Part shown: positions 1-64,000 of the stretch, in pieces
Layout: each line of letters begins with the position of its first letter
Numbering within the stretch: the first letter of the stretch is position 1
Source: Chryseolinea serpens
GTDB taxonomy: Bacteria > Bacteroidota > Bacteroidia > Cytophagales > Cyclobacteriaceae
DNA length: 64,000 nucleotides
NCBI RefSeq assembly: GCF_900129725.1
Contig: NZ_FQWQ01000001.1
Coordinates: 3,100,001-3,164,000, forward strand
Direction of reading: 5' to 3'
Translations under genes and position numbers: made by a program
Notes under the pieces: model-generated
Told to the model about the DNA's origin: nothing
Seen by the model: the letters and a program-made list of their open reading frames with translations, nothing else
The model's database searches: none

Positions 1-597
1 AAAGGTGTCGGCCAGTACATTGTCCAGTATGGCCGGTTTGGCCATTTTCCTTTTGAATTTAGACGCTAACGAAAAATAGTGTACATACCGGGACAACGGC
101 ACATATTTTAGTACGCCCTTTACCAACGCGAGCAGGGCACCGCCCGACAGTTTCTGATTGGCGTTATCGTTGACCGCTGCCGACACTGCGCGTGACAATT
201 GAACCAACGTCTGGCTACCCGTGGGTGATGTTTGTGTCCAGGGATCCGGAACAAAAAAAACTGCGCGCTTCAAATTATTGGCAGCATTAAACGGAGAAAC
301 TGCGCCGACCTTTAGTCCTTTTTGTTCGCCAATCTCCCAAAGTTGTTTCAATTCAGGGTGGTTAACAATATCACCCAGTCTGAAGATCTGGTGTTCAGCA
401 TACGACTTCCCCGTATGTATCGACACCCATTGAATCCAGGGCTCCAACAGTTCATATTTATCTTCCGACGTTGTGCGTGCATAACCGTAGGTCGAGAAAA
501 GATGTTTGAAGTTTTCCAAATATCCTCGATTTATGTACTCTTGAATGAATTCAAAGTTTATTTCATTAAGGCCAACCAGTATCGATTTTTTTTTCAT
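1..597 (-). CDS. Alkaline-phosphatase-like / type I phosphodiesterase family protein, 3' end cut by window
   Basis: The frame stays open for 199 codons from the ATG and runs off the left edge, so the C-terminus is missing. The N-terminus (MKKKSILVGLNEINFEF) and the stretch LEPWIQWVSIHTGKSYAEH at about residues 50-70 resemble the alkaline-phosphatase-superfamily proteins found in surface polysaccharide loci; the Ser/Thr in the WVSIHTG segment would be the nucleophile candidate. It is the last visible gene of the polysaccharide locus, about 120 bases after the preceding glycosyltransferase on the same strand. By context it may process a glycan or glycolipid, but the substrate is unknown. The family is a moderately sure call; the function is inference. 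Confidence 0.6.
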   Translation of the reverse strand, partial: MKKKSILVGLNEINFEFIQEYINRGYLENFKHLFSTYGYARTTSEDKYELLEPWIQWVSIHTGKSYAEHQIFRLGDIVNHPELKQLWEIGEQKGLKVGAVSPFNAANNLKRAVFFVPDPWTQTSPTGSQTLVQLSRAVSAAVNDNANQKLSGGALLALVKGVLKYVPLSRYVHYFSLASKFKRKMAKPAILDNVLADTF

Positions 598-719
598 AGA
601 GTCAAATCAAATTTAAAATACAAAAGCGGGAAATAGCCGAATCCATGCCGGGAGGCCGGAAAAGCGGTCCGGCAAAATTCAGGGCAAAGATATTGTCGTT
701 CGCGCATTTTAAAAACTGT

Positions 720-1547
720 TTATTGTCCACCGGCGGAAGCGTCTTTTTGCCTTAACAACCGCGTCAGAAAGGCGGTCAGTCTCGGCCCACCCAGCTTTTT
801 GAAATAGACCGTAAGATAAATGTAGCCGATCGCAAGCGTGTGATAGGCCCATTTTACAATGCTGAACGAATGCGCCAGCACAATTTGCTTTCGTTCTGTA
901 CCCGACCGAAAGACATGTTTGATCGATGCGCCCTCGGTGAAATCGAACAGGCAGATCACCCGATGGACTTCCCGAAATCTTCGGTTTGCAAGGTACATTT
1001 TGTATATAAAGTCAAAATCGCTACTCAGCTTGTACTCCAGATCGAAGGGAAATTGCCGCATCAGGGCCGTTCTTGTAAACGTCGCCTGATGGCAGAATGG
1101 CATGCGTTTCCACATGCTATTGAGAGGGGTTTTCACATAGAGAGTCTGAAATCCCGGATATTGGATCAGCGCGTCACCATAGAGCAGGTCGGCATCGAAC
1201 GTTTGGCCGTTAAAAAAATTCAGTGCAGCCTCGTCCAAAAACCTATCGCCACAATTCATAAAATTGATCCATTCACCCGTTGCCTTCCGGACGCCCTTGT
1301 TCATGCCATCATAAATGCCGCGATCTCTTTCGCTTATCCAAAAGTCAATTTGTGACGCGTAGCGCTTGATGATCTCCACCGTTCCATCCGTGCTCCCGCC
1401 GTCAATAATGACATACTCGAGGTTGTCGTAGGTCAGGTTCAACACACTTTGTATCGTTTGCTCGATAGAGGCCACGGCATTGAAGGCAACCGTTACTATG
1501 GTAACCCTTGGGTTGTTCGATGTGCCGGCGCTGTCTGTATTCGTCAT
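720..1547 (-). CDS. Family 2 glycosyltransferase
   Basis: A 275-residue GT-A fold sugar transferase. The N-terminal nucleotide-binding strand VTIVTVAFNA (about 15-24), IIDGGSTDGT (47-56) and DRGIYDGMNKG (75-85) are typical of the WcaA-like branch of family 2 that adds sugars to capsule or O-antigen units; NCGDRF near 98 supplies the metal-binding acid. There are no membrane segments, so it should act at the cytoplasmic face of the inner membrane on a lipid-linked repeat unit. It follows the methyltransferase gene by 46 bases in the same direction. Donor and acceptor sugars cannot be read from the sequence. Confidence 0.88.
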   Translation of the reverse strand: MTNTDSAGTSNNPRVTIVTVAFNAVASIEQTIQSVLNLTYDNLEYVIIDGGSTDGTVEIIKRYASQIDFWISERDRGIYDGMNKGVRKATGEWINFMNCGDRFLDEAALNFFNGQTFDADLLYGDALIQYPGFQTLYVKTPLNSMWKRMPFCHQATFTRTALMRQFPFDLEYKLSSDFDFIYKMYLANRRFREVHRVICLFDFTEGASIKHVFRSGTERKQIVLAHSFSIVKWAYHTLAIGYIYLTVYFKKLGGPRLTAFLTRLLRQKDASAGGQ

Positions 1548-1593
1548 TGATGTTCGTCTAGGTGAACGTCCGCTTACGTGGTTGAGCGTTCAG

Positions 1594-2292
1594 TCAATTT
1601 TTCCTGGCCACTATACCGATGATAATTTCATAGCTGGGATCGGAAAAGGCCAGTTCTTCCTTGGTCAGCTCGGTGGCACTCAGTCCTTCCAATGCTGCGA
1701 TAGACGCCAATACGTTGCCAAAGGTTGTAACCTCTACGTTGGCTTCTCCAAAGATTTCTCCAAAGCCTTTTTTGCAGCTCTCGCTTGTGAATCGCCAATA
1801 ATCTCCCCAACGGGAGGCGTCATATGTTGAGATCTGCTGGATACCTGAAACCGTAGCAATCAGAAATCCACCGGGTTTCAACACGTATTTCGAACCCTGG
1901 ATGGCAGCCTTGAAATCGTAGATAAAATTAAAAGTCTGCGTACACACAAACGTATCAAATCTCTCCTCCGGAAGCGTCTCTTGTTTGGTAAGATCGCCGA
2001 TAAAAGATCCGTCACCCTTATGTTCGCTGTAGTGAATGATGTCCGCCTGGGTAACCTGCTGGCCATGCCGTTGGGTATAGGTCCTTTCGGCCACTTCAAG
2101 TGTTCGTCCTTTTATTTTACCGGCATTCATGGCAACAAAATTGTCGATGTAATACCGGTGGATGGACTGATTTCCTCTGTCATATCCAAACACATTGGAT
2201 ATGGGTTCCAAATGCCTAAAACTTTTCCAGTTGGGAGCATTCAGTCTGCGGTTAATACCCTTAAGAATATTCCGGGCGATGTTGGCAATCAT
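1594..2292 (-). CDS. SAM-dependent methyltransferase-like protein
   Basis: A 232-residue protein with the layout of a class I methyltransferase: GRTLEVAE near 63-70 stands where motif I should be, FDTFVCTQTFNFIYD near 112-126 looks like the acidic motif II/III region, and YVLKPGGFLIATV near 136-148 is the standard post-motif strand. Motif I lacks the usual glycine-rich loop, so cofactor binding is less certain than in its neighbours. Similar proteins sit in capsule loci beside glycosyltransferases, where they methylate sugars or the chain end. A run of seven or more G residues lies just upstream, in the 40-base gap to the deacetylase gene. Confidence 0.7.
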   Translation of the reverse strand: MIANIARNILKGINRRLNAPNWKSFRHLEPISNVFGYDRGNQSIHRYYIDNFVAMNAGKIKGRTLEVAERTYTQRHGQQVTQADIIHYSEHKGDGSFIGDLTKQETLPEERFDTFVCTQTFNFIYDFKAAIQGSKYVLKPGGFLIATVSGIQQISTYDASRWGDYWRFTSESCKKGFGEIFGEANVEVTTFGNVLASIAALEGLSATELTKEELAFSDPSYEIIIGIVARKN

Positions 2293-2332
2293 ATAAAAAG
2301 GGGGGGGTTAATTAATGAGCTTCAATTGATGA

Positions 2333-3283
2333 TCAACCAGACCGTTGTTTCAGCGACGAGAGCCACTGCCTTTTGATACCAAACTTGATCCAATTTTTCC
2401 GGGTCACATTTTTCTCGATATCGATTGATACTCTGAAAAAATGATTCCCTTTGGAGTTCCTGAACCCTTTGGTGTCGAAGAAATAGCGGTAACCCAATAC
2501 GTCGCTCATAAAATTATCAAATAATCCATAATTCTCCGGCGCCAGGTAGGGGTACGCAAAACATAACGGTTTGGAGAACAATTCATCGTGTTCTTTGGGA
2601 AAGGTCAACTGATCTTTAATACTTTCATCTGTTAAACGATCGCTGCCCAAGATCTTTGTATGATTCCGCGTATGAAAACCGATGTGCACCCCTTGTGCTT
2701 TCAATTCCAGGATCTCCGCTTTCGACAAGAACATCGCTGTGGTGTCGTTGGTTTTGATCGTTGGAATGGTAAAAGCAGGGTTTGCCAAAGGATCGGTCAA
2801 AACGAACAACATATAGGGTAGTTGCCGTCGCATCATATAGGGATGCAATATTTCTTTCACGATCTTGAACCCATCGTCGAACGTGACCAGGATTTTTTTC
2901 CGATTGTCGTCCGCTAAATAGTCTTCGAGCCCGACAAAGGCATACCCCATTTTTTCGCACCAAACGACTAAGGCGTCGAACTCCTGCTCGGTGGGGTAGC
3001 GGTAATATTGGGCCACCGGGTGATTTGCATTACCGATAAGATGGCCATAGACAATGAACTTCCGAGGCAATACCTTTTTCAATACAGCATCGGGGATGGC
3101 CGCGGCAAGGGTGTTGACTATTTTGAGTTTTATATTTATGACTATTCGGGGCTTAAATGTTGTCGATATATCGCGTCTATTTTCAGGAAATTCTGCTCCG
3201 TGAAGTTCGCTTTCGCCACGGCATAGTTGGCGGCGATGGTTTCGGCGGAGGTAAACGAACTCCCCGGCAGTGCCTGGATACAT
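2333..3283 (-). CDS. Polysaccharide deacetylase (NodB-type, carbohydrate esterase 4-like)
   Basis: The NodB signature is present: ILVTFDDGF (motif with the catalytic and metal-binding Asp pair, about 131-139 of the open frame) and GFHTRNH, which gives the HxxxH metal pair near 207-213. The enzyme would remove N-acetyl groups from a glycan. The start is unclear. The ATG used here lies 142 bases inside the preceding glycosyltransferase and codes for about 50 residues that look out of frame. Family-like sequence begins near IKLKIVNTLAAAIP, where only ATA codons exist; the first TTG is at 3082 and still leaves the whole catalytic domain. The domain is certain, the N-terminus is not. Confidence 0.82.
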   Translation of the reverse strand: MYPGTAGEFVYLRRNHRRQLCRGESELHGAEFPENRRDISTTFKPRIVINIKLKIVNTLAAAIPDAVLKKVLPRKFIVYGHLIGNANHPVAQYYRYPTEQEFDALVVWCEKMGYAFVGLEDYLADDNRKKILVTFDDGFKIVKEILHPYMMRRQLPYMLFVLTDPLANPAFTIPTIKTNDTTAMFLSKAEILELKAQGVHIGFHTRNHTKILGSDRLTDESIKDQLTFPKEHDELFSKPLCFAYPYLAPENYGLFDNFMSDVLGYRYFFDTKGFRNSKGNHFFRVSIDIEKNVTRKNWIKFGIKRQWLSSLKQRSG

Positions 3284-4326
3284 TTTGCCAGCGCATCCGG
3301 TGTGTTCTCCTGCACGACGGAGACATTCCGTTCGTTGATGATCGGATTCTTGAACAACGGATTATAATACAATACAGGCTTTTCCAGCAACCAAGCTTCA
3401 AAAACGGGCCGTGGAAAGTGGGGTGCCGCAGCCCAAAACAGCAGCGCATTCGCGCGGGAAATGTATTTGGCTGGATTGCTCACCCTTCCATAAAATTTAA
3501 CCCGGTCGCCGACTTCGGGGCGGTTTAACAACGCCACGATCTCCGCAAAATAGGTCTTGCTTTCTAACGCGCTGAGCTCCGCGCCTTTCTCGCGGGGATC
3601 TACACCGCCCAATACCAGGAGTTCCACCTCAGAGGGGGCACGCATCAACGATTCCAGGATGGTCTTTCCTCCTTTGAGATTGAAAAGACCACCCAAGATC
3701 ACGATCTTGAACTGCTGGTCAGCAACGGGCCGGTTATCCGCCTCCGCATCCTGCTGGAACGCGTGTTCGTGTACATAATTGTATATTACTGTACTTTTTC
3801 CGAGATCGGTACCCAGCAACTCAAACTCATATTCGCTGATGTATATGATGGCAGCGGCCCATTTATTAGCCGCCTTTCTAATGAAGGACTTGCGCCACCC
3901 GAAATAGCCTTGCACCACATTTTCGCGTACGTGATAAATCACGGGGATAGAGAATCGGCGAAAAAACAAGGCATACAAAATCAGGACAGAACTATTGAGA
4001 TGAACGATGTCCGGGCGCACGGCCTTGACTATTTTCCGCATCTTCCAAAAGCTGATGCGGGTCATCAACAGCATCTTTATAAAACGAAGAATGTCCAACA
4101 CCGTTGCCTTATAGAAAAGGGCCGTATTGTGATTAAAACCCATGATGGGTGTCACAAAAGCTTCCGCACCGATCGCTCTGTATACATCGGCAATCTCCTG
4201 ATTCGGACAAGCCACTACACAACGGTATTGCTGCTGAACAGCATCAAGAACTAATTCCCGCAAGCTAACTACTGATCCGCCCATGGCGCCGGCGTGCTGA
4301 ACATACAGGATGCACTTTCCCTTCAT
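3142..4326 (-). CDS. Family 4 glycosyltransferase
   Basis: A roughly 394-residue GT-B retaining glycosyltransferase. The N-terminal domain opens with YVQHAGAMGGSVVSL, the glycine-rich loop common to GT4 enzymes, and the C-terminal domain holds PRPVFEAWLLEKPV, the Glu-containing nucleotide-sugar motif. I chose the ATG at 4326 rather than one 30 bases upstream because it forms an ATGA overlap with the stop codon of the preceding methyltransferase and gives the family's usual N-terminus. The overlap implies translational coupling in the polysaccharide operon. Donor and acceptor are unknown. Confidence 0.87.
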   Translation of the reverse strand: MKGKCILYVQHAGAMGGSVVSLRELVLDAVQQQYRCVVACPNQEIADVYRAIGAEAFVTPIMGFNHNTALFYKATVLDILRFIKMLLMTRISFWKMRKIVKAVRPDIVHLNSSVLILYALFFRRFSIPVIYHVRENVVQGYFGWRKSFIRKAANKWAAAIIYISEYEFELLGTDLGKSTVIYNYVHEHAFQQDAEADNRPVADQQFKIVILGGLFNLKGGKTILESLMRAPSEVELLVLGGVDPREKGAELSALESKTYFAEIVALLNRPEVGDRVKFYGRVSNPAKYISRANALLFWAAAPHFPRPVFEAWLLEKPVLYYNPLFKNPIINERNVSVVQENTPDALAKCIQALPGSSFTSAETIAANYAVAKANFTEQNFLKIDAIYRQHLSPE

Positions 4327-4946
4327 TTCTTCTTTAGAATAAAGAAACGATGCCATGACATTTCAAACACGCAAAACTCCTTTTCAATTTTAAATCCTGC
4401 TTTTTCAATGTCCGACCGAATTCGACCAACCGAATAATTCTTATTAGAAATGTTCCAATAGTGCTCGCCGTTGAAAGTCCATTCTTGTGACTTTAGCCGC
4501 GGTAACGTCCATAAAAACTTTATTTCGCCAAGGATCGGAAGCTGCATATTGAAGCGATAGGCCCGGTGCATGTCGGGCAACGAAAGAATAAGATGTCCAC
4601 TCACCACACGTCGTATCTCTGTTAACGCAGGAACAAAGTTTTCATAGGGCAAATGTTCCAGTACCTGACAGCAGAGTGCTACATCAAATGCATTGTCACC
4701 CACAGGGATAGACAACACAGAAGCCAAAATATCGGGCTCTAGTTTCGGATCGATGTCGATCGTGGATACCGCCACATTGTTCTTTTTTAGTACAAATTTC
4801 ACAAAGCCATTGCCTGTACCCACCTCCATGATGGTCTTTGGTTTCAAGGCCAATGCCGCATCGATCTGGTGCCAGAAACTATTAAATCGCCCCTTGTCAT
4901 TATAATTCAGGTCGTTGTAAACGGTATGTTCTACTTGTATGTCCAT
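4323..4946 (-). CDS. Class I SAM-dependent methyltransferase
   Basis: A 207-residue protein with a classic motif I, IMEVGTGNGFV (39-49), an acidic STIDIDPK (61-68), and FDVALCCQVLEHLPYENF near 88-105, which together mark a Methyltransf_11-type Rossmann domain. The C-terminal part is short and its substrate is not evident. Its location between the Wzx flippase and a GT4 gene, coupled to the latter by ATGA, suggests it methylates a sugar of the repeat unit or another small molecule of the pathway. The family is certain, the substrate unknown. Confidence 0.85.
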   Translation of the reverse strand: MDIQVEHTVYNDLNYNDKGRFNSFWHQIDAALALKPKTIMEVGTGNGFVKFVLKKNNVAVSTIDIDPKLEPDILASVLSIPVGDNAFDVALCCQVLEHLPYENFVPALTEIRRVVSGHLILSLPDMHRAYRFNMQLPILGEIKFLWTLPRLKSQEWTFNGEHYWNISNKNYSVGRIRSDIEKAGFKIEKEFCVFEMSWHRFFILKKK

Positions 4947-4985
4947 AATAAATAGCCTATTCTACAGAAATTTAAACATTAATCC

Positions 4986-6353
4986 TCAATCGGTTTTATT
5001 AAATGTGCTAAATCCTTTGATCAGCCTGCCGGGAAGGGACCAGAGATTCAAGGCCCTGGAAAATTGAAGAAAAGCAGGTCTTGTTTTTTTTCTTAACAGG
5101 AGACTAAAATAGTAGGCGTACGCGTACGCGATCAACGTGGCGATCGCACCACCCACCAGCCCCAACTTGGGGATCAAAACAAGATTGAGCAGTATATTGA
5201 TCAAGGCAGCGACGACGTAGCTATACATCCGGAATTTTTGGAGATTCTCCGTAAAAATCCATTTGCTGTTTGCCACCCCAACAAACACAAAAACACTAGA
5301 CCAAATGTAGATGGATGTCAAATTGCCAGCCGGCACAAAATCTTCGCCAAAAATAATTTTTACTGCAAAGCCCGAAAGAAAAGTCATCGGTATGGCAATC
5401 GACACGGAAATAAAAACCATAAGGTCGTATAACCACTGCAGGCGGTTCATGTATAAGGTCTCACTGGCGTTTTTTGAACTCACAATGGCGGGAAACAAAG
5501 ATGCTGATATCGCCACTGGAATAAAATTCCACATCTCACTCAGCCGTACAGCCACGCCGTAATAACCGTTTGCCTCGTCACCCAACATCCACTTCACCAT
5601 AACCTGATCGATTTTCATATAAACCGAAACCGCTACCGAAGCAAAGATGAGAGGCCATACATCGATCAGCAGATTTCGCGCGATGGGGAGGTCGAACTTC
5701 CAATCTGAAAAACGATGCCCGCTTTTTACAAAAAAAATAACCGAACCGATCGCTACGATCATAAAGTCCAGGCTATAGGTCACGGCAAACCACTCCAGCG
5801 AGGCTTCCCTTTGCACGAGCGCAATACGACACAGCGACACCGTGGCCAGCGCCGCAATCTGACTCCACACCAAATACTTTGACCAAACTTTGGATTGGAA
5901 AAAATATTCGATCACCCGCAAGGTTTCAAAAACCGTTCCTCCAGCAATGATGTAGATCATCTTCTTCGTCAGTGGATCGGCCGTCGTTACCTGTGCCAGC
6001 ACAATCAGACAAATAAACACCAGCAGGCCTGCGCAAAGTTTTAACGCAAAGGCTGTCCCAAGAATCCGTTGCCTTTTGTCTTCGTGGCGAATCAATTCAC
6101 GCACCAGTATGGATTCCATTCCCAAGTCACCCACAACTGAAAGTAGTGTCACCAGGCTGATCGCATAGTTCAACAATCCGTATCGGGATGGTCCGAGGTA
6201 GCGGGCCACGTAGGCACCTACAAACAACCCTGCAATGATCCGAAGTATTTTCTCCAGGAACATCCACCCCGTATTAAAAAAATATTTTCGTATTCCGGGG
6301 TGTGACGATACGACCCGAGTTTTCTCAATGAGTTGGCGATATTGTGTCTTCAA
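4986..6353 (-). CDS. Wzx-type polysaccharide flippase (MATE/MVF superfamily)
   Basis: A 455-residue integral membrane protein with about 12 to 14 hydrophobic segments by eye. The N-terminal half holds GLFVGAYVARYLGPSRYGLL, the conserved segment of the RfbX/Wzx oligosaccharide flippases. It would move the undecaprenyl-linked repeat unit across the inner membrane. A Wzx together with the downstream glycosyltransferases and the divergent Wzz-like gene points to a Wzy-dependent pathway, although no obvious Wzy polymerase was recognised in this window. The gene lies 67 bases after the GtrA gene on the same strand. Confidence 0.88.
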   Translation of the reverse strand: MKTQYRQLIEKTRVVSSHPGIRKYFFNTGWMFLEKILRIIAGLFVGAYVARYLGPSRYGLLNYAISLVTLLSVVGDLGMESILVRELIRHEDKRQRILGTAFALKLCAGLLVFICLIVLAQVTTADPLTKKMIYIIAGGTVFETLRVIEYFFQSKVWSKYLVWSQIAALATVSLCRIALVQREASLEWFAVTYSLDFMIVAIGSVIFFVKSGHRFSDWKFDLPIARNLLIDVWPLIFASVAVSVYMKIDQVMVKWMLGDEANGYYGVAVRLSEMWNFIPVAISASLFPAIVSSKNASETLYMNRLQWLYDLMVFISVSIAIPMTFLSGFAVKIIFGEDFVPAGNLTSIYIWSSVFVFVGVANSKWIFTENLQKFRMYSYVVAALINILLNLVLIPKLGLVGGAIATLIAYAYAYYFSLLLRKKTRPAFLQFSRALNLWSLPGRLIKGFSTFNKTD

Positions 6354-6420
6354 AACAGGCTCGCAAGAATTTTGTAAACTAACACGGGATTAAAATTTGT
6401 GGTGAATACCACCAGCCATT

Positions 6421-6861
6421 TCAGCGCTTTGAGAAAAAACCCTTCACCGCGCTGTTAAACACAAAGTATTTCCGGGTAAAGAAATTCCATATCACCACAA
6501 AGAAAATCGCAACAAGCTTCGAGACCAGGTAGTCCTGATGCCACCGATCAACGCCAACCCACATCACCAACTGGCTGATCAACAAACCGCAGGTCACGAA
6601 GAACATGAACAGGGCAAACTCCACACGTTTGCGTTCGCCCGTGCGTTCAAAGACCCATTTGCGGCTCAGCAGATAGTTCAAAATACAGGTGATCAGAAAA
6701 GCGAAGAGATTGCCCATCAGGGGCGTCATGGCAAATTGCTCGACAAATACAATCAATAAAAGTGTCTCCAGAGCAGCCGACGTAACCCCAACGATGACGT
6801 ATCTAAAAAACGTGCCTTGCAAAAACTTCTTAACCATGTATTCCACTTTGTCTGGCCTCAA
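6421..6861 (-). CDS. GtrA-family membrane protein
   Basis: A 146-residue protein with four hydrophobic helices and the GtrA signature: FFRYVIVGVTSAALE near 17-31 in helix 1 and LLSRKWVFE near 63-71, followed by another paired set of helices ending in the aromatic- and basic-rich FTRKYFVFN. The GtrA family is thought to help flip or position polyprenyl-phosphate-linked sugars. It is separated by three bases from the rfbD gene and precedes Wzx, in keeping with a role in the same polysaccharide pathway. A GtrB-like transferase occurs about 31 kb away in the second glycan cluster rather than beside it. Confidence 0.87.
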   Translation of the reverse strand: MRPDKVEYMVKKFLQGTFFRYVIVGVTSAALETLLLIVFVEQFAMTPLMGNLFAFLITCILNYLLSRKWVFERTGERKRVEFALFMFFVTCGLLISQLVMWVGVDRWHQDYLVSKLVAIFFVVIWNFFTRKYFVFNSAVKGFFSKR

Positions 6862-6864
6862 TCG

Positions 6865-7737
6865 TTATGCTCCTTGATTCAATTTATCGATACAAATCTT
6901 CAGACTCTCCGACCAGTGGGGAATCTGAACCGCAAAAGTAGCCTTAATTTTAGACTTATCCAGCAAACTGAATTTCGGGCGAACGGCGGCTGTTTTGTAT
7001 TGTGCCGTTGAAATCGGTTGAATACGACAGTTGAGCCCGCTTTCCTGCACCAGGAAATAAGCAAAGTCGTACCAGGACGTTACGCCTTCGTTGGTAAAAT
7101 GATAGACCCCGGGCTCATCCGCCTGGCCCCGGTGAATAGCATCCACAATTTGCAACAAGGCTGAGGCCAGGTCATAGGCATAGGTTGGTGTGCCTATCTG
7201 GTCACAGACCACGCCCAACATTTCGCGCTGGCTGGCCAGGTGGCGAATGCTCTTCACAAAATTCTTCCCAAAAGACGAGTAGACCCAGGCCGTGCGAATG
7301 ACATAGGCATTGCTCAAAATGGACAACACGTGATGTTCACCTTCCAACTTCGACTTTCCATAGACCGACACCGGATTAGGTTGGACCGTCTCCGTGATCG
7401 GCTGATTGGCCTCACCGTCGAAAACATAGTCGGTACTGATGTGGATCAGACGGATCTTTTTCTCCAGGCAGATCTCGGCCAGCGTTTTCACGGCGCCGGC
7501 ATTGATGGCATAGGCCAACGCAACTTCCTCTTCCGCTTTATCGACGGCGGTGTAGGCAGCACAGTGAATAAGAAAATCGAAATGCTTATCGGCAAAATAA
7601 GCGCGGATCGACACCTCTTCTGCGAGGTTCACTTCCTCCACATCGATGAAGGTGAAATCGAATTGCCGATACAGAGCCGAGAGAAGCTTCAGTTCACTCC
7701 CCAATTGTCCGTTGCTGCCAGTGACCAGTATTTTCAC
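6865..7737 (-). CDS. rfbD: dTDP-4-dehydrorhamnose reductase
   Basis: A 290-residue short-chain dehydrogenase of the RmlD type, the last step of dTDP-L-rhamnose synthesis. It shows TGSNGQLGSEL (6-16, NAD(P)-binding glycine motif), HISTDYVFDG (catalytic Ser/Thr region near 98-107) and SVYGKSKLEGE (Tyr and Lys of the active site near 126-136). The length is normal for the family. RmlA, RmlB and RmlC are not in the window, so they must be encoded elsewhere, possibly beyond the left edge, for rhamnose to be made. It is immediately followed by the GtrA gene. Confidence 0.9.
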   Translation of the reverse strand: MKILVTGSNGQLGSELKLLSALYRQFDFTFIDVEEVNLAEEVSIRAYFADKHFDFLIHCAAYTAVDKAEEEVALAYAINAGAVKTLAEICLEKKIRLIHISTDYVFDGEANQPITETVQPNPVSVYGKSKLEGEHHVLSILSNAYVIRTAWVYSSFGKNFVKSIRHLASQREMLGVVCDQIGTPTYAYDLASALLQIVDAIHRGQADEPGVYHFTNEGVTSWYDFAYFLVQESGLNCRIQPISTAQYKTAAVRPKFSLLDKSKIKATFAVQIPHWSESLKICIDKLNQGA

Positions 7738-7787
7738 GTGATTGAAAATTTATAAGATTTCGTATCGTTGATAAACTCCGTTTATTT

Positions 7788-8699
7788 TCACGGCTTCTTG
7801 GTCAATGCCTTGTTACGAATGTCGTACGCCAGCTCGATAGAAGGCTTGGCTTCGCGCAGCCCGAACGCATTGCCTTTCAAAATTTCGGCATAGCTCTTGG
7901 TGTGCAGGTCGGTGAAACCGTCGCTGAATTCGATCTCTTCACCCTCCATGCTCAATGTGCGGAACGTTCGCTTGCCCTGCGCTTTCACCTCGGCCGGAAT
8001 GTCTTCGTAATCGATGCTGAGAAACCAATTGACCCGCGCTTTTTCTAACGTAATGTAACCGGACCCCTGGCTTGGCGTGAGGCTGTACACCTCGTTGCTT
8101 TTCACGCTTCCAAAAATCCACATCAGCATATCAAAAAAATGAATGCCGATGTTGGTGGCGATCCCGCCGGACTTCGAAATATCGCCCTTCCAGCTGCTTT
8201 GGTACCAGTGACCACGCGAGGTCATATACTTCAGGTCAACATCGAAGACCTTATCCTTCGGACTGTTCAACACTCTTTCACGCAGCGCGATGATACTGGG
8301 GTGAAGCCTCAGCTGCAGAATGGTATTCACCTTGTTGCCGGTCTCCTTTTCTATTTCCTCGAGCGCGTCGAGGTTCCAGGGGTTCAGCACCAACGGCTTT
8401 TCACAAATGGCATTGGCACCATACCGCAATGCAAAGCGAATGTGAGAGTCGTGCAAATAATTTGGCGAGCAGATGGTGATGTAGTCCACCTTCTCTCCTT
8501 TTCGTTTCAGTTTGTCGAGGTGGCGATCGAAGCGCTCAAACTCCGTGAAGAAATCGGCATTTGGGAAATAGGAATCCAACACCCCCACGTTGTCGTGCTT
8601 GTCGAGCGCAGCCACCAGGTTGCTTCCCGTATCTTTCAATGCCTTAAGGTGGCGGGGCGCGATGAAACCCGCGGCGCCGATCAATGCAAAATTTTTCAT
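7788..8699 (-). CDS. wbpB: Gfo/Idh/MocA-type sugar nucleotide oxidoreductase, WbpB/WlbA-like
   Basis: A 303-residue NAD-dependent oxidase with [14 protein letters not shown] (8-21) and the CEKPLVL motif (Glu-Lys-Pro at 100-102) of the family. The variant nucleotide loop [10 protein letters not shown] is characteristic of WbpB/WlbA, which oxidise C3 of UDP-N-acetyl-glucosaminuronic acid. The start ATG overlaps the stop of the acetyltransferase gene as ATGA. With the adjacent WbpD and WbpE homologues it forms the middle of the pathway to UDP-2,3-diacetamido-2,3-dideoxyglucuronate. The gene assignment rests on both motif and context. Confidence 0.85.
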
Positions 8700-9280
8700 T
8701 CTTCTATTTTAGAAACCACTCCATCCTGAAGCCGGTAGCGTTGCTTGCTTTCGGGGCAAATGGCTACGCCTTCTTTGAAACTCAGTTTATGTCCATACTC
8801 GCTCATCCAGCCGTTTTGCCGCGCTGGATTACCGACGACGAGCGCATAGGCCGGCACCGTCTTGGTAACTACAGCACCTGCGCCGATAAAAGCATATTCA
8901 CCAATGTCGTGACCACAAACAATGGTAGCGTTTGCCCCAATGGTGGCACCTCGCTTCACCCGCGTTTTTGCATATTGATTTTTCCGGTTCACTGCACTTC
9001 GCGGGTTGGTCACGTTGGTGAACACCATGGAAGGTCCCAAAAAAACATCGTCGTCGCACGTCACGCCGGTGTAGATGGAGACGTTGTTCTGCACCTTCAC
9101 ATTTTTTCCCAGCACCACTTCGGGTGAGATCACCACATTTTGGCCGATGTTACAATTCTCGCCGATCTTGCAATGCGGCATAATGTGCGAGAAGTGCCAG
9201 ATCTTTGTTCCCTTTCCTATTTCGCAGCCCTCGTCCAGCACGGCTGTGGGGTGAACATAAAATTCCTTTGCGTCGGTCAT
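8696..9280 (-). CDS. wbpD: UDP-2-acetamido-3-amino-uronate N-acetyltransferase, WbpD-like
   Basis: A 194-residue left-handed beta-helix acyltransferase. Hexapeptide repeats run almost the whole length, from [19 protein letters not shown] near 10-28 to the [15 protein letters not shown] stretch near 127-142. The start [13 protein letters not shown] and the IWHFSHI segment are typical of WbpD/WlbB, which acetylates the 3-amino group using acetyl-CoA, probably as a trimer in the cytosol. It overlaps both neighbours by ATGA junctions, so WbpE, WbpD and WbpB are probably translated as a coupled set. Confidence 0.88.
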
Positions 9281-10407
9281 GCTTTAAAATAGGCTCTGAT
9301 GGTAGTGCTGATAAATTCCAGTTGGTCGCCGGGCATCTCCGTATGGATGGGCAGTGAGATCACCGTCTTTGAAAGTTTTTCCGTAATGGGAAATGACCCG
9401 GGCCCGAATTCCGGTTGCCGGTACGCCTTCTGCAGGTGAAGCGGAACGGGATAGTAGATCATCGTGGGTATACCCTTCTCTTCCAGGTACTTCTTGAATT
9501 GATCGCGATCGCCCTCCAGTATCTGCAACGTATATTGGTGAAAAACGTGTGTTGAGTTTCCAACACGCGCTGGCGTTCTCAAAGCTGGCACACCGGAAAG
9601 CTTGGCATCGTAGTAGCGGGCGACGTCGTTGCGCAGCGATTCATATTCGCGGAGGTATTTCAGCTTCACCTTCAACACGGCAGCTTGCAGCGTGTCCAGG
9701 CGACTGTTGACGCCGACAAGTTCGTGATGATATTTTATTTTTTGGCCGTGGTTGGCGATCATCCTGATCTTCTCTGCCAGGACGTCGTCGGAAGTAAAAA
9801 TTGCGCCACCGTCGCCAAAGCAACCCAGGTTTTTTGTGGGGAAGAACGACGTGGTGCCGATGGTGCCCATGGTGCCGGCCTTTTTAGTGATGCCGTTTTT
9901 AAATGTGTAGACAGCACCTAATGCCTGGGCTGCATCTTCAATCACGGACAGGCCCTCTCTGGCAGCAAGCTCCAGCAACGGTTGCATGTCGGCACACTGG
10001 CCGTACAGGTGAACGGGCACGATCGCGATCGTGCGCGAAGTGATCCTTTGCTGCACTTGCACGACATTGATATTGAACGCGTGCTCATCGACGTCCACAA
10101 AGACGGGCTTCAATCCCAAAAGGGCCAGCACTTCGGCTGTGGCCACATAGGTATGCACGGGCAGTATCACTTCGTCGCCGGGTTTTGCATCCAACGCCAT
10201 GAGGGCGATCTGAAGCGCGTCTGTTCCATTGGCGCAGGGAATCACGTTCACGCCGCCCAGGTAGTTGGAGAGCGACGCGGCAAATTCGGCAACTTCTGGT
10301 CCCTGGATAAAAGCGGTAGTGTGCAGCACATGTTGCATAGCTTCGTCGATCTCCGCTTTGATGCGGAGGTACTGCGTATGCAGGTCAACCATCTTTATCT
10401 GTCCCAT
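9277..10407 (-). CDS. wbpE: PLP-dependent sugar aminotransferase, WbpE-like (DegT/DnrJ/EryC1)
   Basis: A 376-residue fold-type I aminotransferase. The PLP-binding lysine is in [15 protein letters not shown] (Lys near 192 from the chosen start), and the substrate loop is HLYGQCADM near 133. It would transaminate the 3-keto sugar made by the WbpB homologue, normally with glutamate. I place the start at the ATG giving [13 protein letters not shown], because that matches the family; an upstream ATG adds 25 residues that extend into the galE end region. It precedes wbpD with an ATGA overlap. Confidence 0.88.
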
Positions 10408-10441
10408 AAACCCTCGCTTGTCGAATTTGGTTAGGCTGTGA

Positions 10442-11470
10442 TCACTGAATATTTCGTACTTTCTTCTCCCATCGCCACGCATCGCGAAGCGAATCCTCTA
10501 CCGAATATTTTGTCTTCCATTGCAGCGCCGCATTCACCTTTGACGGATCGGCATACACTTTTTCTACATCGCCTGGTCGACGGGGACCGATGACGTAGTT
10601 GAGTTTCGCGCCGGTCACCTTGACAAACTTGTCTAAAAGCTGCAGCACAGAGACACCGATTCCGGTCCCCACGTTGAAAGCCTCCACAAGTTTTTTTTCA
10701 GGGCGCTTCGCCAGGTACTCCATCGCCTTCACGTGAGCAATGGCCAGATCCACAACATGAATAAAATCCCGGAGGCAGGAGCCGTCGGGGGTATCATAGT
10801 CATTGCCAAAGACGGTAAGCTTTTCACGAACGCCGGCGGCGGTTTGCGTGATGTAGGGAACAAGGTTGTTGGGAGCTCCTACGGGCAGCTCACCCATTTC
10901 CGCGGTGGGATGCGCACCGATGGGATTGAAGTACCGCAGCGAAACCACCCGGTAGCCATTGAGGTGTGCATCTTCCAGGATGCGCTCGCACATCTGCTTC
11001 GTGGCACCATAGGGTGACTCGGCCCGCTTGAATGGCGCCGATTCATCGACGGGTATATGATCGGGTTGGCCGTAGACCGTGCAAGAAGATGAGAAAATAA
11101 GATCGGTGACACCGTTTTCTTTCATGACATCCAGAACGGTGACCAGCGAATCGATATTGTTTTGATAGTACATCAAGGGCTTCTCCACCGACTCGCCCAC
11201 CGATTTGTAGGCCGCAAAATGCAACACGCTGGAGAACGGACCTGCCGTTTTAAAAACGCCGGTCACAAATTCCTTGTTGCAGCAGTCGCCCTTATGAAAA
11301 TCCACTTTCCTTCCCGTGATTTTCTCGATGCCTGCTAATAAGGTGCGATCGCTTTTAGAAAGATCATCGATAATTACGGGGTCGTAGCCGGCATTTATCA
11401 GTTCCACTACGGTATGAGCGCCAATGTAGCCTGCACCGCCGGTGACGAGGATTTTTTTTGTTAAAGCCAT
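10442..11470 (-). CDS. galE: UDP-glucose 4-epimerase
   Basis: A 342-residue extended SDR enzyme. The N-terminus has TGGAGYIGAHT (10-20, NAD binding), followed by FSSSCTVYG (catalytic Ser region near 126-134) and SPYGATKQMCE (Tyr-xxx-Lys near 150-160). The C-terminal FNVGTGIGVSVLQL and GPRRPGDVEKVYAD segments are typical of GalE. It interconverts UDP-glucose and UDP-galactose, or their N-acetyl forms, feeding the polysaccharide locus. The gene lies 8 bases after the dehydrogenase gene and 34 bases before wbpE. Substrate preference between hexoses and N-acetylhexosamines cannot be decided here. Confidence 0.92.
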   Translation of the reverse strand: MALTKKILVTGGAGYIGAHTVVELINAGYDPVIIDDLSKSDRTLLAGIEKITGRKVDFHKGDCCNKEFVTGVFKTAGPFSSVLHFAAYKSVGESVEKPLMYYQNNIDSLVTVLDVMKENGVTDLIFSSSCTVYGQPDHIPVDESAPFKRAESPYGATKQMCERILEDAHLNGYRVVSLRYFNPIGAHPTAEMGELPVGAPNNLVPYITQTAAGVREKLTVFGNDYDTPDGSCLRDFIHVVDLAIAHVKAMEYLAKRPEKKLVEAFNVGTGIGVSVLQLLDKFVKVTGAKLNYVIGPRRPGDVEKVYADPSKVNAALQWKTKYSVEDSLRDAWRWEKKVRNIQ

Positions 11471-11478
11471 AGTTTTTG

Positions 11479-12729
11479 TTAGAGTCGTGCTGTGATTTTA
11501 TTTCTATCCAAAGAACCTTTTACGTCGTATACTACCGTTTTCGCCGTGGTGAAGGCAGACCAGTCCAGCGTGCTGAAGTCCTGGTGATTCACGGCCAACA
11601 CGACGGCATGATATTTTTTCGTCAGGCCCGACACCAGTGGCACATTGTATTCGTGCATCACCTCTGCCCCATCCGCTTGAGGATCGAATATATCTACCGA
11701 TGTGCCGAAGCTTTGCAATTCTCTTACCACATCGATCACCTTACTGTTCCGGATGTCAGGACAATTTTCTTTGAAGGTGATACCCAGCACCAGCACGTTG
11801 GCGCCGTGAATGGGCAGTTCGTTCTTCGCCATCAGTTTGATGATGGTGTTGGCGACGTACACGCTCATGTTGTCGTTGATCCGTCTTCCCGACAAGATCA
11901 CCTCCGGATGGTAGCCGAGGCTTTCAGCCTTATGGGTCAGGTAGTAAGGATCCACGCCAATGCAATGACCACCCACCAGTCCCGGTTTGAAAGGAAGGAA
12001 ATTCCATTTTGTACCGGCGGCTTCCAACACTTCGTGCGTGTCGATGCCTACACGATCAAAGATGAGTGCCAGCTCGTTCACAAAAGCGATGTTGAGGTCA
12101 CGTTGCGAATTTTCGATGACCTTCGCAGCTTCGGCCACTTTCAGCGACGAGGCCTTGTGTGTGCCGGCCGTGATGATCTTCCGGTAAAGCTGGTCTACTT
12201 TCTCGGCAATTTCAGGCGTGCTGCCACTGGTAACTTTTTTGATGGTGGTGACGCGGTGCAGTTTGTCGCCGGGGTTGATGCGCTCGGGTGAATAGCCGCA
12301 GAAGAAATCCACGTTAAATTTCAGCCCGCTCACACGCTCCAGGATGGGCACACAAATTTCTTCTGTGCATCCCGGGTAAACCGTCGATTCATAGATGACA
12401 ATATCCCCCTTCTTCAATACGCTTCCCACGGTTTTGCTTGCCCCTTCCAGCGGACGGAGGTCAGGCTTCTTGAATTCGTCGATCGGTGTGGGGACGGTGA
12501 CGATAAAATAATTAACGTCCTTCAACGCCGCGGTGTCGAAAGCATATTGCAGATGGGTGGACGCTTTCAATTCGTCACCATCCACTTCCTTTGTGCGATC
12601 GTAGCCGCGCTTCAACTCTTCGATACGTTCTTTGTTGATATCGAATCCTACCACAGGCAGAATCTTTCCGAACTCCACGGCTAGGGGCAGACCAACGTAC
12701 CCCAGCCCTACTATGCTAATTTTTTCCAC
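11479..12729 (-). CDS. Nucleotide-sugar 6-dehydrogenase, TviB/WbpO-type
   Basis: A 416-residue UDP-sugar dehydrogenase with the N-terminal NAD loop GLGYVGLPLA (8-17), the family segment YSPERINPGDKLH and the active-site cysteine in GGHCIGVDPYYL (near 263). The wording of these segments fits the Vi-antigen type that oxidises UDP-GlcNAc or UDP-GalNAc at C6 more than classic UDP-glucose dehydrogenase. In that role it would provide the uronic acid used by WbpB, WbpE and WbpD downstream. It sits 17 bases after the epimerase gene. Which N-acetylhexosamine it prefers is open. Confidence 0.87.
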   Translation of the reverse strand: MEKISIVGLGYVGLPLAVEFGKILPVVGFDINKERIEELKRGYDRTKEVDGDELKASTHLQYAFDTAALKDVNYFIVTVPTPIDEFKKPDLRPLEGASKTVGSVLKKGDIVIYESTVYPGCTEEICVPILERVSGLKFNVDFFCGYSPERINPGDKLHRVTTIKKVTSGSTPEIAEKVDQLYRKIITAGTHKASSLKVAEAAKVIENSQRDLNIAFVNELALIFDRVGIDTHEVLEAAGTKWNFLPFKPGLVGGHCIGVDPYYLTHKAESLGYHPEVILSGRRINDNMSVYVANTIIKLMAKNELPIHGANVLVLGITFKENCPDIRNSKVIDVVRELQSFGTSVDIFDPQADGAEVMHEYNVPLVSGLTKKYHAVVLAVNHQDFSTLDWSAFTTAKTVVYDVKGSLDRNKITARL

Positions 12730-12746
12730 GAGCCTACGTTTTTGTT

Positions 12747-13766
12747 TTAGTGTTTATAATAGGATGTATACCAAGCAATGAATTTTCCAATACCCTCGTC
12801 AATCGGCGTGGCCGGTTTGAAGTCGACCTCGCGCATCAGGTCTTCCACATCGGCATACGTTTCAGGCACGTCGCCCTCCTGGAGTGGCATCATGTTCTTT
12901 ATGGCCTTCTTGCCCAGCTTTTCCTCGATCACCTCGATGAATCGCATCAGCTCTACCGGCTGATTGTTGCCGATGTTAAAGATGTGATAAGGCGCAAAAC
13001 TTGTCGCAGGATCGGGCGTCATTCCGTTCCATTGCGTGTTGGGGCGCGCGGGCTTCGGCACCAGGCGCGAAATACTCTCCACGATATCGTCTACATAGGT
13101 GAAGTCGCGCTTCATCTTGCCATGGTTGTAAACATCGATGGGCTTGCCCTCGAGAATGGCCTTTGTAAAAAGGAACAAGGCCATATCGGGGCGGCCATAG
13201 GGGCCATATACGGTGAAGAAGCGCAACCCTGTTGTCGGCAGATTATACAAGGCCGAGTAGGTGTGCGCCATCAGTTCGTTCGATTTTTTCGAGGCTGCAT
13301 AGAGCGAGATCGGGTGGTCTACATTATGATGCACCGAAAAAGGCATCTTTTTATTCGCACCATACACCGAGCTGGATGACGCGTAGACCAAATGCTTTAT
13401 CTTATGATGGCGGCAAGCTTCCAGGACGTTCAGAAACCCGTGCAGGTTGCTTTCCAGGTAGGCATGCGGATTGGTGAGCGAATAGCGCACGCCGGCCTGC
13501 GCGGCAAGGTTCACGACATAATCAAAACGCTCCTGTTTAAAAAGGCTGTCGAGCGACGGATAATCCACCAGGTTGATCTGGTGGAACGTGAAGCCCGGAA
13601 GGGTCTTGAGAATGTCCAAACGCGACTTTTTGAGATTTACATCGTAATAGTCGTTAAGATTATCGAGGCCTGCCACCCTGAATCCCAAGGCGGTGAGCTT
13701 TTGTGTGAGATGGAACCCGATGAAGCCGGCCGCTCCGGTGACTAGAACCGTTGAGTTTGAATGCAT
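12747..13766 (-). CDS. NAD-dependent UDP-glucuronate 4-epimerase-type enzyme
   Basis: A 339-residue extended SDR with [11 protein letters not shown] (10-20), ASSSSVYG (near 128-135) and YAASKKSNE (Tyr-xxx-Lys near 151-159). The segment [17 protein letters not shown] after the first beta unit is the hallmark of UDP-glucuronate 4-epimerases such as CapI/LspL. It would make the galacto form of a uronic acid. It is the first gene of the minus-strand polysaccharide operon, with a promoter-like TAATTTTG 22 bases upstream, and shares a 90-base divergent region with the wzz-like gene. Confidence 0.88.
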
Positions 13767-13779
13767 GAATGACTGCTGA

Positions 13780-13809
13780 ATTAGGGGGCAAAATTAACAG
13801 ATTAGGGGG
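13780..13809. repeat. Direct repeat ATTAGGGGG, two copies 21 bases apart
   Basis: Two identical 9-base copies start at 13780 and 13801, in the 90-base region between the divergent epimerase and wzz-like genes. The spacing equals two helical turns, which would place both copies on one face of the DNA. The copies flank a minus-strand TAATTTTG element. This is seen directly; a role as operator for a regulator of the polysaccharide operon is inference. Confidence 0.5.
13789..13796 (-). promoter_or_regulatory. Putative -7 element TAATTTTG for the polysaccharide operon
   Basis: Reading the minus strand, TAATTTTG matches the Bacteroidota consensus TAnnTTTG in full and lies 22 bases before the epimerase start codon. 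No clear -33 TTG was found at the expected distance, so the call rests on the -7 box and the position. Confidence 0.4.
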
Positions 13810-13856
13810 AATTTGTAATATTTTCTAATTTTCCAGGAATTTAACCGCGTCCAAGA

Positions 13857-14711
13857 ATGACCACCGCCTCAAACCATGAAATTGATTTGTTAGAACTGCT
13901 TTTAAAGGGGGTAAGGATCATTCGGGATAACTTTTGGCTTATCCTTGCATTCTTTATCGTCGGCAGCGCCCTGGGATCTGCCTATTATTATTCTTCCACA
14001 AAGGTGTACGAGAGCAGTATGGTCATCAGTTCCGAGATCCTGACCGAGTCGTACAGCAAACAATTGGTGGCCAGCCTTAACCGATTCAGACAGGAAGACA
14101 ATTTTCATGCTTTAGCCCAGCAGTTGAACATTTCTGAAGCCGTTGCCGAGGAGATAGCCCTCCTCACCATCAAAAGTCCATACTCCAATGAAGATGAAGT
14201 GGGCAAAGAAAATGATCGCAAATATCTTCTCGTCACGGTGGAAGTCTACAGCCTCGATATCCTGGACGAACTTCAGAAAAGCCTCATCAATTACTTTGAA
14301 AACAACGACTATGTTAAAATAAGGGTAGCGCAAAAGAAGAGCGATTATCGCCAACTCATCGACCGGTCGGAGCAGGAAATTAAAGATCTCGAAGAACTCA
14401 AGACAAAAATTAATAACGGTCAGTTGTTTCAGAATGCAAAAGGTAGCATTGTCTTTGACTTAACCCAGATCAGTACAAAAATTTTGGAGATCTCTAAGCA
14501 AAAACTCGAGCTGCAAGACGAATTGGAGCTTGTAAACAGCGTTCATGTAATCGATGGCTTCAAAAGATTTGAAACGCCGATCAGGCCCAAACTCAACCTA
14601 AACCTTATTGCCGGCTCGTTTGTGGGCATCGCCTTTGTAGGTTTGCTTTTGGCCTTCAAGTCCGTCCGTAAGCTCCTCCGCATGGAAGAAGAATCACGCA
14701 AAGCCGCATGA
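13857..14711 (+). CDS. Wzz-like polysaccharide chain-length determinant protein
   Basis: A 284-residue inner-membrane protein with one helix near 24-45 (FWLILAFFIVGSALGSAYYY), a long charged and partly coiled-coil periplasmic section, and a second helix near 249-270. RPKLNLNLIAGSF, leading into the second helix, resembles the proline-rich motif of Wzz proteins. It would act as polysaccharide co-polymerase for the divergent locus. It lacks a C-terminal tyrosine kinase domain. The stop overlaps the ccmB start as ATGA, an unexpected link to cytochrome c maturation. Family fairly sure; target polysaccharide inferred from position. Confidence 0.78.
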   Translation: MTTASNHEIDLLELLLKGVRIIRDNFWLILAFFIVGSALGSAYYYSSTKVYESSMVISSEILTESYSKQLVASLNRFRQEDNFHALAQQLNISEAVAEEIALLTIKSPYSNEDEVGKENDRKYLLVTVEVYSLDILDELQKSLINYFENNDYVKIRVAQKKSDYRQLIDRSEQEIKDLEELKTKINNGQLFQNAKGSIVFDLTQISTKILEISKQKLELQDELELVNSVHVIDGFKRFETPIRPKLNLNLIAGSFVGIAFVGLLLAFKSVRKLLRMEEESRKAA

Positions 14712-15364
14712 TCCTCCACCTCATCCATAAAGAACTCACGCTTGAGCTCCGGCGCAAAGCCGTGATCTCGGGCATCGGCGTTTACCTGTTCAGCCTCATC
14801 TTCATTTGCTACCTCACGTTCAGCCTACGCCAGAATTCCATCAACGAAGCTACCTGGTCGGCCCTGTTCTGGCTGGCCATTTTGTTTTCGGTGGTCAATA
14901 GCGTGGCCAAGAGCTTTATCGGGGAAAAAAAAGGCTCCTTCATTTACTATTATGCCGTTGCCAGCCCGCAGGCCATCATTCTGTCCAAGATCCTGTATAA
15001 CACCTTGCTGTGTCTCCTTTTGTCGCTGGCCGGCTATGCCCTGTTCTCCCTGTTCATCGGCAACCCCATCCAGGACCACGCGCTTTTTCTGCTCACCCTT
15101 TTGCTTACCTCGTTCGGATTTTCGGCGGCGCTGAGCCTCATTTCCGGCATCGCCTCCAAAGCCAACAACAGCAACATCCTGATGGCCGTGCTCAGCTTCC
15201 CCGTGATCCTGGCGTTGCTCCTGATGGCCATCAAGATCACCAAAAACGTGCTCGACGGCCTGGACCGATCCGTTAGCATAGACGAATTGCTGAACCTGCT
15301 GGCAATAAATTGCATCCTGACGGGTCTGTCGTACATGCTCTTCCCGTATATTTGGCGCAGTTAA
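14708..15364 (+). CDS. ccmB: Haem exporter subunit CcmB
   Basis: A 218-residue protein with six hydrophobic segments and the CcmB N-terminus, a short amphipathic stretch with KELTLELRRK before helix 1. SFIGEKKGSFIYYYAVASP near 68-86 corresponds to the conserved cytoplasmic loop. CcmB is the membrane part of the CcmAB ATPase, which powers release of holo-CcmE from CcmC. No ccmA gene is present in the window. It heads a plus-strand set of ccm genes and overlaps the wzz-like gene by four bases. Confidence 0.88.
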   Translation: MILHLIHKELTLELRRKAVISGIGVYLFSLIFICYLTFSLRQNSINEATWSALFWLAILFSVVNSVAKSFIGEKKGSFIYYYAVASPQAIILSKILYNTLLCLLLSLAGYALFSLFIGNPIQDHALFLLTLLLTSFGFSAALSLISGIASKANNSNILMAVLSFPVILALLLMAIKITKNVLDGLDRSVSIDELLNLLAINCILTGLSYMLFPYIWRS

Positions 15365-15421
15365 GAAGGCGGGCAACCCATTTTTCAGAAATCCGTTTGC
15401 ACCCCTTGTTTTATCTCCTCC

Positions 15422-16099
15422 ATGAAGACCTGGCTAAAAATTCTTGCTATCGTTTTGCTTTTCTACGTTCACATCGGCGGCCTGCTCATGGATGTTCCAC
15501 GGCTCAACATCCTGAACGAGACCATTCGGGCCCTCTATTTCCACGTGCCCATGTGGTTTGGGATGGTGACGTTATTTCTCATTTCCGTGGTTTACTCCGT
15601 TCTATATTTGGTCAATCCCTCGGTTGCGCTTGATCGCAAAGCCGTGGAATTCGCCAATGTGGGCCTTGTTTTTGGCATTTTGGGCATGCTCACGGGCATG
15701 TTGTGGGCCAACTATGCCTGGGGTTCCTTCTGGCACGGCGATCCAAAACAAAACGGTGCCGCCATCGCCCTGCTGGTCTACCTGGCCTATTTCATCTTGC
15801 GCGGCTCGGTCGAAAATGAAGAGCAAAAGGCTCGCCTCAGCGCCGTCTATAACATTTTTGCCTTTGCGGCCATGATCCCGCTCATATTCATCATTCCCCG
15901 CCTCACCAGTTCGCTGCACCCCGGCAGCGGCGGCAACCCGGGTTTCAATATGTACGACCTCGACAACCGCATGCGCATGGTTTTCTACCCAGCGGTGATC
16001 GGCTGGATCCTCATCGGCATCTGGGTGACGACGCTGCGGGTGAGAATGCGGGGCATCGAAGATAAAATTCACGACTTAGAAGATGAAAAAACTCATTAG
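15422..16099 (+). CDS. ccmC: Haem-handling membrane protein CcmC
   Basis: A 225-residue protein with six membrane helices. It belongs to the haem-handling WWD family: the periplasmic loop reads WANYAWGSFWHGDPKQNG near 99-116, and candidate haem-ligand histidines are HVPMW near 41-45 and SLHPGSG near 160-166. The loop keeps WGxxW and the Asp but has His-Gly where the third Trp of the textbook motif is expected. CcmC loads haem onto CcmE. The 3' end overlaps the ccmD start by 17 bases, as is common for this pair. Confidence 0.88.
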   Translation: MKTWLKILAIVLLFYVHIGGLLMDVPRLNILNETIRALYFHVPMWFGMVTLFLISVVYSVLYLVNPSVALDRKAVEFANVGLVFGILGMLTGMLWANYAWGSFWHGDPKQNGAAIALLVYLAYFILRGSVENEEQKARLSAVYNIFAFAAMIPLIFIIPRLTSSLHPGSGGNPGFNMYDLDNRMRMVFYPAVIGWILIGIWVTTLRVRMRGIEDKIHDLEDEKTH

Positions 16100-16319
16100 C
16101 AGCCTCCTGGGCCTCATTTTGATGGCCCTCAGCCTTTCCGCAAACGCGCAAACCGACGTGCCCATGGCCGACGGCCTCCGCTCCGAAGGCAAGATCTATG
16201 TGGTGGTCGCCATTATCCTCATTGTGTTGGCCGGACTGATCACGTACCTCTTTTTGATGGATCGCAAAGTGAAAAAGCTGGAAGATCTTCTCGCTGACAA
16301 AAATCACTCAACCAAATAG
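16083..16319 (+). CDS. ccmD: CcmD-like small membrane protein
   Basis: A 78-residue protein with an N-terminal signal-like segment ending near ANAQ (about 22-25), one membrane helix near 41-60 and a basic C-terminal tail, DRKVKKLEDLL. That tail after a single helix is the CcmD hallmark; the additional N-terminal hydrophobic segment is unlike the enterobacterial protein and gives it either a cleaved signal or a second helix. CcmD stabilises CcmC-CcmE and CcmAB contacts. Assignment relies partly on position between ccmC and ccmE. Confidence 0.75.
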   Translation: MKKLISSLLGLILMALSLSANAQTDVPMADGLRSEGKIYVVVAIILIVLAGLITYLFLMDRKVKKLEDLLADKNHSTK

Positions 16320-16333
16320 GGCGGCCTCCGTAT

Positions 16334-16355
16334 TTCAGGTAAAAAATTACCTGAA
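16334..16355. repeat. Perfect inverted repeat TTCAGGTAA / TTACCTGAA ahead of ccmE
   Basis: Nine-base arms separated by AAAA lie in the 87-base gap between ccmD and ccmE, ending 18 bases before a TAATTTTG element. The symmetry and the position over the likely -33 region suggest a repressor or activator site. The alternative is a weak AT-rich hairpin at the end of the ccmBCD transcript. Confidence 0.45.
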
Positions 16356-16373
16356 TTTCTAGTCGTTTGTGGC

Positions 16374-16381
16374 TAATTTTG
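16374..16381 (+). promoter_or_regulatory. Putative -7 element TAATTTTG for ccmE-ccmF
   Basis: TAATTTTG is a full match to TAnnTTTG, 25 bases before the ccmE start. It would let ccmE and ccmF be transcribed separately from ccmBCD. No convincing -33 TTG is seen; the inverted repeat lies where that box should be. Confidence 0.4.
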
Positions 16382-16406
16382 CCCGGACTTTTGAAGGGAA
16401 CGCTTT

Positions 16407-16811
16407 ATGAAAAAATCACACATTCTCATCCTGGTGGTCATTGCCGTCGCAATCGGCATCATCGTTTCCACCTCCAACGACGCCAGCACCTACGTCGGCT
16501 TTGACGAGGCGCTCAGCCTGTCTACTTCCGGCAACAAAAAAGACATTCACGTGGTGGGCGAGCTGAAGAAGGATGACGAAGGCCATGTGATCGGCATCAC
16601 CGAAGGCGCCGACCGGGTGTCCTTTTCCTTTGTGATGATCGACGACACCGGCAAGGAACAGCGCGTGAACTACAACCAGCCCATGCCCGCCGATTTTCTG
16701 CGTTCCGAAAAAGTGGTGGTCATCGGCAGCTATCACGGCACGGATTTCAACGCCAGCAAGATCCTTCTCAAGTGTCCTTCCAAATACCAGGAGCAAAAGA
16801 TCAATGTTTGA
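16407..16811 (+). CDS. ccmE: Haem chaperone CcmE, CxxxY variant
   Basis: A 134-residue protein with an N-terminal membrane anchor (about 5-21) and the OB-fold pattern of CcmE: VVGELKKDDEGHVIG, VSFSFVMIDDTGKE, LRSEKVVVIGSYHG. The haem-attachment segment reads LLKCPSKYQE at about 120-129. Against E. coli LAKHDENY the covalent-haem histidine is a cysteine, while the tyrosine four residues on is kept. The CxxxY form is known from archaea and sulfate reducers whose Ccm systems lack CcmH and CcmG. It should carry haem from CcmC to CcmF in the periplasm. A candidate own promoter and an inverted repeat precede it. Confidence 0.85.
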   Translation: MKKSHILILVVIAVAIGIIVSTSNDASTYVGFDEALSLSTSGNKKDIHVVGELKKDDEGHVIGITEGADRVSFSFVMIDDTGKEQRVNYNQPMPADFLRSEKVVVIGSYHGTDFNASKILLKCPSKYQEQKINV

Positions 16812-16907
16812 TCGGCTCCAACTGCCGTCAGCTAGTGCCGGCCTCGCTCGCATCACACCCACACCCTTCATTTCGCGCCCTGCGGATCGTCCACTAAATC
16901 AGCCAGC

Positions 16908-19439
16908 ATGCATTACCTGATCGGTGACCTGGGTCACCTTTTTGTTATCACCTCTTTCATCACTTCGCTTGTCACGGCCTTTGCCTACTTCAAGGCCACC
17001 ACCGTCAACGACTTGGAGAAAAAGACCTTTTGGCTGCACAACGGGCGAACCGGTTTCTATCTGCATGCCGCCGCCGTGGTGGGCATCTGCGTCACGCTGT
17101 TTGTCATCATCTCCAATCATTACTTCGAATACCACTACGCCTACAACTACTCCGATCGCAAGCTGCCCGTCTACTACCTCATCTCCACATTCTGGAACGG
17201 CCAGGAAGGCAGCTTCATGCTGTGGCTGTTCTGGCAGGCTATGCTGGGTCTTGTCCTCATCCACACCAACAAATTCTGGGAAGCGCCGGTCATGACGGTG
17301 TTTGCCCTGGTGCAGGCGTTCCTGGCCTCGATGATCCTGGGTGTGGTCATTCCGGGACTTGGATCCAAGATCGGAAGCTCGCCTTTCATTTTGTTGCGTG
17401 ACGCCATGCACGAAGCGCCCATATTCATGGCCCAACCCGAGTTTGTGCCAAAGGATGGGAACGGTCTCAATCCACTGTTACAAAACTATTGGATGGTCAT
17501 TCACCCGCCCACACTCTTCCTGGGCTTCGCCACCACGCTGGTGCCGTTCTCATTTTGCATCGCGGGACTTTGGCTGAAAAAATACCAGGACTGGATCCGT
17601 CCCGCATTGCCGTGGGCGTTGTTCAGTGGCGCCGTGTTGGGGCTGGGCATTCTTATGGGCGGTTATTGGGCCTATGAGACCTTGAACTTTGGTGGCTATT
17701 GGAATTGGGATCCCGTAGAGAATGCGATATACGTTCCGTGGTTGGTCCTCGTCGGCGCCATACACACCATGATCACCTACAAAAACAGCGAGACTGCCTT
17801 GAAGGCCTCCATCGTCCTGGTGATCACCACTTTCATCCTCATTCTTTACGCCACATTCCTCACCCGCAGCGGCGTGCTCGGCGATGCGTCCGTGCACTCC
17901 TTCACCGACCTTGGACTTTCAGGTCAGTTGCTTATCTATCTTTTCTTTTTCCTGATTGCGGCCGTAGCGTTGTCCATCGCCCGCTGGCGTGAAATTCCTT
18001 CTTCCGAGAAAGAAGCTTCGACGTACTCCCGTGAGTTCTGGATTTTTATCGGCGCCGTAACCTTGTGCCTCATGGGCTTCCAGGTATTGTTGCCCACCTC
18101 CATTCCCGTTTGGAACAAGATTCTCCACGGCATTGGCATCACCTCAAATCTTGCCATCCCCGGCGATCAGATCACGTTCTACTCCCGGTTCCAGTTGTGG
18201 TTCGCGGTAGTGGTAGGGTTGCTTTCGGGTGTCGGACAATTTTTCTGGTGGAAGAAGATCGACAAGGATCAACTCAAAAAAGAACTGACCGTCCCGGTGC
18301 TGATCACCCTCATTATTTTTGCCCTGATCGTGACCATCGGACAAGTCTACACCTACACCTACGTGATCCTTACCCTCGCCGGCGTTTTCACGGTGGTGTC
18401 GAATACAAAAATTCTTTTTTCCTTGTTGAAATCCAGTCCCGGTCTTTCGGGCGGAGCGGTAGCCCATATGGGTGTCGGCATGATGCTTTTGGGTATTATG
18501 TTTTCCGCCGGCTATTCGAAGATCGTTTCGCTGAACAACACGGGCATGCGCATCTCGAATGAATTCAGCGAAGATTTCAACCGCGACAACCTCCTCCTCT
18601 TCATAAACGAACCCCGCACCATGTGGGGATACGACATCGAGTTCCTCGGCGAACGTCTGGAGCCGCGTCATCACGGTGGCTATATACGCAAAAGCGATGT
18701 GATGCCCACCGGCGACAGGGATCTTGTGGTTGCCAAACGCAACTTCACCGCCAACGGAACAACCTTCAAAGCCAACGACACGATCGACATCCGCGGGGAG
18801 AATACATTCTATGAAATTCAACTCCGGAAAAACGGTCGCGCCTATACGCTCTATCCCCGCGCGCAGATAAACCCGGAAATGGGCGGTCTTTTGGTTTCGC
18901 CTGATATTTACAGAACGGTCTCAGCCGATCTCTACACCCACGTATCGTCCGTGATGAAACCTTCGGAGGAAGAAGCGTGGAGCAAACTGGAAGAAATGAA
19001 TGTGAAGATCGGCCAACAATTCTACGCCAACGACTATGTCTGCGTGCTGGATTCGATCGACCGCGTTTTTGACGTAAACGGTGTCCACCTCAATCCGGAA
19101 GACGTGGCCGTGAAAGCCAAGATCCGCATCCGCGGCGAAAAAGGTGACTACTATGCTGAGCCCATTTTCCTGATCAAAGATAAAATGGCGGGCCGCATCC
19201 CCGACGAGGTGGCCGACCTGGGCCTGCGCATCACCTTGCTGAACATCCACCCCGAAACCAACGAATTCGCACTGGGCATCAACACCCGCCAAAAAGATTG
19301 GGTGGTGATCAAGGCCCTGGAGAAGCCCTACATCAACCTGCTTTGGCTCGGCACCCTGGTGCTGATGGGCGGCTTCGGCATTGCCATGACGCGGCGCGTG
19401 CGCGAATTCCGGAAGATGAAAGCCAAAGGCTTCGAATAA
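16908..19439 (+). CDS. ccmF: Cytochrome c haem lyase subunit CcmF
   Basis: An 843-residue membrane protein, clearly longer than the roughly 650-residue enterobacterial CcmF. It shows the WWD loop GGYWNWDPVENA near 261-272, the external histidine segment WMVIHPPTLFLGF near 196-208, and the preceding FWNGQEGSFMLW. The C-terminal 300 residues (about 535-810) form a large soluble, presumably periplasmic, domain before a final helix. CcmF attaches haem to apocytochrome c. No ccmG or ccmH gene follows, so the extra domain may stand in for part of the missing machinery; that is inference. Confidence 0.92.
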   Translation: MHYLIGDLGHLFVITSFITSLVTAFAYFKATTVNDLEKKTFWLHNGRTGFYLHAAAVVGICVTLFVIISNHYFEYHYAYNYSDRKLPVYYLISTFWNGQEGSFMLWLFWQAMLGLVLIHTNKFWEAPVMTVFALVQAFLASMILGVVIPGLGSKIGSSPFILLRDAMHEAPIFMAQPEFVPKDGNGLNPLLQNYWMVIHPPTLFLGFATTLVPFSFCIAGLWLKKYQDWIRPALPWALFSGAVLGLGILMGGYWAYETLNFGGYWNWDPVENAIYVPWLVLVGAIHTMITYKNSETALKASIVLVITTFILILYATFLTRSGVLGDASVHSFTDLGLSGQLLIYLFFFLIAAVALSIARWREIPSSEKEASTYSREFWIFIGAVTLCLMGFQVLLPTSIPVWNKILHGIGITSNLAIPGDQITFYSRFQLWFAVVVGLLSGVGQFFWWKKIDKDQLKKELTVPVLITLIIFALIVTIGQVYTYTYVILTLAGVFTVVSNTKILFSLLKSSPGLSGGAVAHMGVGMMLLGIMFSAGYSKIVSLNNTGMRISNEFSEDFNRDNLLLFINEPRTMWGYDIEFLGERLEPRHHGGYIRKSDVMPTGDRDLVVAKRNFTANGTTFKANDTIDIRGENTFYEIQLRKNGRAYTLYPRAQINPEMGGLLVSPDIYRTVSADLYTHVSSVMKPSEEEAWSKLEEMNVKIGQQFYANDYVCVLDSIDRVFDVNGVHLNPEDVAVKAKIRIRGEKGDYYAEPIFLIKDKMAGRIPDEVADLGLRITLLNIHPETNEFALGINTRQKDWVVIKALEKPYINLLWLGTLVLMGGFGIAMTRRVREFRKMKAKGFE

Positions 19440-19603
19440 GCGTCCACCCCAAACCATTCAAATCAACGCCCGCCGTCCATGGTGACGGTGCGTTTGCGTT
19501 GTCGCCAGCACAATCCGTTGCTGTGCGATTTGTTCGCCGTTGTTGGAAAAGGTTGGATTTTGCGAAGGGCTTTCCTTATTTTCCCTAAACCATTAACCGA
19601 CCT

Positions 19604-21025
19604 ATGAAGAAAATCCTCACCACCGTGTGCCTATGCGCGTCGCTCTTCGCCGTGGCACAGAAAACCAAAACGGAAGTCGCCAAAGCCATCGATTCCAAAT
19701 ATCAAACCTACTCCGGTGTGGCCAAACAGATCTGGGACTTTGCCGAGGTGGGCTACAAGGAAGTGAAAAGTTCGGCCCTGCTCCAGGAAACCCTTAAACA
19801 GGCGGGCTTCAAAGTAGAAAGCGGCATCGCCGGCATACCCACCGCTTTCGTGGCCAGCTACGGCTCCGGCAAGCCGGTGATCGCCATCCTGGGAGAATAC
19901 GACGCCTTACCCGGCATTTCGCAAGACGCCGTGCCCGAGAAAAAAACCATCGACGGAAAAACTGCCGGCCATGCGTGTGGCCATCATTTGTTCGGCACGG
20001 CTTCGGCGGCTGCCGCGATTGAAGTAAAGAACTGGCTTATCGCCAACAAAAAAGCAGGCACGCTGCGATTCTATGGCACACCCGCCGAGGAGGGCGGTTC
20101 CGGAAAAGTATACATGGTCAGAGAAGGTCTCTTCAACGATGTTGACGTCGTGCTCCATTGGCACCCCGGCGATGGCAATACGGCATCCACCGGCGGCTCG
20201 CTGGCCAATAAAAACGGCAAGTTCAGGTTCTATGGCATTGCCTCACACGCCGCAGCCTCTCCCGAACGCGGCCGCTCATCGCTGGACGCCGTGGAAGCCA
20301 TGGACGTCATGGTGAACATGATGCGCGAACATGTGCCCCAGGAAACCCGCATTCACTACGTGATCACCCGCGGTGGCGAAGCCCCCAATGTGGTGCCCGC
20401 TTACGCCGAAGTATACTATTATGTACGCCATCCCAAACGCGACGACGTGAAGGCGATCTGGGAACGTATTGTAAAAGCCGCACAAGGCGCTGCCCTCGGC
20501 ACCGAAACACGCATGGAAGTGGAGGTAACGGGCGGGGTATACAACATGCTCCCCAATGAAACACTGGCGCACATTATGGATAAAAACCTGCATGCCACCG
20601 GCGGCTACAGCTATACCCCGGAAGAAAAAGAATTCGGCACCAAGATCCAGCAAACTTTCACCGGTACCATTCCGAAACTGGAGAGCTCCAATGAGATCGA
20701 GCCCTTTAAAATTGTGGAAGGCCCCGCCTCCACCGATGTGGGCGATGTGAGCTGGGTGGTCCCAACGGTTGGTCTATCTACAGCAACCTGGGTTCCGGGC
20801 ACGGCTGCACACAGTTGGCAGGCAGTTGCCGCGGGCGGCACCAGCATTGGTTTTAAGGGCATGATGGTAGCGGCCAAGACCCTTGCGTTTACGGCGATGG
20901 ACTTATTTGATTCTCCCACGGTGATTGAAGAATCCTGGAAAGAGCTAAGAAAAAGGAGAGGCGAAGATTTTAAATATGAAGCCCTGATAGGCGATCGCAA
21001 ACCGGCGCTGAATTACCGGGATTGA
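19604..21025 (+). CDS. M20 family amidohydrolase/peptidase, exported
   Basis: A 473-residue metallohydrolase with a signal peptide (MKKILTTVCLCASLFAVAQ). The two-zinc site is recognisable: AGHACGHHLFGTA near 121-133, GTPAEEGGSGK near 153-163, and HWHPGD near 180-185. The overall pattern is close to AbgB-like amidohydrolases that cleave aminobenzoyl-glutamate or N-acyl amino acids, but with an exported N-terminus it more likely acts on peptides or amides in the periplasm. It ends 11 bases from the convergent moxR gene. The 163 bases upstream, after ccmF, hold no gene and no strong terminator. Confidence 0.87.
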   Translation: MKKILTTVCLCASLFAVAQKTKTEVAKAIDSKYQTYSGVAKQIWDFAEVGYKEVKSSALLQETLKQAGFKVESGIAGIPTAFVASYGSGKPVIAILGEYDALPGISQDAVPEKKTIDGKTAGHACGHHLFGTASAAAAIEVKNWLIANKKAGTLRFYGTPAEEGGSGKVYMVREGLFNDVDVVLHWHPGDGNTASTGGSLANKNGKFRFYGIASHAAASPERGRSSLDAVEAMDVMVNMMREHVPQETRIHYVITRGGEAPNVVPAYAEVYYYVRHPKRDDVKAIWERIVKAAQGAALGTETRMEVEVTGGVYNMLPNETLAHIMDKNLHATGGYSYTPEEKEFGTKIQQTFTGTIPKLESSNEIEPFKIVEGPASTDVGDVSWVVPTVGLSTATWVPGTAAHSWQAVAAGGTSIGFKGMMVAAKTLAFTAMDLFDSPTVIEESWKELRKRRGEDFKYEALIGDRKPALNYRD

Positions 21026-21036
21026 TCTTCCCATCT

Positions 21037-22008
21037 TTAAGCATTCATCAATCTTTCGATGAGTTCGTCCACGCTGATGCCTTCCGCTTCCGCCTTGAAA
21101 TTGCGGACGATGCGGTGGCGCAGCACGGGCTTGGCAATGGCCCGGACGTCTTCGATGTCGGGTGAATATTTGCCGTTGAGAATGGCATTGCACTTCGAGC
21201 CCAGCACCAGGTATTGGGAAGCACGCGGCCCGGCGCCCCACTCCAGGTAGTCGTTGGCGATGGCCGAGCCGCCGGTCACGCCAGCGCGCGTTTTGTTGGC
21301 CAGTCCCACGGCGTACTCAATAACATTGTCGGCCACGGGCACGCGACGGATGAGGTGCTGGAAATAAGCGATCTCTTCGCCGGAGAGCACTTTGCTGATC
21401 TTCTTCGGCTCGTCGGATGTGGTGGCCTTCACTACCTCCACTTCGTCTTTAAACGAAGGATACGTGAGCTTGATATTGAACATGAAACGGTCCAGCTGCG
21501 CTTCGGGTAGCGGATACGTTCCTTCCTGTTCGATGGGGTTTTGGGTGGCCAACACAAAGAAGGGCCGGGGCAGGTCGTAGCGCGTGCCGGCGATGGTCAC
21601 GGAATATTCCTGCATCGACTCCAGCAGAGCGGCTTGTGTTTTGGGTGGCGTTCGGTTGATCTCGTCGGCCAATACGATGTTGGCAAACACGGGGCCGCGC
21701 ACAAATTTAAAATTGCGCTCGCGGTCCATGGTCTCCGCACCGATGATGTCGGAGGGCATGAGGTCGGGTGTGAACTGGATGCGCTTGAACTCCAGGTCCA
21801 GGGCCAACGCGATGGTTTGCACCAACAAGGTTTTCGCCAGCCCGGGCACGCCTACCAGCAAAGAATGTCCTTGGCAAAAAATGCCGGTCAGCACTTGCCG
21901 CACGACCTCATCCTGGCCAATGACGACGGTGGAAATTTCTGCTTTGAGTTTTTTATAGGCTGCGGCCAGGGCGTCGGCCGCTTCTACGTCAGAAGAAAAT
22001 TGTATCAT
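21037..22008 (-). CDS. MoxR-type AAA+ ATPase
   Basis: A 323-residue ATPase with Walker A VGVPGLAKT near 49-57, Walker B VLADEINR near 110-117 and the sensor region FVLATQNPIEQEGTYPLPEAQLDRF split over 150-175, the MoxR hallmark. MoxR proteins are chaperone-like and usually work with a VWA-domain partner and a DUF58 protein. Here neither follows, because the next gene is convergent. I use the ATG that overlaps the surA stop as ATGA. It is the last gene of the periplasmic folding operon. Confidence 0.9.
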   Translation of the reverse strand: MIQFSSDVEAADALAAAYKKLKAEISTVVIGQDEVVRQVLTGIFCQGHSLLVGVPGLAKTLLVQTIALALDLEFKRIQFTPDLMPSDIIGAETMDRERNFKFVRGPVFANIVLADEINRTPPKTQAALLESMQEYSVTIAGTRYDLPRPFFVLATQNPIEQEGTYPLPEAQLDRFMFNIKLTYPSFKDEVEVVKATTSDEPKKISKVLSGEEIAYFQHLIRRVPVADNVIEYAVGLANKTRAGVTGGSAIANDYLEWGAGPRASQYLVLGSKCNAILNGKYSPDIEDVRAIAKPVLRHRIVRNFKAEAEGISVDELIERLMNA

Positions 22009-23426
22009 CGTCGCTCGTCTAATAGTCCACAATTATCGTAGGTCGGGTCGATGTTGATAAACACATCGGTCCGTGCTTTTTGAAACCACTTTTGTAAAAT
22101 CTTATCTTTTTTCTCAGCCAACGTGGCGTTTTGAATTTTTGTCCAGTCTTGCTCCAGCGAGGCTTCGTGGGGGGCTACCCGGCCTTTGTAGAACAAAATG
22201 CGTACGGCGTCTTTGCCGTCGTCGGTCCGGTAGGCAATGGGTTGCGAGATCTCTCCCACGGTCATGGAATCGAGCTTGAAGAAAATGATGGGGTCCAGTT
22301 CATCTACCGTGAGGCGCGTGCCTCCCTCGCGGTCGCTAAAGAATCCGCCGTTGCCTTTGGTGGGCACGTCGTCCGAAAATTCCTTGGCGGCCTTCTGGAA
22401 TTTGATGCTGTCGTTTACGATCAGCGTCCGGATGCTGTCGAGGTAGCGGGTGGCATTCTGAAGATCCTTTGTCGAGGGCTTTGGCGAGACGAGGATGTGG
22501 CGCGAGTTGTATTCGCTTCCACGACGCTCGATCAGCTGCATGATGTGTATGCCAAAAGGCGAGCTGAAGGGCATCGAGATCTCATTGGGTTTGAGTTTGA
22601 AGGCCATGGCTTCATACTCCGGCACCATGCGGCCACGACCCGACCAACCCATTTCGCCACCGTTCTGGATCACGCTGGGGTCGTCGGAATATTTGCGGGC
22701 CAACTCGGCGAAATTTTCGCCGGCCAATATCCGCTTGCGGATATCCATGAGCTCGCCCTTGGTAATATTTTTTTGTGCCTCGCTCACCTTGGCGATGCGC
22801 ACGATCTGCGCTACCTCCACTGAGGCAGAGATATAGGGCAAGCTGTCTTTCGGGATCTTGGAAAAAAAGCGTTTCACTTCCGATGGAGTAACGGCCACGC
22901 CCTTGGTCATTTCTTCTTCCATTTTGGAAACGATCATTTGCTCGCGCACTTGCTCGCGCAATTCCAGCTTCACTTGTTCCAGGGTTTTACCATACAATTC
23001 CTCCAGGTCCGCTACCGACCGGCCTGATTGCGATATGATCATGTCCATGCGGTTCTGTGTGTTCAGATCCACTTCGCCATCCAACACCACCACGGAGTCG
23101 ATCTCGGCTTTGGCCAACATGAGTTTGTTGCGCACCAACATGGCCAGGTACTGACATTTCGCTTGTGGCGAGGGGCTGCCTCCGTTGGTGACGTAGTCCT
23201 GGTAGGCTTGCTCCAGTTCCGACTTGGTCACGATGTAGTTGTCTACTTTGGCAATGATCTTGTCTACCACAAAGCTGTTGCTTTCGCCGGTGCTCTCTCC
23301 TCCCGTGGTGCTTTCGCCTCCGGTCGGGGTCTCGCCGGTGGCAGGCTCCTGTGCAAAGGCGGCACTCATGGCCAAACACGCCATCACTACCAGCCCTGCA
23401 AATTTTATGTTCCGTACGCTCTTCAT
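22005..23426 (-). CDS. SurA-like peptidyl-prolyl isomerase with two parvulin domains
   Basis: About 473 residues from the chosen ATG, which gives a clean signal peptide (MKSVRNIKFAGLVVMACLAMSAAFAQ as two hydrophobic blocks). A Glu/Ser/Gly/Thr-rich linker near 27-45 precedes a SurA N-domain. Parvulin domain 1 shows EMGWSGRGRMVPEYEAMAF and domain 2 shows SRHILVSPKP and GGFFSDREGGT. It would escort outer-membrane proteins in the periplasm. A start further upstream would overlap the preceding gene by more than 100 bases, so I rejected it; the chosen one leaves a single base between the genes. Confidence 0.9.
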   Translation of the reverse strand: MKSVRNIKFAGLVVMACLAMSAAFAQEPATGETPTGGESTTGGESTGESNSFVVDKIIAKVDNYIVTKSELEQAYQDYVTNGGSPSPQAKCQYLAMLVRNKLMLAKAEIDSVVVLDGEVDLNTQNRMDMIISQSGRSVADLEELYGKTLEQVKLELREQVREQMIVSKMEEEMTKGVAVTPSEVKRFFSKIPKDSLPYISASVEVAQIVRIAKVSEAQKNITKGELMDIRKRILAGENFAELARKYSDDPSVIQNGGEMGWSGRGRMVPEYEAMAFKLKPNEISMPFSSPFGIHIMQLIERRGSEYNSRHILVSPKPSTKDLQNATRYLDSIRTLIVNDSIKFQKAAKEFSDDVPTKGNGGFFSDREGGTRLTVDELDPIIFFKLDSMTVGEISQPIAYRTDDGKDAVRILFYKGRVAPHEASLEQDWTKIQNATLAEKKDKILQKWFQKARTDVFINIDPTYDNCGLLDERR

Positions 23427-23427
23427 A

Positions 23428-24303
23428 TCAATTAAAAATCTCAAACTCATTGTGATCTTGTCCTTCCTTAAACACTTCGTCTTCCAGTTGTTTGGCCAGC
23501 TCCACTTTGCGTTTGTTGAGGATGATGTTTTGAATATCATCCTTCACAAATTCCAGTGGCGACACGTTGTCGGAAATCCTGTACTGACCCACCTTCAGAA
23601 AATATAAAAACGTCTCGTCCGACATTTCATAGTAGGGGTTCGATTTCAGGAACTGGATCTTGTTGGGGATCTCCGCCAGCGGAGAGTTCTTCACCAGGTC
23701 GTCAAACACCACCCACGTGGAGTCCGATATGTGATAGGCCGATGAGAAGCTGAGGCAATACGACTTCAGCTCCCGTTTGTCCTTATCCTTTTGGGAATAG
23801 ATCAACTCCTTGATCTTCGCCGTGCGCGGTGCGTTCTTCGGTACTTTGATGAACACGCCCTGCACAATGTTTTGTTTCAAAATAAAATTATCAATATTGG
23901 CCTTGTAGTACGCCGCGATCTCATCGGGTGCAACGATGGTATCGAGGTGTTGCTTCACGTAGTAGGTCTGGTATTCGTATGCAATGATGCTATACTTATA
24001 GTCCAGGATCTTGCGTTCTACCTGGGCTTCATTGATGTCAATTTTTGTAGAGGCTTCCTGGATGAGCAGTTGTTTGCGGATCCAGGTGTTGATATAGGCC
24101 TCCACCAGTTTGGCGCTGTCGTCGGGGGGCGTGCCGGGGGCGGTGATGCCGGCCAGCTCGTCCTTGTACAAATAAAAATCATTGGCCCGCGCCACGGGTA
24201 TCCGTCCTGCATCGCCTTCGGCGTGGGTTCCCTTCATTTTGATGAGGTCACATCCGGACAAAAGCAGGCACAAAAATACAAAAACGGTTCCAAGACCGTT
24301 CAT
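23428..24303 (-). CDS. SurA-N-like lipoprotein without a recognisable parvulin domain
   Basis: About 291 residues. The chosen ATG gives a lipoprotein signal, with the lipobox LLLSGC at residues 13-18. The rest resembles the chaperone part of SurA/PpiC: a helical section near 55-140 with WIRKQLLIQEA, then a section where a rotamase should lie (VQGVFIKVPKNAPR) that keeps no GGxLG-type or terminal FGxHI-type motif. It may be a lipid-anchored partner for the two real isomerases on either side. The gene follows the larger isomerase gene by about 20 bases. Confidence 0.78.
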   Translation of the reverse strand: MNGLGTVFVFLCLLLSGCDLIKMKGTHAEGDAGRIPVARANDFYLYKDELAGITAPGTPPDDSAKLVEAYINTWIRKQLLIQEASTKIDINEAQVERKILDYKYSIIAYEYQTYYVKQHLDTIVAPDEIAAYYKANIDNFILKQNIVQGVFIKVPKNAPRTAKIKELIYSQKDKDKRELKSYCLSFSSAYHISDSTWVVFDDLVKNSPLAEIPNKIQFLKSNPYYEMSDETFLYFLKVGQYRISDNVSPLEFVKDDIQNIILNKRKVELAKQLEDEVFKEGQDHNEFEIFN

Positions 24304-24322
24304 GCCTCCGCCCGCCAGCAGA

Positions 24323-26272
24323 TTATTTTGCCTGAAGTTGTTCCGATATGAATTTTTTGCCTTTCTCATTCACCTTTACGGTATGCTTCTTTTTGAGCTG
24401 TTCCAGCCATTTTTTCTCTAAAAAGGTCTGGTAATCCGAGATCACCTGGGGCCTCGCTTCTTCAAACGCCATAAAGCCGGGGGGCAGTATCTCCTTTAGC
24501 CACGCAAGGTAATATATTCCATTGTTTTCCGCGGGATAGACGCCCTTGGTCCAGGGCATCTTTTGAAGGACGGCTTTATCGTCTTTTTTATAGTAGCCGG
24601 TCTCCGTTTTCAGCTTCCGCAGGATCACCGTTTCCTGGACTTTCGCCTCGTCGCCTTTCAGGATCAGCTCGCGGAGCGGAGTCATAAAATCGCCCGTGCT
24701 ACCCGAATAAAAAGCCGCTTTCACACGGTCGCCGGCCGTATAATCAGCCTTGTGGGTCTCGAAAAAGGCCTTTTGACCAACCGAATCCTGCGATGCCTTG
24801 TTCCACACCTCTTTTTCCATGATCTCGAAAAGCAGAATGCCTTCGTAGTACTCCCTCAAAAGGAAACTGTAGTCGGGGTTCTGGGCTTTGATCTTTTCTT
24901 CCACCAACGGCATGATGCTGGCCTCGACATAATGGTTGTAAAGTTCCTCGAAATATTTGCGGGGTGCCTGGATGTTAGGGCGTTGATTCTTTTGGGCGTA
25001 GACCAGGAAGTCCTTTACGCTGTGCGGCTTACTCGTGAGACTGAACAGCATCTCTTTTTCGGTCTTCAGCGCCGGGGCTTTCCAGGCGCCTTTCATTAGC
25101 GATGAATCGGCCAGACCCATAACGGCTGCCTTGGCGGCAATATTTTCCTTGAATTGGTAGCGCTGTTTCAATTTTGCCTGCAGGGCCTGTTTCGACACTT
25201 CGCTTCGTTCGTCGCGGGCCACTTTGGCTTTCAGGGCAGGCGTTGCTTCCTCGAGGGAAGGCAAAGGGATCTTTTTCTCCAGGCGGATAATGTGCCAGCC
25301 GTATTGGGTTTGAAAGGGATCTGACAATTCGCCGGGTTTTCTCAGGCTGAACGCCACCTTCTCAAATTCCGGCACCCCCGACATGCCCCGCGGACCAAAC
25401 GGCCGGAGCCTGCCACCATTGTCTTTCGAACTGGGGTCCTCCGAATATTGCTTGCAAAGCTCTTCCCATTTCACCCCTGCCTGCAACTGGTCGTAGAGGC
25501 CGAAGATGTTGTTCTTCACTTTTTCGTTGTCCTTCCCCTCTCCAGTACGCAGCATAATGTGAGACACCTCCACCTCGCCGGGGGATGGCCGGCGGTCGGT
25601 CACCTTCACCAGGTGATAGCCAAACCGTGTTCGCACCGGCTGGCTCACTTCACCCACTTTCAACTGGTAGGCTGCTGTTTCGAAGGGATATACCATTTGA
25701 AGGGCGGTGAAATAGCCCAGGTCGCCACGATTCAACTGTGCCGAGGGATCTTCTGAATACGTAGCGGCAGCTTCTGCGAAATCGACACCCGATAACACCC
25801 TGTTGCGTATGTCGGTGATCTTTTTGTAGGCTTTGAGTGTGTCTTCGGGTGAGGGGTCGGGTGAAATGCTGATGAGGATGTGCGAGGCCCTGATCTCTTC
25901 TTTCATCCGGTCGTAGGTGAGGCGAACGAGGCTGTCGATCAATTTGGCGTCGGGCAGGTAGGGCTTCCGTAGCTCGTCTTTGTAGGAATTGTATTCTTTC
26001 AGGAAGGCGGCTGTCGTGTCCATGCCGCGGCGCTTGGCTTCGTCGACCTTCACTTTGAAGTTGATGAAGAGCGCGAGGTATTCGTCGATCTTTTCGGGGG
26101 TGTAGTCCGTGGCTTTGTTGGGGTGGTTCTTTTTGTAGAGGTAGAGGAACTCATCGGAGTTCACGGGCTTTCCTCCTACTGAAAAAACGGTGATGGGTTT
26201 GGAGGGGGTTTGGGCAACACTTACGGAAAGAAGTGCACTGCAGAGTAGCATCGTTACTGCGCTTTTCAACAT
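24323..26272 (-). CDS. Periplasmic peptidyl-prolyl isomerase with two parvulin domains
   Basis: A 649-residue exported protein (signal peptide ending near VSVAQ, about 20). A helical SurA-like N-region leads to two parvulin domains: ASHILISISPDPSP with GDLGYFTALQMVYPFE near 122-230, and SHIMLRTGEG with GGRLRPFGPRGM near 235-340. The remaining 300 residues are helical and unassigned, ending in a conserved-looking GVYPAENNGIYYLAW segment. It should assist folding of outer-membrane or secreted proteins. It starts a four-gene run with the lipoprotein, SurA and MoxR genes, only 24 bases after the anti-sigma-type kinase. Confidence 0.9.
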   Translation of the reverse strand: MLKSAVTMLLCSALLSVSVAQTPSKPITVFSVGGKPVNSDEFLYLYKKNHPNKATDYTPEKIDEYLALFINFKVKVDEAKRRGMDTTAAFLKEYNSYKDELRKPYLPDAKLIDSLVRLTYDRMKEEIRASHILISISPDPSPEDTLKAYKKITDIRNRVLSGVDFAEAAATYSEDPSAQLNRGDLGYFTALQMVYPFETAAYQLKVGEVSQPVRTRFGYHLVKVTDRRPSPGEVEVSHIMLRTGEGKDNEKVKNNIFGLYDQLQAGVKWEELCKQYSEDPSSKDNGGRLRPFGPRGMSGVPEFEKVAFSLRKPGELSDPFQTQYGWHIIRLEKKIPLPSLEEATPALKAKVARDERSEVSKQALQAKLKQRYQFKENIAAKAAVMGLADSSLMKGAWKAPALKTEKEMLFSLTSKPHSVKDFLVYAQKNQRPNIQAPRKYFEELYNHYVEASIMPLVEEKIKAQNPDYSFLLREYYEGILLFEIMEKEVWNKASQDSVGQKAFFETHKADYTAGDRVKAAFYSGSTGDFMTPLRELILKGDEAKVQETVILRKLKTETGYYKKDDKAVLQKMPWTKGVYPAENNGIYYLAWLKEILPPGFMAFEEARPQVISDYQTFLEKKWLEQLKKKHTVKVNEKGKKFISEQLQAK

Positions 26273-26296
26273 GGGCTTGGGCGGATGTTCAGGTGA

Positions 26297-26716
26297 TTAA
26301 ATAAAATGAACGGTTTTGACCAGGCGACAGATATTCCGGCCACCGGTTTTTTGATATTCTATCTTGTCCATGATGGATTTCACCAGGCGGATGCCTAAGC
26401 CTCCCTTCCGTTTTTCGTGCACGATGTTATCCAGGGCGGGGGTATTGAATTCGTTGATATCGAAAACCGTTCCGTCATCGATGAGTTCGAAAACGAGGGG
26501 GTGGTTTTGTTCTACGTTGATCACTAACTCGAAAAGGTCATCGGGGTTGCATTGGTGGGCGTGGATCATGAGGTTGGAACACATCTCGTCCAGGGCGAGC
26601 ACGATCTCGCTGATCTCCAATTCGGAGATATTATGATTCTTCAACGATCCCCTGATGAAATCTCTGACCCCTTTCAGGTTCTCTATACTGCACCCAACTT
26701 TAAACTTATAGTTCAT
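26297..26716 (-). CDS. Anti-sigma-factor-type serine kinase (RsbW/SpoIIAB-like)
   Basis: About 139 residues with a single GHKL ATPase fold: N box IVLALDEMCSNLMIHAH near 45-61, G1 box DDGTVFD near 90-96 and G2 box GGLGIRLV near 116-123. Such kinases bind either a sigma factor or an unphosphorylated STAS antagonist and phosphorylate the latter on a serine. The chosen ATG overlaps the end of the STAS gene by 11 bases; the longer frame would run back into it. No sigma gene is nearby, so the controlled target is unknown. Confidence 0.87.
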   Translation of the reverse strand: MNYKFKVGCSIENLKGVRDFIRGSLKNHNISELEISEIVLALDEMCSNLMIHAHQCNPDDLFELVINVEQNHPLVFELIDDGTVFDINEFNTPALDNIVHEKRKGGLGIRLVKSIMDKIEYQKTGGRNICRLVKTVHFI

Positions 26717-27050
26717 TGACGATTTGCTTAGCTTGAACCTTATCTTTCCCGATGTGCAGAAGCTCATTCAGTCCCAGGATACTGAACGTATTGGCCACCT
26801 TATCGCTCATTCCGAATAAAACCATTTTAATGTTGCGGTCCTTGAATTCTTCGATGTAGGACATGAATACGCCGAGGCCCGCCGAAGAGATATACTCCAA
26901 CGCACTGCAGTCGATCAGTATTTTGGAGAATCCTTCCCCCACACTTTTGGCTATTGCCAGGTCAAGCTCAATGGAAGAGCTGGCGTCTATTTCGCCCACG
27001 AGCGCGATCACGTCGGCGCCGTCTTCCTGTAGTCTTTTAATGTGGATCAT
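26706..27050 (-). CDS. STAS-domain anti-sigma-factor antagonist
   Basis: A 114-residue single STAS domain. The phosphorylatable serine lies in LEYISSAGLGVFM near 52-64, preceded by the strand ILIDCSA. The family switches partners: unphosphorylated, it captures the adjacent kinase. It is immediately upstream of the kinase gene and downstream of a PP2C phosphatase gene, so the three form a complete partner-switching set. Confidence 0.9.
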   Translation of the reverse strand: MIHIKRLQEDGADVIALVGEIDASSSIELDLAIAKSVGEGFSKILIDCSALEYISSAGLGVFMSYIEEFKDRNIKMVLFGMSDKVANTFSILGLNELLHIGKDKVQAKQIVNEL

Positions 27051-27124
27051 AAGTTTTTAACGTGGTTTTAAATTTTATGTTGACTTCCTCAATGGCCTCT
27101 TTTTCAAGTGAAAAAGGAACTTTT

Positions 27125-29200
27125 TCAGGATTTAAATTTTACAATCATAGTCGTATAGTCGTCGTCGATATTTTCCGTACCCGAGAATTCATACAATTTG
27201 TGGATCATATGGTCCTGGGCCTGGGCGGGCGTCAGGTCGCGTAAATCGCATACCATAGCCGCCAGACGCTCGTAGCCAAATTCCTCGCCTTTGGCGTCCT
27301 TCGCCTCCGTTACACCGTCGGTGTAGAGGATCATAATATCGCCTGGCTTATACGTAAACTCGTTGGCCTGAATGAAGTTGCTATAGCTCTTGTTGCGCAC
27401 CATGCCCAACGCCACACCTTTGTCTTTGAAATACTCGGTCAGTTCGCGGTCGGCATGATAATACAATACCGGGCAGTGTCCTGCACGGGCATAGCGTATC
27501 TTCTTGGTTTGGGTGTTGATAATGAAATACGTGGCCGAAATAAACGAGCCACGCTCCAGGCAGTAGACCAACGCCTGGTTTGCCTGCACCATAAAATCGT
27601 CGGGTTCGATGTCGCGCTGGGCCAGGCTATGAAAGATCCCTTTCATTTGCGACATGTGAAATGCTGCCGTCGTGCCCTTGCCCGACACGTCGGCAATGAT
27701 GATAGAGACCAGGTGATCGTTTATGCGCAACGTGTCATAGTAGTCACCTCCCACTTCATCGGCAGATTCTGAAAATGCAGCGACATCGAAATCATGATCC
27801 TGCTCCAACAGGGTAGGAAGCAAGCTCTTCTGCACCATTTTGGCAATCTTCAGCTCTTCCTTGTAACGTTCGTTCTGCAGGGCCTCCTCCATCAACCGGA
27901 AGTTCTCGATGGAAATTCCCGCCTGGTTGGAGAAGGTGGAAACGATCTTGGTCATTTCCTTATTGAACCCTTCTGGTAACTCCTTTAACAGCGCTAAGGT
28001 TCCAATGTTATCGCCCTTTACATAAATGGGAAATGCCAGGATGGAACGAAAGCGTGAACCTTTCAGCGTGGCCAGGTGTTTCGACAAATTTTTGGTCTTC
28101 TCGCTTCCCTGATCGAACACACCTTTGATGTTGTGCGCATTCAGATGATTGATGATGTCGCGCGACTCCTTATCGGTGATCTTATAGGTGAAAACTTTAT
28201 GCTCGTGCGCATTGCTGTTGATCTCCAGCCACGCGGCATCGGCAAACACGGAACTAACGGAAGTCTCCAACAAAATATTGTAGACGCTTTCTTCACTTTG
28301 CTCCGTTTGAATGGATTGACTGATGCGCTGAAAGTTCACCACTTCCTCCAGTTTCTGCTCGAAGACGGAGGTTGTGGGGAGATTGAATAAAATAACGAGG
28401 AACGAAAAAATACTGTACACGGTCACAAAGACCATGAGCGACAAAACGAAAATGTGACGGTGGTAGTCGGTAAAGTTTTCCGAAACCTTCACGATGTTGT
28501 CCGACAGCGACTGATTGGTAAAAAAGCTGTAGAACAAATAGAAGATCGTGAGCAGCAGCAACAGCAAACTCGTCCACTTCTGGCGGAAGTTCAAAAATGC
28601 CACCCACTTCATGTTGCCCGACAGCACCAGACCCACCACCACAAAGATGCTCAGCAACGTGACGTGGAGCCACTGCACCTGGGGAAACCGGAAGGTGTTA
28701 TACAGCAGCGAGATCAGCAGGCCCACCTCGAAAAACGCCCACAACCGTAACAGCCATTTTGACTTTTGATAGAGAATGAGCCGCTTCCAGGCGCTATAGC
28801 CCATCATGAGGAAGCCGATCATGAGACCGAGGTTGATCAGGTAGATCAGGTCATTAAAAACAATATTGAAAGCCGACCGGGATCCAATGTCAGGGCTACC
28901 CAACAAGTGGTCGATCACGCGTAATCCCAGTGAGATCACCGTGGAGATCAAACCGGTGGCAAACACGCGCCAGAGCAGATCCACGAAATTCAGCACCTCG
29001 TCCCGCTCGATCTTGAGCTTGTAGTAATAGAAAAGGGAAAGGATAAACAGGTTCAGGATGATCCCGGGCAACCAAACGGGCACTTCCGGCTTAATGCCGC
29101 TGGTGGTACTGAACAGGATGGAAATATCCGTAAATACCAAGGCCAGCCAGGTGATAACACCCACGGTGAATAAGAGCCTGGTAATTGCTTTGGAACGCAC
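27125..29200 (-). CDS. Membrane-anchored PP2C/RsbU-type serine phosphatase with GAF domain
   Basis: A 691-residue protein. The N-terminal 260 residues hold about seven membrane helices. A GAF-like domain follows near 290-435, then a short linker helix. The PP2C domain has all the metal motifs: EVGGDYYD near 484, DVSGKGTTAA near 503, LYTDGVTEA near 635 and DDDYTTMIV near 681. It should dephosphorylate the STAS antagonist encoded next, in response to a membrane or small-molecule signal. A hairpin followed by eight T residues lies in the leader just before the ATG. Confidence 0.9.
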   Translation of the reverse strand: MRSKAITRLLFTVGVITWLALVFTDISILFSTTSGIKPEVPVWLPGIILNLFILSLFYYYKLKIERDEVLNFVDLLWRVFATGLISTVISLGLRVIDHLLGSPDIGSRSAFNIVFNDLIYLINLGLMIGFLMMGYSAWKRLILYQKSKWLLRLWAFFEVGLLISLLYNTFRFPQVQWLHVTLLSIFVVVGLVLSGNMKWVAFLNFRQKWTSLLLLLLTIFYLFYSFFTNQSLSDNIVKVSENFTDYHRHIFVLSLMVFVTVYSIFSFLVILFNLPTTSVFEQKLEEVVNFQRISQSIQTEQSEESVYNILLETSVSSVFADAAWLEINSNAHEHKVFTYKITDKESRDIINHLNAHNIKGVFDQGSEKTKNLSKHLATLKGSRFRSILAFPIYVKGDNIGTLALLKELPEGFNKEMTKIVSTFSNQAGISIENFRLMEEALQNERYKEELKIAKMVQKSLLPTLLEQDHDFDVAAFSESADEVGGDYYDTLRINDHLVSIIIADVSGKGTTAAFHMSQMKGIFHSLAQRDIEPDDFMVQANQALVYCLERGSFISATYFIINTQTKKIRYARAGHCPVLYYHADRELTEYFKDKGVALGMVRNKSYSNFIQANEFTYKPGDIMILYTDGVTEAKDAKGEEFGYERLAAMVCDLRDLTPAQAQDHMIHKLYEFSGTENIDDDYTTMIVKFKS

Positions 29201-29220
29201 TGAACAGCCGGATTTTGACC

Positions 29221-29244
29221 AAAAAAAACCAATCCTGAGATTGG
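29221..29244 (-). terminator. Hairpin plus T8 in the leader of the PP2C gene
   Basis: On the minus strand CCAATC-TCAG-GATTGG is followed at once by eight T. The start codon of the PP2C phosphatase is about 20 bases further on. It could be a leader attenuator or a second, backup terminator for guaB. The stem is only six base pairs, so strength is doubtful. Confidence 0.35.
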
Positions 29245-29339
29245 CCTACAATTATAGGAATAAAGTGAGAAATTCAGGCTCCCGGAAAGGTGGCCTGCCT
29301 CCATATTCTCGATTTAATACCATTTTTCGCACAAGAAAA

Positions 29340-29368
29340 CGGCTCAAGGGTTGTTTTTCCCTGAGCCG
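29340..29368 (-). terminator. Intrinsic terminator after guaB
   Basis: On the minus strand CGGCTCAGGG pairs with CCCTTGAGCCG (one bulged base, eight-base loop), followed by TTTTCTTG. It begins about 30 bases after the guaB stop codon, the expected place. Confidence 0.7.
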
Positions 29369-29398
29369 CTCCCTTTTCTGTGCTTTCGCGGAATATTT

Positions 29399-30871
29399 CT
29401 ATTTGCGGCTATAGTTCGGTGCCTCCCGGGTGATGCTCACATCGTGGGGGTGACTTTCGGTTACGCCAGCGGCCGTGATCTTTACAAATTTGGCCAGCTT
29501 TAACTTTTCGATGTTCTTGGCGCCGCAGTAGCCCATGCCGGCACGCAGACCGCCGGTGAGCTGATAGAGCACTTCCGATACCAATCCTTTGAAGGGAACA
29601 CGGCCGGAAATGCCTTCGGGCACGAGTTTCTTCACGTCGTCTTCCACATCCTGGAAATAGCGGTCTTTGGAACCGTCTTCCATGGCTTCGAGGGAGCCCA
29701 TACCGCGGTAGGATTTGAATTTTCGGCCTTCATAGATGATCACTTCGCCGGGAGCTTCTTCGGTGCCCGCCAGCAGCGAGCCGATCATAACGCTGTCGGC
29801 ACCGGCGGCGATGGCTTTCACAATGTCGCCGGAGAAACGGATACCGCCATCGGCAATAACGCAGACGTTAGAGCCCTTCAGGGCTTTGGATGCTTCGTAA
29901 ACGGCCGAGAGTTGAGGAAGGCCCACGCCGGCAACGATGCGGGTGGTGCAAATGCTGCCCGGTCCAACGCCTACTTTCACGGCATCGGCACCTACTTTGG
30001 CCAACGCTTTGGCCGCTTCGCCGGTGGCGATGTTGCCCACGATAAGATCAAGTTCGGGGTATTTTTTCTTTACACGCTTGGCGGCTTCCATCACACCCTT
30101 GCTGTGGCCGTGGGCTGTGTCAATGCTGATCACGTCCACACCGGCAGCCTTTAAGGCGTCGATGCGATCGAGGATGTCGGGGGTTACACCCACCGCAGCA
30201 CCCACGCGGAGCCGGCCAAACTGATCCTGGCAGGCGGTGGGTTTATTCTTTTTCTTCTGAATGTCCTTGAAGGTGATGAGGCCAATGAGTTTGCCTTTTT
30301 TGCTGACGATGGGCAGCTTTTCGATCTTGTATTTCTTCAGCGTGCCTTCGGCCTGTTCGAGGGTGATGCCCTCGGCGGCCGTGATCAGATTGTCTTTGGT
30401 CATGATCTTTTCCACGGGCACATTCATGTCCTTTTGGAAACGCAAATCGCGGTTGGTGATGATACCCACCAGTTTGCTGCCATCGTCCACGATGGGAATG
30501 CCCCCGATCTTGAATTCGCGCATGATGTTTTCCGCTTCACGAACCGTGGAATGGATGTTCAGCGTCACGGGATCGAGGATGAGGCCGCTCTGCGAGCGCT
30601 TCACTTTGCGCACCTGCTCGGCCTGCAACTGGATCTTCATGTTCTTGTGGATGAAGCCCAGGCCGCCTTCCATCGCAATAGCAATGGCCAGTTCGGCTTC
30701 CGTGACCGTGTCCATAGCGGCGGAAACGAGGGGGATGTTCAGAGAAATGTTGGGCGTTAGCTTGCTGGATGTGCTGGTGTCGCGGGGCAGTACTTCGGAG
30801 TAGGCAGGGACCAGAAGCACATCGTCATACGTAAGCGCTTCAAAGAGGAATTTGGATGTATCGAGTGGCAT
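29399..30871 (-). CDS. guaB: Inosine-5'-monophosphate dehydrogenase
   Basis: About 490 residues. It oxidises IMP to XMP, the committed step to GMP. The (beta/alpha)8 barrel is interrupted by two CBS domains near 95-205 ([19 protein letters not shown] and [18 protein letters not shown]). The catalytic cysteine is in [11 protein letters not shown] near 300 and the flap contains [11 protein letters not shown] favour the ATG giving MPLDTSKF; another ATG 21 bases upstream lies inside a perfect inverted repeat next to the presumed transcription start. A terminator hairpin follows the gene. Confidence 0.94.
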
Positions 30872-30900
30872 GGCAAATAATTTACGATTCATTATTTGCC
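30872..30900. repeat. Perfect inverted repeat GGCAAATAAT / ATTATTTGCC at the guaB start
   Basis: Ten-base arms with a nine-base spacer directly precede the preferred guaB ATG and lie just downstream of a TACCTTTG box. As DNA it is a good operator candidate; as RNA it would fold next to the start codon. Either form could control GMP synthesis. Confidence 0.55.
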
Positions 30901-30903
30901 GGG

Positions 30904-30911
30904 CAAAGGTA
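30904..30911 (-). promoter_or_regulatory. Putative -7 element TACCTTTG for guaB
   Basis: A full match to TAnnTTTG on the minus strand. Transcription would begin a few bases on, within the inverted repeat, which supports the downstream ATG as the guaB start. No -33 TTG was found at the right distance. Confidence 0.45.
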
Positions 30912-31014
30912 CAGACTTTCGACCATTAATTTACTAATCGCGTCCAATTGCCAGGAATATTTCTTTGGCGATGGTTTGGGCGCAAAAATTTATGCTCAAA
31001 TTGGGCTGTCAAAC

Positions 31015-31022
31015 TATCTTTG
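31015..31022 (+). promoter_or_regulatory. Putative -7 element TATCTTTG for rlpA
   Basis: A full match to TAnnTTTG, 18 bases before the chosen rlpA start. It argues for that ATG over one upstream, because the upstream one would precede the promoter. Confidence 0.42.
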
Positions 31023-31040
31023 AGCGCTAAACCTTATCTT

Positions 31041-31727
31041 ATGCTGAGAACTTTGTTCACGAGTGCAATCGTTCTTTTTGCAACCGTTTCCTTTGCGCAG
31101 ATCCAAACCGGGAAAGCCTCTTTTTACGCCGACAAATTTGAGGGCGTCATGACCGCCAGCGGCGAGAAATACAAACGTCACAAATTCACCGGGGCGCATA
31201 AAACACTCCCCTTCGGCACCAAAGTGCGCGTCACCAACCTGGCCAACAAAAAAACGGTTGAAGTGACCATCAACGACCGCGGTCCCTACGTGGAAGGCCG
31301 CATCATCGACCTCTCCCGCGCCGCCGCCGAAGAACTGGGCTACACCAACCTGGGCCTGGCCGACGTCTCCCTGGAAGTGATCGATCCCGGCGACGGCAAA
31401 ACCAGCGACCCCGGCCGCCCTATCGACCAGGTGTCGGTCGACGAAAAGGAATTCTATGAGTTTGGCATCGCCCGGATCAACCATCCAAAAGGCTATGGCG
31501 TGCAGGTCGGCACCTACCAGGAGTTGGTCAACCTCATGCGTTTGGCCGACAATCTCAAGAACTCCTATAAGAAAGATGTCACCGTGCAGGTGAAGGTGCT
31601 GAACGGCGTCAAATATTATGGCCTCATCCTGGGTCAGTTCTCGTCGCGCGAAAAAGCGGAACAGTTCCGCGAAGAGTTGCGCAACAAATTTCCCGACGTG
31701 TTCATCGTCGAGTACAACCGCCTCTAA
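31041..31727 (+). CDS. RlpA-like septal ring protein with SPOR domain
   Basis: About 228 residues from the ATG that yields a signal peptide (MLRTLFTSAIVLFATVSFAQ). A double-psi beta-barrel domain follows: GKASFYADKF, TGAHKTLPFGTKVRVTN and INDRGPYVEGRIIDLS near 80-95, which includes the Asp of RlpA lytic transglycosylases. The C-terminal part (about 150-228) is a SPOR domain (YGVQVGTYQEL, YGLILGQFSSREKAE), which binds denuded glycan at division sites. It probably trims septal peptidoglycan. It stands alone, divergent from guaB. Confidence 0.9.
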   Translation: MLRTLFTSAIVLFATVSFAQIQTGKASFYADKFEGVMTASGEKYKRHKFTGAHKTLPFGTKVRVTNLANKKTVEVTINDRGPYVEGRIIDLSRAAAEELGYTNLGLADVSLEVIDPGDGKTSDPGRPIDQVSVDEKEFYEFGIARINHPKGYGVQVGTYQELVNLMRLADNLKNSYKKDVTVQVKVLNGVKYYGLILGQFSSREKAEQFREELRNKFPDVFIVEYNRL

Positions 31728-31854
31728 GCCTTCGCCGGCTGGCTTCAAACTCTATGGAAGTAGTCGGTTAATTTCATTTTCCATGAAAAAGCATTCCCTT
31801 TGTGACGAAGGGGAAGACGTGTAACGATGACGTTCGCACCTCCCGTGTGGATTC

Positions 31855-32643
31855 ATGGAAATTGTTGGCTATTTGGCATCAGTGTGTATCGGCCTCATCC
31901 TTGGCCTGCTGGGTGGAGGAGGCTCCATCCTATCGATACCGATATTAGTATATTTGTTTCAGGTCGATGCCGTGTACGCCTCGGCGTATTCGCTTTTCAT
32001 TGTGGGCACCACCAGCCTGGTGGGAACGATCCCGAAATACAAAGAACAACTCGTCAACATCAAGACCGGCTTCCAGTTCGGCATTCCTTCCATCCTCACC
32101 ATTTTCACCACGCGCCGGTGGATCGTGCCGGCTATTCCGGATGTGATCTGGCAAACGGATTCCGTTGTTATCACCAAACGACTCTTGCTGTTGGGCCTCT
32201 TCGCCGTGCTGATGGTGCTCGCATCGATCTCCATGATCCGCGGGCGACAGGAATTCAAAAGCGACGAGCGTCCTTATGCGGCTTTCTTCATTGTGTTGGA
32301 AGGGATACTCATCGGCTTTCTCACGGGACTGGTGGGGGCCGGCGGAGGCTTCCTCATCATCCCCGCCCTGGTTTTACTGACCGGCCTAACCTTCAAAGCC
32401 GCAGTGGGCACATCCCTTTTTATTATCGCGGTCAATTCATTGACCGGCTTTTTAGGCGATGTGATGAATTACCACATCGATTGGAAATTTTTGTTGCTGA
32501 TCACTGCCCTCGCCGTTGCAGGTGTTTTGATCGGCAGCCGGCTTTCGCACAAGATCTCCTCCGCGAAGTTGCGCAAAGCGTTTGGCTGGCTGGTGCTGGT
32601 CATGGGGTGCTGGATTTTGTTTCACGAAATTGTGCTGGTTTAG
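31855..32643 (+). CDS. TauE/SafE-type sulfite/organosulfonate exporter family permease
   Basis: A 262-residue protein with about eight membrane helices. The two half-repeats carry LGLLGGGGSILSIPILV near 16-32 and LTGLVGAGGGFLIIPALV near 156-173, the glycine-rich signature of the TauE family. The family exports sulfite, sulfoacetate or related small anions. The overlapping longer frame in another phase is not real. No sulfur-metabolism gene is adjacent, so the substrate is open. Confidence 0.9.
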   Translation: MEIVGYLASVCIGLILGLLGGGGSILSIPILVYLFQVDAVYASAYSLFIVGTTSLVGTIPKYKEQLVNIKTGFQFGIPSILTIFTTRRWIVPAIPDVIWQTDSVVITKRLLLLGLFAVLMVLASISMIRGRQEFKSDERPYAAFFIVLEGILIGFLTGLVGAGGGFLIIPALVLLTGLTFKAAVGTSLFIIAVNSLTGFLGDVMNYHIDWKFLLLITALAVAGVLIGSRLSHKISSAKLRKAFGWLVLVMGCWILFHEIVLV

Positions 32644-32739
32644 GCTGGTGTTCTTTTCGGGTTTCGCTGGCGCCTTGGTCAAATTTCCCTAACTTGGTCG
32701 GTCTCTATCCCTATCTCCGTTGGATCCAAATCCAGTTTC

Positions 32740-34230
32740 ATGACAAATCGTTTGGTCACGTTTTTCAAAAAATTCAACCCGCTGACACAGCGTAATGTGT
32801 TCATATTGTTATCGATCCTCATCGTGGCGGCCGCTTCGCTGATCGTCGTCAACTACCTCACCATTAAAACCCTTTCGGCCGTCCGGGCCTACACCAACGG
32901 CGAATCGCAATATTCAAAAGGAGAGAAAGGTGCCGCCCGCCACCTGATCATGTACGTGAACACGCACGATGAAACACATTGGGAGCAGTTCAAGCAGGAG
33001 CTCGGCGTCACGTTCGGCGACAGCATTGCACGCGTCGCGCTATCGCAAGAAGATGGCAACCCGGAGGTGATCAAAAAAGGCTTCCTCCAGGGCCGCAATC
33101 ACCCCGACGACCACGACGACATGATCTGGTTGTTCCGGAATTTTGGTCGCATTTCGTTTATGGCCAACGCCATCGCTATCTGGAAACAAGCAGACGGCAT
33201 CATCCACCAGGAATATTTACTCGCGGAAGAAATTCACACCAAGATCAAAACGGGACATTGGACGCGAACGGATCAGGAGGCGGTGATCAGTCGTATCAAT
33301 TCGATCACGGGTTTGCTTACCGCAAAGGAGCGCGCTTTCTCAAATGTGTTGGGCGACGCATCGCGCCGGATCAACGGTTATCTGTTTGTGGCCAATTTTT
33401 TCTTTACGCTCATCATCATTGGCAGCGCCATCGGCTATGGAGCTTCCATGATCGGCAAGATCATGCGATCGCAACGCGAACTGGAATCTAAAAATACTGA
33501 CCTCACCCTCACCAACCACGAGCTCGACAATTTTGTTTACAGCGCCTCACACGATCTGCGGGCCCCCATCACCTCGCTGAAGGGTCTTATCGAATTGGCG
33601 AACCTGGAGGACAACGTCGCACAGATAAAAGAGTATCTGGCGCTGATGCAACAGAGTCTGGAGAAGCAAGATCATTTCATCAACGACATCATCGATTTTT
33701 CCAAAAACAAAAGAGTGTCGCTACAACTCCAGGAGGTCAGCCTGGTGGAACTTATCGAAAGCGCTTTGAACCAGCACCGGTTTATGTTGGGCGCCGAAAG
33801 GATCAAGATGCACACGGTGTTCCGGTCAGACAAGGCCTATTCCGACCCGCTGCGTCTCAGCATCCTGTTCAACAACCTCATTTCCAACGCGATCAAGTAC
33901 AGTGACGAGAAAAAAGAACAAAGCTTTCTGAATGTGGAAACCTATGCCACCGACACGCATCACGTCATTATAGTCGAAGACAACGGTATCGGTATCAGGC
34001 CCGAAGACCAAAAACATATTTTCGACATGTTCTTCGTGACCCAAAACACCAACAAAGGCTCCGGGCTGGGACTTTACATTGTGAAAGAAGCGGTGGATAA
34101 ATTGGGCGGCTCCATTGCCGTTGAATCGGAAAAAAATGCGGGATCAAAATTTATTGTTCAGATTCCTAAAAACCATGTTGTATCTTTGGAACGTGTCGAA
34201 CATGCAGATCACACGAATGGCTTATCGTAG
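32740..34230 (+). CDS. Membrane-bound sensor histidine kinase
   Basis: A 496-residue protein with helices near 21-42 and 218-240 enclosing a roughly 170-residue helical sensor region. The HisKA helix carries the phospho-acceptor in SASHDLRAPITSL near 262-274. The ATPase domain has N box FNNLISNAIKY near 376, G1 EDNGIGI near 418 and G2 GSGLGLYIV near 440. It is followed 27 bases later by a single-domain response regulator, its likely partner. Confidence 0.9.
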   Translation: MTNRLVTFFKKFNPLTQRNVFILLSILIVAAASLIVVNYLTIKTLSAVRAYTNGESQYSKGEKGAARHLIMYVNTHDETHWEQFKQELGVTFGDSIARVALSQEDGNPEVIKKGFLQGRNHPDDHDDMIWLFRNFGRISFMANAIAIWKQADGIIHQEYLLAEEIHTKIKTGHWTRTDQEAVISRINSITGLLTAKERAFSNVLGDASRRINGYLFVANFFFTLIIIGSAIGYGASMIGKIMRSQRELESKNTDLTLTNHELDNFVYSASHDLRAPITSLKGLIELANLEDNVAQIKEYLALMQQSLEKQDHFINDIIDFSKNKRVSLQLQEVSLVELIESALNQHRFMLGAERIKMHTVFRSDKAYSDPLRLSILFNNLISNAIKYSDEKKEQSFLNVETYATDTHHVIIVEDNGIGIRPEDQKHIFDMFFVTQNTNKGSGLGLYIVKEAVDKLGGSIAVESEKNAGSKFIVQIPKNHVVSLERVEHADHTNGLS

Positions 34231-34257
34231 AACACAACTATTTTTTTCATAGCCCCC

Positions 34258-34656
34258 ATGAAACAAAAATGTAAATTCTTGATTGTGGACGACAACGAGG
34301 TGGACCAAATGGTTACCCGCACGCTCCTGAAAAAGAAACTTGCCGTGGAAGATGTGAGCCAGGTCCGCACGGGAAGCGAAGCCCTGGAATGGTTGAAAGT
34401 TTCGGGCGACACCATCGGCGAGTGCCTGATCATTCTGCTCGACATCCAGATGCCCGAAATGGATGGCTTCGAATTTCTGGAGGCCTACGAAGAGGTGGAC
34501 GAAAGTGTGAAACACAAAACCACCATCATCATGCTCTCCTCCACACTGGATCCCACCGACATTCGGCGTGCCACGGATCACAAATACGTGAAGAGCCTGT
34601 TCAGTAAACCGGTCCCCACGGGTTTGCTCGACGAACTGATGGGCGCCCAGGCCTGA
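34258..34656 (+). CDS. Single-domain response regulator
   Basis: A 132-residue receiver domain with the acidic pair in FLIVDDNEVDQ (5-15), the phospho-acceptor Asp in ILLDIQMPEMDGFEF near 60-74, the Ser/Thr switch in IIMLSST near 97, and the Lys in LFSKPVP near 117. There is no output domain, so it must act by protein contact or in a phosphorelay. The short extra C-terminal helix is typical of CheY-like Rcp1 relatives. It pairs with the upstream kinase. Confidence 0.9.
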   Translation: MKQKCKFLIVDDNEVDQMVTRTLLKKKLAVEDVSQVRTGSEALEWLKVSGDTIGECLIILLDIQMPEMDGFEFLEAYEEVDESVKHKTTIIMLSSTLDPTDIRRATDHKYVKSLFSKPVPTGLLDELMGAQA

Positions 34657-34671
34657 ACCCGGGCTAACTAC

Positions 34672-36141
34672 TCAACCTAATTTAGCAATCACTTCTGCCG
34701 CCACGCGCTGTGCCGAAAGCAGGGCACCGCTGATGGTGCCAAACTCCCCGTTCACGTCGGTAGCCTCGCCGGCAAAGAAAACGCGGTCGTTCAGCGACTT
34801 GGCCAGCGCCACCCGGTCTTGTTGCGTGCCATTGGGCTTAAGATAGGCCGTTCCCCCGCGGATGTAAGGCTCCTTGGACCAATCCTGGATCACCGCGATA
34901 ATGTTAGGTACCGTGTCCAGATCTTTCCGGACGTTCAGACTGGCCTTGCCCGCATAGATGGTATCCAATTCAGCCAGCAGCGCAGGGATGGCATCTTTTC
35001 CCATGCCCGACAGCGCCACAGCCTGTGCGCCGCCAACCGTGATGCTAAGCGTTTTGCTATAGTCACTGCGCAAGGCACCGCTGTTGAAATATTCAGGGCC
35101 CTTCGTTCCACCATAGAGAAAACCGGAAGTGGCTCCCCAGAAGTTTATCTTGAAATCGATCAGTACCCTCACCGTTGCGTCCATGTCCATGTTGGCCAGG
35201 GCTGCTGTTTTTTCGCTGGTCAGCGCCGGGGTGAAGCCGATATCGCCAGCCTTCAACACCGACACGGGCACGGTTACAATGACCTTGTCCACATCGGTGG
35301 TGAACGGTTCGCCGTTCAGCGTATTTTGTCCGTTGATCGTGATCTTATCGTTGCTATAGTTTATTGCCTTGATCACCGAGTTCACCTGTACATTATCGGC
35401 GACTTTGCTAAAGCGCGAGAGCAAGGCATCCTGCATGGGATTGTCGCTGAGGGTTTGGATGGTGTTGTTGCGCGTTCGCAGGGCAAGCCCTTCGGCCAAT
35501 CCGGCAATGCCCAGCCGGTCGTTGGACGTTCCGTATTTGTTTCCAATCCACGCGTTCAAGATCCCGTGGGTACGCGATGAGAGTCCCGCCGCCGTGATGG
35601 CGTCTTGCACCGACACGTGTGGACCGGCATAGGTGGAGAGTGTATTGAAAAAGTTTTGCGCTGCAATGAAATCTGCATCGGCAGCGGCTGTGGCCGCGTC
35701 GGCCAGGGCGTTGTCGAGAAAGTAATTGTCCGTGGTGCCGCTGGTGATGTTGCCGGTGGCGAGTTTGAGATCGGTGATGATCTTTCCCCAGACCGAATCA
35801 GATCCCAGCACTTGTTCGGCGCCAAGCTCATTGGGATAGTCGCTGCTCAGCTCGGTCTGCGAGTTGAGGTATAATGCGGCAGATGGCTTGTCGCTGGTCT
35901 TCAAGGAACGCACGCGGCCGCCCATGCGGTCGGACGCTTCATAGATCACCACATTGTAGCCTTGTGCTTTCAGGATGTCGGCGGCATACAAGCCGGCGGC
36001 GCCTGCGCCAACAATCGCCACGGTGGGGCCGGTATTGGGTTGGGGATCGTCGTCCTTTTTGCAGGAACTTAGCCAGGAGGGCACGACCAAACCTGCAGTC
36101 AATCCCCATCCAAGACGTTGAATAGCTTTTCTACGCTTCAC
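34672..36141 (-). CDS. Flavin amine oxidase family protein, Tat-exported putative lipoprotein
   Basis: A 489-residue FAD enzyme. The N-terminus has a twin-arginine run (MKRRKAIQRLGWGL) and a lipobox-like WLSSC near 23-27, so it is probably exported folded and lipid-anchored. FAD binding shows VGAGAAGLYAADIL near 44-57 and EASDRMGGRVRSL near 69-81, and the C-terminal FFAGEATDVNGEFGTISGA supplies the second contact. Similar enzymes oxidise mono- or polyamines. The substrate is not evident. It converges with the response regulator gene 16 bases away. Confidence 0.85.
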   Translation of the reverse strand: MKRRKAIQRLGWGLTAGLVVPSWLSSCKKDDDPQPNTGPTVAIVGAGAAGLYAADILKAQGYNVVIYEASDRMGGRVRSLKTSDKPSAALYLNSQTELSSDYPNELGAEQVLGSDSVWGKIITDLKLATGNITSGTTDNYFLDNALADAATAAADADFIAAQNFFNTLSTYAGPHVSVQDAITAAGLSSRTHGILNAWIGNKYGTSNDRLGIAGLAEGLALRTRNNTIQTLSDNPMQDALLSRFSKVADNVQVNSVIKAINYSNDKITINGQNTLNGEPFTTDVDKVIVTVPVSVLKAGDIGFTPALTSEKTAALANMDMDATVRVLIDFKINFWGATSGFLYGGTKGPEYFNSGALRSDYSKTLSITVGGAQAVALSGMGKDAIPALLAELDTIYAGKASLNVRKDLDTVPNIIAVIQDWSKEPYIRGGTAYLKPNGTQQDRVALAKSLNDRVFFAGEATDVNGEFGTISGALLSAQRVAAEVIAKLG

Positions 36142-36207
36142 GCTACTATTTTTTTGGAAAGTTAAGGATCGGGCTAATTTTACAGAAATATAAACGATTT
36201 TCGGCCT

Positions 36208-36741
36208 ATGAATTCAAATTCACTGCCAATGGTTAAAAAAGTCGCGGTGATTGGTCCGGAGTGTACCGGTAAATCCGAGTTATCACAATTTTTGGCTGGG
36301 TATTATAAGACCGAATGGGTGCCCGAATATGCGCGGGGATTCATAGACCACCTGATCCGTCCCTACGAGGAACATGACCTGCTCACCATCGCCCACGGCC
36401 AGCTTCGGCTGGAAGATGAATATGCCCGCGACAGCAACAAGGTCATGTTTTGCGATACCAACCTGTATGTGATCAAAGTGTGGAGCGAGGTGAAATTCGG
36501 CTCCTGTGCGCCGGATATTCTCCGCGAAATCCAGACCAGGCCCTACGATCTCTATCTGCTCACCTACGTTGACGTGCCCTGGCAAGACGACCCCCAGCGC
36601 GAACATCCCACGCGCCGCGAAGAACTTTATGAGCGCTACCTGAGCGAAATGAAAAACCAGACTGTTCCCTTCGTGGAAATCAAAGGCGCGCGCGAACAGC
36701 GCCAGCAAACCGCTCTGGACGCGGTCAAAAAAATTCTCTAG
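36208..36741 (+). CDS. NadR-type ATPase/kinase domain protein
   Basis: A 177-residue P-loop protein. The Walker A motif is GPECTGKSE near 15-23, and the next part, VPEYARGFI, matches the C-terminal ribosylnicotinamide-kinase domain of NadR. FCDTNLYVIKVW and the lid LTYVDVPWQDDPQREHP (near 115-131) also fit. It would phosphorylate nicotinamide riboside for NAD salvage. There is no NMN adenylyltransferase domain and no pnuC transporter beside it, the usual partner in this phylum. A second ATG at codon 8 is an equally good start. Confidence 0.8.
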   Translation: MNSNSLPMVKKVAVIGPECTGKSELSQFLAGYYKTEWVPEYARGFIDHLIRPYEEHDLLTIAHGQLRLEDEYARDSNKVMFCDTNLYVIKVWSEVKFGSCAPDILREIQTRPYDLYLLTYVDVPWQDDPQREHPTRREELYERYLSEMKNQTVPFVEIKGAREQRQQTALDAVKKIL

Positions 36742-36745
36742 ACCC

Positions 36746-37984
36746 ATGAGTACGCCGACCGGCCCGTATGCGGCCCTTCAGATCCCGGACTTCCGTCTTT
36801 TTATTTCTACGCGATTTTGCGTGACACTGGCCATCCAAATCCAGGCCGTAGTGGTCGCCTGGCAAGTATACGAGATCACCAACGATGCGCTGTCGCTTGG
36901 GTTGATCGGTCTGGCAGAAGCGGTTCCTTCCATCAGCGTTTCGTTATATGCCGGTCACCTCGCCGACATCATGAACCGGAAGAAGATCATCGTGATCTGC
37001 CTGGCGACTTTATTACTGTGCTCGTTGTCGCTGCTCTTTTTCACGTTGGAGCCGGGTAAGTTTATTCTGAGCTATGGTGCCCTGCCCATCTATGCCGTGA
37101 TCTTTGTCAGCGGCATTGCGCGTGGCTTCATCACACCGGCACTTTTTTCGTTCATGCCCCAACTTGTTCCCCGCGAATTGTATAGCAACGCCATCACCTG
37201 GAACAGCACGCTTTGGGAAACCGCTGCGATCGGTGGTCCTGCCCTTGGGGGGCTACTCTATGGCTGGCTTGGTATTCAAGCCTCTTATGCCGCAGATGTA
37301 CTGCTCATGCTGACCGGACTGCTTCTGGCAATCGGTGTTACGAACAAACCGGTCCCTCCCGAAAGCGAAGAGCAGGGCATCTTCGAAAAGATCAAGGCAG
37401 GCTTGCGGTTTGTCTTTCATCATCAAATTATCCTGGGTGCTATTTCACTCGACTTGTTTGCCGTGCTCTTTGGTGGCGCCGTGGCTTTGTTGCCGATCTT
37501 TGCCAAAGAAATATTGATGGTAGGACCACAGGGGCTTGGTCTCTTGAGAGCGGCACCCTCCATTGGAGCGTTGCTCATGGCGTTCTACATCACCCATCAC
37601 CCGATCAAGAAGAACACCGGCAAAATTCTTTTATATTGTGTGGCCGGCTTTGGCGTGTGTATGATCCTCTTCGCCCTTTCGACCAACTTTTTAATTTCCT
37701 TGTTCCTGCTCATGATGAGCGGTATGTTCGATTGCGTGAGTGTGATCATTCGCGGCACGCTACTGCAAACGTTAACACCCGAAAATATGAAAGGACGTGT
37801 GTCGGCGGTGAATCACATTTTCATTGGGTCGTCCAACGAGATCGGGATGTTCGAGTCGGGCGTGGCGGCGCGATTGCTGCGGGTAGTGCCGTCGGTGATC
37901 TTCGGGGGATGTATGACGCTGGTTTCGGTTGGAACGATTGCCGTGCTGGCGAAATCGTTGCGCAGGCTACAACGTGTTCATTAA
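36746..37984 (+). CDS. Major facilitator superfamily transporter, EntS-like
   Basis: A 412-residue protein with about 12 helices. AGHLADIMNRKKIIVIC near 68-84 is the MFS loop 2-3 motif, and the overall pattern fits the MFS_3 exporters that include enterobactin exporter EntS. No siderophore genes are nearby. The gene starts four bases after the NadR-like kinase stop and is followed 12 bases later by a DUF2721 gene, so the three may share a transcript. The exported compound is unknown. Confidence 0.87.
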   Translation: MSTPTGPYAALQIPDFRLFISTRFCVTLAIQIQAVVVAWQVYEITNDALSLGLIGLAEAVPSISVSLYAGHLADIMNRKKIIVICLATLLLCSLSLLFFTLEPGKFILSYGALPIYAVIFVSGIARGFITPALFSFMPQLVPRELYSNAITWNSTLWETAAIGGPALGGLLYGWLGIQASYAADVLLMLTGLLLAIGVTNKPVPPESEEQGIFEKIKAGLRFVFHHQIILGAISLDLFAVLFGGAVALLPIFAKEILMVGPQGLGLLRAAPSIGALLMAFYITHHPIKKNTGKILLYCVAGFGVCMILFALSTNFLISLFLLMMSGMFDCVSVIIRGTLLQTLTPENMKGRVSAVNHIFIGSSNEIGMFESGVAARLLRVVPSVIFGGCMTLVSVGTIAVLAKSLRRLQRVH

Positions 37985-37996
37985 ACGAATTTTGGT

Positions 37997-38395
37997 ATGG
38001 ATATCTCTATCAATACACCGGCCTTGCTTTTTCCTGCCATCACCTTGCTGATGCTGGCTTACACCAATCGGTTTCTGGGACTGGCCACGTTGATCCGCAG
38101 TCTTCACACGAAATACAAGCAAGTGCAGGAGGACCGTGAGATTATCCGGGCCCAGATCCGGAACCTCAGAAAAAGATTGATGCTCATCAAGCACATGCAA
38201 GGCGCAGGGATCAGCAGCTTCTTTCTTTGCGTGCTCTCGATGCTTTTCTTTTACCTGGAGAATCAGGTGATGGCCTTTAGTTGCTTTGGGCTTAGTTTAT
38301 TGTTTTTGCTGATCTCGCTGGCGCTTTCGTTGAATGAAATTTACATCAGCACGCGGGCGTTGGAGATTGAGTTGAAGGATATGCTGGAGGAGTAA
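37997..38395 (+). CDS. DUF2721 family small membrane protein
   Basis: A 132-residue protein with one N-terminal helix (about 9-27), a basic amphipathic middle section (KYKQVQEDREIIRAQIRNL) and a closely spaced pair of helices near 72-115. This is the DUF2721 layout. No function is known for the family. Together with the MFS and kinase genes it may form a small operon. Confidence 0.8.
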   Translation: MDISINTPALLFPAITLLMLAYTNRFLGLATLIRSLHTKYKQVQEDREIIRAQIRNLRKRLMLIKHMQGAGISSFFLCVLSMLFFYLENQVMAFSCFGLSLLFLLISLALSLNEIYISTRALEIELKDMLEE

Positions 38396-38479
38396 AAATG
38401 CGGCTACACCTCCAGACTTTTCCACACCCCCTCAAATCAAAAAGCCGTTTTTTTTATCCACTCTGCCAACTGGAATACC

Positions 38480-38487
38480 TATATTTG
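38480..38487 (+). promoter_or_regulatory. Putative -7 element TATATTTG for the second glycan cluster
   Basis: A full match to TAnnTTTG, 77 bases before the GtrB-like gene, in the 169-base gap after the DUF2721 gene. The region shows no other gene. Confidence 0.4.
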
Positions 38488-38564
38488 ACATCCGCCAGCA
38501 GTGGCTTACAAGTTTTGACAAACCAGATGCCTTTAGCCGGGCATCCTCCATTAATCTGTCGTAA

Positions 38565-39515
38565 ATGGACAAACCCGAGATTTCATTTGTCGTGCCACTT
38601 TACAATGAAAGCAAGGTATTTCCATTGCTCATTCAACGGCTAAATGCCCTGATGGACAGCACGACGCAACCCATCGAAGTCGTGCTGGTGGACGACGGCA
38701 GTCGCGACAATACCGCCCAGTTGATGCACTTCCTTGCGCTGGAGGACGACCGTTATCAATGCATTTTTTTATCGCGCAACTATGGTCACCAACTTGCCTT
38801 GAGTGCTGGACTTTCCGTGATCAATGCCACGCAAGCTGTCATGATCATCGACGGCGATTTGCAGGATGCACCCGAACTCTTTTTTGATTTCTACCAGCAT
38901 TTTTTAAAGGGATACGATGTGGTCTATGCGGTCAGGAAGAAAAGAAAAGAAGGGTACATAAAAAAAGTCGCCTATCATGCCTTCTACAGACTGCTTCGCT
39001 CCATCTCCTATGCAGAAATCCCGCTGGACAGCGGCGACTTCTCCCTCATCAGCAAACGAGTGGTCGATCTTTTGAATCAAATGCCCGAAGAAAGCCGCTT
39101 TATCCGGGGCATGCGATCGTGGATTGGATTCAAACAAATCGGAATAGAATATGATCGGCAGGAAAGAGCTGCAGGCGACTCGAAATACTCCTTTAAAATG
39201 CTCTTTAAACTTGCTTATAACGGGATTTTCAATTTTAGCAAGATCCCCATCAAGCTCATCACCGTTTTGGGTATTACCTCCATCCTACTTTCATTGGTGT
39301 ACTTCGGCATCACGCTTTTTCGAAAATTCGTGTACCACGATGTGCCTACCGGCTTCACAGCGCTTTTGTTTGTGATGATCCTTTTTGGCGGCGTCCAACT
39401 GGTCTCCCTGGGCGTGATCGGTGAATATGTGCTCAGAATTTTTTTTCAGGTAAAGAACAGACCCTTGTTCATTATAAAAAACCGAATCGTCGGTAAAAAA
39501 CTCATCAACGAATAA
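38565..39515 (+). CDS. GtrB/DPM-like membrane glycosyltransferase (family 2)
   Basis: A 316-residue enzyme. The catalytic domain has SFVVPLYNES near 5-14, VLVDDGSRDNT near 40-50 and MIIDGDLQDAPEL near 91-103; the C-terminus has two membrane helices (about 228-250 and 263-288). This is the architecture of polyprenyl-phosphate glycosyltransferases that charge undecaprenyl phosphate with glucose or mannose-type sugars. The next two genes are a methyltransferase and a large membrane protein, suggesting a lipid-linked sugar used outside the cytoplasm. Confidence 0.88.
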   Translation: MDKPEISFVVPLYNESKVFPLLIQRLNALMDSTTQPIEVVLVDDGSRDNTAQLMHFLALEDDRYQCIFLSRNYGHQLALSAGLSVINATQAVMIIDGDLQDAPELFFDFYQHFLKGYDVVYAVRKKRKEGYIKKVAYHAFYRLLRSISYAEIPLDSGDFSLISKRVVDLLNQMPEESRFIRGMRSWIGFKQIGIEYDRQERAAGDSKYSFKMLFKLAYNGIFNFSKIPIKLITVLGITSILLSLVYFGITLFRKFVYHDVPTGFTALLFVMILFGGVQLVSLGVIGEYVLRIFFQVKNRPLFIIKNRIVGKKLINE

Positions 39516-39522
39516 TTCCCGC

Positions 39523-40293
39523 ATGACATCAAGATTAGAATATATATCGAAATCCATACCGGTCTCCATGGCCGACGATTGGTTTGAAATTGCAAATGCT
39601 TCCCACTTTTGGATGCAGTGGCGAATGAAGGCCTTGCTCCGCTACAAACAGCTGCTCCCCCCGGCATCGTCGCGGGTTTTTGAGATCGGATGTGGCAATG
39701 GCATCTTCATGGAACAATTGGAAAGGCACCTCCACTATACGGTGGACGGATGTGACCTCAATCTGAAGGCGCTCGATCTTGCCCAACCTGGCAAGGGACG
39801 ATTGATGGTCTATAATATCTTCGACCTCAACCCAGCCCTGATCAAGCAATATCCGGCGGTGTTCCTGATGGACGTTATCGAGCATATTGACGATGATATC
39901 ACTTTTTTGAAAACAGCGACCGAATATCTTCAACCTCAAGGATTGGTTGTGGTCAACGTCCCCGCGCACATGTATCTGTTTAGTAAGTACGATGACGCCG
40001 CCGGCCACGTGCGCAGATATTCAAAGGAAAGCCTTCGAAATGCTTTCACAAAAGCGGGCATAGAACCACTGAAAGTATTTTATTGGGGCGGGTCGCTCAT
40101 TCCCCTTGCCATGCTTCGGAAACAAGTTCTCCGGAACCGGACCGAAAAAATCATCGAACAAGGATTTGCGCCGCCCAATGCGCTTACACACGCCCTCCTC
40201 AAGGGAGTGATGAACGTGGAGACTTTTCTTCCACTCAACCCGTTGAGCGGCACCTCGGTGATGGCCATCGGACGAAAAATTCAGACTACCTAA
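39523..40293 (+). CDS. SAM-dependent methyltransferase
   Basis: A 256-residue protein with motif I VFEIGCGNGIF near 46-56, motif II region DGCDLNLKAL near 72-81 and VFLMDVIEHIDDDI near 108-121. It fits the Methyltransf_23/Coq3-like group often found beside GtrB-like genes. It starts 7 bases after that gene and is followed by a membrane protein gene 10 bases on, so the three are probably cotranscribed. The acceptor could be a lipid-linked sugar, but that is inference. Confidence 0.85.
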   Translation: MTSRLEYISKSIPVSMADDWFEIANASHFWMQWRMKALLRYKQLLPPASSRVFEIGCGNGIFMEQLERHLHYTVDGCDLNLKALDLAQPGKGRLMVYNIFDLNPALIKQYPAVFLMDVIEHIDDDITFLKTATEYLQPQGLVVVNVPAHMYLFSKYDDAAGHVRRYSKESLRNAFTKAGIEPLKVFYWGGSLIPLAMLRKQVLRNRTEKIIEQGFAPPNALTHALLKGVMNVETFLPLNPLSGTSVMAIGRKIQTT

Positions 40294-40303
40294 ACGATTT
40301 GAA

Positions 40304-42304
40304 ATGTACCTTACATTCCTCCTTCAATTCGTTTTCGTTCTTTTATTTTTTGGAGGTACAGGTGCTCTCGCCATTCGGCTCTTTAACAAAAATTGGTTCC
40401 GGGAATTTGATTTTCTAACCCTCTTCGCCAGCGTGTTGGTGGGTGCCATACTGGCGGCAACCCTTACGGCTGTATTTTTTACCCGGGGCAAAACCATTCT
40501 CACTGCATTCATTCCACTAGGGATTGCATTGGGGTTCCTGCACCGGTCGACTCATCAGCAGACGGAAGCGCCGCTCCGTCAAAAAAAAAATATTCGAACC
40601 ACAACGCTTCTCGCGGCGTTAACCACACTCTTCATTTTTTCATTGTGCTACTGGCAATCCGTTACGACGTCGTCCGTACTTCCTTTTGTGCTCCCGCACT
40701 ATGACTACATTTTGTACAATAACATATCCTATTTCTTTAGCGTCACCGGACAGGAAAATATTTTTCACATCAACAACCTTTACGATGCAAGCTATCATGG
40801 CGCCAAGCCCCATCACTACCTGGACTCCTGGATAAACGTTTTGACATCAACGGCATTTGGCCGGCTCGATGTGGTCAACTACTATTTGTGTATCCTGCCC
40901 TTGGTTTATTCTTTGATTGTTTTTGGCTTGCTTGCCCTTTGTGAAATCAAAGATCTCCCGACCGTAACCGGCTTCGGACTGGCCTTCTCCCTACTGTTCT
41001 TCGGCGGCGTTCTCTATCCCTGGGTTGACCTCTTCCCACTTTTTGCCAACGCCGACAACTTTGCACTAACCGCCGTGCATGGACATCCCAAGCTGACTTT
41101 CTACTATATTTTTATCCTGGCCGCTGTCGTGTTCCTTTACAAGAACAACACGTTGTCGGCGACACTTGCGCTGCTTTGTCTTCCGGTGATGTCTATCACA
41201 GCATTGCCTGCCATCGCGGGTGGCCTCGTGTTGTTTTTGCTTATCAATCTGAAGGGCAAATGGATCCCACCGGTCGTCTCAAAAAAAATATTGCTCAGCA
41301 CGGTTCTTACGGGACTTTTTATCGGCCTTTTCTATGTGCTCTTTGATCATGCACAAGTCAACATGGAGGGAACACATGTCGGTGACGTGAAAGCTCTGTT
41401 CGTCGAGGACCTTTTAAATATCAATAGCCTCCGGACAAGAATAAATATTATCGGTGGCACCGTTATTCAGCTTTCTGCTCTTTATCTTCCTTTTTTAGCC
41501 CTTCTTCTGCTTTTCAAAAGTGATTTCGTTTCCATGCTTCGAAAAAGGGAGCTTGGCATCTTTGCTACGCTCGCTGTGGCAATATGTGCTGCTGGCCTGG
41601 GAGGGTGGGTTCTTTTTCAACGACTGGTTAACGGGATGCAGGTTTTTAACAATCCGGCAATACCCACGATCAATTGCGTTTGTTTTGTGGTGATCATCGA
41701 AATGGCAAGTCAATTACAACCGGAGCCTAAGCCAAAAAAATTCCGGATGGCGGCCGGAATGTTCCTTTTTCTCCTGGTGATTGGCGCGCATCTCTACAGC
41801 TTCCTGAGTGAAAAAAATCAAATGAAGAACTATGATCACTTCGGAAAAGAATACCTGCAAGCCATCAAGTCCTTTGTCGCGTCTTCTTCATCGCAGGGAA
41901 TTGCGGCCGGCGTTTCTCTAAAAGGACCGGATGAATACGCCACGGTCTTTTCGAAGTACACTGTTTACTATACGCTGGGCGACTACCTTCCATTTTTTGC
42001 CAACGGCTTTGTCCCCATCAGCATCAGTGATTTTGAGATCAAATTGAGTACCGCCAACAGCATCGATGCCATCCGGGATTTGAATGCCGTAAAACTTGGA
42101 CTGTTCTACCGCTTCGTACAAGCGCAAAAAGAAAAGGGCACTTTTCACACGGTCGAACAAAGTCAGCTTGATTTCATCGAAAAATACCGCGTTCGCTATG
42201 CCATTGTCTCCGCGAAGGCTACCATACCGCCATTTCTTCAAGCCCGCACCCAACAACAATTTACGGACACCGTTTCCGGGGAGCGTTTTTTGATTTTAAA
42301 ATAG
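40304..42304 (+). CDS. Large polytopic membrane protein, possible GT-C-type glycosyltransferase
   Basis: A 666-residue protein with roughly 12 or more hydrophobic helices up to about 510, then a soluble C-terminal domain of 150 residues. The early periplasmic section has YDYILYNNISYFF and YHGAKPHHYLDSWIN near 127-185, rich in aromatic and acidic residues as in GT-C transferases or Wzy-like polymerases, but no signature is decisive. The two preceding genes make it a good candidate for the enzyme that uses the lipid-linked sugar. I do not recognise the exact family. Confidence 0.65.
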   Translation: MYLTFLLQFVFVLLFFGGTGALAIRLFNKNWFREFDFLTLFASVLVGAILAATLTAVFFTRGKTILTAFIPLGIALGFLHRSTHQQTEAPLRQKKNIRTTTLLAALTTLFIFSLCYWQSVTTSSVLPFVLPHYDYILYNNISYFFSVTGQENIFHINNLYDASYHGAKPHHYLDSWINVLTSTAFGRLDVVNYYLCILPLVYSLIVFGLLALCEIKDLPTVTGFGLAFSLLFFGGVLYPWVDLFPLFANADNFALTAVHGHPKLTFYYIFILAAVVFLYKNNTLSATLALLCLPVMSITALPAIAGGLVLFLLINLKGKWIPPVVSKKILLSTVLTGLFIGLFYVLFDHAQVNMEGTHVGDVKALFVEDLLNINSLRTRINIIGGTVIQLSALYLPFLALLLLFKSDFVSMLRKRELGIFATLAVAICAAGLGGWVLFQRLVNGMQVFNNPAIPTINCVCFVVIIEMASQLQPEPKPKKFRMAAGMFLFLLVIGAHLYSFLSEKNQMKNYDHFGKEYLQAIKSFVASSSSQGIAAGVSLKGPDEYATVFSKYTVYYTLGDYLPFFANGFVPISISDFEIKLSTANSIDAIRDLNAVKLGLFYRFVQAQKEKGTFHTVEQSQLDFIEKYRVRYAIVSAKATIPPFLQARTQQQFTDTVSGERFLILK

Positions 42305-42306
42305 AC

Positions 42307-42338
42307 AAAAAAAAGCCCGGTCTTTTTTTGACCGGGCT
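42307..42338 (-). terminator. Strong intrinsic terminator
   Basis: Nine-base stem AGCCCGGTC / GACCGGGCT with a seven-base loop. On the minus strand it is followed by eight T, so it terminates the small secreted-protein gene; the hairpin also lies directly behind the plus-strand membrane protein gene and could stop or stabilise that transcript. Confidence 0.8.
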
Positions 42339-42355
42339 TCGCTCTAACTACTAAA

Positions 42356-42655
42356 TCAAATCGAACGTTTCGATCTGTGCTTTTTCGAAGCAGACATGCC
42401 GCGCTCGTTGTACTGTCTTAACAGCAAGTCAAGCTTCTTTCTATATTTTGCTTTTTTTATGTTGATATACACACCATCGATCGTCACTTCATGCACCAGC
42501 GTGTTACTGGCATCATAAAAACGAACGACAGAATAAGGGATGTTCCTGGGGTTGGTTTCCACTACCCAATAGACGGGCGACGTCGGGGCTTGCTGAGCGA
42601 AGGCTGTGGTCATGACCAACAGCGCGAAGGAGGACAAAAGGACAAGACGTTTCAT
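42356..42655 (-). CDS. Small secreted protein of unknown function
   Basis: From the ATG with a good signal peptide (MKRLVLLSSFALLVMTTAFAQ) the product is 99 residues. The mature part begins QAPTSPVYWVVE, has a beta-rich centre (SVVRFYDASNTLVHEVTIDGV) and ends in a strongly basic tail with KKHRSKRS. No family is recognised. It is followed by a strong terminator and is divergent from a LytS-type kinase gene 188 bases away. A longer frame reaching into the divergent gene's leader is not needed. Confidence 0.7.
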   Translation of the reverse strand: MKRLVLLSSFALLVMTTAFAQQAPTSPVYWVVETNPRNIPYSVVRFYDASNTLVHEVTIDGVYINIKKAKYRKKLDLLLRQYNERGMSASKKHRSKRSI

Positions 42656-42843
42656 AAACTTTGATCTTTGTATGAAATACGCAAAGTCCCCTGAGAAATA
42701 TTTGGAGCTTAGCCCTATCCAAGGCTTTGCCGGACAGAGAGAAGGAGCCCGGCGATGAAATGATTTTATCGACGATAACGGCACTTTTGTCTACAAAAGA
42801 CTTTTTCCCTCAACCTTTAGCGGCAGAACGAGTAAGTTTAACG

Positions 42844-43938
42844 ATGGATAGTTTTTTCTCACGGCTCGTCCTGTCCGAAATCCGCGCTTACCGGTTTGCT
42901 CGGCATTTCCTCTTCTGGCTGGCGTGGTGGGCGTTCTTTGGACTGCTCTACGGTTTCTATTATGTAGACGCTTCCACGCTTTTCAAGATCTCCTTCATGG
43001 AATCCCTGATTTTTTTACCAGCCCACATCTTTCTCAGCTACAGCATCATCTACGGCGTGCTTCCCCGGCTCATCCTGAAGGACCGCTACTGGCAAGCCCT
43101 GCTAGCGACGCTCTTCATGATCCTCCTGGCTGCGGGAATATCCATGTTGCTGAACACGTTCGTGATTTCCACCTACCGCGAGTGGGTAGATTTTCCCATG
43201 AGAAAAACGACCGTCTTCTATTCGTTTATGGGCGGCTTGCGCGGCTCCATGACGGCGGCTGGATTTGCCGTGGCCATCAAGCTGGTGAAGAACTTTTATT
43301 GCAAGCGCATCGAGACCGAAAAGCTCGAAAAAGAAAAGCTTCGCGCCGAGTTGGAAGTATTGCAAGGACAGCTGCACCCGCATTTCATGTTCAACACACT
43401 CAACAGCATTTATTCACTCGCCCTGAAAAAATCCGATCGCACGCCCGAGGCCATCTTAAAACTTTCGCAGCTCATGCGCTACATCCTCACCGATTGCCGG
43501 GGAGCAACCATCGAACTGCAAAAGGAGATCCGGGTGCTCTACAGCTATATCGACCTGGAAAAAGAACGATTTGGCAATCGGTTGGATATGACCGTGAACG
43601 TTCAAGGCGACCTGCAACGGCCCTCTATCGCGCCGTTGTTGTTGCTGCCCTTCCTGGAAAATAGCTTCAAACACGGCGCCAACGAAATGATCGAACAGGC
43701 ATGGATCAGCCTTGACCTGAACGTGCAGCAATCGGTGCTGAAGTTCAAATTGGCAAACGGAAGGGCTGACGAAAACGGCGCGCAGGAAAATTCTGCCCAC
43801 GTGGGCCTCCTCAACGTGAAGAAAAGGCTGGAACTGCTGTATCCCAATGGCCACGAACTGCGTATCACCGAAGACACGGACCTTTTTGTGGTCTCCCTGA
43901 CCATCGAGCTGGACAAGATCAAAATACCCTACGCGTGA
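42844..43938 (+). CDS. LytS/YehU-type sensor histidine kinase
   Basis: About 364 residues from the ATG chosen just before the first charged segment. Four membrane helices fill residues 20-150. The phospho-acceptor is in GQLHPHFMFNTLNSIY near 176-191, the His_kinase family hallmark, and a GHKL domain follows with LLLPFLENSFKHGA near 268-281. A GTGA overlap joins it to the response regulator gene. No extracellular sensor domain is present, so the signal is probably sensed within the membrane. Confidence 0.88.
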   Translation: MDSFFSRLVLSEIRAYRFARHFLFWLAWWAFFGLLYGFYYVDASTLFKISFMESLIFLPAHIFLSYSIIYGVLPRLILKDRYWQALLATLFMILLAAGISMLLNTFVISTYREWVDFPMRKTTVFYSFMGGLRGSMTAAGFAVAIKLVKNFYCKRIETEKLEKEKLRAELEVLQGQLHPHFMFNTLNSIYSLALKKSDRTPEAILKLSQLMRYILTDCRGATIELQKEIRVLYSYIDLEKERFGNRLDMTVNVQGDLQRPSIAPLLLLPFLENSFKHGANEMIEQAWISLDLNVQQSVLKFKLANGRADENGAQENSAHVGLLNVKKRLELLYPNGHELRITEDTDLFVVSLTIELDKIKIPYA

Positions 43939-44675
43939 CGCCCAAATTCCGCTGCCTGCTGATCGACGATGAGCCCCCCGCGCTGGAGGTGCTCCGGACG
44001 TATATCGCGACGCTGCCAACGCTGGAAGTCGTGGGCGAATGTCATCACGCACTGGCGGCCTTCGAGTTTCTCCGACAGCATCCGGTGGACCTGCTCTTCC
44101 TCGACATCCAAATGCCCCGCTTGCTGGGCACCGAATTTCTAAAAGCCCTACCCAATCCACCCCGCGTCATCTTCACCACGGCTCACCGCGACTACGCCGT
44201 GGAAGGCTTTGAATTGGGTGCGGTTGACTATCTATTGAAGCCTTACTCCTTGGAGCGCTTCCTGCGTGCCGTCCACAAAGTGCTGGACCTAGAGCATCGT
44301 CACACCCCAGCGCACGGCCGAAAGGAATCGCTGCACGCCGCCGACGAACGCTTCCTCTACGTCCGCGCCGATCGCAAGATGGTGAAGGTCATGGTCGACG
44401 AGATCCAATACATCGAAAGCCTGAAAGATTATGTAAAGATCGTGACCTCCAAACAGGTCATCACCAAACAAACCATCACCGCACTGGAAGAAATGTTGCC
44501 CGAAGAAGACTTCATGCGCATCCATCGTTCCTTCATTGTGTCGGTGAAGAAAATTGATTCGTATAGTCAACACGCCGTGTTCATGGGCAAGACAGAATTG
44601 CCCGTGGGCCCGTTGTACAAACAGGAAATTATGAAACGGTTGAATAAGGTTGGCGTGAACGATGCAACCCCTTAG
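43935..44675 (+). CDS. LytTR-family response regulator
   Basis: A 246-residue transcription factor starting at GTG within a GTGA overlap with the kinase gene. The receiver has LLIDDEPPALEVL near 8-20 and the phospho-acceptor Asp in LLFLDIQMPRL near 54-64; KPYS near 107 gives the Lys. The LytTR DNA-binding domain spans about 140-240 (RADRKMVKVMVDEIQYIE, then MRIHRSFIVSVKKID). It should bind direct repeats upstream of its targets. Its 3' end overlaps the convergent ferrochelatase gene by four bases. Confidence 0.9.
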   Translation: MTPKFRCLLIDDEPPALEVLRTYIATLPTLEVVGECHHALAAFEFLRQHPVDLLFLDIQMPRLLGTEFLKALPNPPRVIFTTAHRDYAVEGFELGAVDYLLKPYSLERFLRAVHKVLDLEHRHTPAHGRKESLHAADERFLYVRADRKMVKVMVDEIQYIESLKDYVKIVTSKQVITKQTITALEEMLPEEDFMRIHRSFIVSVKKIDSYSQHAVFMGKTELPVGPLYKQEIMKRLNKVGVNDATP

Positions 44676-45679
44676 GTGGTCACCAGATCTTTCAGACAGT
44701 CGATCCAGGTGGGGTGATCATTCAGGCTCTCCACCAGTTGTACTTTTTCTCCACCGTGCTCTTTGAAGATCTCCTGGTATTCGTCGCCGATCTCGATGAT
44801 GGTCTCCAGGCAATCGGCCGTGAATGCTGGGGAAAATACAAGGATCTTTTTCATTCCCTTGCGCGCACATTCCTCCACTACCTTGTCGGAAAACGGCATC
44901 AGCCATTTTTTATCGAGGCGCGATTGAAAGCAGACGGTATATTTTCCCTGGGGAATGTTCAGCTTCTCGACCAGTAGCCGTGTCGTAGCATAGCACGTGG
45001 CTTTGTAACAATATTTGTTTTCTTCGGTGATCTCGTTCTCACAGTTGTGATCGGCGCAATGACCATCATCGTATACCTTATCCACCTGCCGTTCGGGCAA
45101 GCCGTGATAGGAGAACAAGATGTGATCGTAGTCCGCAAAATTATACTTCCGGCCACGGGCTGCGAAAGCCTCGATGAATTTCGGATGGTCGTAATACTGG
45201 CTGATGAATTTCACTTCCGGCACCACCCACCAGGTGCGCATCACCCGCATCACCTCATCCAAGGCCGACCCCGTCGACGCGGAGGCATATTGCGGGAACA
45301 TGGGCAACACAATGATCTTCTCATAGTTCTTCTTTCTCATCACCTCCAACACATCCGGAAGCGATGGATTCTTGTAGCGCATGGCCAGATGCACTTCATA
45401 GTCGCTACCCAACGATGCCTGCAAAAGACCCTTTGCCTTTTCGCTATGATACAACAAAGGCGATCCATTGGCCGTCCATAGTTTTTTATAAATTTTGGCC
45501 GACTTGGAGGCGCGGAACGGGACGATCAGAAAGTTCACGAGGAGCTTCCGTGGCAGCCACGGTATGTCGATCACCCGTGGATCGTTGAGAAATTGTGAGA
45601 GATACGAGCGCACATCGCCGACAGCAGGGCTATCGGGTGTACCCAGATTTATAAGTAAAACGCCAGTTTTGCTTTTCAT
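44672..45679 (-). CDS. hemH: Ferrochelatase
   Basis: A 335-residue enzyme inserting iron into protoporphyrin to make haem. The N-terminus GVLLINLGTPDSP is standard. The catalytic histidine is in FSYHGLPERQV near 187-197, and PAFTADCLETIIEIG near 280 supplies the active-site Glu. A cysteine-containing stretch after the histidine (DGHCADHNCENE) is notable. It follows the GNAT gene by 7 bases in a kinase-GNAT-hemH run, and would serve the cytochromes matured by the ccm genes in this window. Confidence 0.93.
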   Translation of the reverse strand: MKSKTGVLLINLGTPDSPAVGDVRSYLSQFLNDPRVIDIPWLPRKLLVNFLIVPFRASKSAKIYKKLWTANGSPLLYHSEKAKGLLQASLGSDYEVHLAMRYKNPSLPDVLEVMRKKNYEKIIVLPMFPQYASASTGSALDEVMRVMRTWWVVPEVKFISQYYDHPKFIEAFAARGRKYNFADYDHILFSYHGLPERQVDKVYDDGHCADHNCENEITEENKYCYKATCYATTRLLVEKLNIPQGKYTVCFQSRLDKKWLMPFSDKVVEECARKGMKKILVFSPAFTADCLETIIEIGDEYQEIFKEHGGEKVQLVESLNDHPTWIDCLKDLVTT

Positions 45680-45686
45680 ACATTTT

Positions 45687-46856
45687 CTAACCTAGGATGG
45701 GCGCCCGTTTGAAGGGCTTGGTTTCATCAAACAGCTTGCGATAGGTGGCATGCCGCTTGCAAACCGTTCCGCCCACCTGTTCTACGACAAGGATCATCTT
45801 TGGGTTGAAGTCGCCGATCCAATTCATTTCATATTCATCGTAACGGTTGTACTGATCCTGCAGTACAGCCCGTGAATTCATGATCATGGCACCGTCCAGC
45901 CCCTTGCCCTGATGCTCGGGCACCACACCAAACAAAATCCCAAAGGCCTTTCGGTTGGTCTTTATGAGCGTATGATACAGGAACTTCAATTTGCCGATCC
46001 AGTTCAGCTTCCCGTTCACGTATTTGAAGATCTGATTGATTTCCGGCAGCGACAAGAAGAAACTTACCGGCTCACCTTTATAAAATCCGAAATACAACAG
46101 GCGGCGGTCCAGGATGGGCTTCATCTGTGCCACCAACAAACGCGCTTGCTGCAAGCTTAGCTCGGGATTTTCCGAACGGTTTGCCCAGGCCTTGTTGTAC
46201 ACGTGATGAAGGTACTCGGCCAGTTTCGGGAGTTCGCTTTTTTCAAGACAATGAAAATCATAGTCAGGATCCTTCGCCGTGATGGCCGCCTTCTCGCGCA
46301 GTCGTTCGATGACGGGCTCGTTGATGAGGCGGTAGAAGGTGAGTTGATAGAAGTATACCTTAAAGCCGTATTCCTCAAAGAAATCCTTGTAATACGGAAA
46401 GTTGTAATTGCACTGATAGTTCGGCTCGCGATCAAAGCCTTCAATGAGCAACCCCCACCACCGGTCGCGGCTGCCAAAATTGATGGGGCCGTCCATCGCT
46501 TCCATGCCTTTTCCCTGGAGCCAATGCTTGCATTGGTTGAAGAGCATGAAGGCGGCATCCTTGTTGTTGATGCACTCAAAGAATCCCATCCCGCCCGTAG
46601 GCTGATCGTTGCCCTTCTTCACGGTCTTCTGATTCACAAAAGCCGCTACACGACCGATGGTCTCCTGTTTGTCGTTCACCAATATCCAACGGGCGCATTC
46701 GCCGTGACGGAAGGTCTTGTTCTTTTCTTTGTCGAAGACGGCCTCCACATCCTTGTCCAGGGGACGGATCCAGTGGGGTTCGTCTTTATAGAGCTTCACC
46801 GGCAGCATGAGAAATTCACGGGCCTGCTTGGGCGTAGATACTTCGTAGATCTTCAT
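45687..46856 (-). CDS. GNAT-fold protein of unknown substrate
   Basis: A 389-residue protein. The N-terminal half (MKIYEVSTPKQAREFLMLP, then ARWILVND and IGRVAAFVN) and the C-terminal segment FGVVPEHQGKGLDGAM near 309-324, an acetyl-CoA-loop-like QxxGxG, indicate two joined GNAT-type domains, as in FemAB-like or double-GNAT proteins. Homologues of this length are common in Bacteroidota but I know of no assigned substrate. The start codon shares one base with the stop of the upstream PAS kinase (TAATG), so translation is probably coupled. Confidence 0.75.
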   Translation of the reverse strand: MKIYEVSTPKQAREFLMLPVKLYKDEPHWIRPLDKDVEAVFDKEKNKTFRHGECARWILVNDKQETIGRVAAFVNQKTVKKGNDQPTGGMGFFECINNKDAAFMLFNQCKHWLQGKGMEAMDGPINFGSRDRWWGLLIEGFDREPNYQCNYNFPYYKDFFEEYGFKVYFYQLTFYRLINEPVIERLREKAAITAKDPDYDFHCLEKSELPKLAEYLHHVYNKAWANRSENPELSLQQARLLVAQMKPILDRRLLYFGFYKGEPVSFFLSLPEINQIFKYVNGKLNWIGKLKFLYHTLIKTNRKAFGILFGVVPEHQGKGLDGAMIMNSRAVLQDQYNRYDEYEMNWIGDFNPKMILVVEQVGGTVCKRHATYRKLFDETKPFKRAPILG

Positions 46857-48682
46857 TATTGTTCAACGCCTATGGAAGGCATTTTGCCAATCATACTGTT
46901 TATGCGGTTGGGCAGCAAAATAGCAAAGCGGGTGCCATGACCCAACCGGCTGGCCACCGTGATCTGCCCGCCCAATTTGTCGACAGCATTTTTCACGATG
47001 TAAAGACCGATGCCCGATCCGTCGGACTGTTCTGTGGCGCGATAAAACATTTCAAAAATTCTTTCCAGGTTCTCTTCACTGATGCCAATGCCATTGTCGG
47101 CAAAGACTATTTCGGCACGAAGGTGATCAATGTTTATTTTAATACCAATTTCGGATGCAACTTGTTCCAATTGGCGGTATTTGATGGCGTTGGAAATGAG
47201 GTTTCGCAAAATTTCGGCAATGCGCCAGGGGTCGCTATAGAAATCAATGCCTTCCACTTTGATGATGCGCTTGATCTCCTTGGCTCCCTCCAGGTAGTTG
47301 AGATCGTTGAATGTCTCCTCGATGATCCGGCTAAAATCAACTTTGCGCACGCTCACTTCCATCTTCAGGTTTTTGGAATGGCTCAGCACATCGCCGATAA
47401 AATGATCGAGGTGCTCCACTTTGCTGCCGATGATGTCGATGTAGTCCATTGGATTGTCGGTGTTGCCCGGCAGCTTGGCCAGGTTCACCAGGCCCAGGAT
47501 GGACGACAGGGGTGCACGCAGATCGTGCGAGACCTTGTAAACAAAATTGTCGAGTTCGCCATTGCGTATTTTCAACTCCTCTTCCACGCGTTTGCGTTCG
47601 GTGATATCGACATAGACGCCATAGATCCCGATCGTCTCGTTGTCTAACATCACGGGCATGCCATACAGGATCACGTTCACGATCCGGCCGTGACGATGTC
47701 TTCTCACGGTTTCAATGCTCACGATGCGATGGCTGGTGATCAGGTTGTTGAGGTCGACGCCTTCGTGGGTGAGCTCTTCGGGGACGATAAAATCGTTGAT
47801 GCTGCGCCCTTTCAATTCCGGGAGGGTGTAGCCGAACATTTCTTCGAACCCCCGGTTCACCTGCTCCACTTTTCCCGAATCCGTGAGCAGCACCACCGCC
47901 ATGGGCACGTTCTGGAAAAGTTGGGCCAACAGCGTCTCGTTCTTTTTGATCCGGGCCTCCACCTGCTTGCGCTCGGTGATGTCGCGGAAAATCACCTGGA
48001 TACACGGCTCGCCGCGGAAGGTGAAGGGGTAGGCCATGGTCTCCACATCGATGACCTGGCCGTCCTGGCGCACATATTTCTGTTCGATCATGGCCCCGGG
48101 CAATCCCACGGCCACCTCTTTCATTCTGCGAATGACACGCTGATGATATTCGGGGTGCACAAAGTTCAATACATCGGTGCCCACCAGGTTCTGTCTTTTT
48201 TCGCCACCCAGGATGGCGTGGGCAAAGGCGTTGGCAAAAACCAATTTGCCTTGTTTATGGATGACCACCCCAATGGGCAGTCGCTCGATCAACGATTGAT
48301 AGCGCTCCTCGCTTTCGCGTGCGGTCTCGATGCGTTCGGTAATGTCTTGGATAATGCCCCGGCGGATGATGACGCCATCGTTTCGAAGCTCGTGATTGGA
48401 GCGAATCTCGACCCACTTGATCTTGCCCCGCACGTGCATGCGCCCCTGCCAATTCCACTCGCGCCCGGCTTGCTCACTGACCAGCGAACTGGCCTGTAGC
48501 TGTCCGATGTCCTCCAGGTGTACGATGGCATCCATCGCCCCGGCGTCGTTCAAGACCGCCTCCGGCGATATGCCCAGCAGCGACTCGCACGCCTCACTGA
48601 TGAAATCGAAACGACGGATTCCATTGGGTTGAACCGTGTATTCGTAGATAACAGCGGGCAAATGCTTTATAAGATCGCGCAT
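46856..48682 (-). CDS. Soluble PAS-domain sensor histidine kinase
   Basis: About 608 residues without membrane helices. Three PAS domains with PAC-like ends follow each other near 8-125, 130-250 and 255-375 (repeated DITERxxxE/K linkers). The HisKA motif is YKVSHDLRAPLSS near 385-397. The ATPase has LRNLISNAIKYR near 493, ADNGIGI near 530 and GSGIGLYIV near 555. It likely senses a cytosolic ligand or redox state. No response regulator is adjacent; instead a GNAT gene and hemH follow on the same strand. Confidence 0.9.
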   Translation of the reverse strand: MRDLIKHLPAVIYEYTVQPNGIRRFDFISEACESLLGISPEAVLNDAGAMDAIVHLEDIGQLQASSLVSEQAGREWNWQGRMHVRGKIKWVEIRSNHELRNDGVIIRRGIIQDITERIETARESEERYQSLIERLPIGVVIHKQGKLVFANAFAHAILGGEKRQNLVGTDVLNFVHPEYHQRVIRRMKEVAVGLPGAMIEQKYVRQDGQVIDVETMAYPFTFRGEPCIQVIFRDITERKQVEARIKKNETLLAQLFQNVPMAVVLLTDSGKVEQVNRGFEEMFGYTLPELKGRSINDFIVPEELTHEGVDLNNLITSHRIVSIETVRRHRHGRIVNVILYGMPVMLDNETIGIYGVYVDITERKRVEEELKIRNGELDNFVYKVSHDLRAPLSSILGLVNLAKLPGNTDNPMDYIDIIGSKVEHLDHFIGDVLSHSKNLKMEVSVRKVDFSRIIEETFNDLNYLEGAKEIKRIIKVEGIDFYSDPWRIAEILRNLISNAIKYRQLEQVASEIGIKINIDHLRAEIVFADNGIGISEENLERIFEMFYRATEQSDGSGIGLYIVKNAVDKLGGQITVASRLGHGTRFAILLPNRINSMIGKMPSIGVEQ

Positions 48683-48903
48683 AGGTTTCGTGACAAGCAA
48701 ACGGCTTGAGAGCAAATAGCGGGCCTAGGAATGGTTGTCTAATCTTAAACTGCGCAAGATAATTTATATACCCTTAAGAAAACAAGGCAAACCACCCCCT
48801 TTTCAGAAGTTTATTGGCTCAGAATAAAGGTGTTTCACCATATTATTCTGTATTTTTTCGGAGAAGAAGTTAAAATTTCACCCTCTCTTTTGGCGTCTAC
48901 CTT

Positions 48904-48911
48904 TAAATTTG
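48904..48911 (+). promoter_or_regulatory. Putative -7 element TAAATTTG
   Basis: A full match to TAnnTTTG, 75 bases before the YdeI-like gene in the 303-base region that separates it from the divergent PAS kinase gene. That region shows no other gene, and the minus-strand kinase promoter was not recognised. Confidence 0.35.
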
Positions 48912-48985
48912 AACGCGCTTCGGGGTCTCGTGTCCCTCAATGGGAAGTAAGAAAACCATTCAGAAGCCGGGAAAACCTAACGACT

Positions 48986-49861
48986 ATGAACAAGATTCTT
49001 TCAGGCAAATTGAAAGTCAAAACCACGGACGAAGGCCTGGTGCTGAACGCTCCTCCGGGCTTTGATCAAAAGCCTCATGACACTACCCCAAAAGCAAAGG
49101 TCTCCTACGGTTTTGTTTTGCTTTTCACCAAAGACAAAGCCACACTCGACAAGCACCTTCCCAAAGCATTGAAGGCGTTGAAAGAAGATGGCTTATTTTG
49201 GGTTGCCTATCCCAAGAAGAGCAGCGTTATCAAAACAGACATCACCCGCGACAACGGTTGGGATGCCCTTCAAGCCGCGGGATACGAAGCCGTGAGCCTG
49301 GTCGCCATCGACGACACATGGTCTGCGCTGCGATTCCGTTCGCGCACAAAGATTCTCGTGATGAACCGCCAACCGAAGTCCAGCGGAAAGCATAGCTTCC
49401 GTGCCGCTATGGAAAAACCTTCCGATGGAATTGATGGTGCTTTCGTCACCGTACCCTTCGATGTGGAGAAAGAATATGGCACCCGCGGCCAGGTGAAAGT
49501 GAAGGCCACCTTCGACGGCCACCCCTATCGTGGCATCCTGGCGCCGATGGGAACAGGTGGGCATGTCATCATTGTCCGGAAAGACATCCGCGAAGCGATC
49601 GGCAAAAAGGCCGGAGATAAAATCGATGTCACCCTCGAAAAAGACACGGAAGAAAGAGTACTGGAAATACCCGATGACCTGCAAGCAGTGTTGAAGAAGA
49701 ATGCTGCTGCCCGGAAATTCTTTGAGACCTTATCGTATACCAATCGCAAGGAGTATGCGGTTTGGATCGCCTCCGCAAAAAAAGAGGAGACCCGTTTGAA
49801 AAGACTCGACGATACATTAACAAAACTCCTCGCGGGTAAAAAGAACCCGGCAGCGAAATAG
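48986..49861 (+). CDS. DUF3052-like / DUF1905 / YdeI-like fusion protein
   Basis: About 291 residues. The N-terminal 125 residues (KVSYGFVLLFTKDKA, LKEDGLFWVAYPKKSS, and DDTWSALRFRSR) resemble DUF3052. Residues about 145-215 form a DUF1905 barrel (GQVKVKATFDGHPYRG, GGHVIIVRKDIREAIGKKAGD). The end has the YdeI/OmdA segment ARKFFETLSYTNRKEYAVWI near 250-269 plus a basic tail. DUF1905-YdeI fusions are common; the extra N-domain is less so. Function is unknown. A longer upstream start is possible but codes for non-family sequence. Confidence 0.8.
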   Translation: MNKILSGKLKVKTTDEGLVLNAPPGFDQKPHDTTPKAKVSYGFVLLFTKDKATLDKHLPKALKALKEDGLFWVAYPKKSSVIKTDITRDNGWDALQAAGYEAVSLVAIDDTWSALRFRSRTKILVMNRQPKSSGKHSFRAAMEKPSDGIDGAFVTVPFDVEKEYGTRGQVKVKATFDGHPYRGILAPMGTGGHVIIVRKDIREAIGKKAGDKIDVTLEKDTEERVLEIPDDLQAVLKKNAAARKFFETLSYTNRKEYAVWIASAKKEETRLKRLDDTLTKLLAGKKNPAAK

Positions 49862-49913
49862 CTTTCGGCTTGGATTGATTTTTGTTTTTATGGGAAGCAA
49901 AAAAATCTATCCC

Positions 49914-50564
49914 ATGAAAAACATGCTTCTCTCTGCCGCCGTCCTGCTATGCCTTGCTTCATGCGGCACGCATACTTCGTACAGCGCCCGGTATTTGAGT
50001 GACCTCCGGTCAGCGCCAACAGCCGAGCCTGCGGCCGACAAAAGCCGCGTAGTGCTTTACAACGCCTCCATAACGCTACTGTTAAAAGAGCCCGACAGCC
50101 TTAACAAAAAGCTTCCCCTGCTAACAAAGAAATACGATGGCTATGTAATGACCGTTGGCGACGAACTGTCAACCATACGGGTGCCTGCCGCGCAGCTTAG
50201 CAATGTTCTACAGGACCTGTCTGCCATGGGTAAAGTGACAGCCCGCTCTCTCTCCGGCCAGGACGTGACCGATGATTATACAGACTACACCATCCGGCTC
50301 GACAACGCCGAGAAAGCCAGGCAACGCTATTTGCAGTTGCTGGAAAAAGCAGAAAACGTTGAAGCGGCTGTGAAAGTTGAGAAGGAGCTGGAACGACTCA
50401 ACAGCGAGATCGATTTGCTTAAGGGCAGGCTGGCCCGTTTTGACCACCTGGCGGCTTTTTCGACCGTGACCATACACCTGGAGAAAAAGCACAAGATCGG
50501 CCTTCTGGGCTATCCTTTCGTGGGGCTCTACAAAGGCATAAAATGGCTCTTTGTTCGCGACTAA
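49914..50564 (+). CDS. DUF4349-type lipoprotein
   Basis: A 216-residue protein with a lipobox (CLASCGT at 13-19). The body shows ASITLLLKEPD, a beta section with TVRV-like IRVPAAQL, then SGQDVTDDYTDYTIRLDNAEKARQRYLQLL near 106-135 and a coiled-coil, the DUF4349 pattern. A hydrophobic C-terminus (LLGYPFVGLYKGIKWLF) may insert in the membrane. No function is known. I chose the ATG that gives the lipoprotein signal; one 39 bases earlier would mask it. Confidence 0.83.
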   Translation: MKNMLLSAAVLLCLASCGTHTSYSARYLSDLRSAPTAEPAADKSRVVLYNASITLLLKEPDSLNKKLPLLTKKYDGYVMTVGDELSTIRVPAAQLSNVLQDLSAMGKVTARSLSGQDVTDDYTDYTIRLDNAEKARQRYLQLLEKAENVEAAVKVEKELERLNSEIDLLKGRLARFDHLAAFSTVTIHLEKKHKIGLLGYPFVGLYKGIKWLFVRD

Positions 50565-50576
50565 ATGTAACCTGGA

Positions 50577-50993
50577 TTATAACAACGTCATCTTCCGGAG
50601 CCAGTGCCGGGCATCGCGGATGGAGTCGAAGAATTGCACCTTCATGATGGTCACCTCCCCGATCATTTCCCGGATCGTGAGCTGGGTGAATTTGCTGCTG
50701 GGCATGACAATGGCCAGGTAGCGGACACCGGCTTTTTCCATTTCCGGCATCACGTGCCCTCTGAAATAGGCCACGTCCTCGTCCAGCACGGGGCCGGCGG
50801 TGCGGCTGTCGGTGAGCATGTGGAGTTTGGGGTAATTGCGGATTTCCTGACGCATCAGCTCCAGGCGCTTCATCTGCACAAAGTTGTAGTGCTCGCTGTA
50901 GCGGGGCACGCCGTTCAAGGTGAGCTTGATGCAGGGAATCGATTCGTCCAGCTCAATGGTGGCGTATTCGTCCTTATAAAAAGCTTTTACCAT
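50577..50993 (-). CDS. SpoIIAA-like / STAS-type fold protein of unknown function
   Basis: About 138 residues, or 152 from an upstream ATG. Strands such as YATIELDESIPCIKLTL and LHMLTDSRTAGPV alternate with helices in a STAS/SpoIIAA-like order, ending in VQFFDSIRDARHWLRKM, the typical last helix of the Bacteroidota SpoIIAA-like family. No phosphorylatable serine motif is evident. It is convergent to the DUF4349 gene by 12 bases and divergent from the XRE regulator. Confidence 0.6.
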   Translation of the reverse strand: MVKAFYKDEYATIELDESIPCIKLTLNGVPRYSEHYNFVQMKRLELMRQEIRNYPKLHMLTDSRTAGPVLDEDVAYFRGHVMPEMEKAGVRYLAIVMPSSKFTQLTIREMIGEVTIMKVQFFDSIRDARHWLRKMTLL

Positions 50994-51163
50994 GCTTTCT
51001 GAAGCGGTGAGAGGTGGGGCAAAACCTATTGTCATGGCTTTGCATACGTAAGTTTACTGCTTAAAGGCGACACTGTAAAATAATTGGTTACAAAACTACC
51101 CCTGAAAAGGGCCAAACCGTAACCGCAAAATTTACGTAACTTAGAAGTACAAAATCCAATCCC

Positions 51164-51541
51164 ATGGCAACCATAGAAATTGGCGAAAAAATCAAGGAAG
51201 TCTTCGACAACCGTCACATGAAGCTTACCGATTTTGCCGACGAGCTGGGAACCGTTCGGCAAAATGTTTACCGCATCTTCAAAAAACGTCATGTCGACAC
51301 GGGCCTGCTGTTGAAAATATCGCAGGTGCTGGACCATAATTTTTTCCAATACTATGTGTCATCTCCCGTCCAGGAAGAAGGAGAGGCCATCAAACAACTC
51401 AAAACCGAAACCTCGGATTTCCAGAAACAACTGGAGCTCTCCCGAAAGGAGATCGACTATTTGCGCCGGATCATCAAACTGATGGAGGAAAAAGCCGAGC
51501 TGGTGCAGCAATTGGGAAAAGATTCGATGATGCTTCAGTGA
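51164..51541 (+). CDS. XRE-type helix-turn-helix protein with C-terminal coiled coil
   Basis: A 125-residue protein. The HTH is near 18-60 (LTDFADELGTVRQNVYRIF, then DTGLLLKISQVLDHNFF). The rest, about 68-120, is a charged coiled coil with heptad-like spacing (LKTETSDFQKQLELSRKEI and LMEEKAELVQQL), a dimerisation or partner-binding segment. It resembles small regulators found singly in this phylum. Target sites are unknown. Confidence 0.8.
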   Translation: MATIEIGEKIKEVFDNRHMKLTDFADELGTVRQNVYRIFKKRHVDTGLLLKISQVLDHNFFQYYVSSPVQEEGEAIKQLKTETSDFQKQLELSRKEIDYLRRIIKLMEEKAELVQQLGKDSMMLQ

Positions 51542-51577
51542 AGCCATAGTCCCCTAAAATCCTCCCCTCGTTTGATC

Positions 51578-52222
51578 TCATAATTTTTCTTGCCGGGAAT
51601 ATCTGACGCTCTTTATAAAGCCGCGAAAAAACAGCTGCTCCTCCTCCACTTGCCACCCTTCTGCCGTCATATACTGCTCCCAAGGCGGAAGTTGCTTCGC
51701 CTCGATGCCACAGCACCAGCGAAAAAATGTGTACATCATTTTTAGCAATAGCCGCTGCCACCAGACTTTACGGGCCATAAAATCAGATACCAGCCAAACA
51801 CTTTCCGGTGCAAGCGAGGTATCTACGCTATCGATCACACGCCGCAATGAAGCGGGTGAAAACAAATCCAGGAAAAAGGCAGTGATCACCGCATGGAATT
51901 GTATTTCGCGTGGAATAGAATCTTCTGTACCGTGGATAAATTTCACGCGAGATTTCTGTTGTTCCGAAAGCTTCTGCCGCGCTTGTTCAAGCATCTTCGC
52001 CGAGGCTTCGATGTACCACACATTACATTGGGGATGCGTTTCCAAAAGTTCGGTCAATAGCCATCCCGTGCCGCCACCAAGAATCAAAACCTGGGCGGTC
52101 GATGGTATGGTCTTTAGAAAAACCAACTGCGCTTCGCGTATGGCCGACCCGTACACCAGGCTGGCAAACCGGTCGTAGACAGGCGCCAGGAGATCGAAGC
52201 CCGTTAAGGATTGCTGCTCCAT
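51578..52222 (-). CDS. Class I SAM-dependent methyltransferase
   Basis: About 214 residues from the ATG that gives MEQQSLTGFDLLAPVYDRFA, the UbiE-like opening. Motif I is VLILGGGTGWL near 45-55, acidic motif VWYIEASAKML near 68-78, followed by VITAFFLDLFSP. This start lies 19 bases inside the end of the UbiA-like gene, so the two are probably coupled. A methyltransferase of this type after a prenyltransferase suggests quinone- or lipid-like product modification; substrate unknown. Confidence 0.83.
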   Translation of the reverse strand: MEQQSLTGFDLLAPVYDRFASLVYGSAIREAQLVFLKTIPSTAQVLILGGGTGWLLTELLETHPQCNVWYIEASAKMLEQARQKLSEQQKSRVKFIHGTEDSIPREIQFHAVITAFFLDLFSPASLRRVIDSVDTSLAPESVWLVSDFMARKVWWQRLLLKMMYTFFRWCCGIEAKQLPPWEQYMTAEGWQVEEEQLFFRGFIKSVRYSRQEKL

Positions 52223-53034
52223 GCCAAATAAAACAAGGGAAGAAGAAATACGGCATCGCCCAACAAGCGATAATAGTCTTGCCTGGCAAAAGTCTCTCGA
52301 AAGACAAAGATCAACGCCAACACCAGGCCCATGGTAGCCACGATGAGCACAGCCGGTTTCATTTCGGCGTAGTAGAGAGAAAAACTCGTCACCAGGAAAA
52401 TGCTGCCGATCAGACACCAGATGCTGGCCCGCGTGATGGGCTCTCCCAACATGGTAACAAAAGAGGTCTGCTTATCCTTCTCGTCGCCTTCGCGATCGAA
52501 CCACGAGAAGATCAACAAGTTCAGCCACGCCACCATGGCGAATTGAACAATGAGCAAGTAATGCGCGGGAACAAGTTCAACTTTCGTTAACGTATAGGAA
52601 GGCAACAGCACACCGCACGTATAGAGAAAGGCAATGCAGATCTCTTTCAGGAATTTCAGATAACGCTGCACGATCAGATAAATCCCCACGCCCGCGGCCA
52701 GCACAGTACCCCTGACAAAGATCTGCTTACGAAGAAAAAAAACAATAAACATATTCACGAGCACGGCCAGACCGGCGGCTATCAATAAGGTTCTGAAATG
52801 TTCCTGGTGAAACCGGTGACGCGATGTGGATGCGCTTCTTCCGATGTCGCGCGCATCCTTCAAATGATCGGCTGTATAAATCACCCAGACCGTCAACGCC
52901 AGGGCTAAAAGACCCACCGGGCGAAGGGTAACATCCAATACGCGGGCAAAGAAAAGGGCGCTCACGACCGCGCCCGCCACAATGTCAAGGCTCAGCAGAT
53001 TAACGTAACGATATACCCGCGTAAATCCGGTCAT
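52204..53034 (-). CDS. UbiA-like membrane prenyltransferase family protein
   Basis: A 276-residue protein with about eight membrane helices. Two acidic loops fit UbiA: YTADHLKDARDIG near 53-65 in place of NDxxDxxxD, and FDREGDEKDKQ near 178-188. The first loop departs from the consensus Asn. The start ATG comes immediately after the U-tract of the atpG terminator hairpin, leaving almost no leader unless transcription reads through. The methyltransferase gene overlaps its end. Function uncertain; family moderately sure. Confidence 0.68.
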   Translation of the reverse strand: MTGFTRVYRYVNLLSLDIVAGAVVSALFFARVLDVTLRPVGLLALALTVWVIYTADHLKDARDIGRSASTSRHRFHQEHFRTLLIAAGLAVLVNMFIVFFLRKQIFVRGTVLAAGVGIYLIVQRYLKFLKEICIAFLYTCGVLLPSYTLTKVELVPAHYLLIVQFAMVAWLNLLIFSWFDREGDEKDKQTSFVTMLGEPITRASIWCLIGSIFLVTSFSLYYAEMKPAVLIVATMGLVLALIFVFRETFARQDYYRLLGDAVFLLPLFYLAWSSNP

Positions 53035-53064
53035 AAAAAAAGTCTCTCCGCAACCGGAGAGACT
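53035..53064 (-). terminator. Intrinsic terminator after atpG
   Basis: Perfect ten-base stem AGTCTCTCCG / CGGAGAGACT with loop GTTG (as read on the minus strand), followed by six T. It begins 28 bases after the atpG stop. The next gene's ATG follows the T-run directly. Confidence 0.85.
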
Positions 53065-53092
53065 TCAAATGTATACCTTAAAACTATAATTC

Positions 53093-53983
53093 TTATGCCG
53101 ACTTCAACGCTTCCGCGCCACCCACGATCTCGAGGATCTCTTTGGTGATGGCCGCCTGGCGTGAGCGGTTGTAGCTCAATTTCAATTCCTTCAAAAGCTC
53201 GCCCGCGTTTTCTGTGGCTTTGTCCATGGCGGTCATCCGCGCGCCGTTTTCGGCAGCGTTGGAGTCGAGCAGGGCTTTGAAGATCTGTACTTTCAGCGAG
53301 TTGGGGATCAGGGCTTCTACGATCTCCTGCTGGCTGGGCTGGTAGATGTAGTCGATCTGGCTGGAGGTAGCACCGGTCTGGGGCTCGGGCGACACCACCG
53401 GCAACAGTTGCTCTGTGCGCAGGATCTGTGTGGCCACGTTCTTGAATTCGTTGTAGACCAACTCTACCTTATCGAATTTGCCTTCGCGAAAAACCTTCAT
53501 GATGTACTCGCCCGCTTCGGAAGCGTGCGCGAACGTGAGGGAAGAAAACAGACCGGTGTATTGGTCTACGAGCTCATACTTGCGCTTGCCAAAATACTCG
53601 GCCGATTTCTTACCGATCGGCAAGATAACCACGTTGCCCTGGCGCGATTGTGCTTCGTATTTTTCCTGGATCAAGCGGGTCACACCTTTCATCACGGTGG
53701 TGTTGAACGATCCGCAAAGACCACGGTCGGAGCTAACCGCCACGATGAGAATGCGTTTTTCTTCGCGCACCTGGCTGTACCAGTTGTCGCTGTCGCCGGA
53801 AAGCTGGGCCTCGGAGAGATTTCTCAGGATAGCGTTCAGCTTCTGGGCGTAGGGACGCATTTGGGTGATCCGGTCCTGTGATTTGCGCAGCTTGGCCGCC
53901 GCCACCATCTTCATGGCTTTGGTGATCTGCTGCGTGCTCATCACCGACGTGATCCGGTTCTTAACTTCTTTTAAATTAGGCAT
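53093..53983 (-). CDS. atpG: ATP synthase gamma subunit
   Basis: A 296-residue central-stalk subunit. The N-terminus MPNLKEVKNRITSVMSTQQITKAMKMVAAAKLRK is split here as its conserved blocks VKNRITSV and TKAMKMVAAAKLRK; the C-terminal NAGELLKEL and RSRQAAITKEI blocks form the other half of the rotating coiled coil. The middle domain has VAVSSDRGLCGSFN near 80-93. It is the last gene of the operon, 23 bases after atpA, and is followed by a strong terminator. Confidence 0.95.
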   Translation of the reverse strand: MPNLKEVKNRITSVMSTQQITKAMKMVAAAKLRKSQDRITQMRPYAQKLNAILRNLSEAQLSGDSDNWYSQVREEKRILIVAVSSDRGLCGSFNTTVMKGVTRLIQEKYEAQSRQGNVVILPIGKKSAEYFGKRKYELVDQYTGLFSSLTFAHASEAGEYIMKVFREGKFDKVELVYNEFKNVATQILRTEQLLPVVSPEPQTGATSSQIDYIYQPSQQEIVEALIPNSLKVQIFKALLDSNAAENGARMTAMDKATENAGELLKELKLSYNRSRQAAITKEILEIVGGAEALKSA

Positions 53984-54006
53984 ACCTGGTGATCAGTGTC
54001 TACGGA

Positions 54007-55587
54007 TTAAGCAGCGTATTTGGATGCAAGGTCCTGAGCCGTTTTCTTGATGATGGCCACATCGGCATCTTCAAATTTGCCGGCGCGCAGGTTGTCGAGC
54101 AAACCGCGGTTCTGGGCGCGGAGCAGGTCGAGGAATTCTTTCTCAAACTGCTTCACTTTAGTAACCGGAACCTGGTCCATAAAACCACGGGTCGACGCCG
54201 TGATGATGGCCACTTGCTCTTCCACGGGCACAGGTGCGTATTGATCTTGCTTCAGGATCTCTGTGTTTCTGCGACCGCGTTCGATCGTCAGTTTCGTAGC
54301 CGCATCCAGGTCGGAACCGAATTTCGCAAAAGCTTCGAGTTCGCGGAATTGAGCTTGATCCAACTTCAACGTACCGGCTACCTTCTTCATCGACTTGATC
54401 TGTGCCGAACCACCCACGCGCGATACCGAAATACCTACGTTGATTGCCGGACGGATACCGGAGTTGAAAAGGTTTGTTTCCAAGAAGATCTGACCATCGG
54501 TGATGGAGATCACGTTCGTAGGAATATAAGCAGATACGTCGCCGGCCTGTGTTTCAATGATAGGAAGAGCGGTCAGCGATCCACCACCTTTCACCAATCC
54601 TTTGATCGATGCAGGCAGGTCGTTCATGTTTTGCGCGATGGCGTCGTTGTTGATGATCTTGGCCGCCCGCTCCAGCAAACGGGAGTGGAGGTAGAACACG
54701 TCGCCGGGATAAGCTTCACGTCCGGGAGGTCTTCTCAACAAGAGAGACACTTCGCGGTAGGCAACAGCTTGTTTCGACAAGTCATCGTAGATCACCAACG
54801 CAGGGCGGCCGGTGTCGCGGAAGAATTCGCCGATGGCTGCACCCGTGAAGGGAGCGAAGAACTGCATAGGTGCGGGATCGGCAGCCGATGCAGATACAAT
54901 AACGGTATAGGGAAGAGCACCTGCTTTCTCCAAAGCCGAAGCTACGGAGGCTACGGTAGAAGCCTTCTGTCCGATGGCGACGTAGATACAGTATACAGGT
55001 TGACCCTTTTCGTAAAATTCCTTTTGGTTCACGATCGTATCGAGCGCCACAGCGGTCTTGCCGGTCTGACGGTCGCCGATGATAAGCTCACGCTGACCAC
55101 GACCTACGGGGATCATGGAGTCGATCGCCTTGATGCCGGTTTGCAGCGGTTCGTTCACGGGCTGACGGAAGATAACCCCGGGAGCTTTACGCTCCAGTGG
55201 CATTTCATACAGCTTGCCGCTCAACGGGCCTTTGCCGTCGATGGGCTGACCGAGTGTATCCACTACGCGGCCCAGCATGCCGTCGCCTACGTTCACGGAA
55301 GCGATCTTGCCGGTGCGTTTCACGGTGTCGCCTTCCTTGATGCCTTTGGATTCACCCAGCAACACGGCGCCTACGTTGTCTTCTTCGAGGTTAAGCACCA
55401 GCGCTTTCAGGCCGGTCTCAAACTCCAGCAACTCGCCGGCTTGTGCCTGTGTGAGGCCGTAGATACGAGCCACACCATCGCCCACCGTGAGAACGGTGCC
55501 CACTTCTTCGAGTTCGGCTTCGGTGCGGGATTGGGAAAGTTGCTCGCGCAATATTGCTGATACTTCTTCTGGTCTGATCTCTGCCAT
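54007..55587 (-). CDS. atpA: ATP synthase alpha subunit
   Basis: A 526-residue catalytic-hexamer subunit. The Walker A motif is [14 protein letters not shown] near 171-184, and the segment [19 protein letters not shown] near 277-295 is the Walker B/ATP-synthase alpha region. [22 protein letters not shown] is the standard signature (near 303-324). It forms non-catalytic nucleotide sites between beta subunits. A 523-codon frame on the opposite strand is a shadow of this gene. Confidence 0.96.
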
Positions 55588-55600
55588 GATTCTTTAGAGA

Positions 55601-56161
55601 TTAAAATTCTTTTATGTAGGGGTTATAACTAAAATTCACTTTCAGCGCTTTCAACTTGTTCTTGATGGAAGCGTCGATCTGACGGTCGCCCACGTTGAGC
55701 ACAAAGCCGCCGATCATGTCCTTGTCCACTTTCTCGGTGAGCTCGACTTGTTTCTTCTCCGTCAGCTGTTTCACCATGGTCTCAAACTCTCCGCGCAACC
55801 TGGCGTCCAGCGGAATGGCCGTGGTGATGCTGGCCTTGCCGATGCCTTTGTAGACGTTGTAGGCCGTGTGAAATTCACGGGCTATCGCGGGCAACAGGGG
55901 TTCACGGTTCTTGCGGGTGAGGATGTCGAGGATGGAAAGTGTGAGGGCATTCATTTTGCCGGTGAACAATTTCTCCAGGATATCTCTTTTCTTATCGTGC
56001 TTGATAATGGGATTGATGAGCATCAGTTCGAATGCCCGATTCTCATTACAAATCTTCGACAGCAACTGCATGTCGCTGTGCACGGCTTCCAGTGCGTTTT
56101 TCTCTACGGCGAGGCCCAGCAGAGACTTTACGTAGCGTGAGGCTGCTCTTGAATCTGCCAT
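55601..56161 (-). CDS. atpH: ATP synthase delta subunit
   Basis: A 186-residue OSCP-type peripheral-stalk subunit. The N-terminal helical domain (SRAASRYVKSLLGLA, near 4-18) is followed by the C-terminal part with MIGGFVLNVGDRQIDASIKNKL near 149-170, the family signature. It is 13 bases before atpA and three bases after atpF. Confidence 0.94.
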   Translation of the reverse strand: MADSRAASRYVKSLLGLAVEKNALEAVHSDMQLLSKICNENRAFELMLINPIIKHDKKRDILEKLFTGKMNALTLSILDILTRKNREPLLPAIAREFHTAYNVYKGIGKASITTAIPLDARLRGEFETMVKQLTEKKQVELTEKVDKDMIGGFVLNVGDRQIDASIKNKLKALKVNFSYNPYIKEF

Positions 56162-56164
56162 GCC

Positions 56165-56659
56165 TTAGTTGATCTTTAGATCTTTGAGATAGCTGTCCAC
56201 CAACGCCTTTTGCGACGAATCGTCGGAAAGGTTTTTCTTCAACAGTTTTTCGGCGATCTCCAACGAGAAATTGGAAACCTGGATCCGGATGTCTTTCATC
56301 GCCGCTTGCTTTTCGATGTTGATGGCCGCGCGGGCATCTTCGATGATCTTGTCGGCCGATTTCTTTGCAGCGATCTGCGCTTCCTCTTTCAAACGGTTGC
56401 CGGCTTCGCGGGCGTCGCGCAACATTTTGTCGCGTTCGTCGCGGGCTTCCCTCAGCAGGTTCGCGTTGTCGGCTTTGAGCTTGGCGATCTCGGCACGCGT
56501 GTTCTCGGCTGTGTCAAGAGCATCCTGGATGGATTTCTCTCGTTCTTTCAGCGATGACAGAATGGGTTTCCATGCCAGTTTCGACAACAGTAAAAACAAC
56601 AGCACGAAAATGATAAGTTGCCAAATGATGAGGCCAGTGCCGGGGGTTAGAAGTTCCAT
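56165..56659 (-). CDS. atpF: ATP synthase b subunit
   Basis: A 164-residue peripheral-stalk subunit. One membrane helix lies near 10-28 (GLIIWQLIIFVLLFLLLSK), then WKPILSSLKEREKSIQDAL and a long charged helix that dimerises. The length is normal. An intercistronic hairpin separates it from atpE. Confidence 0.95.
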   Translation of the reverse strand: MELLTPGTGLIIWQLIIFVLLFLLLSKLAWKPILSSLKEREKSIQDALDTAENTRAEIAKLKADNANLLREARDERDKMLRDAREAGNRLKEEAQIAAKKSADKIIEDARAAINIEKQAAMKDIRIQVSNFSLEIAEKLLKKNLSDDSSQKALVDSYLKDLKIN

Positions 56660-56698
56660 ATTTTATAGAAAATATCTGGTGTAGTTTCAACAAAGAGA

Positions 56699-56729
56699 AA
56701 CCTGTCCGGCCAAGTGCCTAAGACAGGTT
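56699..56729 (-). promoter_or_regulatory. Hairpin between atpE and atpF
   Basis: Eight-base arms AACCTGTC / GACAGGTT with inner GGC / GCC pairing lie about ten bases after the atpE stop. It has no good T-run in the operon's direction, so it looks like an mRNA-stabilising or partial-termination structure rather than a full terminator. Confidence 0.5.
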
Positions 56730-56739
56730 CCTGATTTTT

Positions 56740-57039
<300 letters not shown>

Positions 57040-57046
57040 TTAAATC

Positions 57047-58093
57047 TTAATGATGTTCGTGTTCTGCGGTGGACATGCCGATGTACAACGAAGAGAACAA
57101 CGTGAACACATAAGCTTGTATACCAGCAACCAGCAATTCAATCAAACTAATAAACAATACCATCACGGTCGATCCCGCGCCTACCCACACGCTCTTGAAA
57201 ATGAACGCGAGGCAGATCAGGCTCAGCAACACAATGTGTCCTGCGGTGATGGCCACAAAAAGACGGATGGTCAGGGAAATGGGTTTTGTAAAGATGCCTA
57301 CAATTTCAACCGGCAAAATGATCAGGCGAAGGGGCAGCGGCACACCGGGCGTCCAGAAAATGTGAGCCCAGTAGTCTTTGTTCCCTTTGATGTTCGTGAT
57401 CAGGAACGTGAGCACCGCCAAGGTCAATGTGACGGCGATGTTACCCGTCAGGTTCCCAGCACCCGGCAACAGGCCGAGGAAGTTACCGAAGAGGATGAAG
57501 AAGAAAAGCGTCAGCATATAGGGCAGATACTTTTCGTAGTGCTTGCCAATGTTGGGCTTCACGATCTCGTCGCGCACAAAAACGATCACCGGCTCCATGA
57601 ACGATTGGATGCCGCTCGGAGCTTTACCAAGGTTCTTTTTATAGCCCTTTGCAACGGCCATGAACACCAACACCAGCAATGCAGCGTTGATGAGTAGCAT
57701 GGCTACGTTCTTGGTTATAGAAAGGTCAAGCACAGACTGGCCGTTAAACACGATGTGACCCAGTTCGTCAAGCTTGTAGCCGTTGTATTCTACTTTGTTA
57801 TGATGTTCGTCGTAGAGATGGTGGGAAGAGAAAATATCCAGGCCTTTTTCAGAATAGACGATCACCGGCAGGTAAATGGTGCCGCCATGATCCCACAAGT
57901 GCCAAATATGATCATCCAGCACGTGGTGGATAATAACCTCGCTGGCATTGAACCCGTGTTCGGATGCGGTAGGCTCTTCCTGCAGCTCGTGTACCTGGGC
58001 TTCATCGGCCGCAAAAAGGGCCGGCGAAAAGGCCGCGAGCAATACGATGAGGGCAACAGAAATTTTCTTGGAAAGACTCAAAAATACGCTCAT
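57047..58093 (-). CDS. atpB: ATP synthase a subunit
   Basis: A 348-residue protein, about 75 residues longer than E. coli subunit a. It starts with a signal-peptide-like segment (about 8-28, ending LFAADEA) and a His/Glu-rich region outside the membrane, the usual form in Bacteroidota. The proton-channel helices follow, with the essential Arg in LTIRLFVAITAGHIV near 275-289. It is 59 bases before atpE. Confidence 0.94.
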   Translation of the reverse strand: MSVFLSLSKKISVALIVLLAAFSPALFAADEAQVHELQEEPTASEHGFNASEVIIHHVLDDHIWHLWDHGGTIYLPVIVYSEKGLDIFSSHHLYDEHHNKVEYNGYKLDELGHIVFNGQSVLDLSITKNVAMLLINAALLVLVFMAVAKGYKKNLGKAPSGIQSFMEPVIVFVRDEIVKPNIGKHYEKYLPYMLTLFFFILFGNFLGLLPGAGNLTGNIAVTLTLAVLTFLITNIKGNKDYWAHIFWTPGVPLPLRLIILPVEIVGIFTKPISLTIRLFVAITAGHIVLLSLICLAFIFKSVWVGAGSTVMVLFISLIELLVAGIQAYVFTLFSSLYIGMSTAEHEHH

Positions 58094-58183
58094 TCAGGGC
58101 TAATTTCAAGGTTTTTGAATACGAGCGCAAAGGTATTAATTAATGCTCCAGAAAAAAATCTTTTATAAAGATTTTACCCCTCT

Positions 58184-58558
58184 TCAACGCTCCCCGCCGC
58201 TGGTAATCCGGCGGTACAAAAAAGCGATCTCCACGACCGTAAAAATGAAATAACCGAGCATAAAAAAGATGACGTTGGACACTGCTCCAGGCTTGTCTTC
58301 CAGAATGACAAACAGATTGTAGGCCCCGTAGGCAATGAATTTCACCACCATGGTGAGGAGATACAGGTGCAGGAACAAACCGGTCTTGTTGCTTCTATAA
58401 AGATAGAGGTAGATGATTGCGGTGCTAAACACCAGAAAAATGAGTGTCTGATAAAAAAAGGAAGGTAGGGTAGGTATCCAGCCGTGTGCGTGTGCGTACA
58501 GGCTGCCCAACGCGAGCAACACGGCACTTGCCAGCAGGGCTATTAGAAATCGAATCAA
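58184..58558 (-). CDS. Small four-helix membrane protein, AtpI-like
   Basis: About 124 residues with four predicted helices (for example FLIALLASAVLLALGSLYA and FYQTLIFLVFSTAIIYLYLY). No ATG suits. The most likely start is TTG in a TTGA overlap with the atpZ stop, giving an opening IRFLIALL; a longer frame would lie inside atpZ. A gene of this size and topology regularly stands between atpZ and atpB and may help assemble the c-ring or carry magnesium, as proposed for AtpI. The role is by position. Confidence 0.62.
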   Translation of the reverse strand: MIRFLIALLASAVLLALGSLYAHAHGWIPTLPSFFYQTLIFLVFSTAIIYLYLYRSNKTGLFLHLYLLTMVVKFIAYGAYNLFVILEDKPGAVSNVIFFMLGYFIFTVVEIAFLYRRITSGGER

Positions 58559-58791
58559 GGATTGTCGCGTTTTATGGACCGGTAGACCTGAAACATCATC
58601 CCCGCAAACGCCGCGAATCCAAACAACAGCATGAAGGCCGGCGTTTTGAGCTGCAGCCGAAGGTCCAGCCAATGTCCCAGCCATCCAAACACACCCATAA
58701 CGACGAGGAGCTGAATGGCCAGGCTGCTATATTTCAGATAGCTATTATACGTTTTTAACTTCTTGTTGGGGGATGGCTCTGTTAAGCCCAT
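58555..58791 (-). CDS. atpZ: AtpZ/AtpI family protein
   Basis: A 78-residue protein with two helices. YSSLAIQLLVVMGVFGWLGHWLD near 21-43 and the charged end YRSIKRDNP match the AtpZ/putative F0F1-ATPase subunit family that precedes ATP synthase operons and may supply magnesium or aid assembly. Its start overlaps the bactofilin gene by 47 bases, so a later start is possible, although none is ATG. Confidence 0.78.
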   Translation of the reverse strand: MGLTEPSPNKKLKTYNSYLKYSSLAIQLLVVMGVFGWLGHWLDLRLQLKTPAFMLLFGFAAFAGMMFQVYRSIKRDNP

Positions 58792-59176
58792 TTTCGCCGA
58801 TTTTAATGTCTTTGATCACGGCGCCCATCTTACAAGAGCCATTGAAAACAGCCCCGGGTTCAACCACCATTTTGCCGGTGATGATATCGCCGTTGATAAC
58901 GGCCGTGGCTTTCAACACAAGCAATTCGGTGACCTCGATCTTTCCCTTCACTTCGCCTTCGATGTCGGCATTCTGAGCAATGATATTGCCCTGCACCTGC
59001 GAGGAGGTGCCCAGCGCCACTTTGGATTTGGACTTCACGTTGCCGGTAATCTTTCCTTCAATGCGGATGTTGCCGTACGTTTCGATGTTGCCCTCCAAAA
59101 AGGTGCCTTTGCCGATGTTGTTGCTGGAGTTGCTAATCTCTTCGGCTGCGCGTTTTTGTTCTTTAGAAGTTAGCAT
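58745..59176 (-). CDS. Bactofilin (polymer-forming cytoskeletal protein)
   Basis: A 143-residue DUF583 beta-helix protein: repeats such as IRIEGKITGNVKSKSKVAL and VQGNIIAQNADIEGEVKG near 35-85, then AVINGDIITGKMVVEPGA. The flanks are short and disordered-looking. Bactofilins form nucleotide-free filaments that place wall enzymes. The M23 peptidase gene sits 12 bases upstream, the classic partner, and the ATP synthase genes follow. Confidence 0.9.
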   Translation of the reverse strand: MLTSKEQKRAAEEISNSSNNIGKGTFLEGNIETYGNIRIEGKITGNVKSKSKVALGTSSQVQGNIIAQNADIEGEVKGKIEVTELLVLKATAVINGDIITGKMVVEPGAVFNGSCKMGAVIKDIKIGENGLNRAIPQQEVKNV

Positions 59177-59188
59177 GACGTTCTGGTT

Positions 59189-60049
59189 TTAAAAAGTTAC
59201 AAATTCTTCCGGGTTCAGAGAATTGCCGTTATACCACAATTCGAAGTGAAGGTGTGGGCCATTGGTTAACTCTCCGCTATTGCCAACTATAGAGATAATT
59301 TCACCTCCGTTGACAAAAGTACCAACTTTTTTCAAGAGTTGGGCATTGTGCTTGTAGGTGGAGATCAAATTACCGCGGTGTTGCACCATAATTACATAAC
59401 CGGAATCCTGGGTCCACGATGAAAAAACCACCGTACCGTCAGCGATGCACTTGATGGGCTCGTTCGCCTTCGCCACAACGTCCACCCCAAGGTGACCCTT
59501 TTTCACGTCGTATTGGTCGGAGATGAATCCCGTGATGGGCGAATAGAAAAACGTCTCCTGCAATTCCTTGTATTTCGAGTTGAGCGCGATCAGCGACATG
59601 TCCGATTGCTCGAAGTCTTTTCGGAACACCGAATCGGTGGGAGTGGCTTTTAAGTCGGTAGGCTTCGCCAGGGGCTGTTGATCGCTCCCCAGCGTCTTGG
59701 CGGGATCCTCAAAATTGCTGGTGTCGCCGCTCAGCACACGCTGAAAATTGGCGATGAATTGATCCTTGCGTTCCACCTCCAGCCCCAACGAATCTACCTT
59801 CAGGGCCAGCTCGAGCAACTGCCGGTTCAGCACCATCTGCTCGTGTTTGGGGTCAAACCATTTGGCCAGGATCGTCTTGGACATGAACAGGCTCATCGTG
59901 AAAAGGCCCGTAAACAAAATCACTGAAAAAAGAATTACTTTCGAGTAGGTAAAACCCATACTCGTTTTTTCGGCGAAGTTCTCTTCGTTGCGGATAACGA
60001 GTTGATAACGGGTGGTCAACCAGTTCGATAATGTTTTTTTCGGCTTCAA
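59189..60049 (-). CDS. M23 (LytM-type) peptidase, membrane-anchored
   Basis: A 286-residue protein starting at TTG; no ATG is available in frame. One helix near 33-56 (LFSVILFTGLFTMSLFM) anchors it, a coiled-coil follows near 70-110, and the C-terminal domain has GHLGVDVVAKANEP near 187-200 and GPHLHFELWYNG near 263-274, the Zn ligands His-Asp and His-x-His. All ligands are kept, so it may be an active endopeptidase. It pairs with bactofilin. A TAATTTTG element lies 20 bases upstream. Confidence 0.87.
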   Translation of the reverse strand: MKPKKTLSNWLTTRYQLVIRNEENFAEKTSMGFTYSKVILFSVILFTGLFTMSLFMSKTILAKWFDPKHEQMVLNRQLLELALKVDSLGLEVERKDQFIANFQRVLSGDTSNFEDPAKTLGSDQQPLAKPTDLKATPTDSVFRKDFEQSDMSLIALNSKYKELQETFFYSPITGFISDQYDVKKGHLGVDVVAKANEPIKCIADGTVVFSSWTQDSGYVIMVQHRGNLISTYKHNAQLLKKVGTFVNGGEIISIVGNSGELTNGPHLHFELWYNGNSLNPEEFVTF

Positions 60050-60068
60050 AATATTCCGCTTTTTTGCA

Positions 60069-60076
60069 CAAAATTA
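60069..60076 (-). promoter_or_regulatory. Putative -7 element TAATTTTG for the M23-bactofilin-atp operon
   Basis: A full match to TAnnTTTG on the minus strand, 20 bases before the TTG start of the M23 gene, in the 95-base divergent region shared with sprE. It fits transcription of the whole M23-to-atpG run, though an internal promoter before atpB is possible. Confidence 0.4.
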
Positions 60077-60144
60077 GATATTCCAGGCTATTATAATATG
60101 GAATTTAGGTTTTTTGCGTTTTTAACATCACAAATCACAGTCGC

Positions 60145-62745
60145 TTGAGAGGCCCCCTTTTTTATATACTGCTCGCGTTCGTCCTGGCTGTCATGACGGC
60201 CTGTTCGTCTGACCAAAAGACCCTAACGTCCCTTGCCTATCACAACACAACGGCTCACTTCAACGGATATTACTATGCGCGCGAAGAGATCAAGAAAGTT
60301 GAAAAGACCGTCTGGAGCAGCATGGTCGATGACTACAACCGCGTGCTGAGACTCTGCCCCGCGCTCGACTCCGCTCAGGCCAAGGGTTATGACAAAGACA
60401 TACAAGAAGCCATCAAGATGGCCTCGCTCGCCATTCAACGCCACCCCAACAGCAAATGGGTCGACGACTCCTATCTGCTGGTGGGCAAGGCCCGGTTCTA
60501 CAGCATGGACTGGGGCAACGCCATCCAGACCTTCAAGTTTGTGAACACCAAGAGCCTGGACCTCGACACCAAACACGCCGCCATCATCGAGCTGGTGCGC
60601 ACCTTCACGGAACACAAGGAGTACAACAATGCCCAGGCCGCCATCGACTTTGTGCAGAAAGGAAAACTGAGCAAGGAGAACAAGAAGAACCTGCTGCTGG
60701 CCAAAGCCTACTTCTACCAGGAACAAGGCGACCTTGACTACATGGTGAGAAACCTCACCGAGGTGACGCCCCTGCTAAAAAAGAAAGACCGCCCCGGCCG
60801 GATCTTTTTTATCATCGGGCAGATCTATCAAAAGCTAGGATTCGAATCGGAGGCTTATAATTATTACAAACGATGCCTCTCCACCAATCCCGAATACGAA
60901 GTGGATTTTTATGCCCGTCTTTACATGGCGCAGGTAACGGAAATATCACGCAGCAAGAGTGTGAACGCCGCGCGCAAATCGTTCCGGAAACTTTTGAAGG
61001 ATAGCAAGAACAAGGAATTCAAAGACAAGATCTTTTATGAGATGGGTGTTTTTGAATTGAAGCAGAAAAATCTCGCACAAGCCCTGGAGGATTTTAATCG
61101 CTCGATCCGCGAAGGCAACAACAAACGAATCGACGGAGAAGCGTATCTGAGGTTAGGTGAAATTTATTACGACACGCTGCGCAAATACGAACTCTCACAA
61201 GCCTACTACGATAGCGCCATCAACGCCTTGCCCAAGGACTATGAAGGCTACGACAAAATAAAAGCGCGCCAAAGCATTTTGGACGAGTTCGTAAAAAACC
61301 TCAACACCATCAAATGGCAGGACAGCCTCTTGGCCATGTCTGCTTTGGACTCCTCTGCGCTGCGTGCACGCATCGACTCCGCCTACCAGGCGAAAAAGCG
61401 CCTGGCCGACAGCAACGAGAGCAAGAAAAAGAAAAAGCGCAACCGCGTTGAGATCGTTTCCAACACAAACAATGTTTTTTCCTCTGGAGACGACGGACAA
61501 CAACAAGAAGGCGACGACGCAGCCGATTGGTATTTTGGAAATCCATCCGCCATGTCATTGGGGCAAACTGAATTCCAACGCATCTGGGGAAACATTACGC
61601 TGGAAGACAACTGGCGACGGTCGCTCCGAACCGCCACTGCACAGGCCGCCCGCAGCACCACCGATGGCGCCACACCGGCCAACACAGAACAACAAACTGC
61701 AGCCGAACCAGCGCCCAGCGATCCCGTTGCAGCTGAATACACGCGCGTAGACAAACAGATCCCTCGCACGGCCGAGCAGAAAAAGGAGGCCCTCAAAAAA
61801 ATTGAGGACGCCTACTTTGCCCTCGGCGATATCTATTATTTCAAACTCCTGGAAAAAGACAACGCCGTAACGTCCTACAACACCCTGCTGCGCCGGTTCC
61901 CGGAGACCGCCTATGAGCCCGAAATATTATATAAGCTCTACCTGATCTTTAAAGACATCGATCCGGCCAAATCAGAAAGCTACGCGTCCCTGTTAAAGAC
62001 AAAATATCCGAATTCGGATTTCGCCAAGATCCTGATAAACCCCGACTACCTGAAGGAATCCAGCCAAACGGCCGAGAAGCAAAAAGAATTGTACAAAACG
62101 GGCTACGACCTTTATCAGAACGGCGAATACCGCCAGGCCCTGCAAGCCCTTGACCAGGCCGCGGAAATGGGAGAAACGTCGTTTTCTTCCAACATCGAAT
62201 TAATGAAGGTCATCCTGATGGGAAAAACAGAAGATATTAATCAATATCAATTTGCCCTGGACCAATTTATTAAAACCCATCCCGACGATCCCCTGACCAC
62301 CTACGCCAAGAAGCTGCTGGATGCCTCGCACACCTTCCAGACCGACCAGGAGAAAGTGAAAGGCATACAATACATCCGCTCGTTTGAAGAACCTCACTAT
62401 TTTGTGTTGGTTCACCGCAGGACCGACAACCTCAGCGCCGTGGTATCCGCGATGCTGGAGCGATTTGACGAGGAGAATTTCAAAGAACTGAAATTGAAGA
62501 CCAGCAACCTGGTGCTAAACGACGAATACATCCTTACGCTCGTCGACGAATTGCCCCGCATCAGTTGGGCCCTGGAATACAAAAAAACGTTCAACGAAAA
62601 GCTTTCCACACTCACCGAGTTAAGGAACCATAAATTCCATAGCTTTGTCATTACAAAAGACAATTTCGATATATTTTACCGAACAAAAGGTCTTGATGAA
62701 TACCTCCAATTCTTTGAAAGAAACTACCCTGCAGAAAGTCAATAG
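60145..62745 (+). CDS. sprE: SprE/PorW-type gliding motility and type IX secretion lipoprotein
   Basis: An 866-residue TPR lipoprotein starting at TTG. The lipobox is AVMTACSS with Cys at 20, and the conserved opening SLAYHNTTAHFNGYYYAREE follows in two blocks. TPR-like helices fill about 90-390; a low-complexity Lys/Gln/Thr-rich stretch near 420-545 separates a second TPR set near 560-720. Homologues in Flavobacterium (SprE) and Porphyromonas (PorW) are needed for type IX secretion. It is divergent from the M23 gene and overlaps the next gene by 50 bases. Confidence 0.87.
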   Translation: MRGPLFYILLAFVLAVMTACSSDQKTLTSLAYHNTTAHFNGYYYAREEIKKVEKTVWSSMVDDYNRVLRLCPALDSAQAKGYDKDIQEAIKMASLAIQRHPNSKWVDDSYLLVGKARFYSMDWGNAIQTFKFVNTKSLDLDTKHAAIIELVRTFTEHKEYNNAQAAIDFVQKGKLSKENKKNLLLAKAYFYQEQGDLDYMVRNLTEVTPLLKKKDRPGRIFFIIGQIYQKLGFESEAYNYYKRCLSTNPEYEVDFYARLYMAQVTEISRSKSVNAARKSFRKLLKDSKNKEFKDKIFYEMGVFELKQKNLAQALEDFNRSIREGNNKRIDGEAYLRLGEIYYDTLRKYELSQAYYDSAINALPKDYEGYDKIKARQSILDEFVKNLNTIKWQDSLLAMSALDSSALRARIDSAYQAKKRLADSNESKKKKKRNRVEIVSNTNNVFSSGDDGQQQEGDDAADWYFGNPSAMSLGQTEFQRIWGNITLEDNWRRSLRTATAQAARSTTDGATPANTEQQTAAEPAPSDPVAAEYTRVDKQIPRTAEQKKEALKKIEDAYFALGDIYYFKLLEKDNAVTSYNTLLRRFPETAYEPEILYKLYLIFKDIDPAKSESYASLLKTKYPNSDFAKILINPDYLKESSQTAEKQKELYKTGYDLYQNGEYRQALQALDQAAEMGETSFSSNIELMKVILMGKTEDINQYQFALDQFIKTHPDDPLTTYAKKLLDASHTFQTDQEKVKGIQYIRSFEEPHYFVLVHRRTDNLSAVVSAMLERFDEENFKELKLKTSNLVLNDEYILTLVDELPRISWALEYKKTFNEKLSTLTELRNHKFHSFVITKDNFDIFYRTKGLDEYLQFFERNYPAESQ

Positions 62746-64000
62746 AATCCTGCTCACCCGAAATCCTTGGTTTAAAAAAACTACCAAAGGCATCTGGATA
62801 CTTTTTCTCTGCATCATACTCGGTTTTCCGCTCTACGTACTCTCGGTTAGCATCAACTTATTCGGCCTGTTTGGCGACATGCCCAGCCTGAAAGCCATTG
62901 AAAACCCCAAGAACGACTTGTCGTCGGAACTGATCTCTGCCGATGGCGTTTCGCTGGGCCGGTATTTCCGGTTCAACCGCAGCCAGGTGAGCTATGAACA
63001 GCTGTCGCCGGACCTGGTGAATACCCTGTTGCTCTCGGAAGACCATCGTTTCTATGATCACTCCGGCCTGGATTTCCGTGCCTATATGCGGGTGATCTTT
63101 GGGGTGCTCACATTCAACTCTTCTTCCAAGGGTGGCGGAAGCACCATCACCCAGCAGCTGGCCAAAAATCTTTTCAGCACCCGCGGGGAGGAATTGGATG
63201 GACCTTTGATGGTGGGGCCGCTGCGCATCCTCATCAGCAAGACCAAGGAATGGATCATCTCCGTGAAGCTCGAAAAAAACTTCACCAAACAGGAGATCAT
63301 CACCATGTATCTCAACACGAGCGATTTCAGCAGCAATGCCTATGGCATCAAAGTGGCCGCCGAAACCTATTTCAACAAACAACCCTCCGAACTGAACGTG
63401 CAGGAAGCAGCCGTGCTGGTGGGCATGCTACAGGCCCCTTCTTTCTATAATCCCAAGCGAAATCCCAAGAATGCCCTGTCCAAAAGGAATGAGGTGTTAT
63501 TTAAATTATACAATCACGGCTACATCCGTTCGCGCGAAACCTACGACTCGCTGCTGAAGCTTCCCATTCACCTGGAGTATGCCGTACAAAATCAAAACGA
63601 AGGGCTGGCCACCTATTTCCGGACGGTGATCCTGAACGACCTGATGACCTGGTGCAAGGAACACGGCTATGACCTGTGGGAGTCGGGATTAAAAATTCAT
63701 ACCACGATCGACAGCCGTATGCAACGCTATGCCGAAGAGGCCATGGCCGAAAGCATGAAGCCCCAGCAAAAGACATTCGACGTCCACTGGAAAGGCAAGA
63801 ACCCCTGGATCGACGAGGATTGGAATGAGATCAAAGGTTTCCTCGACTCACGCATCAAACAAACGGAGACCTACCGAAACCTGGTGGCCCGCTATGGCGC
63901 CGGCAACGACTCGGTGAAGATCATGCTCAAGGTGAAGAAGCCCATGACCATCTTCACCTGGAACGGCGAGCGCGACACACTGTTCAGCTCGATGGACTCG
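62696..64000 (+). CDS. Class A penicillin-binding protein (PBP1a-like), 3' end cut by window
   Basis: The first 435 residues are present. A membrane helix lies near 32-52. The glycosyltransferase-51 domain shows SEDHRFYDHSGLDF near 123-136 with the catalytic Glu, GGSTITQQLAKNLF near 154-167 and LNTSDFSSNAYGIKVAAETYF, all in proper order. The transpeptidase domain starts near 330 and is lost at the right edge. It polymerises and cross-links peptidoglycan. The ATG is the first reasonable start and lies 50 bases inside sprE, so the two are probably cotranscribed. Confidence 0.93.
   Translation, partial: MNTSNSLKETTLQKVNRILLTRNPWFKKTTKGIWILFLCIILGFPLYVLSVSINLFGLFGDMPSLKAIENPKNDLSSELISADGVSLGRYFRFNRSQVSYEQLSPDLVNTLLLSEDHRFYDHSGLDFRAYMRVIFGVLTFNSSSKGGGSTITQQLAKNLFSTRGEELDGPLMVGPLRILISKTKEWIISVKLEKNFTKQEIITMYLNTSDFSSNAYGIKVAAETYFNKQPSELNVQEAAVLVGMLQAPSFYNPKRNPKNALSKRNEVLFKLYNHGYIRSRETYDSLLKLPIHLEYAVQNQNEGLATYFRTVILNDLMTWCKEHGYDLWESGLKIHTTIDSRMQRYAEEAMAESMKPQQKTFDVHWKGKNPWIDEDWNEIKGFLDSRIKQTETYRNLVARYGAGNDSVKIMLKVKKPMTIFTWNGERDTLFSSMDS

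What the first reader, a model, noticed from the sequence alone, without database searches (positions are those of the whole stretch)
16407..16811. CcmE with CxxxY in place of the haem-binding HxxxY, in a Ccm set lacking ccmA, ccmG and ccmH
Seen: the attachment segment reads LLKCPSKYQE, so the histidine that binds haem covalently in E. coli is Cys and the Tyr is kept. The window has ccmB, C, D, E and F in a row but no ccmA, ccmG or ccmH. Known: CxxxY CcmE in archaea and sulfate reducers goes with Ccm systems lacking CcmG and CcmH. Inference: this lineage uses that variant chemistry, perhaps with the extra-long CcmF.
Basis: partly seen in the sequence, partly recalled or inferred. Interest (0 to 1): 0.72.

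Follow-up and report, generated by a model that had tools for sequence, protein, structure and literature searches.

The report
Cysteine-type CcmE cytochrome maturation, Bacteroidota
This bacterium loads haem onto its cytochromes with a known variant of the Ccm machinery, in which the haem carrier uses a cysteine instead of a histidine; the variant looks normal for its phylum, its supposedly missing motor gene probably sits elsewhere in the genome, and its final enzyme has an enlarged outer domain that may stand in for a lost partner.

Summary
In detail: the only CcmE found in the genome ends ...LLKCPSKYQEQKINV, and ccmB, C, D, E, F lie in a row (14708-19439) without ccmA, G or H nearby. This is the described variant "System I*", down to its commonest motif CPSKY, and not a peculiarity of this lineage: 153 of 153 readable CcmE loci from other Bacteroidota carry CPSKY. 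CcmH is missing from this genome and passes the family cut-off in 4 of 395 phylum genomes; no System II ResB was found. But ccmA is probably not missing: a lone 213-aa ABC ATPase on another contig, directly behind lpxA, scores best as CcmA and was found in 18 of 18 CcmE-bearing and 0 of 16 CcmE-less genomes of the class. New to me is the long CcmF. Its periplasmic cap before the last membrane helix spans 219-312 residues in 92 Bacteroidota CcmF and 225-231 in three haloarchaeal loci without annotated CcmH, against 113-119 in six loci with CcmH. Cap size follows CcmH rather than the cysteine, with two unresolved counter-cases, so the cap is a candidate CcmH substitute. Covalent haem on the cysteine is inferred.

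The parts
14708..15364 (+). ccmB, membrane subunit of the CcmAB ATPase (218 aa)
   Evidence: Pfam PF03379, E 3.4e-12
15422..16099 (+). ccmC, presents haem to CcmE (225 aa); both haem-ligand histidines kept, WWD motif altered (WGSFWHGDPKQN)
   Evidence: Pfam PF01578 E 3.2e-20; NCBIfam ccmC 74.1 bits, better than CcsB 52.3, both under their cut-offs; alignment with 49 relatives
16083..16319 (+). ccmD of the alternative kind (78 aa)
   Evidence: Pfam PF20077 CcmD_alt E 1e-20
16407..16811 (+). ccmE with CPSKY in place of HxxxY (134 aa)
   Evidence: Pfam PF03100; AF2 OB fold, solved CcmE 1j6q, 2kct, 1sr3 among its matches
16773..16787 (+). codons of C123-P-S-K-Y127, the presumed haem attachment segment
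   Evidence: alignment with E. coli H130/Y134; CPSKY in all readable relatives
16908..19439 (+). ccmF, cytochrome c synthetase (843 aa); all four haem-ligand histidines kept (H199, H286, H330, H520)
18957..19286 (+). extra beta-rich segment of the periplasmic cap of CcmF (residues about 684-793), present in all 67 rows of alignment A4 and lacking in E. coli
   Evidence: alignments, model, span measurement

Best explanation
A complete, working System I* (cysteine-type Ccm) for c-type cytochromes. CcmC, helped by CcmD, holds haem at the periplasmic face and offers a vinyl group to C123 of CcmE, whose Y127 becomes an iron ligand. CcmB with an ATPase encoded elsewhere (the lone CcmA candidate behind lpxA) releases haem-loaded CcmE. 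CcmF takes the haem over and attaches it to CxxCH of the apocytochrome without CcmH; its enlarged periplasmic cap may hold the substrate. Reductant would come from the DsbD-like protein through a thioredoxin-fold partner not identified here. Shown: gene content, residues, folds, no CcmH or ResB found, co-occurrence of the ATPase with CcmE. Inferred: covalent Cys-haem, pairing of the lone ATPase with CcmB, role of the CcmF cap.
For: CcmB-F by Pfam. Single CcmE, CPSKY. CPSKY in 49 of 49, 75 of 75 and 29 of 29 readable relatives. 26 cytochrome-c (PF13442) matches in the genome, 24 over the family cut-off, and no ResB at E 0.01: there are clients and no sign of System II. CcmF and CcmC haem-ligand histidines conserved. 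The CcmE profile matches Desulfovibrio vulgaris CcmE 2kct with Cys on Cys. Lone ATPase: 18 of 18 CcmE+ and 0 of 16 CcmE- genomes; best NCBIfam family is ccmA; directly behind an lpxA-like gene in 8 of 8 same-class genomes examined with the orthologue, own included. DsbD-like protein at C3:183768. In print: Cys-CcmE binds haem covalently and the operon works without CcmG and CcmH for Desulfovibrio (as reported in PMC3601427, section 8); CcmABCEF suffices in Methanosarcina (PMC9084895, passages).
Against: D. vulgaris CcmE was reported to bind ferric haem noncovalently through the same Cys (PMC3884852, passage), so the covalent step is not certain. The lone ATPase scores 95.1 bits, under the ccmA cut-off of 131.6, with drrA close at 90.8. 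E. coli CcmA does not group with it in the tree, on a long branch. The 16 CcmE- genomes (of 142) fall in three families, so independent contrasts are few. It was not found beside ccmB in any locus read. In G005 and G131, outside the class, it is not beside lpxA. CcmG was not searched in the genome.
Confidence: 0.85

Rival explanations
1. Incomplete or decaying Ccm remnant: ccmA, G and H lost, cytochrome c made by another system.
For: No ccmA, G or H beside the cluster; no CcmH in the genome.
Against: No ResB of System II; 26 cytochrome-c matches; the four CcmF histidines invariant in 67 rows; ccmB-C-D-E-F together in 39 of 80 relatives' loci, several of the rest cut by contig ends.
Confidence: 0.04
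2. System I* in which CcmB has no dedicated ATPase, or borrows another; the lone ATPase behind lpxA serves lipid A or lipoprotein traffic.
For: Its place behind lpxA in 8 of 8 same-class genomes; score under the ccmA cut-off; E. coli CcmA falls elsewhere in the tree.
Against: Not found in 16 of 16 CcmE-less genomes of the class, found once in 18 of 18 CcmE-bearing ones; ccmA is its best family of 182. Not tested: whether those CcmE-less genomes keep the lpx cluster, or ccmB.
Confidence: 0.15
3. CcmE works as a noncovalent haem shuttle through the Cys thiolate, not by a thioether.
For: Reported for D. vulgaris CcmE (PMC3884852, passage).
Against: Covalent holo-CcmE reported for Desulfovibrio (PMC3601427, section 8) and haem-stained CcmE lost in C120A for Methanosarcina (PMC9084895, passages).
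Confidence: 0.15

Closest known systems
System I* (Desulfovibrio Ccm; Allen 2006 and Goddard 2010, known here only through PMC3601427)
   Same: CPSKY CcmE, CcmB-F, no CcmH; CPSKY is also the commonest motif there (25 of 36 genomes in the review).
   Different: The review's section names delta-proteobacteria, chloroflexi and firmicutes, not Bacteroidota; here ccmA is unlinked and CcmF has an enlarged periplasmic cap (Desulfovibrio CcmF length not checked).
Streamlined archaeal Ccm of Methanosarcina acetivorans (PMC9084895, passages)
   Same: Cys in CcmE, no CcmH.
   Different: That one lacks CcmD and has CcmF split in two; here a CcmD_alt is present and CcmF is one long chain.
Classical System I of E. 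coli
   Same: CcmC and CcmF haem-ligand histidines, CcmE fold, CcmF core.
   Different: Cys instead of His in CcmE, no CcmH, CcmF cap span 287 against 118 residues, ccmA elsewhere.
Metabacillus sp. B2-18 plasmid Ccm (L262, L265)
   Same: CPSKY CcmE.
   Different: Annotated with CcmH and TlpA, ATPase next to ccmB, short CcmF cap (119).

Membership tests
System I* | CcmE with Cys for the haem-binding His, Tyr kept | tested here: met
System I* | CcmB, CcmC, CcmD, CcmE, CcmF present | tested here: met
   Pfam
System I* | CcmA present | tested here: inconclusive
   Lone ATPase at C7:652281-652835, best family ccmA but under cut-off; co-occurs with CcmE
System I* | CcmH often absent (not obligatory) | tested here: met
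   Best match 12.5 bits against a cut-off of 25
System I* | CcmG absent or not detected | not tested
   None seen in the window; not searched in the genome
System I* | Covalent haem on the CcmE cysteine | not testable with these tools
   Needs haem stain of purified CcmE
Classical System I | HxxxY in CcmE | tested here: not met
   CPSKY; no second CcmE
Classical System I | CcmH | tested here: not met
System II (CcsBA/ResBC) | ResB/CcsB | tested here: not met
   0 matches at E <= 0.01 for PF05140 in the genome
Archaeal streamlined Ccm | No CcmD | tested here: not met
   CcmD_alt at 16083-16319
CcmA (TIGR01189), for the lone ATPase | Score over the equivalog cut-off (131.6 bits) | tested here: not met
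   95.1 bits; so it is called a CcmA candidate, not a member

The most novel reading that the evidence does not exclude
Enlargement of CcmF's periplasmic beta cap replaces CcmH: in lineages without CcmH (Bacteroidota, and separately haloarchaea), CcmF gained about 100-195 extra residues there that bind the apocytochrome or haem-loaded CcmE, whatever the haem-binding residue of CcmE. That would be a compensating feature of CcmH-less Ccm systems, for which a 2011 review said bioinformatics had given no evidence.
Probability: 0.3. Interest if true: 0.65.

Novelty: new member of a known kind. Interest (0 to 1): 0.42.

Why it matters
If most of a phylum makes its c-type cytochromes with cysteine-type CcmE, this variant is not an oddity of archaea and sulphate reducers but a major branch of Ccm biology, and annotators will tend to miss its ccmA because it sits in the lipid A cluster and scores under the family cut-off. 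The enlarged CcmF cap gives a concrete candidate for how a synthetase works without CcmH, testable in culturable Bacteroidota.

Tried and rejected
Rejected: 'CxxxY is a trait of this lineage' (153 of 153 readable relatives have it). Made unlikely: 'no ccmA in the genome'.

Rejected: my own idea that CcmC changed together with the acceptor residue. In the Bacteroidia loci the position of E. coli CcmC R128 is Lys in 49 of 50 rows, and W125 is kept in only 1 of 50. But further members of the phylum, outside the class and with the same CPSKY, keep W and R (WGAFWHWDPRETS and the like) in 16 of the 20 loci (four gave no match to my search pattern), and Metabacillus has CPSKY with R. So the change is not tied to the cysteine.

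Led nowhere or weak: the PDB search with the single CcmE sequence found nothing at E 0.01; the profile did, but its best match was a nucleoporin OB-like segment (9hcj, E 9.1e-6) before 2kct (1.6e-4) and 1sr3. The ATPase loci on the - strand were read in the wrong orientation and redone. Genes around ccm clusters in other genomes that I ran through Pfam (glutamate dehydrogenase-like, DUF2520, carboxypeptidase-regulatory-like, PhyH) gave no CcmG or CcmH. The ATPases found near ccm in 8 of 80 loci are only 21-31% identical to the candidate and were taken as other families. One supposed lone orthologue, L095, fell outside the clade, and its neighbourhood L121 is different; the neighbourhood of that genome's second candidate, L099, was not fetched. 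CcmH in the phylum: 11 of 395 genomes at E 0.001, 4 over the cut-off; the one run through Pfam (L291) is a protein with a zinc ribbon and a CcmH-domain match of 31.7 bits, and 4 of the 5 such places fetched have a second CcmF within the stretch. No fold match for the CcmF cap as such; it was not folded alone, so nothing follows. Desulfovibrio CcmF length could not be checked: no genome search was left, and Goddard 2010 is not held.

Counter-cases to the cap idea: the Deinococcus and Iamia plasmid loci have short caps (114; about 105) and show no annotated CcmH in the stretch fetched; their chromosomes were not examined. Ruegeria's CcmH is taken from its annotation and position only.

Rows dropped: 7 of 80 loci from the CcmF spans (coverage under 95% or length outside 760-960); 5 of 80 loci without a CcmE found (L175 and L224 begin inside ccmF; L169, L172, L200 do not); 1 of 30 low-scoring CcmE unreadable (L254); these 30 were picked by eye and are not all the low scorers. 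Alignment A5 used 49 of 74 usable CcmE loci, all chosen from ORFs with CPSKY, so its invariance is no evidence and is not used as such; A4 used 66 of 73 CcmF loci.

Papers: PMC3601427 passages and section 8; PMC12077264 passages and section 9; PMC9084895, PMC3884852, PMC4429474, PMC9616876, PMC10663686, PMC10117432, PMC10470608 passages only; Allen 2006 and Goddard 2010 nothing (through the review). That Bacteroidota System I* was not found in print rests in an open-licence library only; that an enlarged CcmF cap was not found described rests, of whose five papers I saw passages of two. PMC12077264 does include CcmC of Cytophagia and Chitinophagia in a conservation figure.

Full report

How special is CPSKY? 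Not at all within the phylum, as far as sampled. CcmE occurs in 253 of 395 phylum genomes. I read the motif in three sets: 49 of 49 relatives among loci fetched from that search, mostly high scorers; 75 of 75 loci with a CcmE, out of 80 from a scan with CcmF, a query that favours neither motif; and 29 of 29 readable out of 30 low-scoring CcmE that I picked to look for exceptions. All are CPSKY; whether the sets share species was not checked. A review reports exactly this motif as the majority of the Cys variant and calls the system System I* (PMC3601427, section 8 read); it names delta-proteobacteria, chloroflexi and firmicutes.

What is missing and what is not. CcmH: best match 12.5 bits against a cut-off of 25 in this genome; 4 of 395 phylum genomes over the cut-off, 11 at E 0.001. 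The one of these that I ran through Pfam is a zinc-ribbon protein with a CcmH-domain match (L291), in a stretch that also holds part of a second CcmF. ResB of System II: none. A DsbD-like protein is present. CcmG was not searched in the genome. ccmA: no ABC ATPase passes the ccmA cut-off among 69 matches. A profile built from four lone ccmA-like ATPases of the phylum points to G000:C7:652281-652835, 213 aa, as the best of the genome (144.1 bits; the next, 292 aa long, has 140.9). It belongs to a clade of 16 rows (100/100) that shuts out the other ABC ATPases, but also E. coli CcmA, on a long branch. Its best NCBIfam family is ccmA (95.1 bits; drrA 90.8). The telling result is its distribution. 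With a profile of 11 class members, 18 of 18 CcmE-bearing genomes have exactly one match (E between 3e-83 and 1e-52), and 0 of 16 CcmE-less genomes have any at 1e-40; none of the 34 had given a row to the profile. The 16, taken from the 142 genomes without CcmE, lie in three families, so this is fewer than 16 independent losses. In 8 of 8 same-class genomes examined with the orthologue, own included, it stands directly behind an lpxA-like gene in the lpxD - lpxC/fabZ - lpxA cluster (LpxA and LpxD checked by Pfam in the own genome, LpxC-FabZ in L114, the rest by position and N-terminal sequence). In two genomes outside the class it is not beside lpxA (L123, L124). I conclude with about 0.8 confidence that this is the missing CcmA.

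The long CcmF. From the histidine equivalent to H491 to the start of the last hydrophobic segment I measured 287 residues in the window, 237-312 (median 266) in 73 Bacteroidota loci of the 80, and 219-259 in 18 further phylum loci. Comparators with CcmH in the same locus: E. coli 118, Methylophaga 116, Pseudonocardia 117, Metabacillus 119, the Dysgonomonadaceae zrk40 plasmid 116 (CcmH of the last four supported by phmmer) and Ruegeria 113 (read, CcmH by annotation and position). Without annotated CcmH in the stretch fetched: Halorussus 229, Halobacterium noricense 231, Natronorubrum 225; but also Xanthomonas 117 (stretch too short), Deinococcus 114 and Iamia about 105, whose chromosomes were not examined. 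Metabacillus has the cysteine CcmE, CcmH and a short cap. The three haloarchaeal CcmE have neither CxxxY nor HxxxY, and their CcmF have a long cap. So the cap size follows CcmH, not the cysteine, in the few independent lineages I have. The added segment (about 684-793) is present in all 67 rows of A4 and is predicted with high confidence. The profile alignment of Halorussus CcmF stops at residue 523, before its extension, so two separate enlargements are likely. A review describes the periplasmic beta structures of CcsBA and CcmF as possible caps over the active site (PMC10663686, passage), and PMC3601427 says that bioinformatics had given no evidence for compensating features in System I* (passage). 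The cap is therefore a candidate CcmH substitute; the lineages are too few for more than that.

Mechanism, shown and inferred. Shown: residues, folds, gene content, and clients (26 cytochrome-c matches, 24 over the cut-off). Inferred from the literature: CcmC offers haem to C123 of CcmE, ATP hydrolysis by CcmAB releases it, CcmF transfers it to CxxCH. Open: thioether or thiolate bond (both reported for Desulfovibrio species), the reductant's path, the cap's role.

Verdict.

Noticed in passing
window 44675-45679 (-): Ferrochelatase (Pfam PF00762, E 3e-102), about 25 kb from the ccm cluster.
   Followed up: no
L191 8090-8476 (Mucilaginibacter lacusdianchii): A second CcmE-like protein without a CxxxY or HxxxY and with a lipoprotein-like start, directly before a normal CPSKY CcmE; no Pfam match at E 0.01.
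   Followed up: partly
L266 11851-12222, L297 11608-11982, L298 1758-2213: Three haloarchaeal plasmid-borne CcmE have ...VRAHEG... with neither CxxxY nor HxxxY, unlike the statement that almost all archaeal CcmE carry the cysteine (PMC9084895, passage).
   Followed up: partly
L291, L292, L294, L295 (four genomes of one family of the phylum): A second CcmF (784-795 aa where complete) in these stretches; in L291 and L292 some 4-6 kb from a CcmH-like protein (zinc ribbon in L291), perhaps an Nrf-like synthetase.
   Followed up: partly
L268 (plasmid of Dysgonomonadaceae bacterium zrk40): A classical ccmF-G-H-I set with short CcmF on a plasmid typed as mobilizable in a Bacteroidota strain, probably acquired.
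   Followed up: no
window 15422-16099 and 49 relatives: CcmC of these Bacteroidia has lost W125 (kept in 1 of 50 rows) and changed R128 to Lys (49 of 50) and T130 to Asn (50 of 50) in the haem-binding WWD motif, although 16 of 20 loci from elsewhere in the phylum show W and R.
   Followed up: yes
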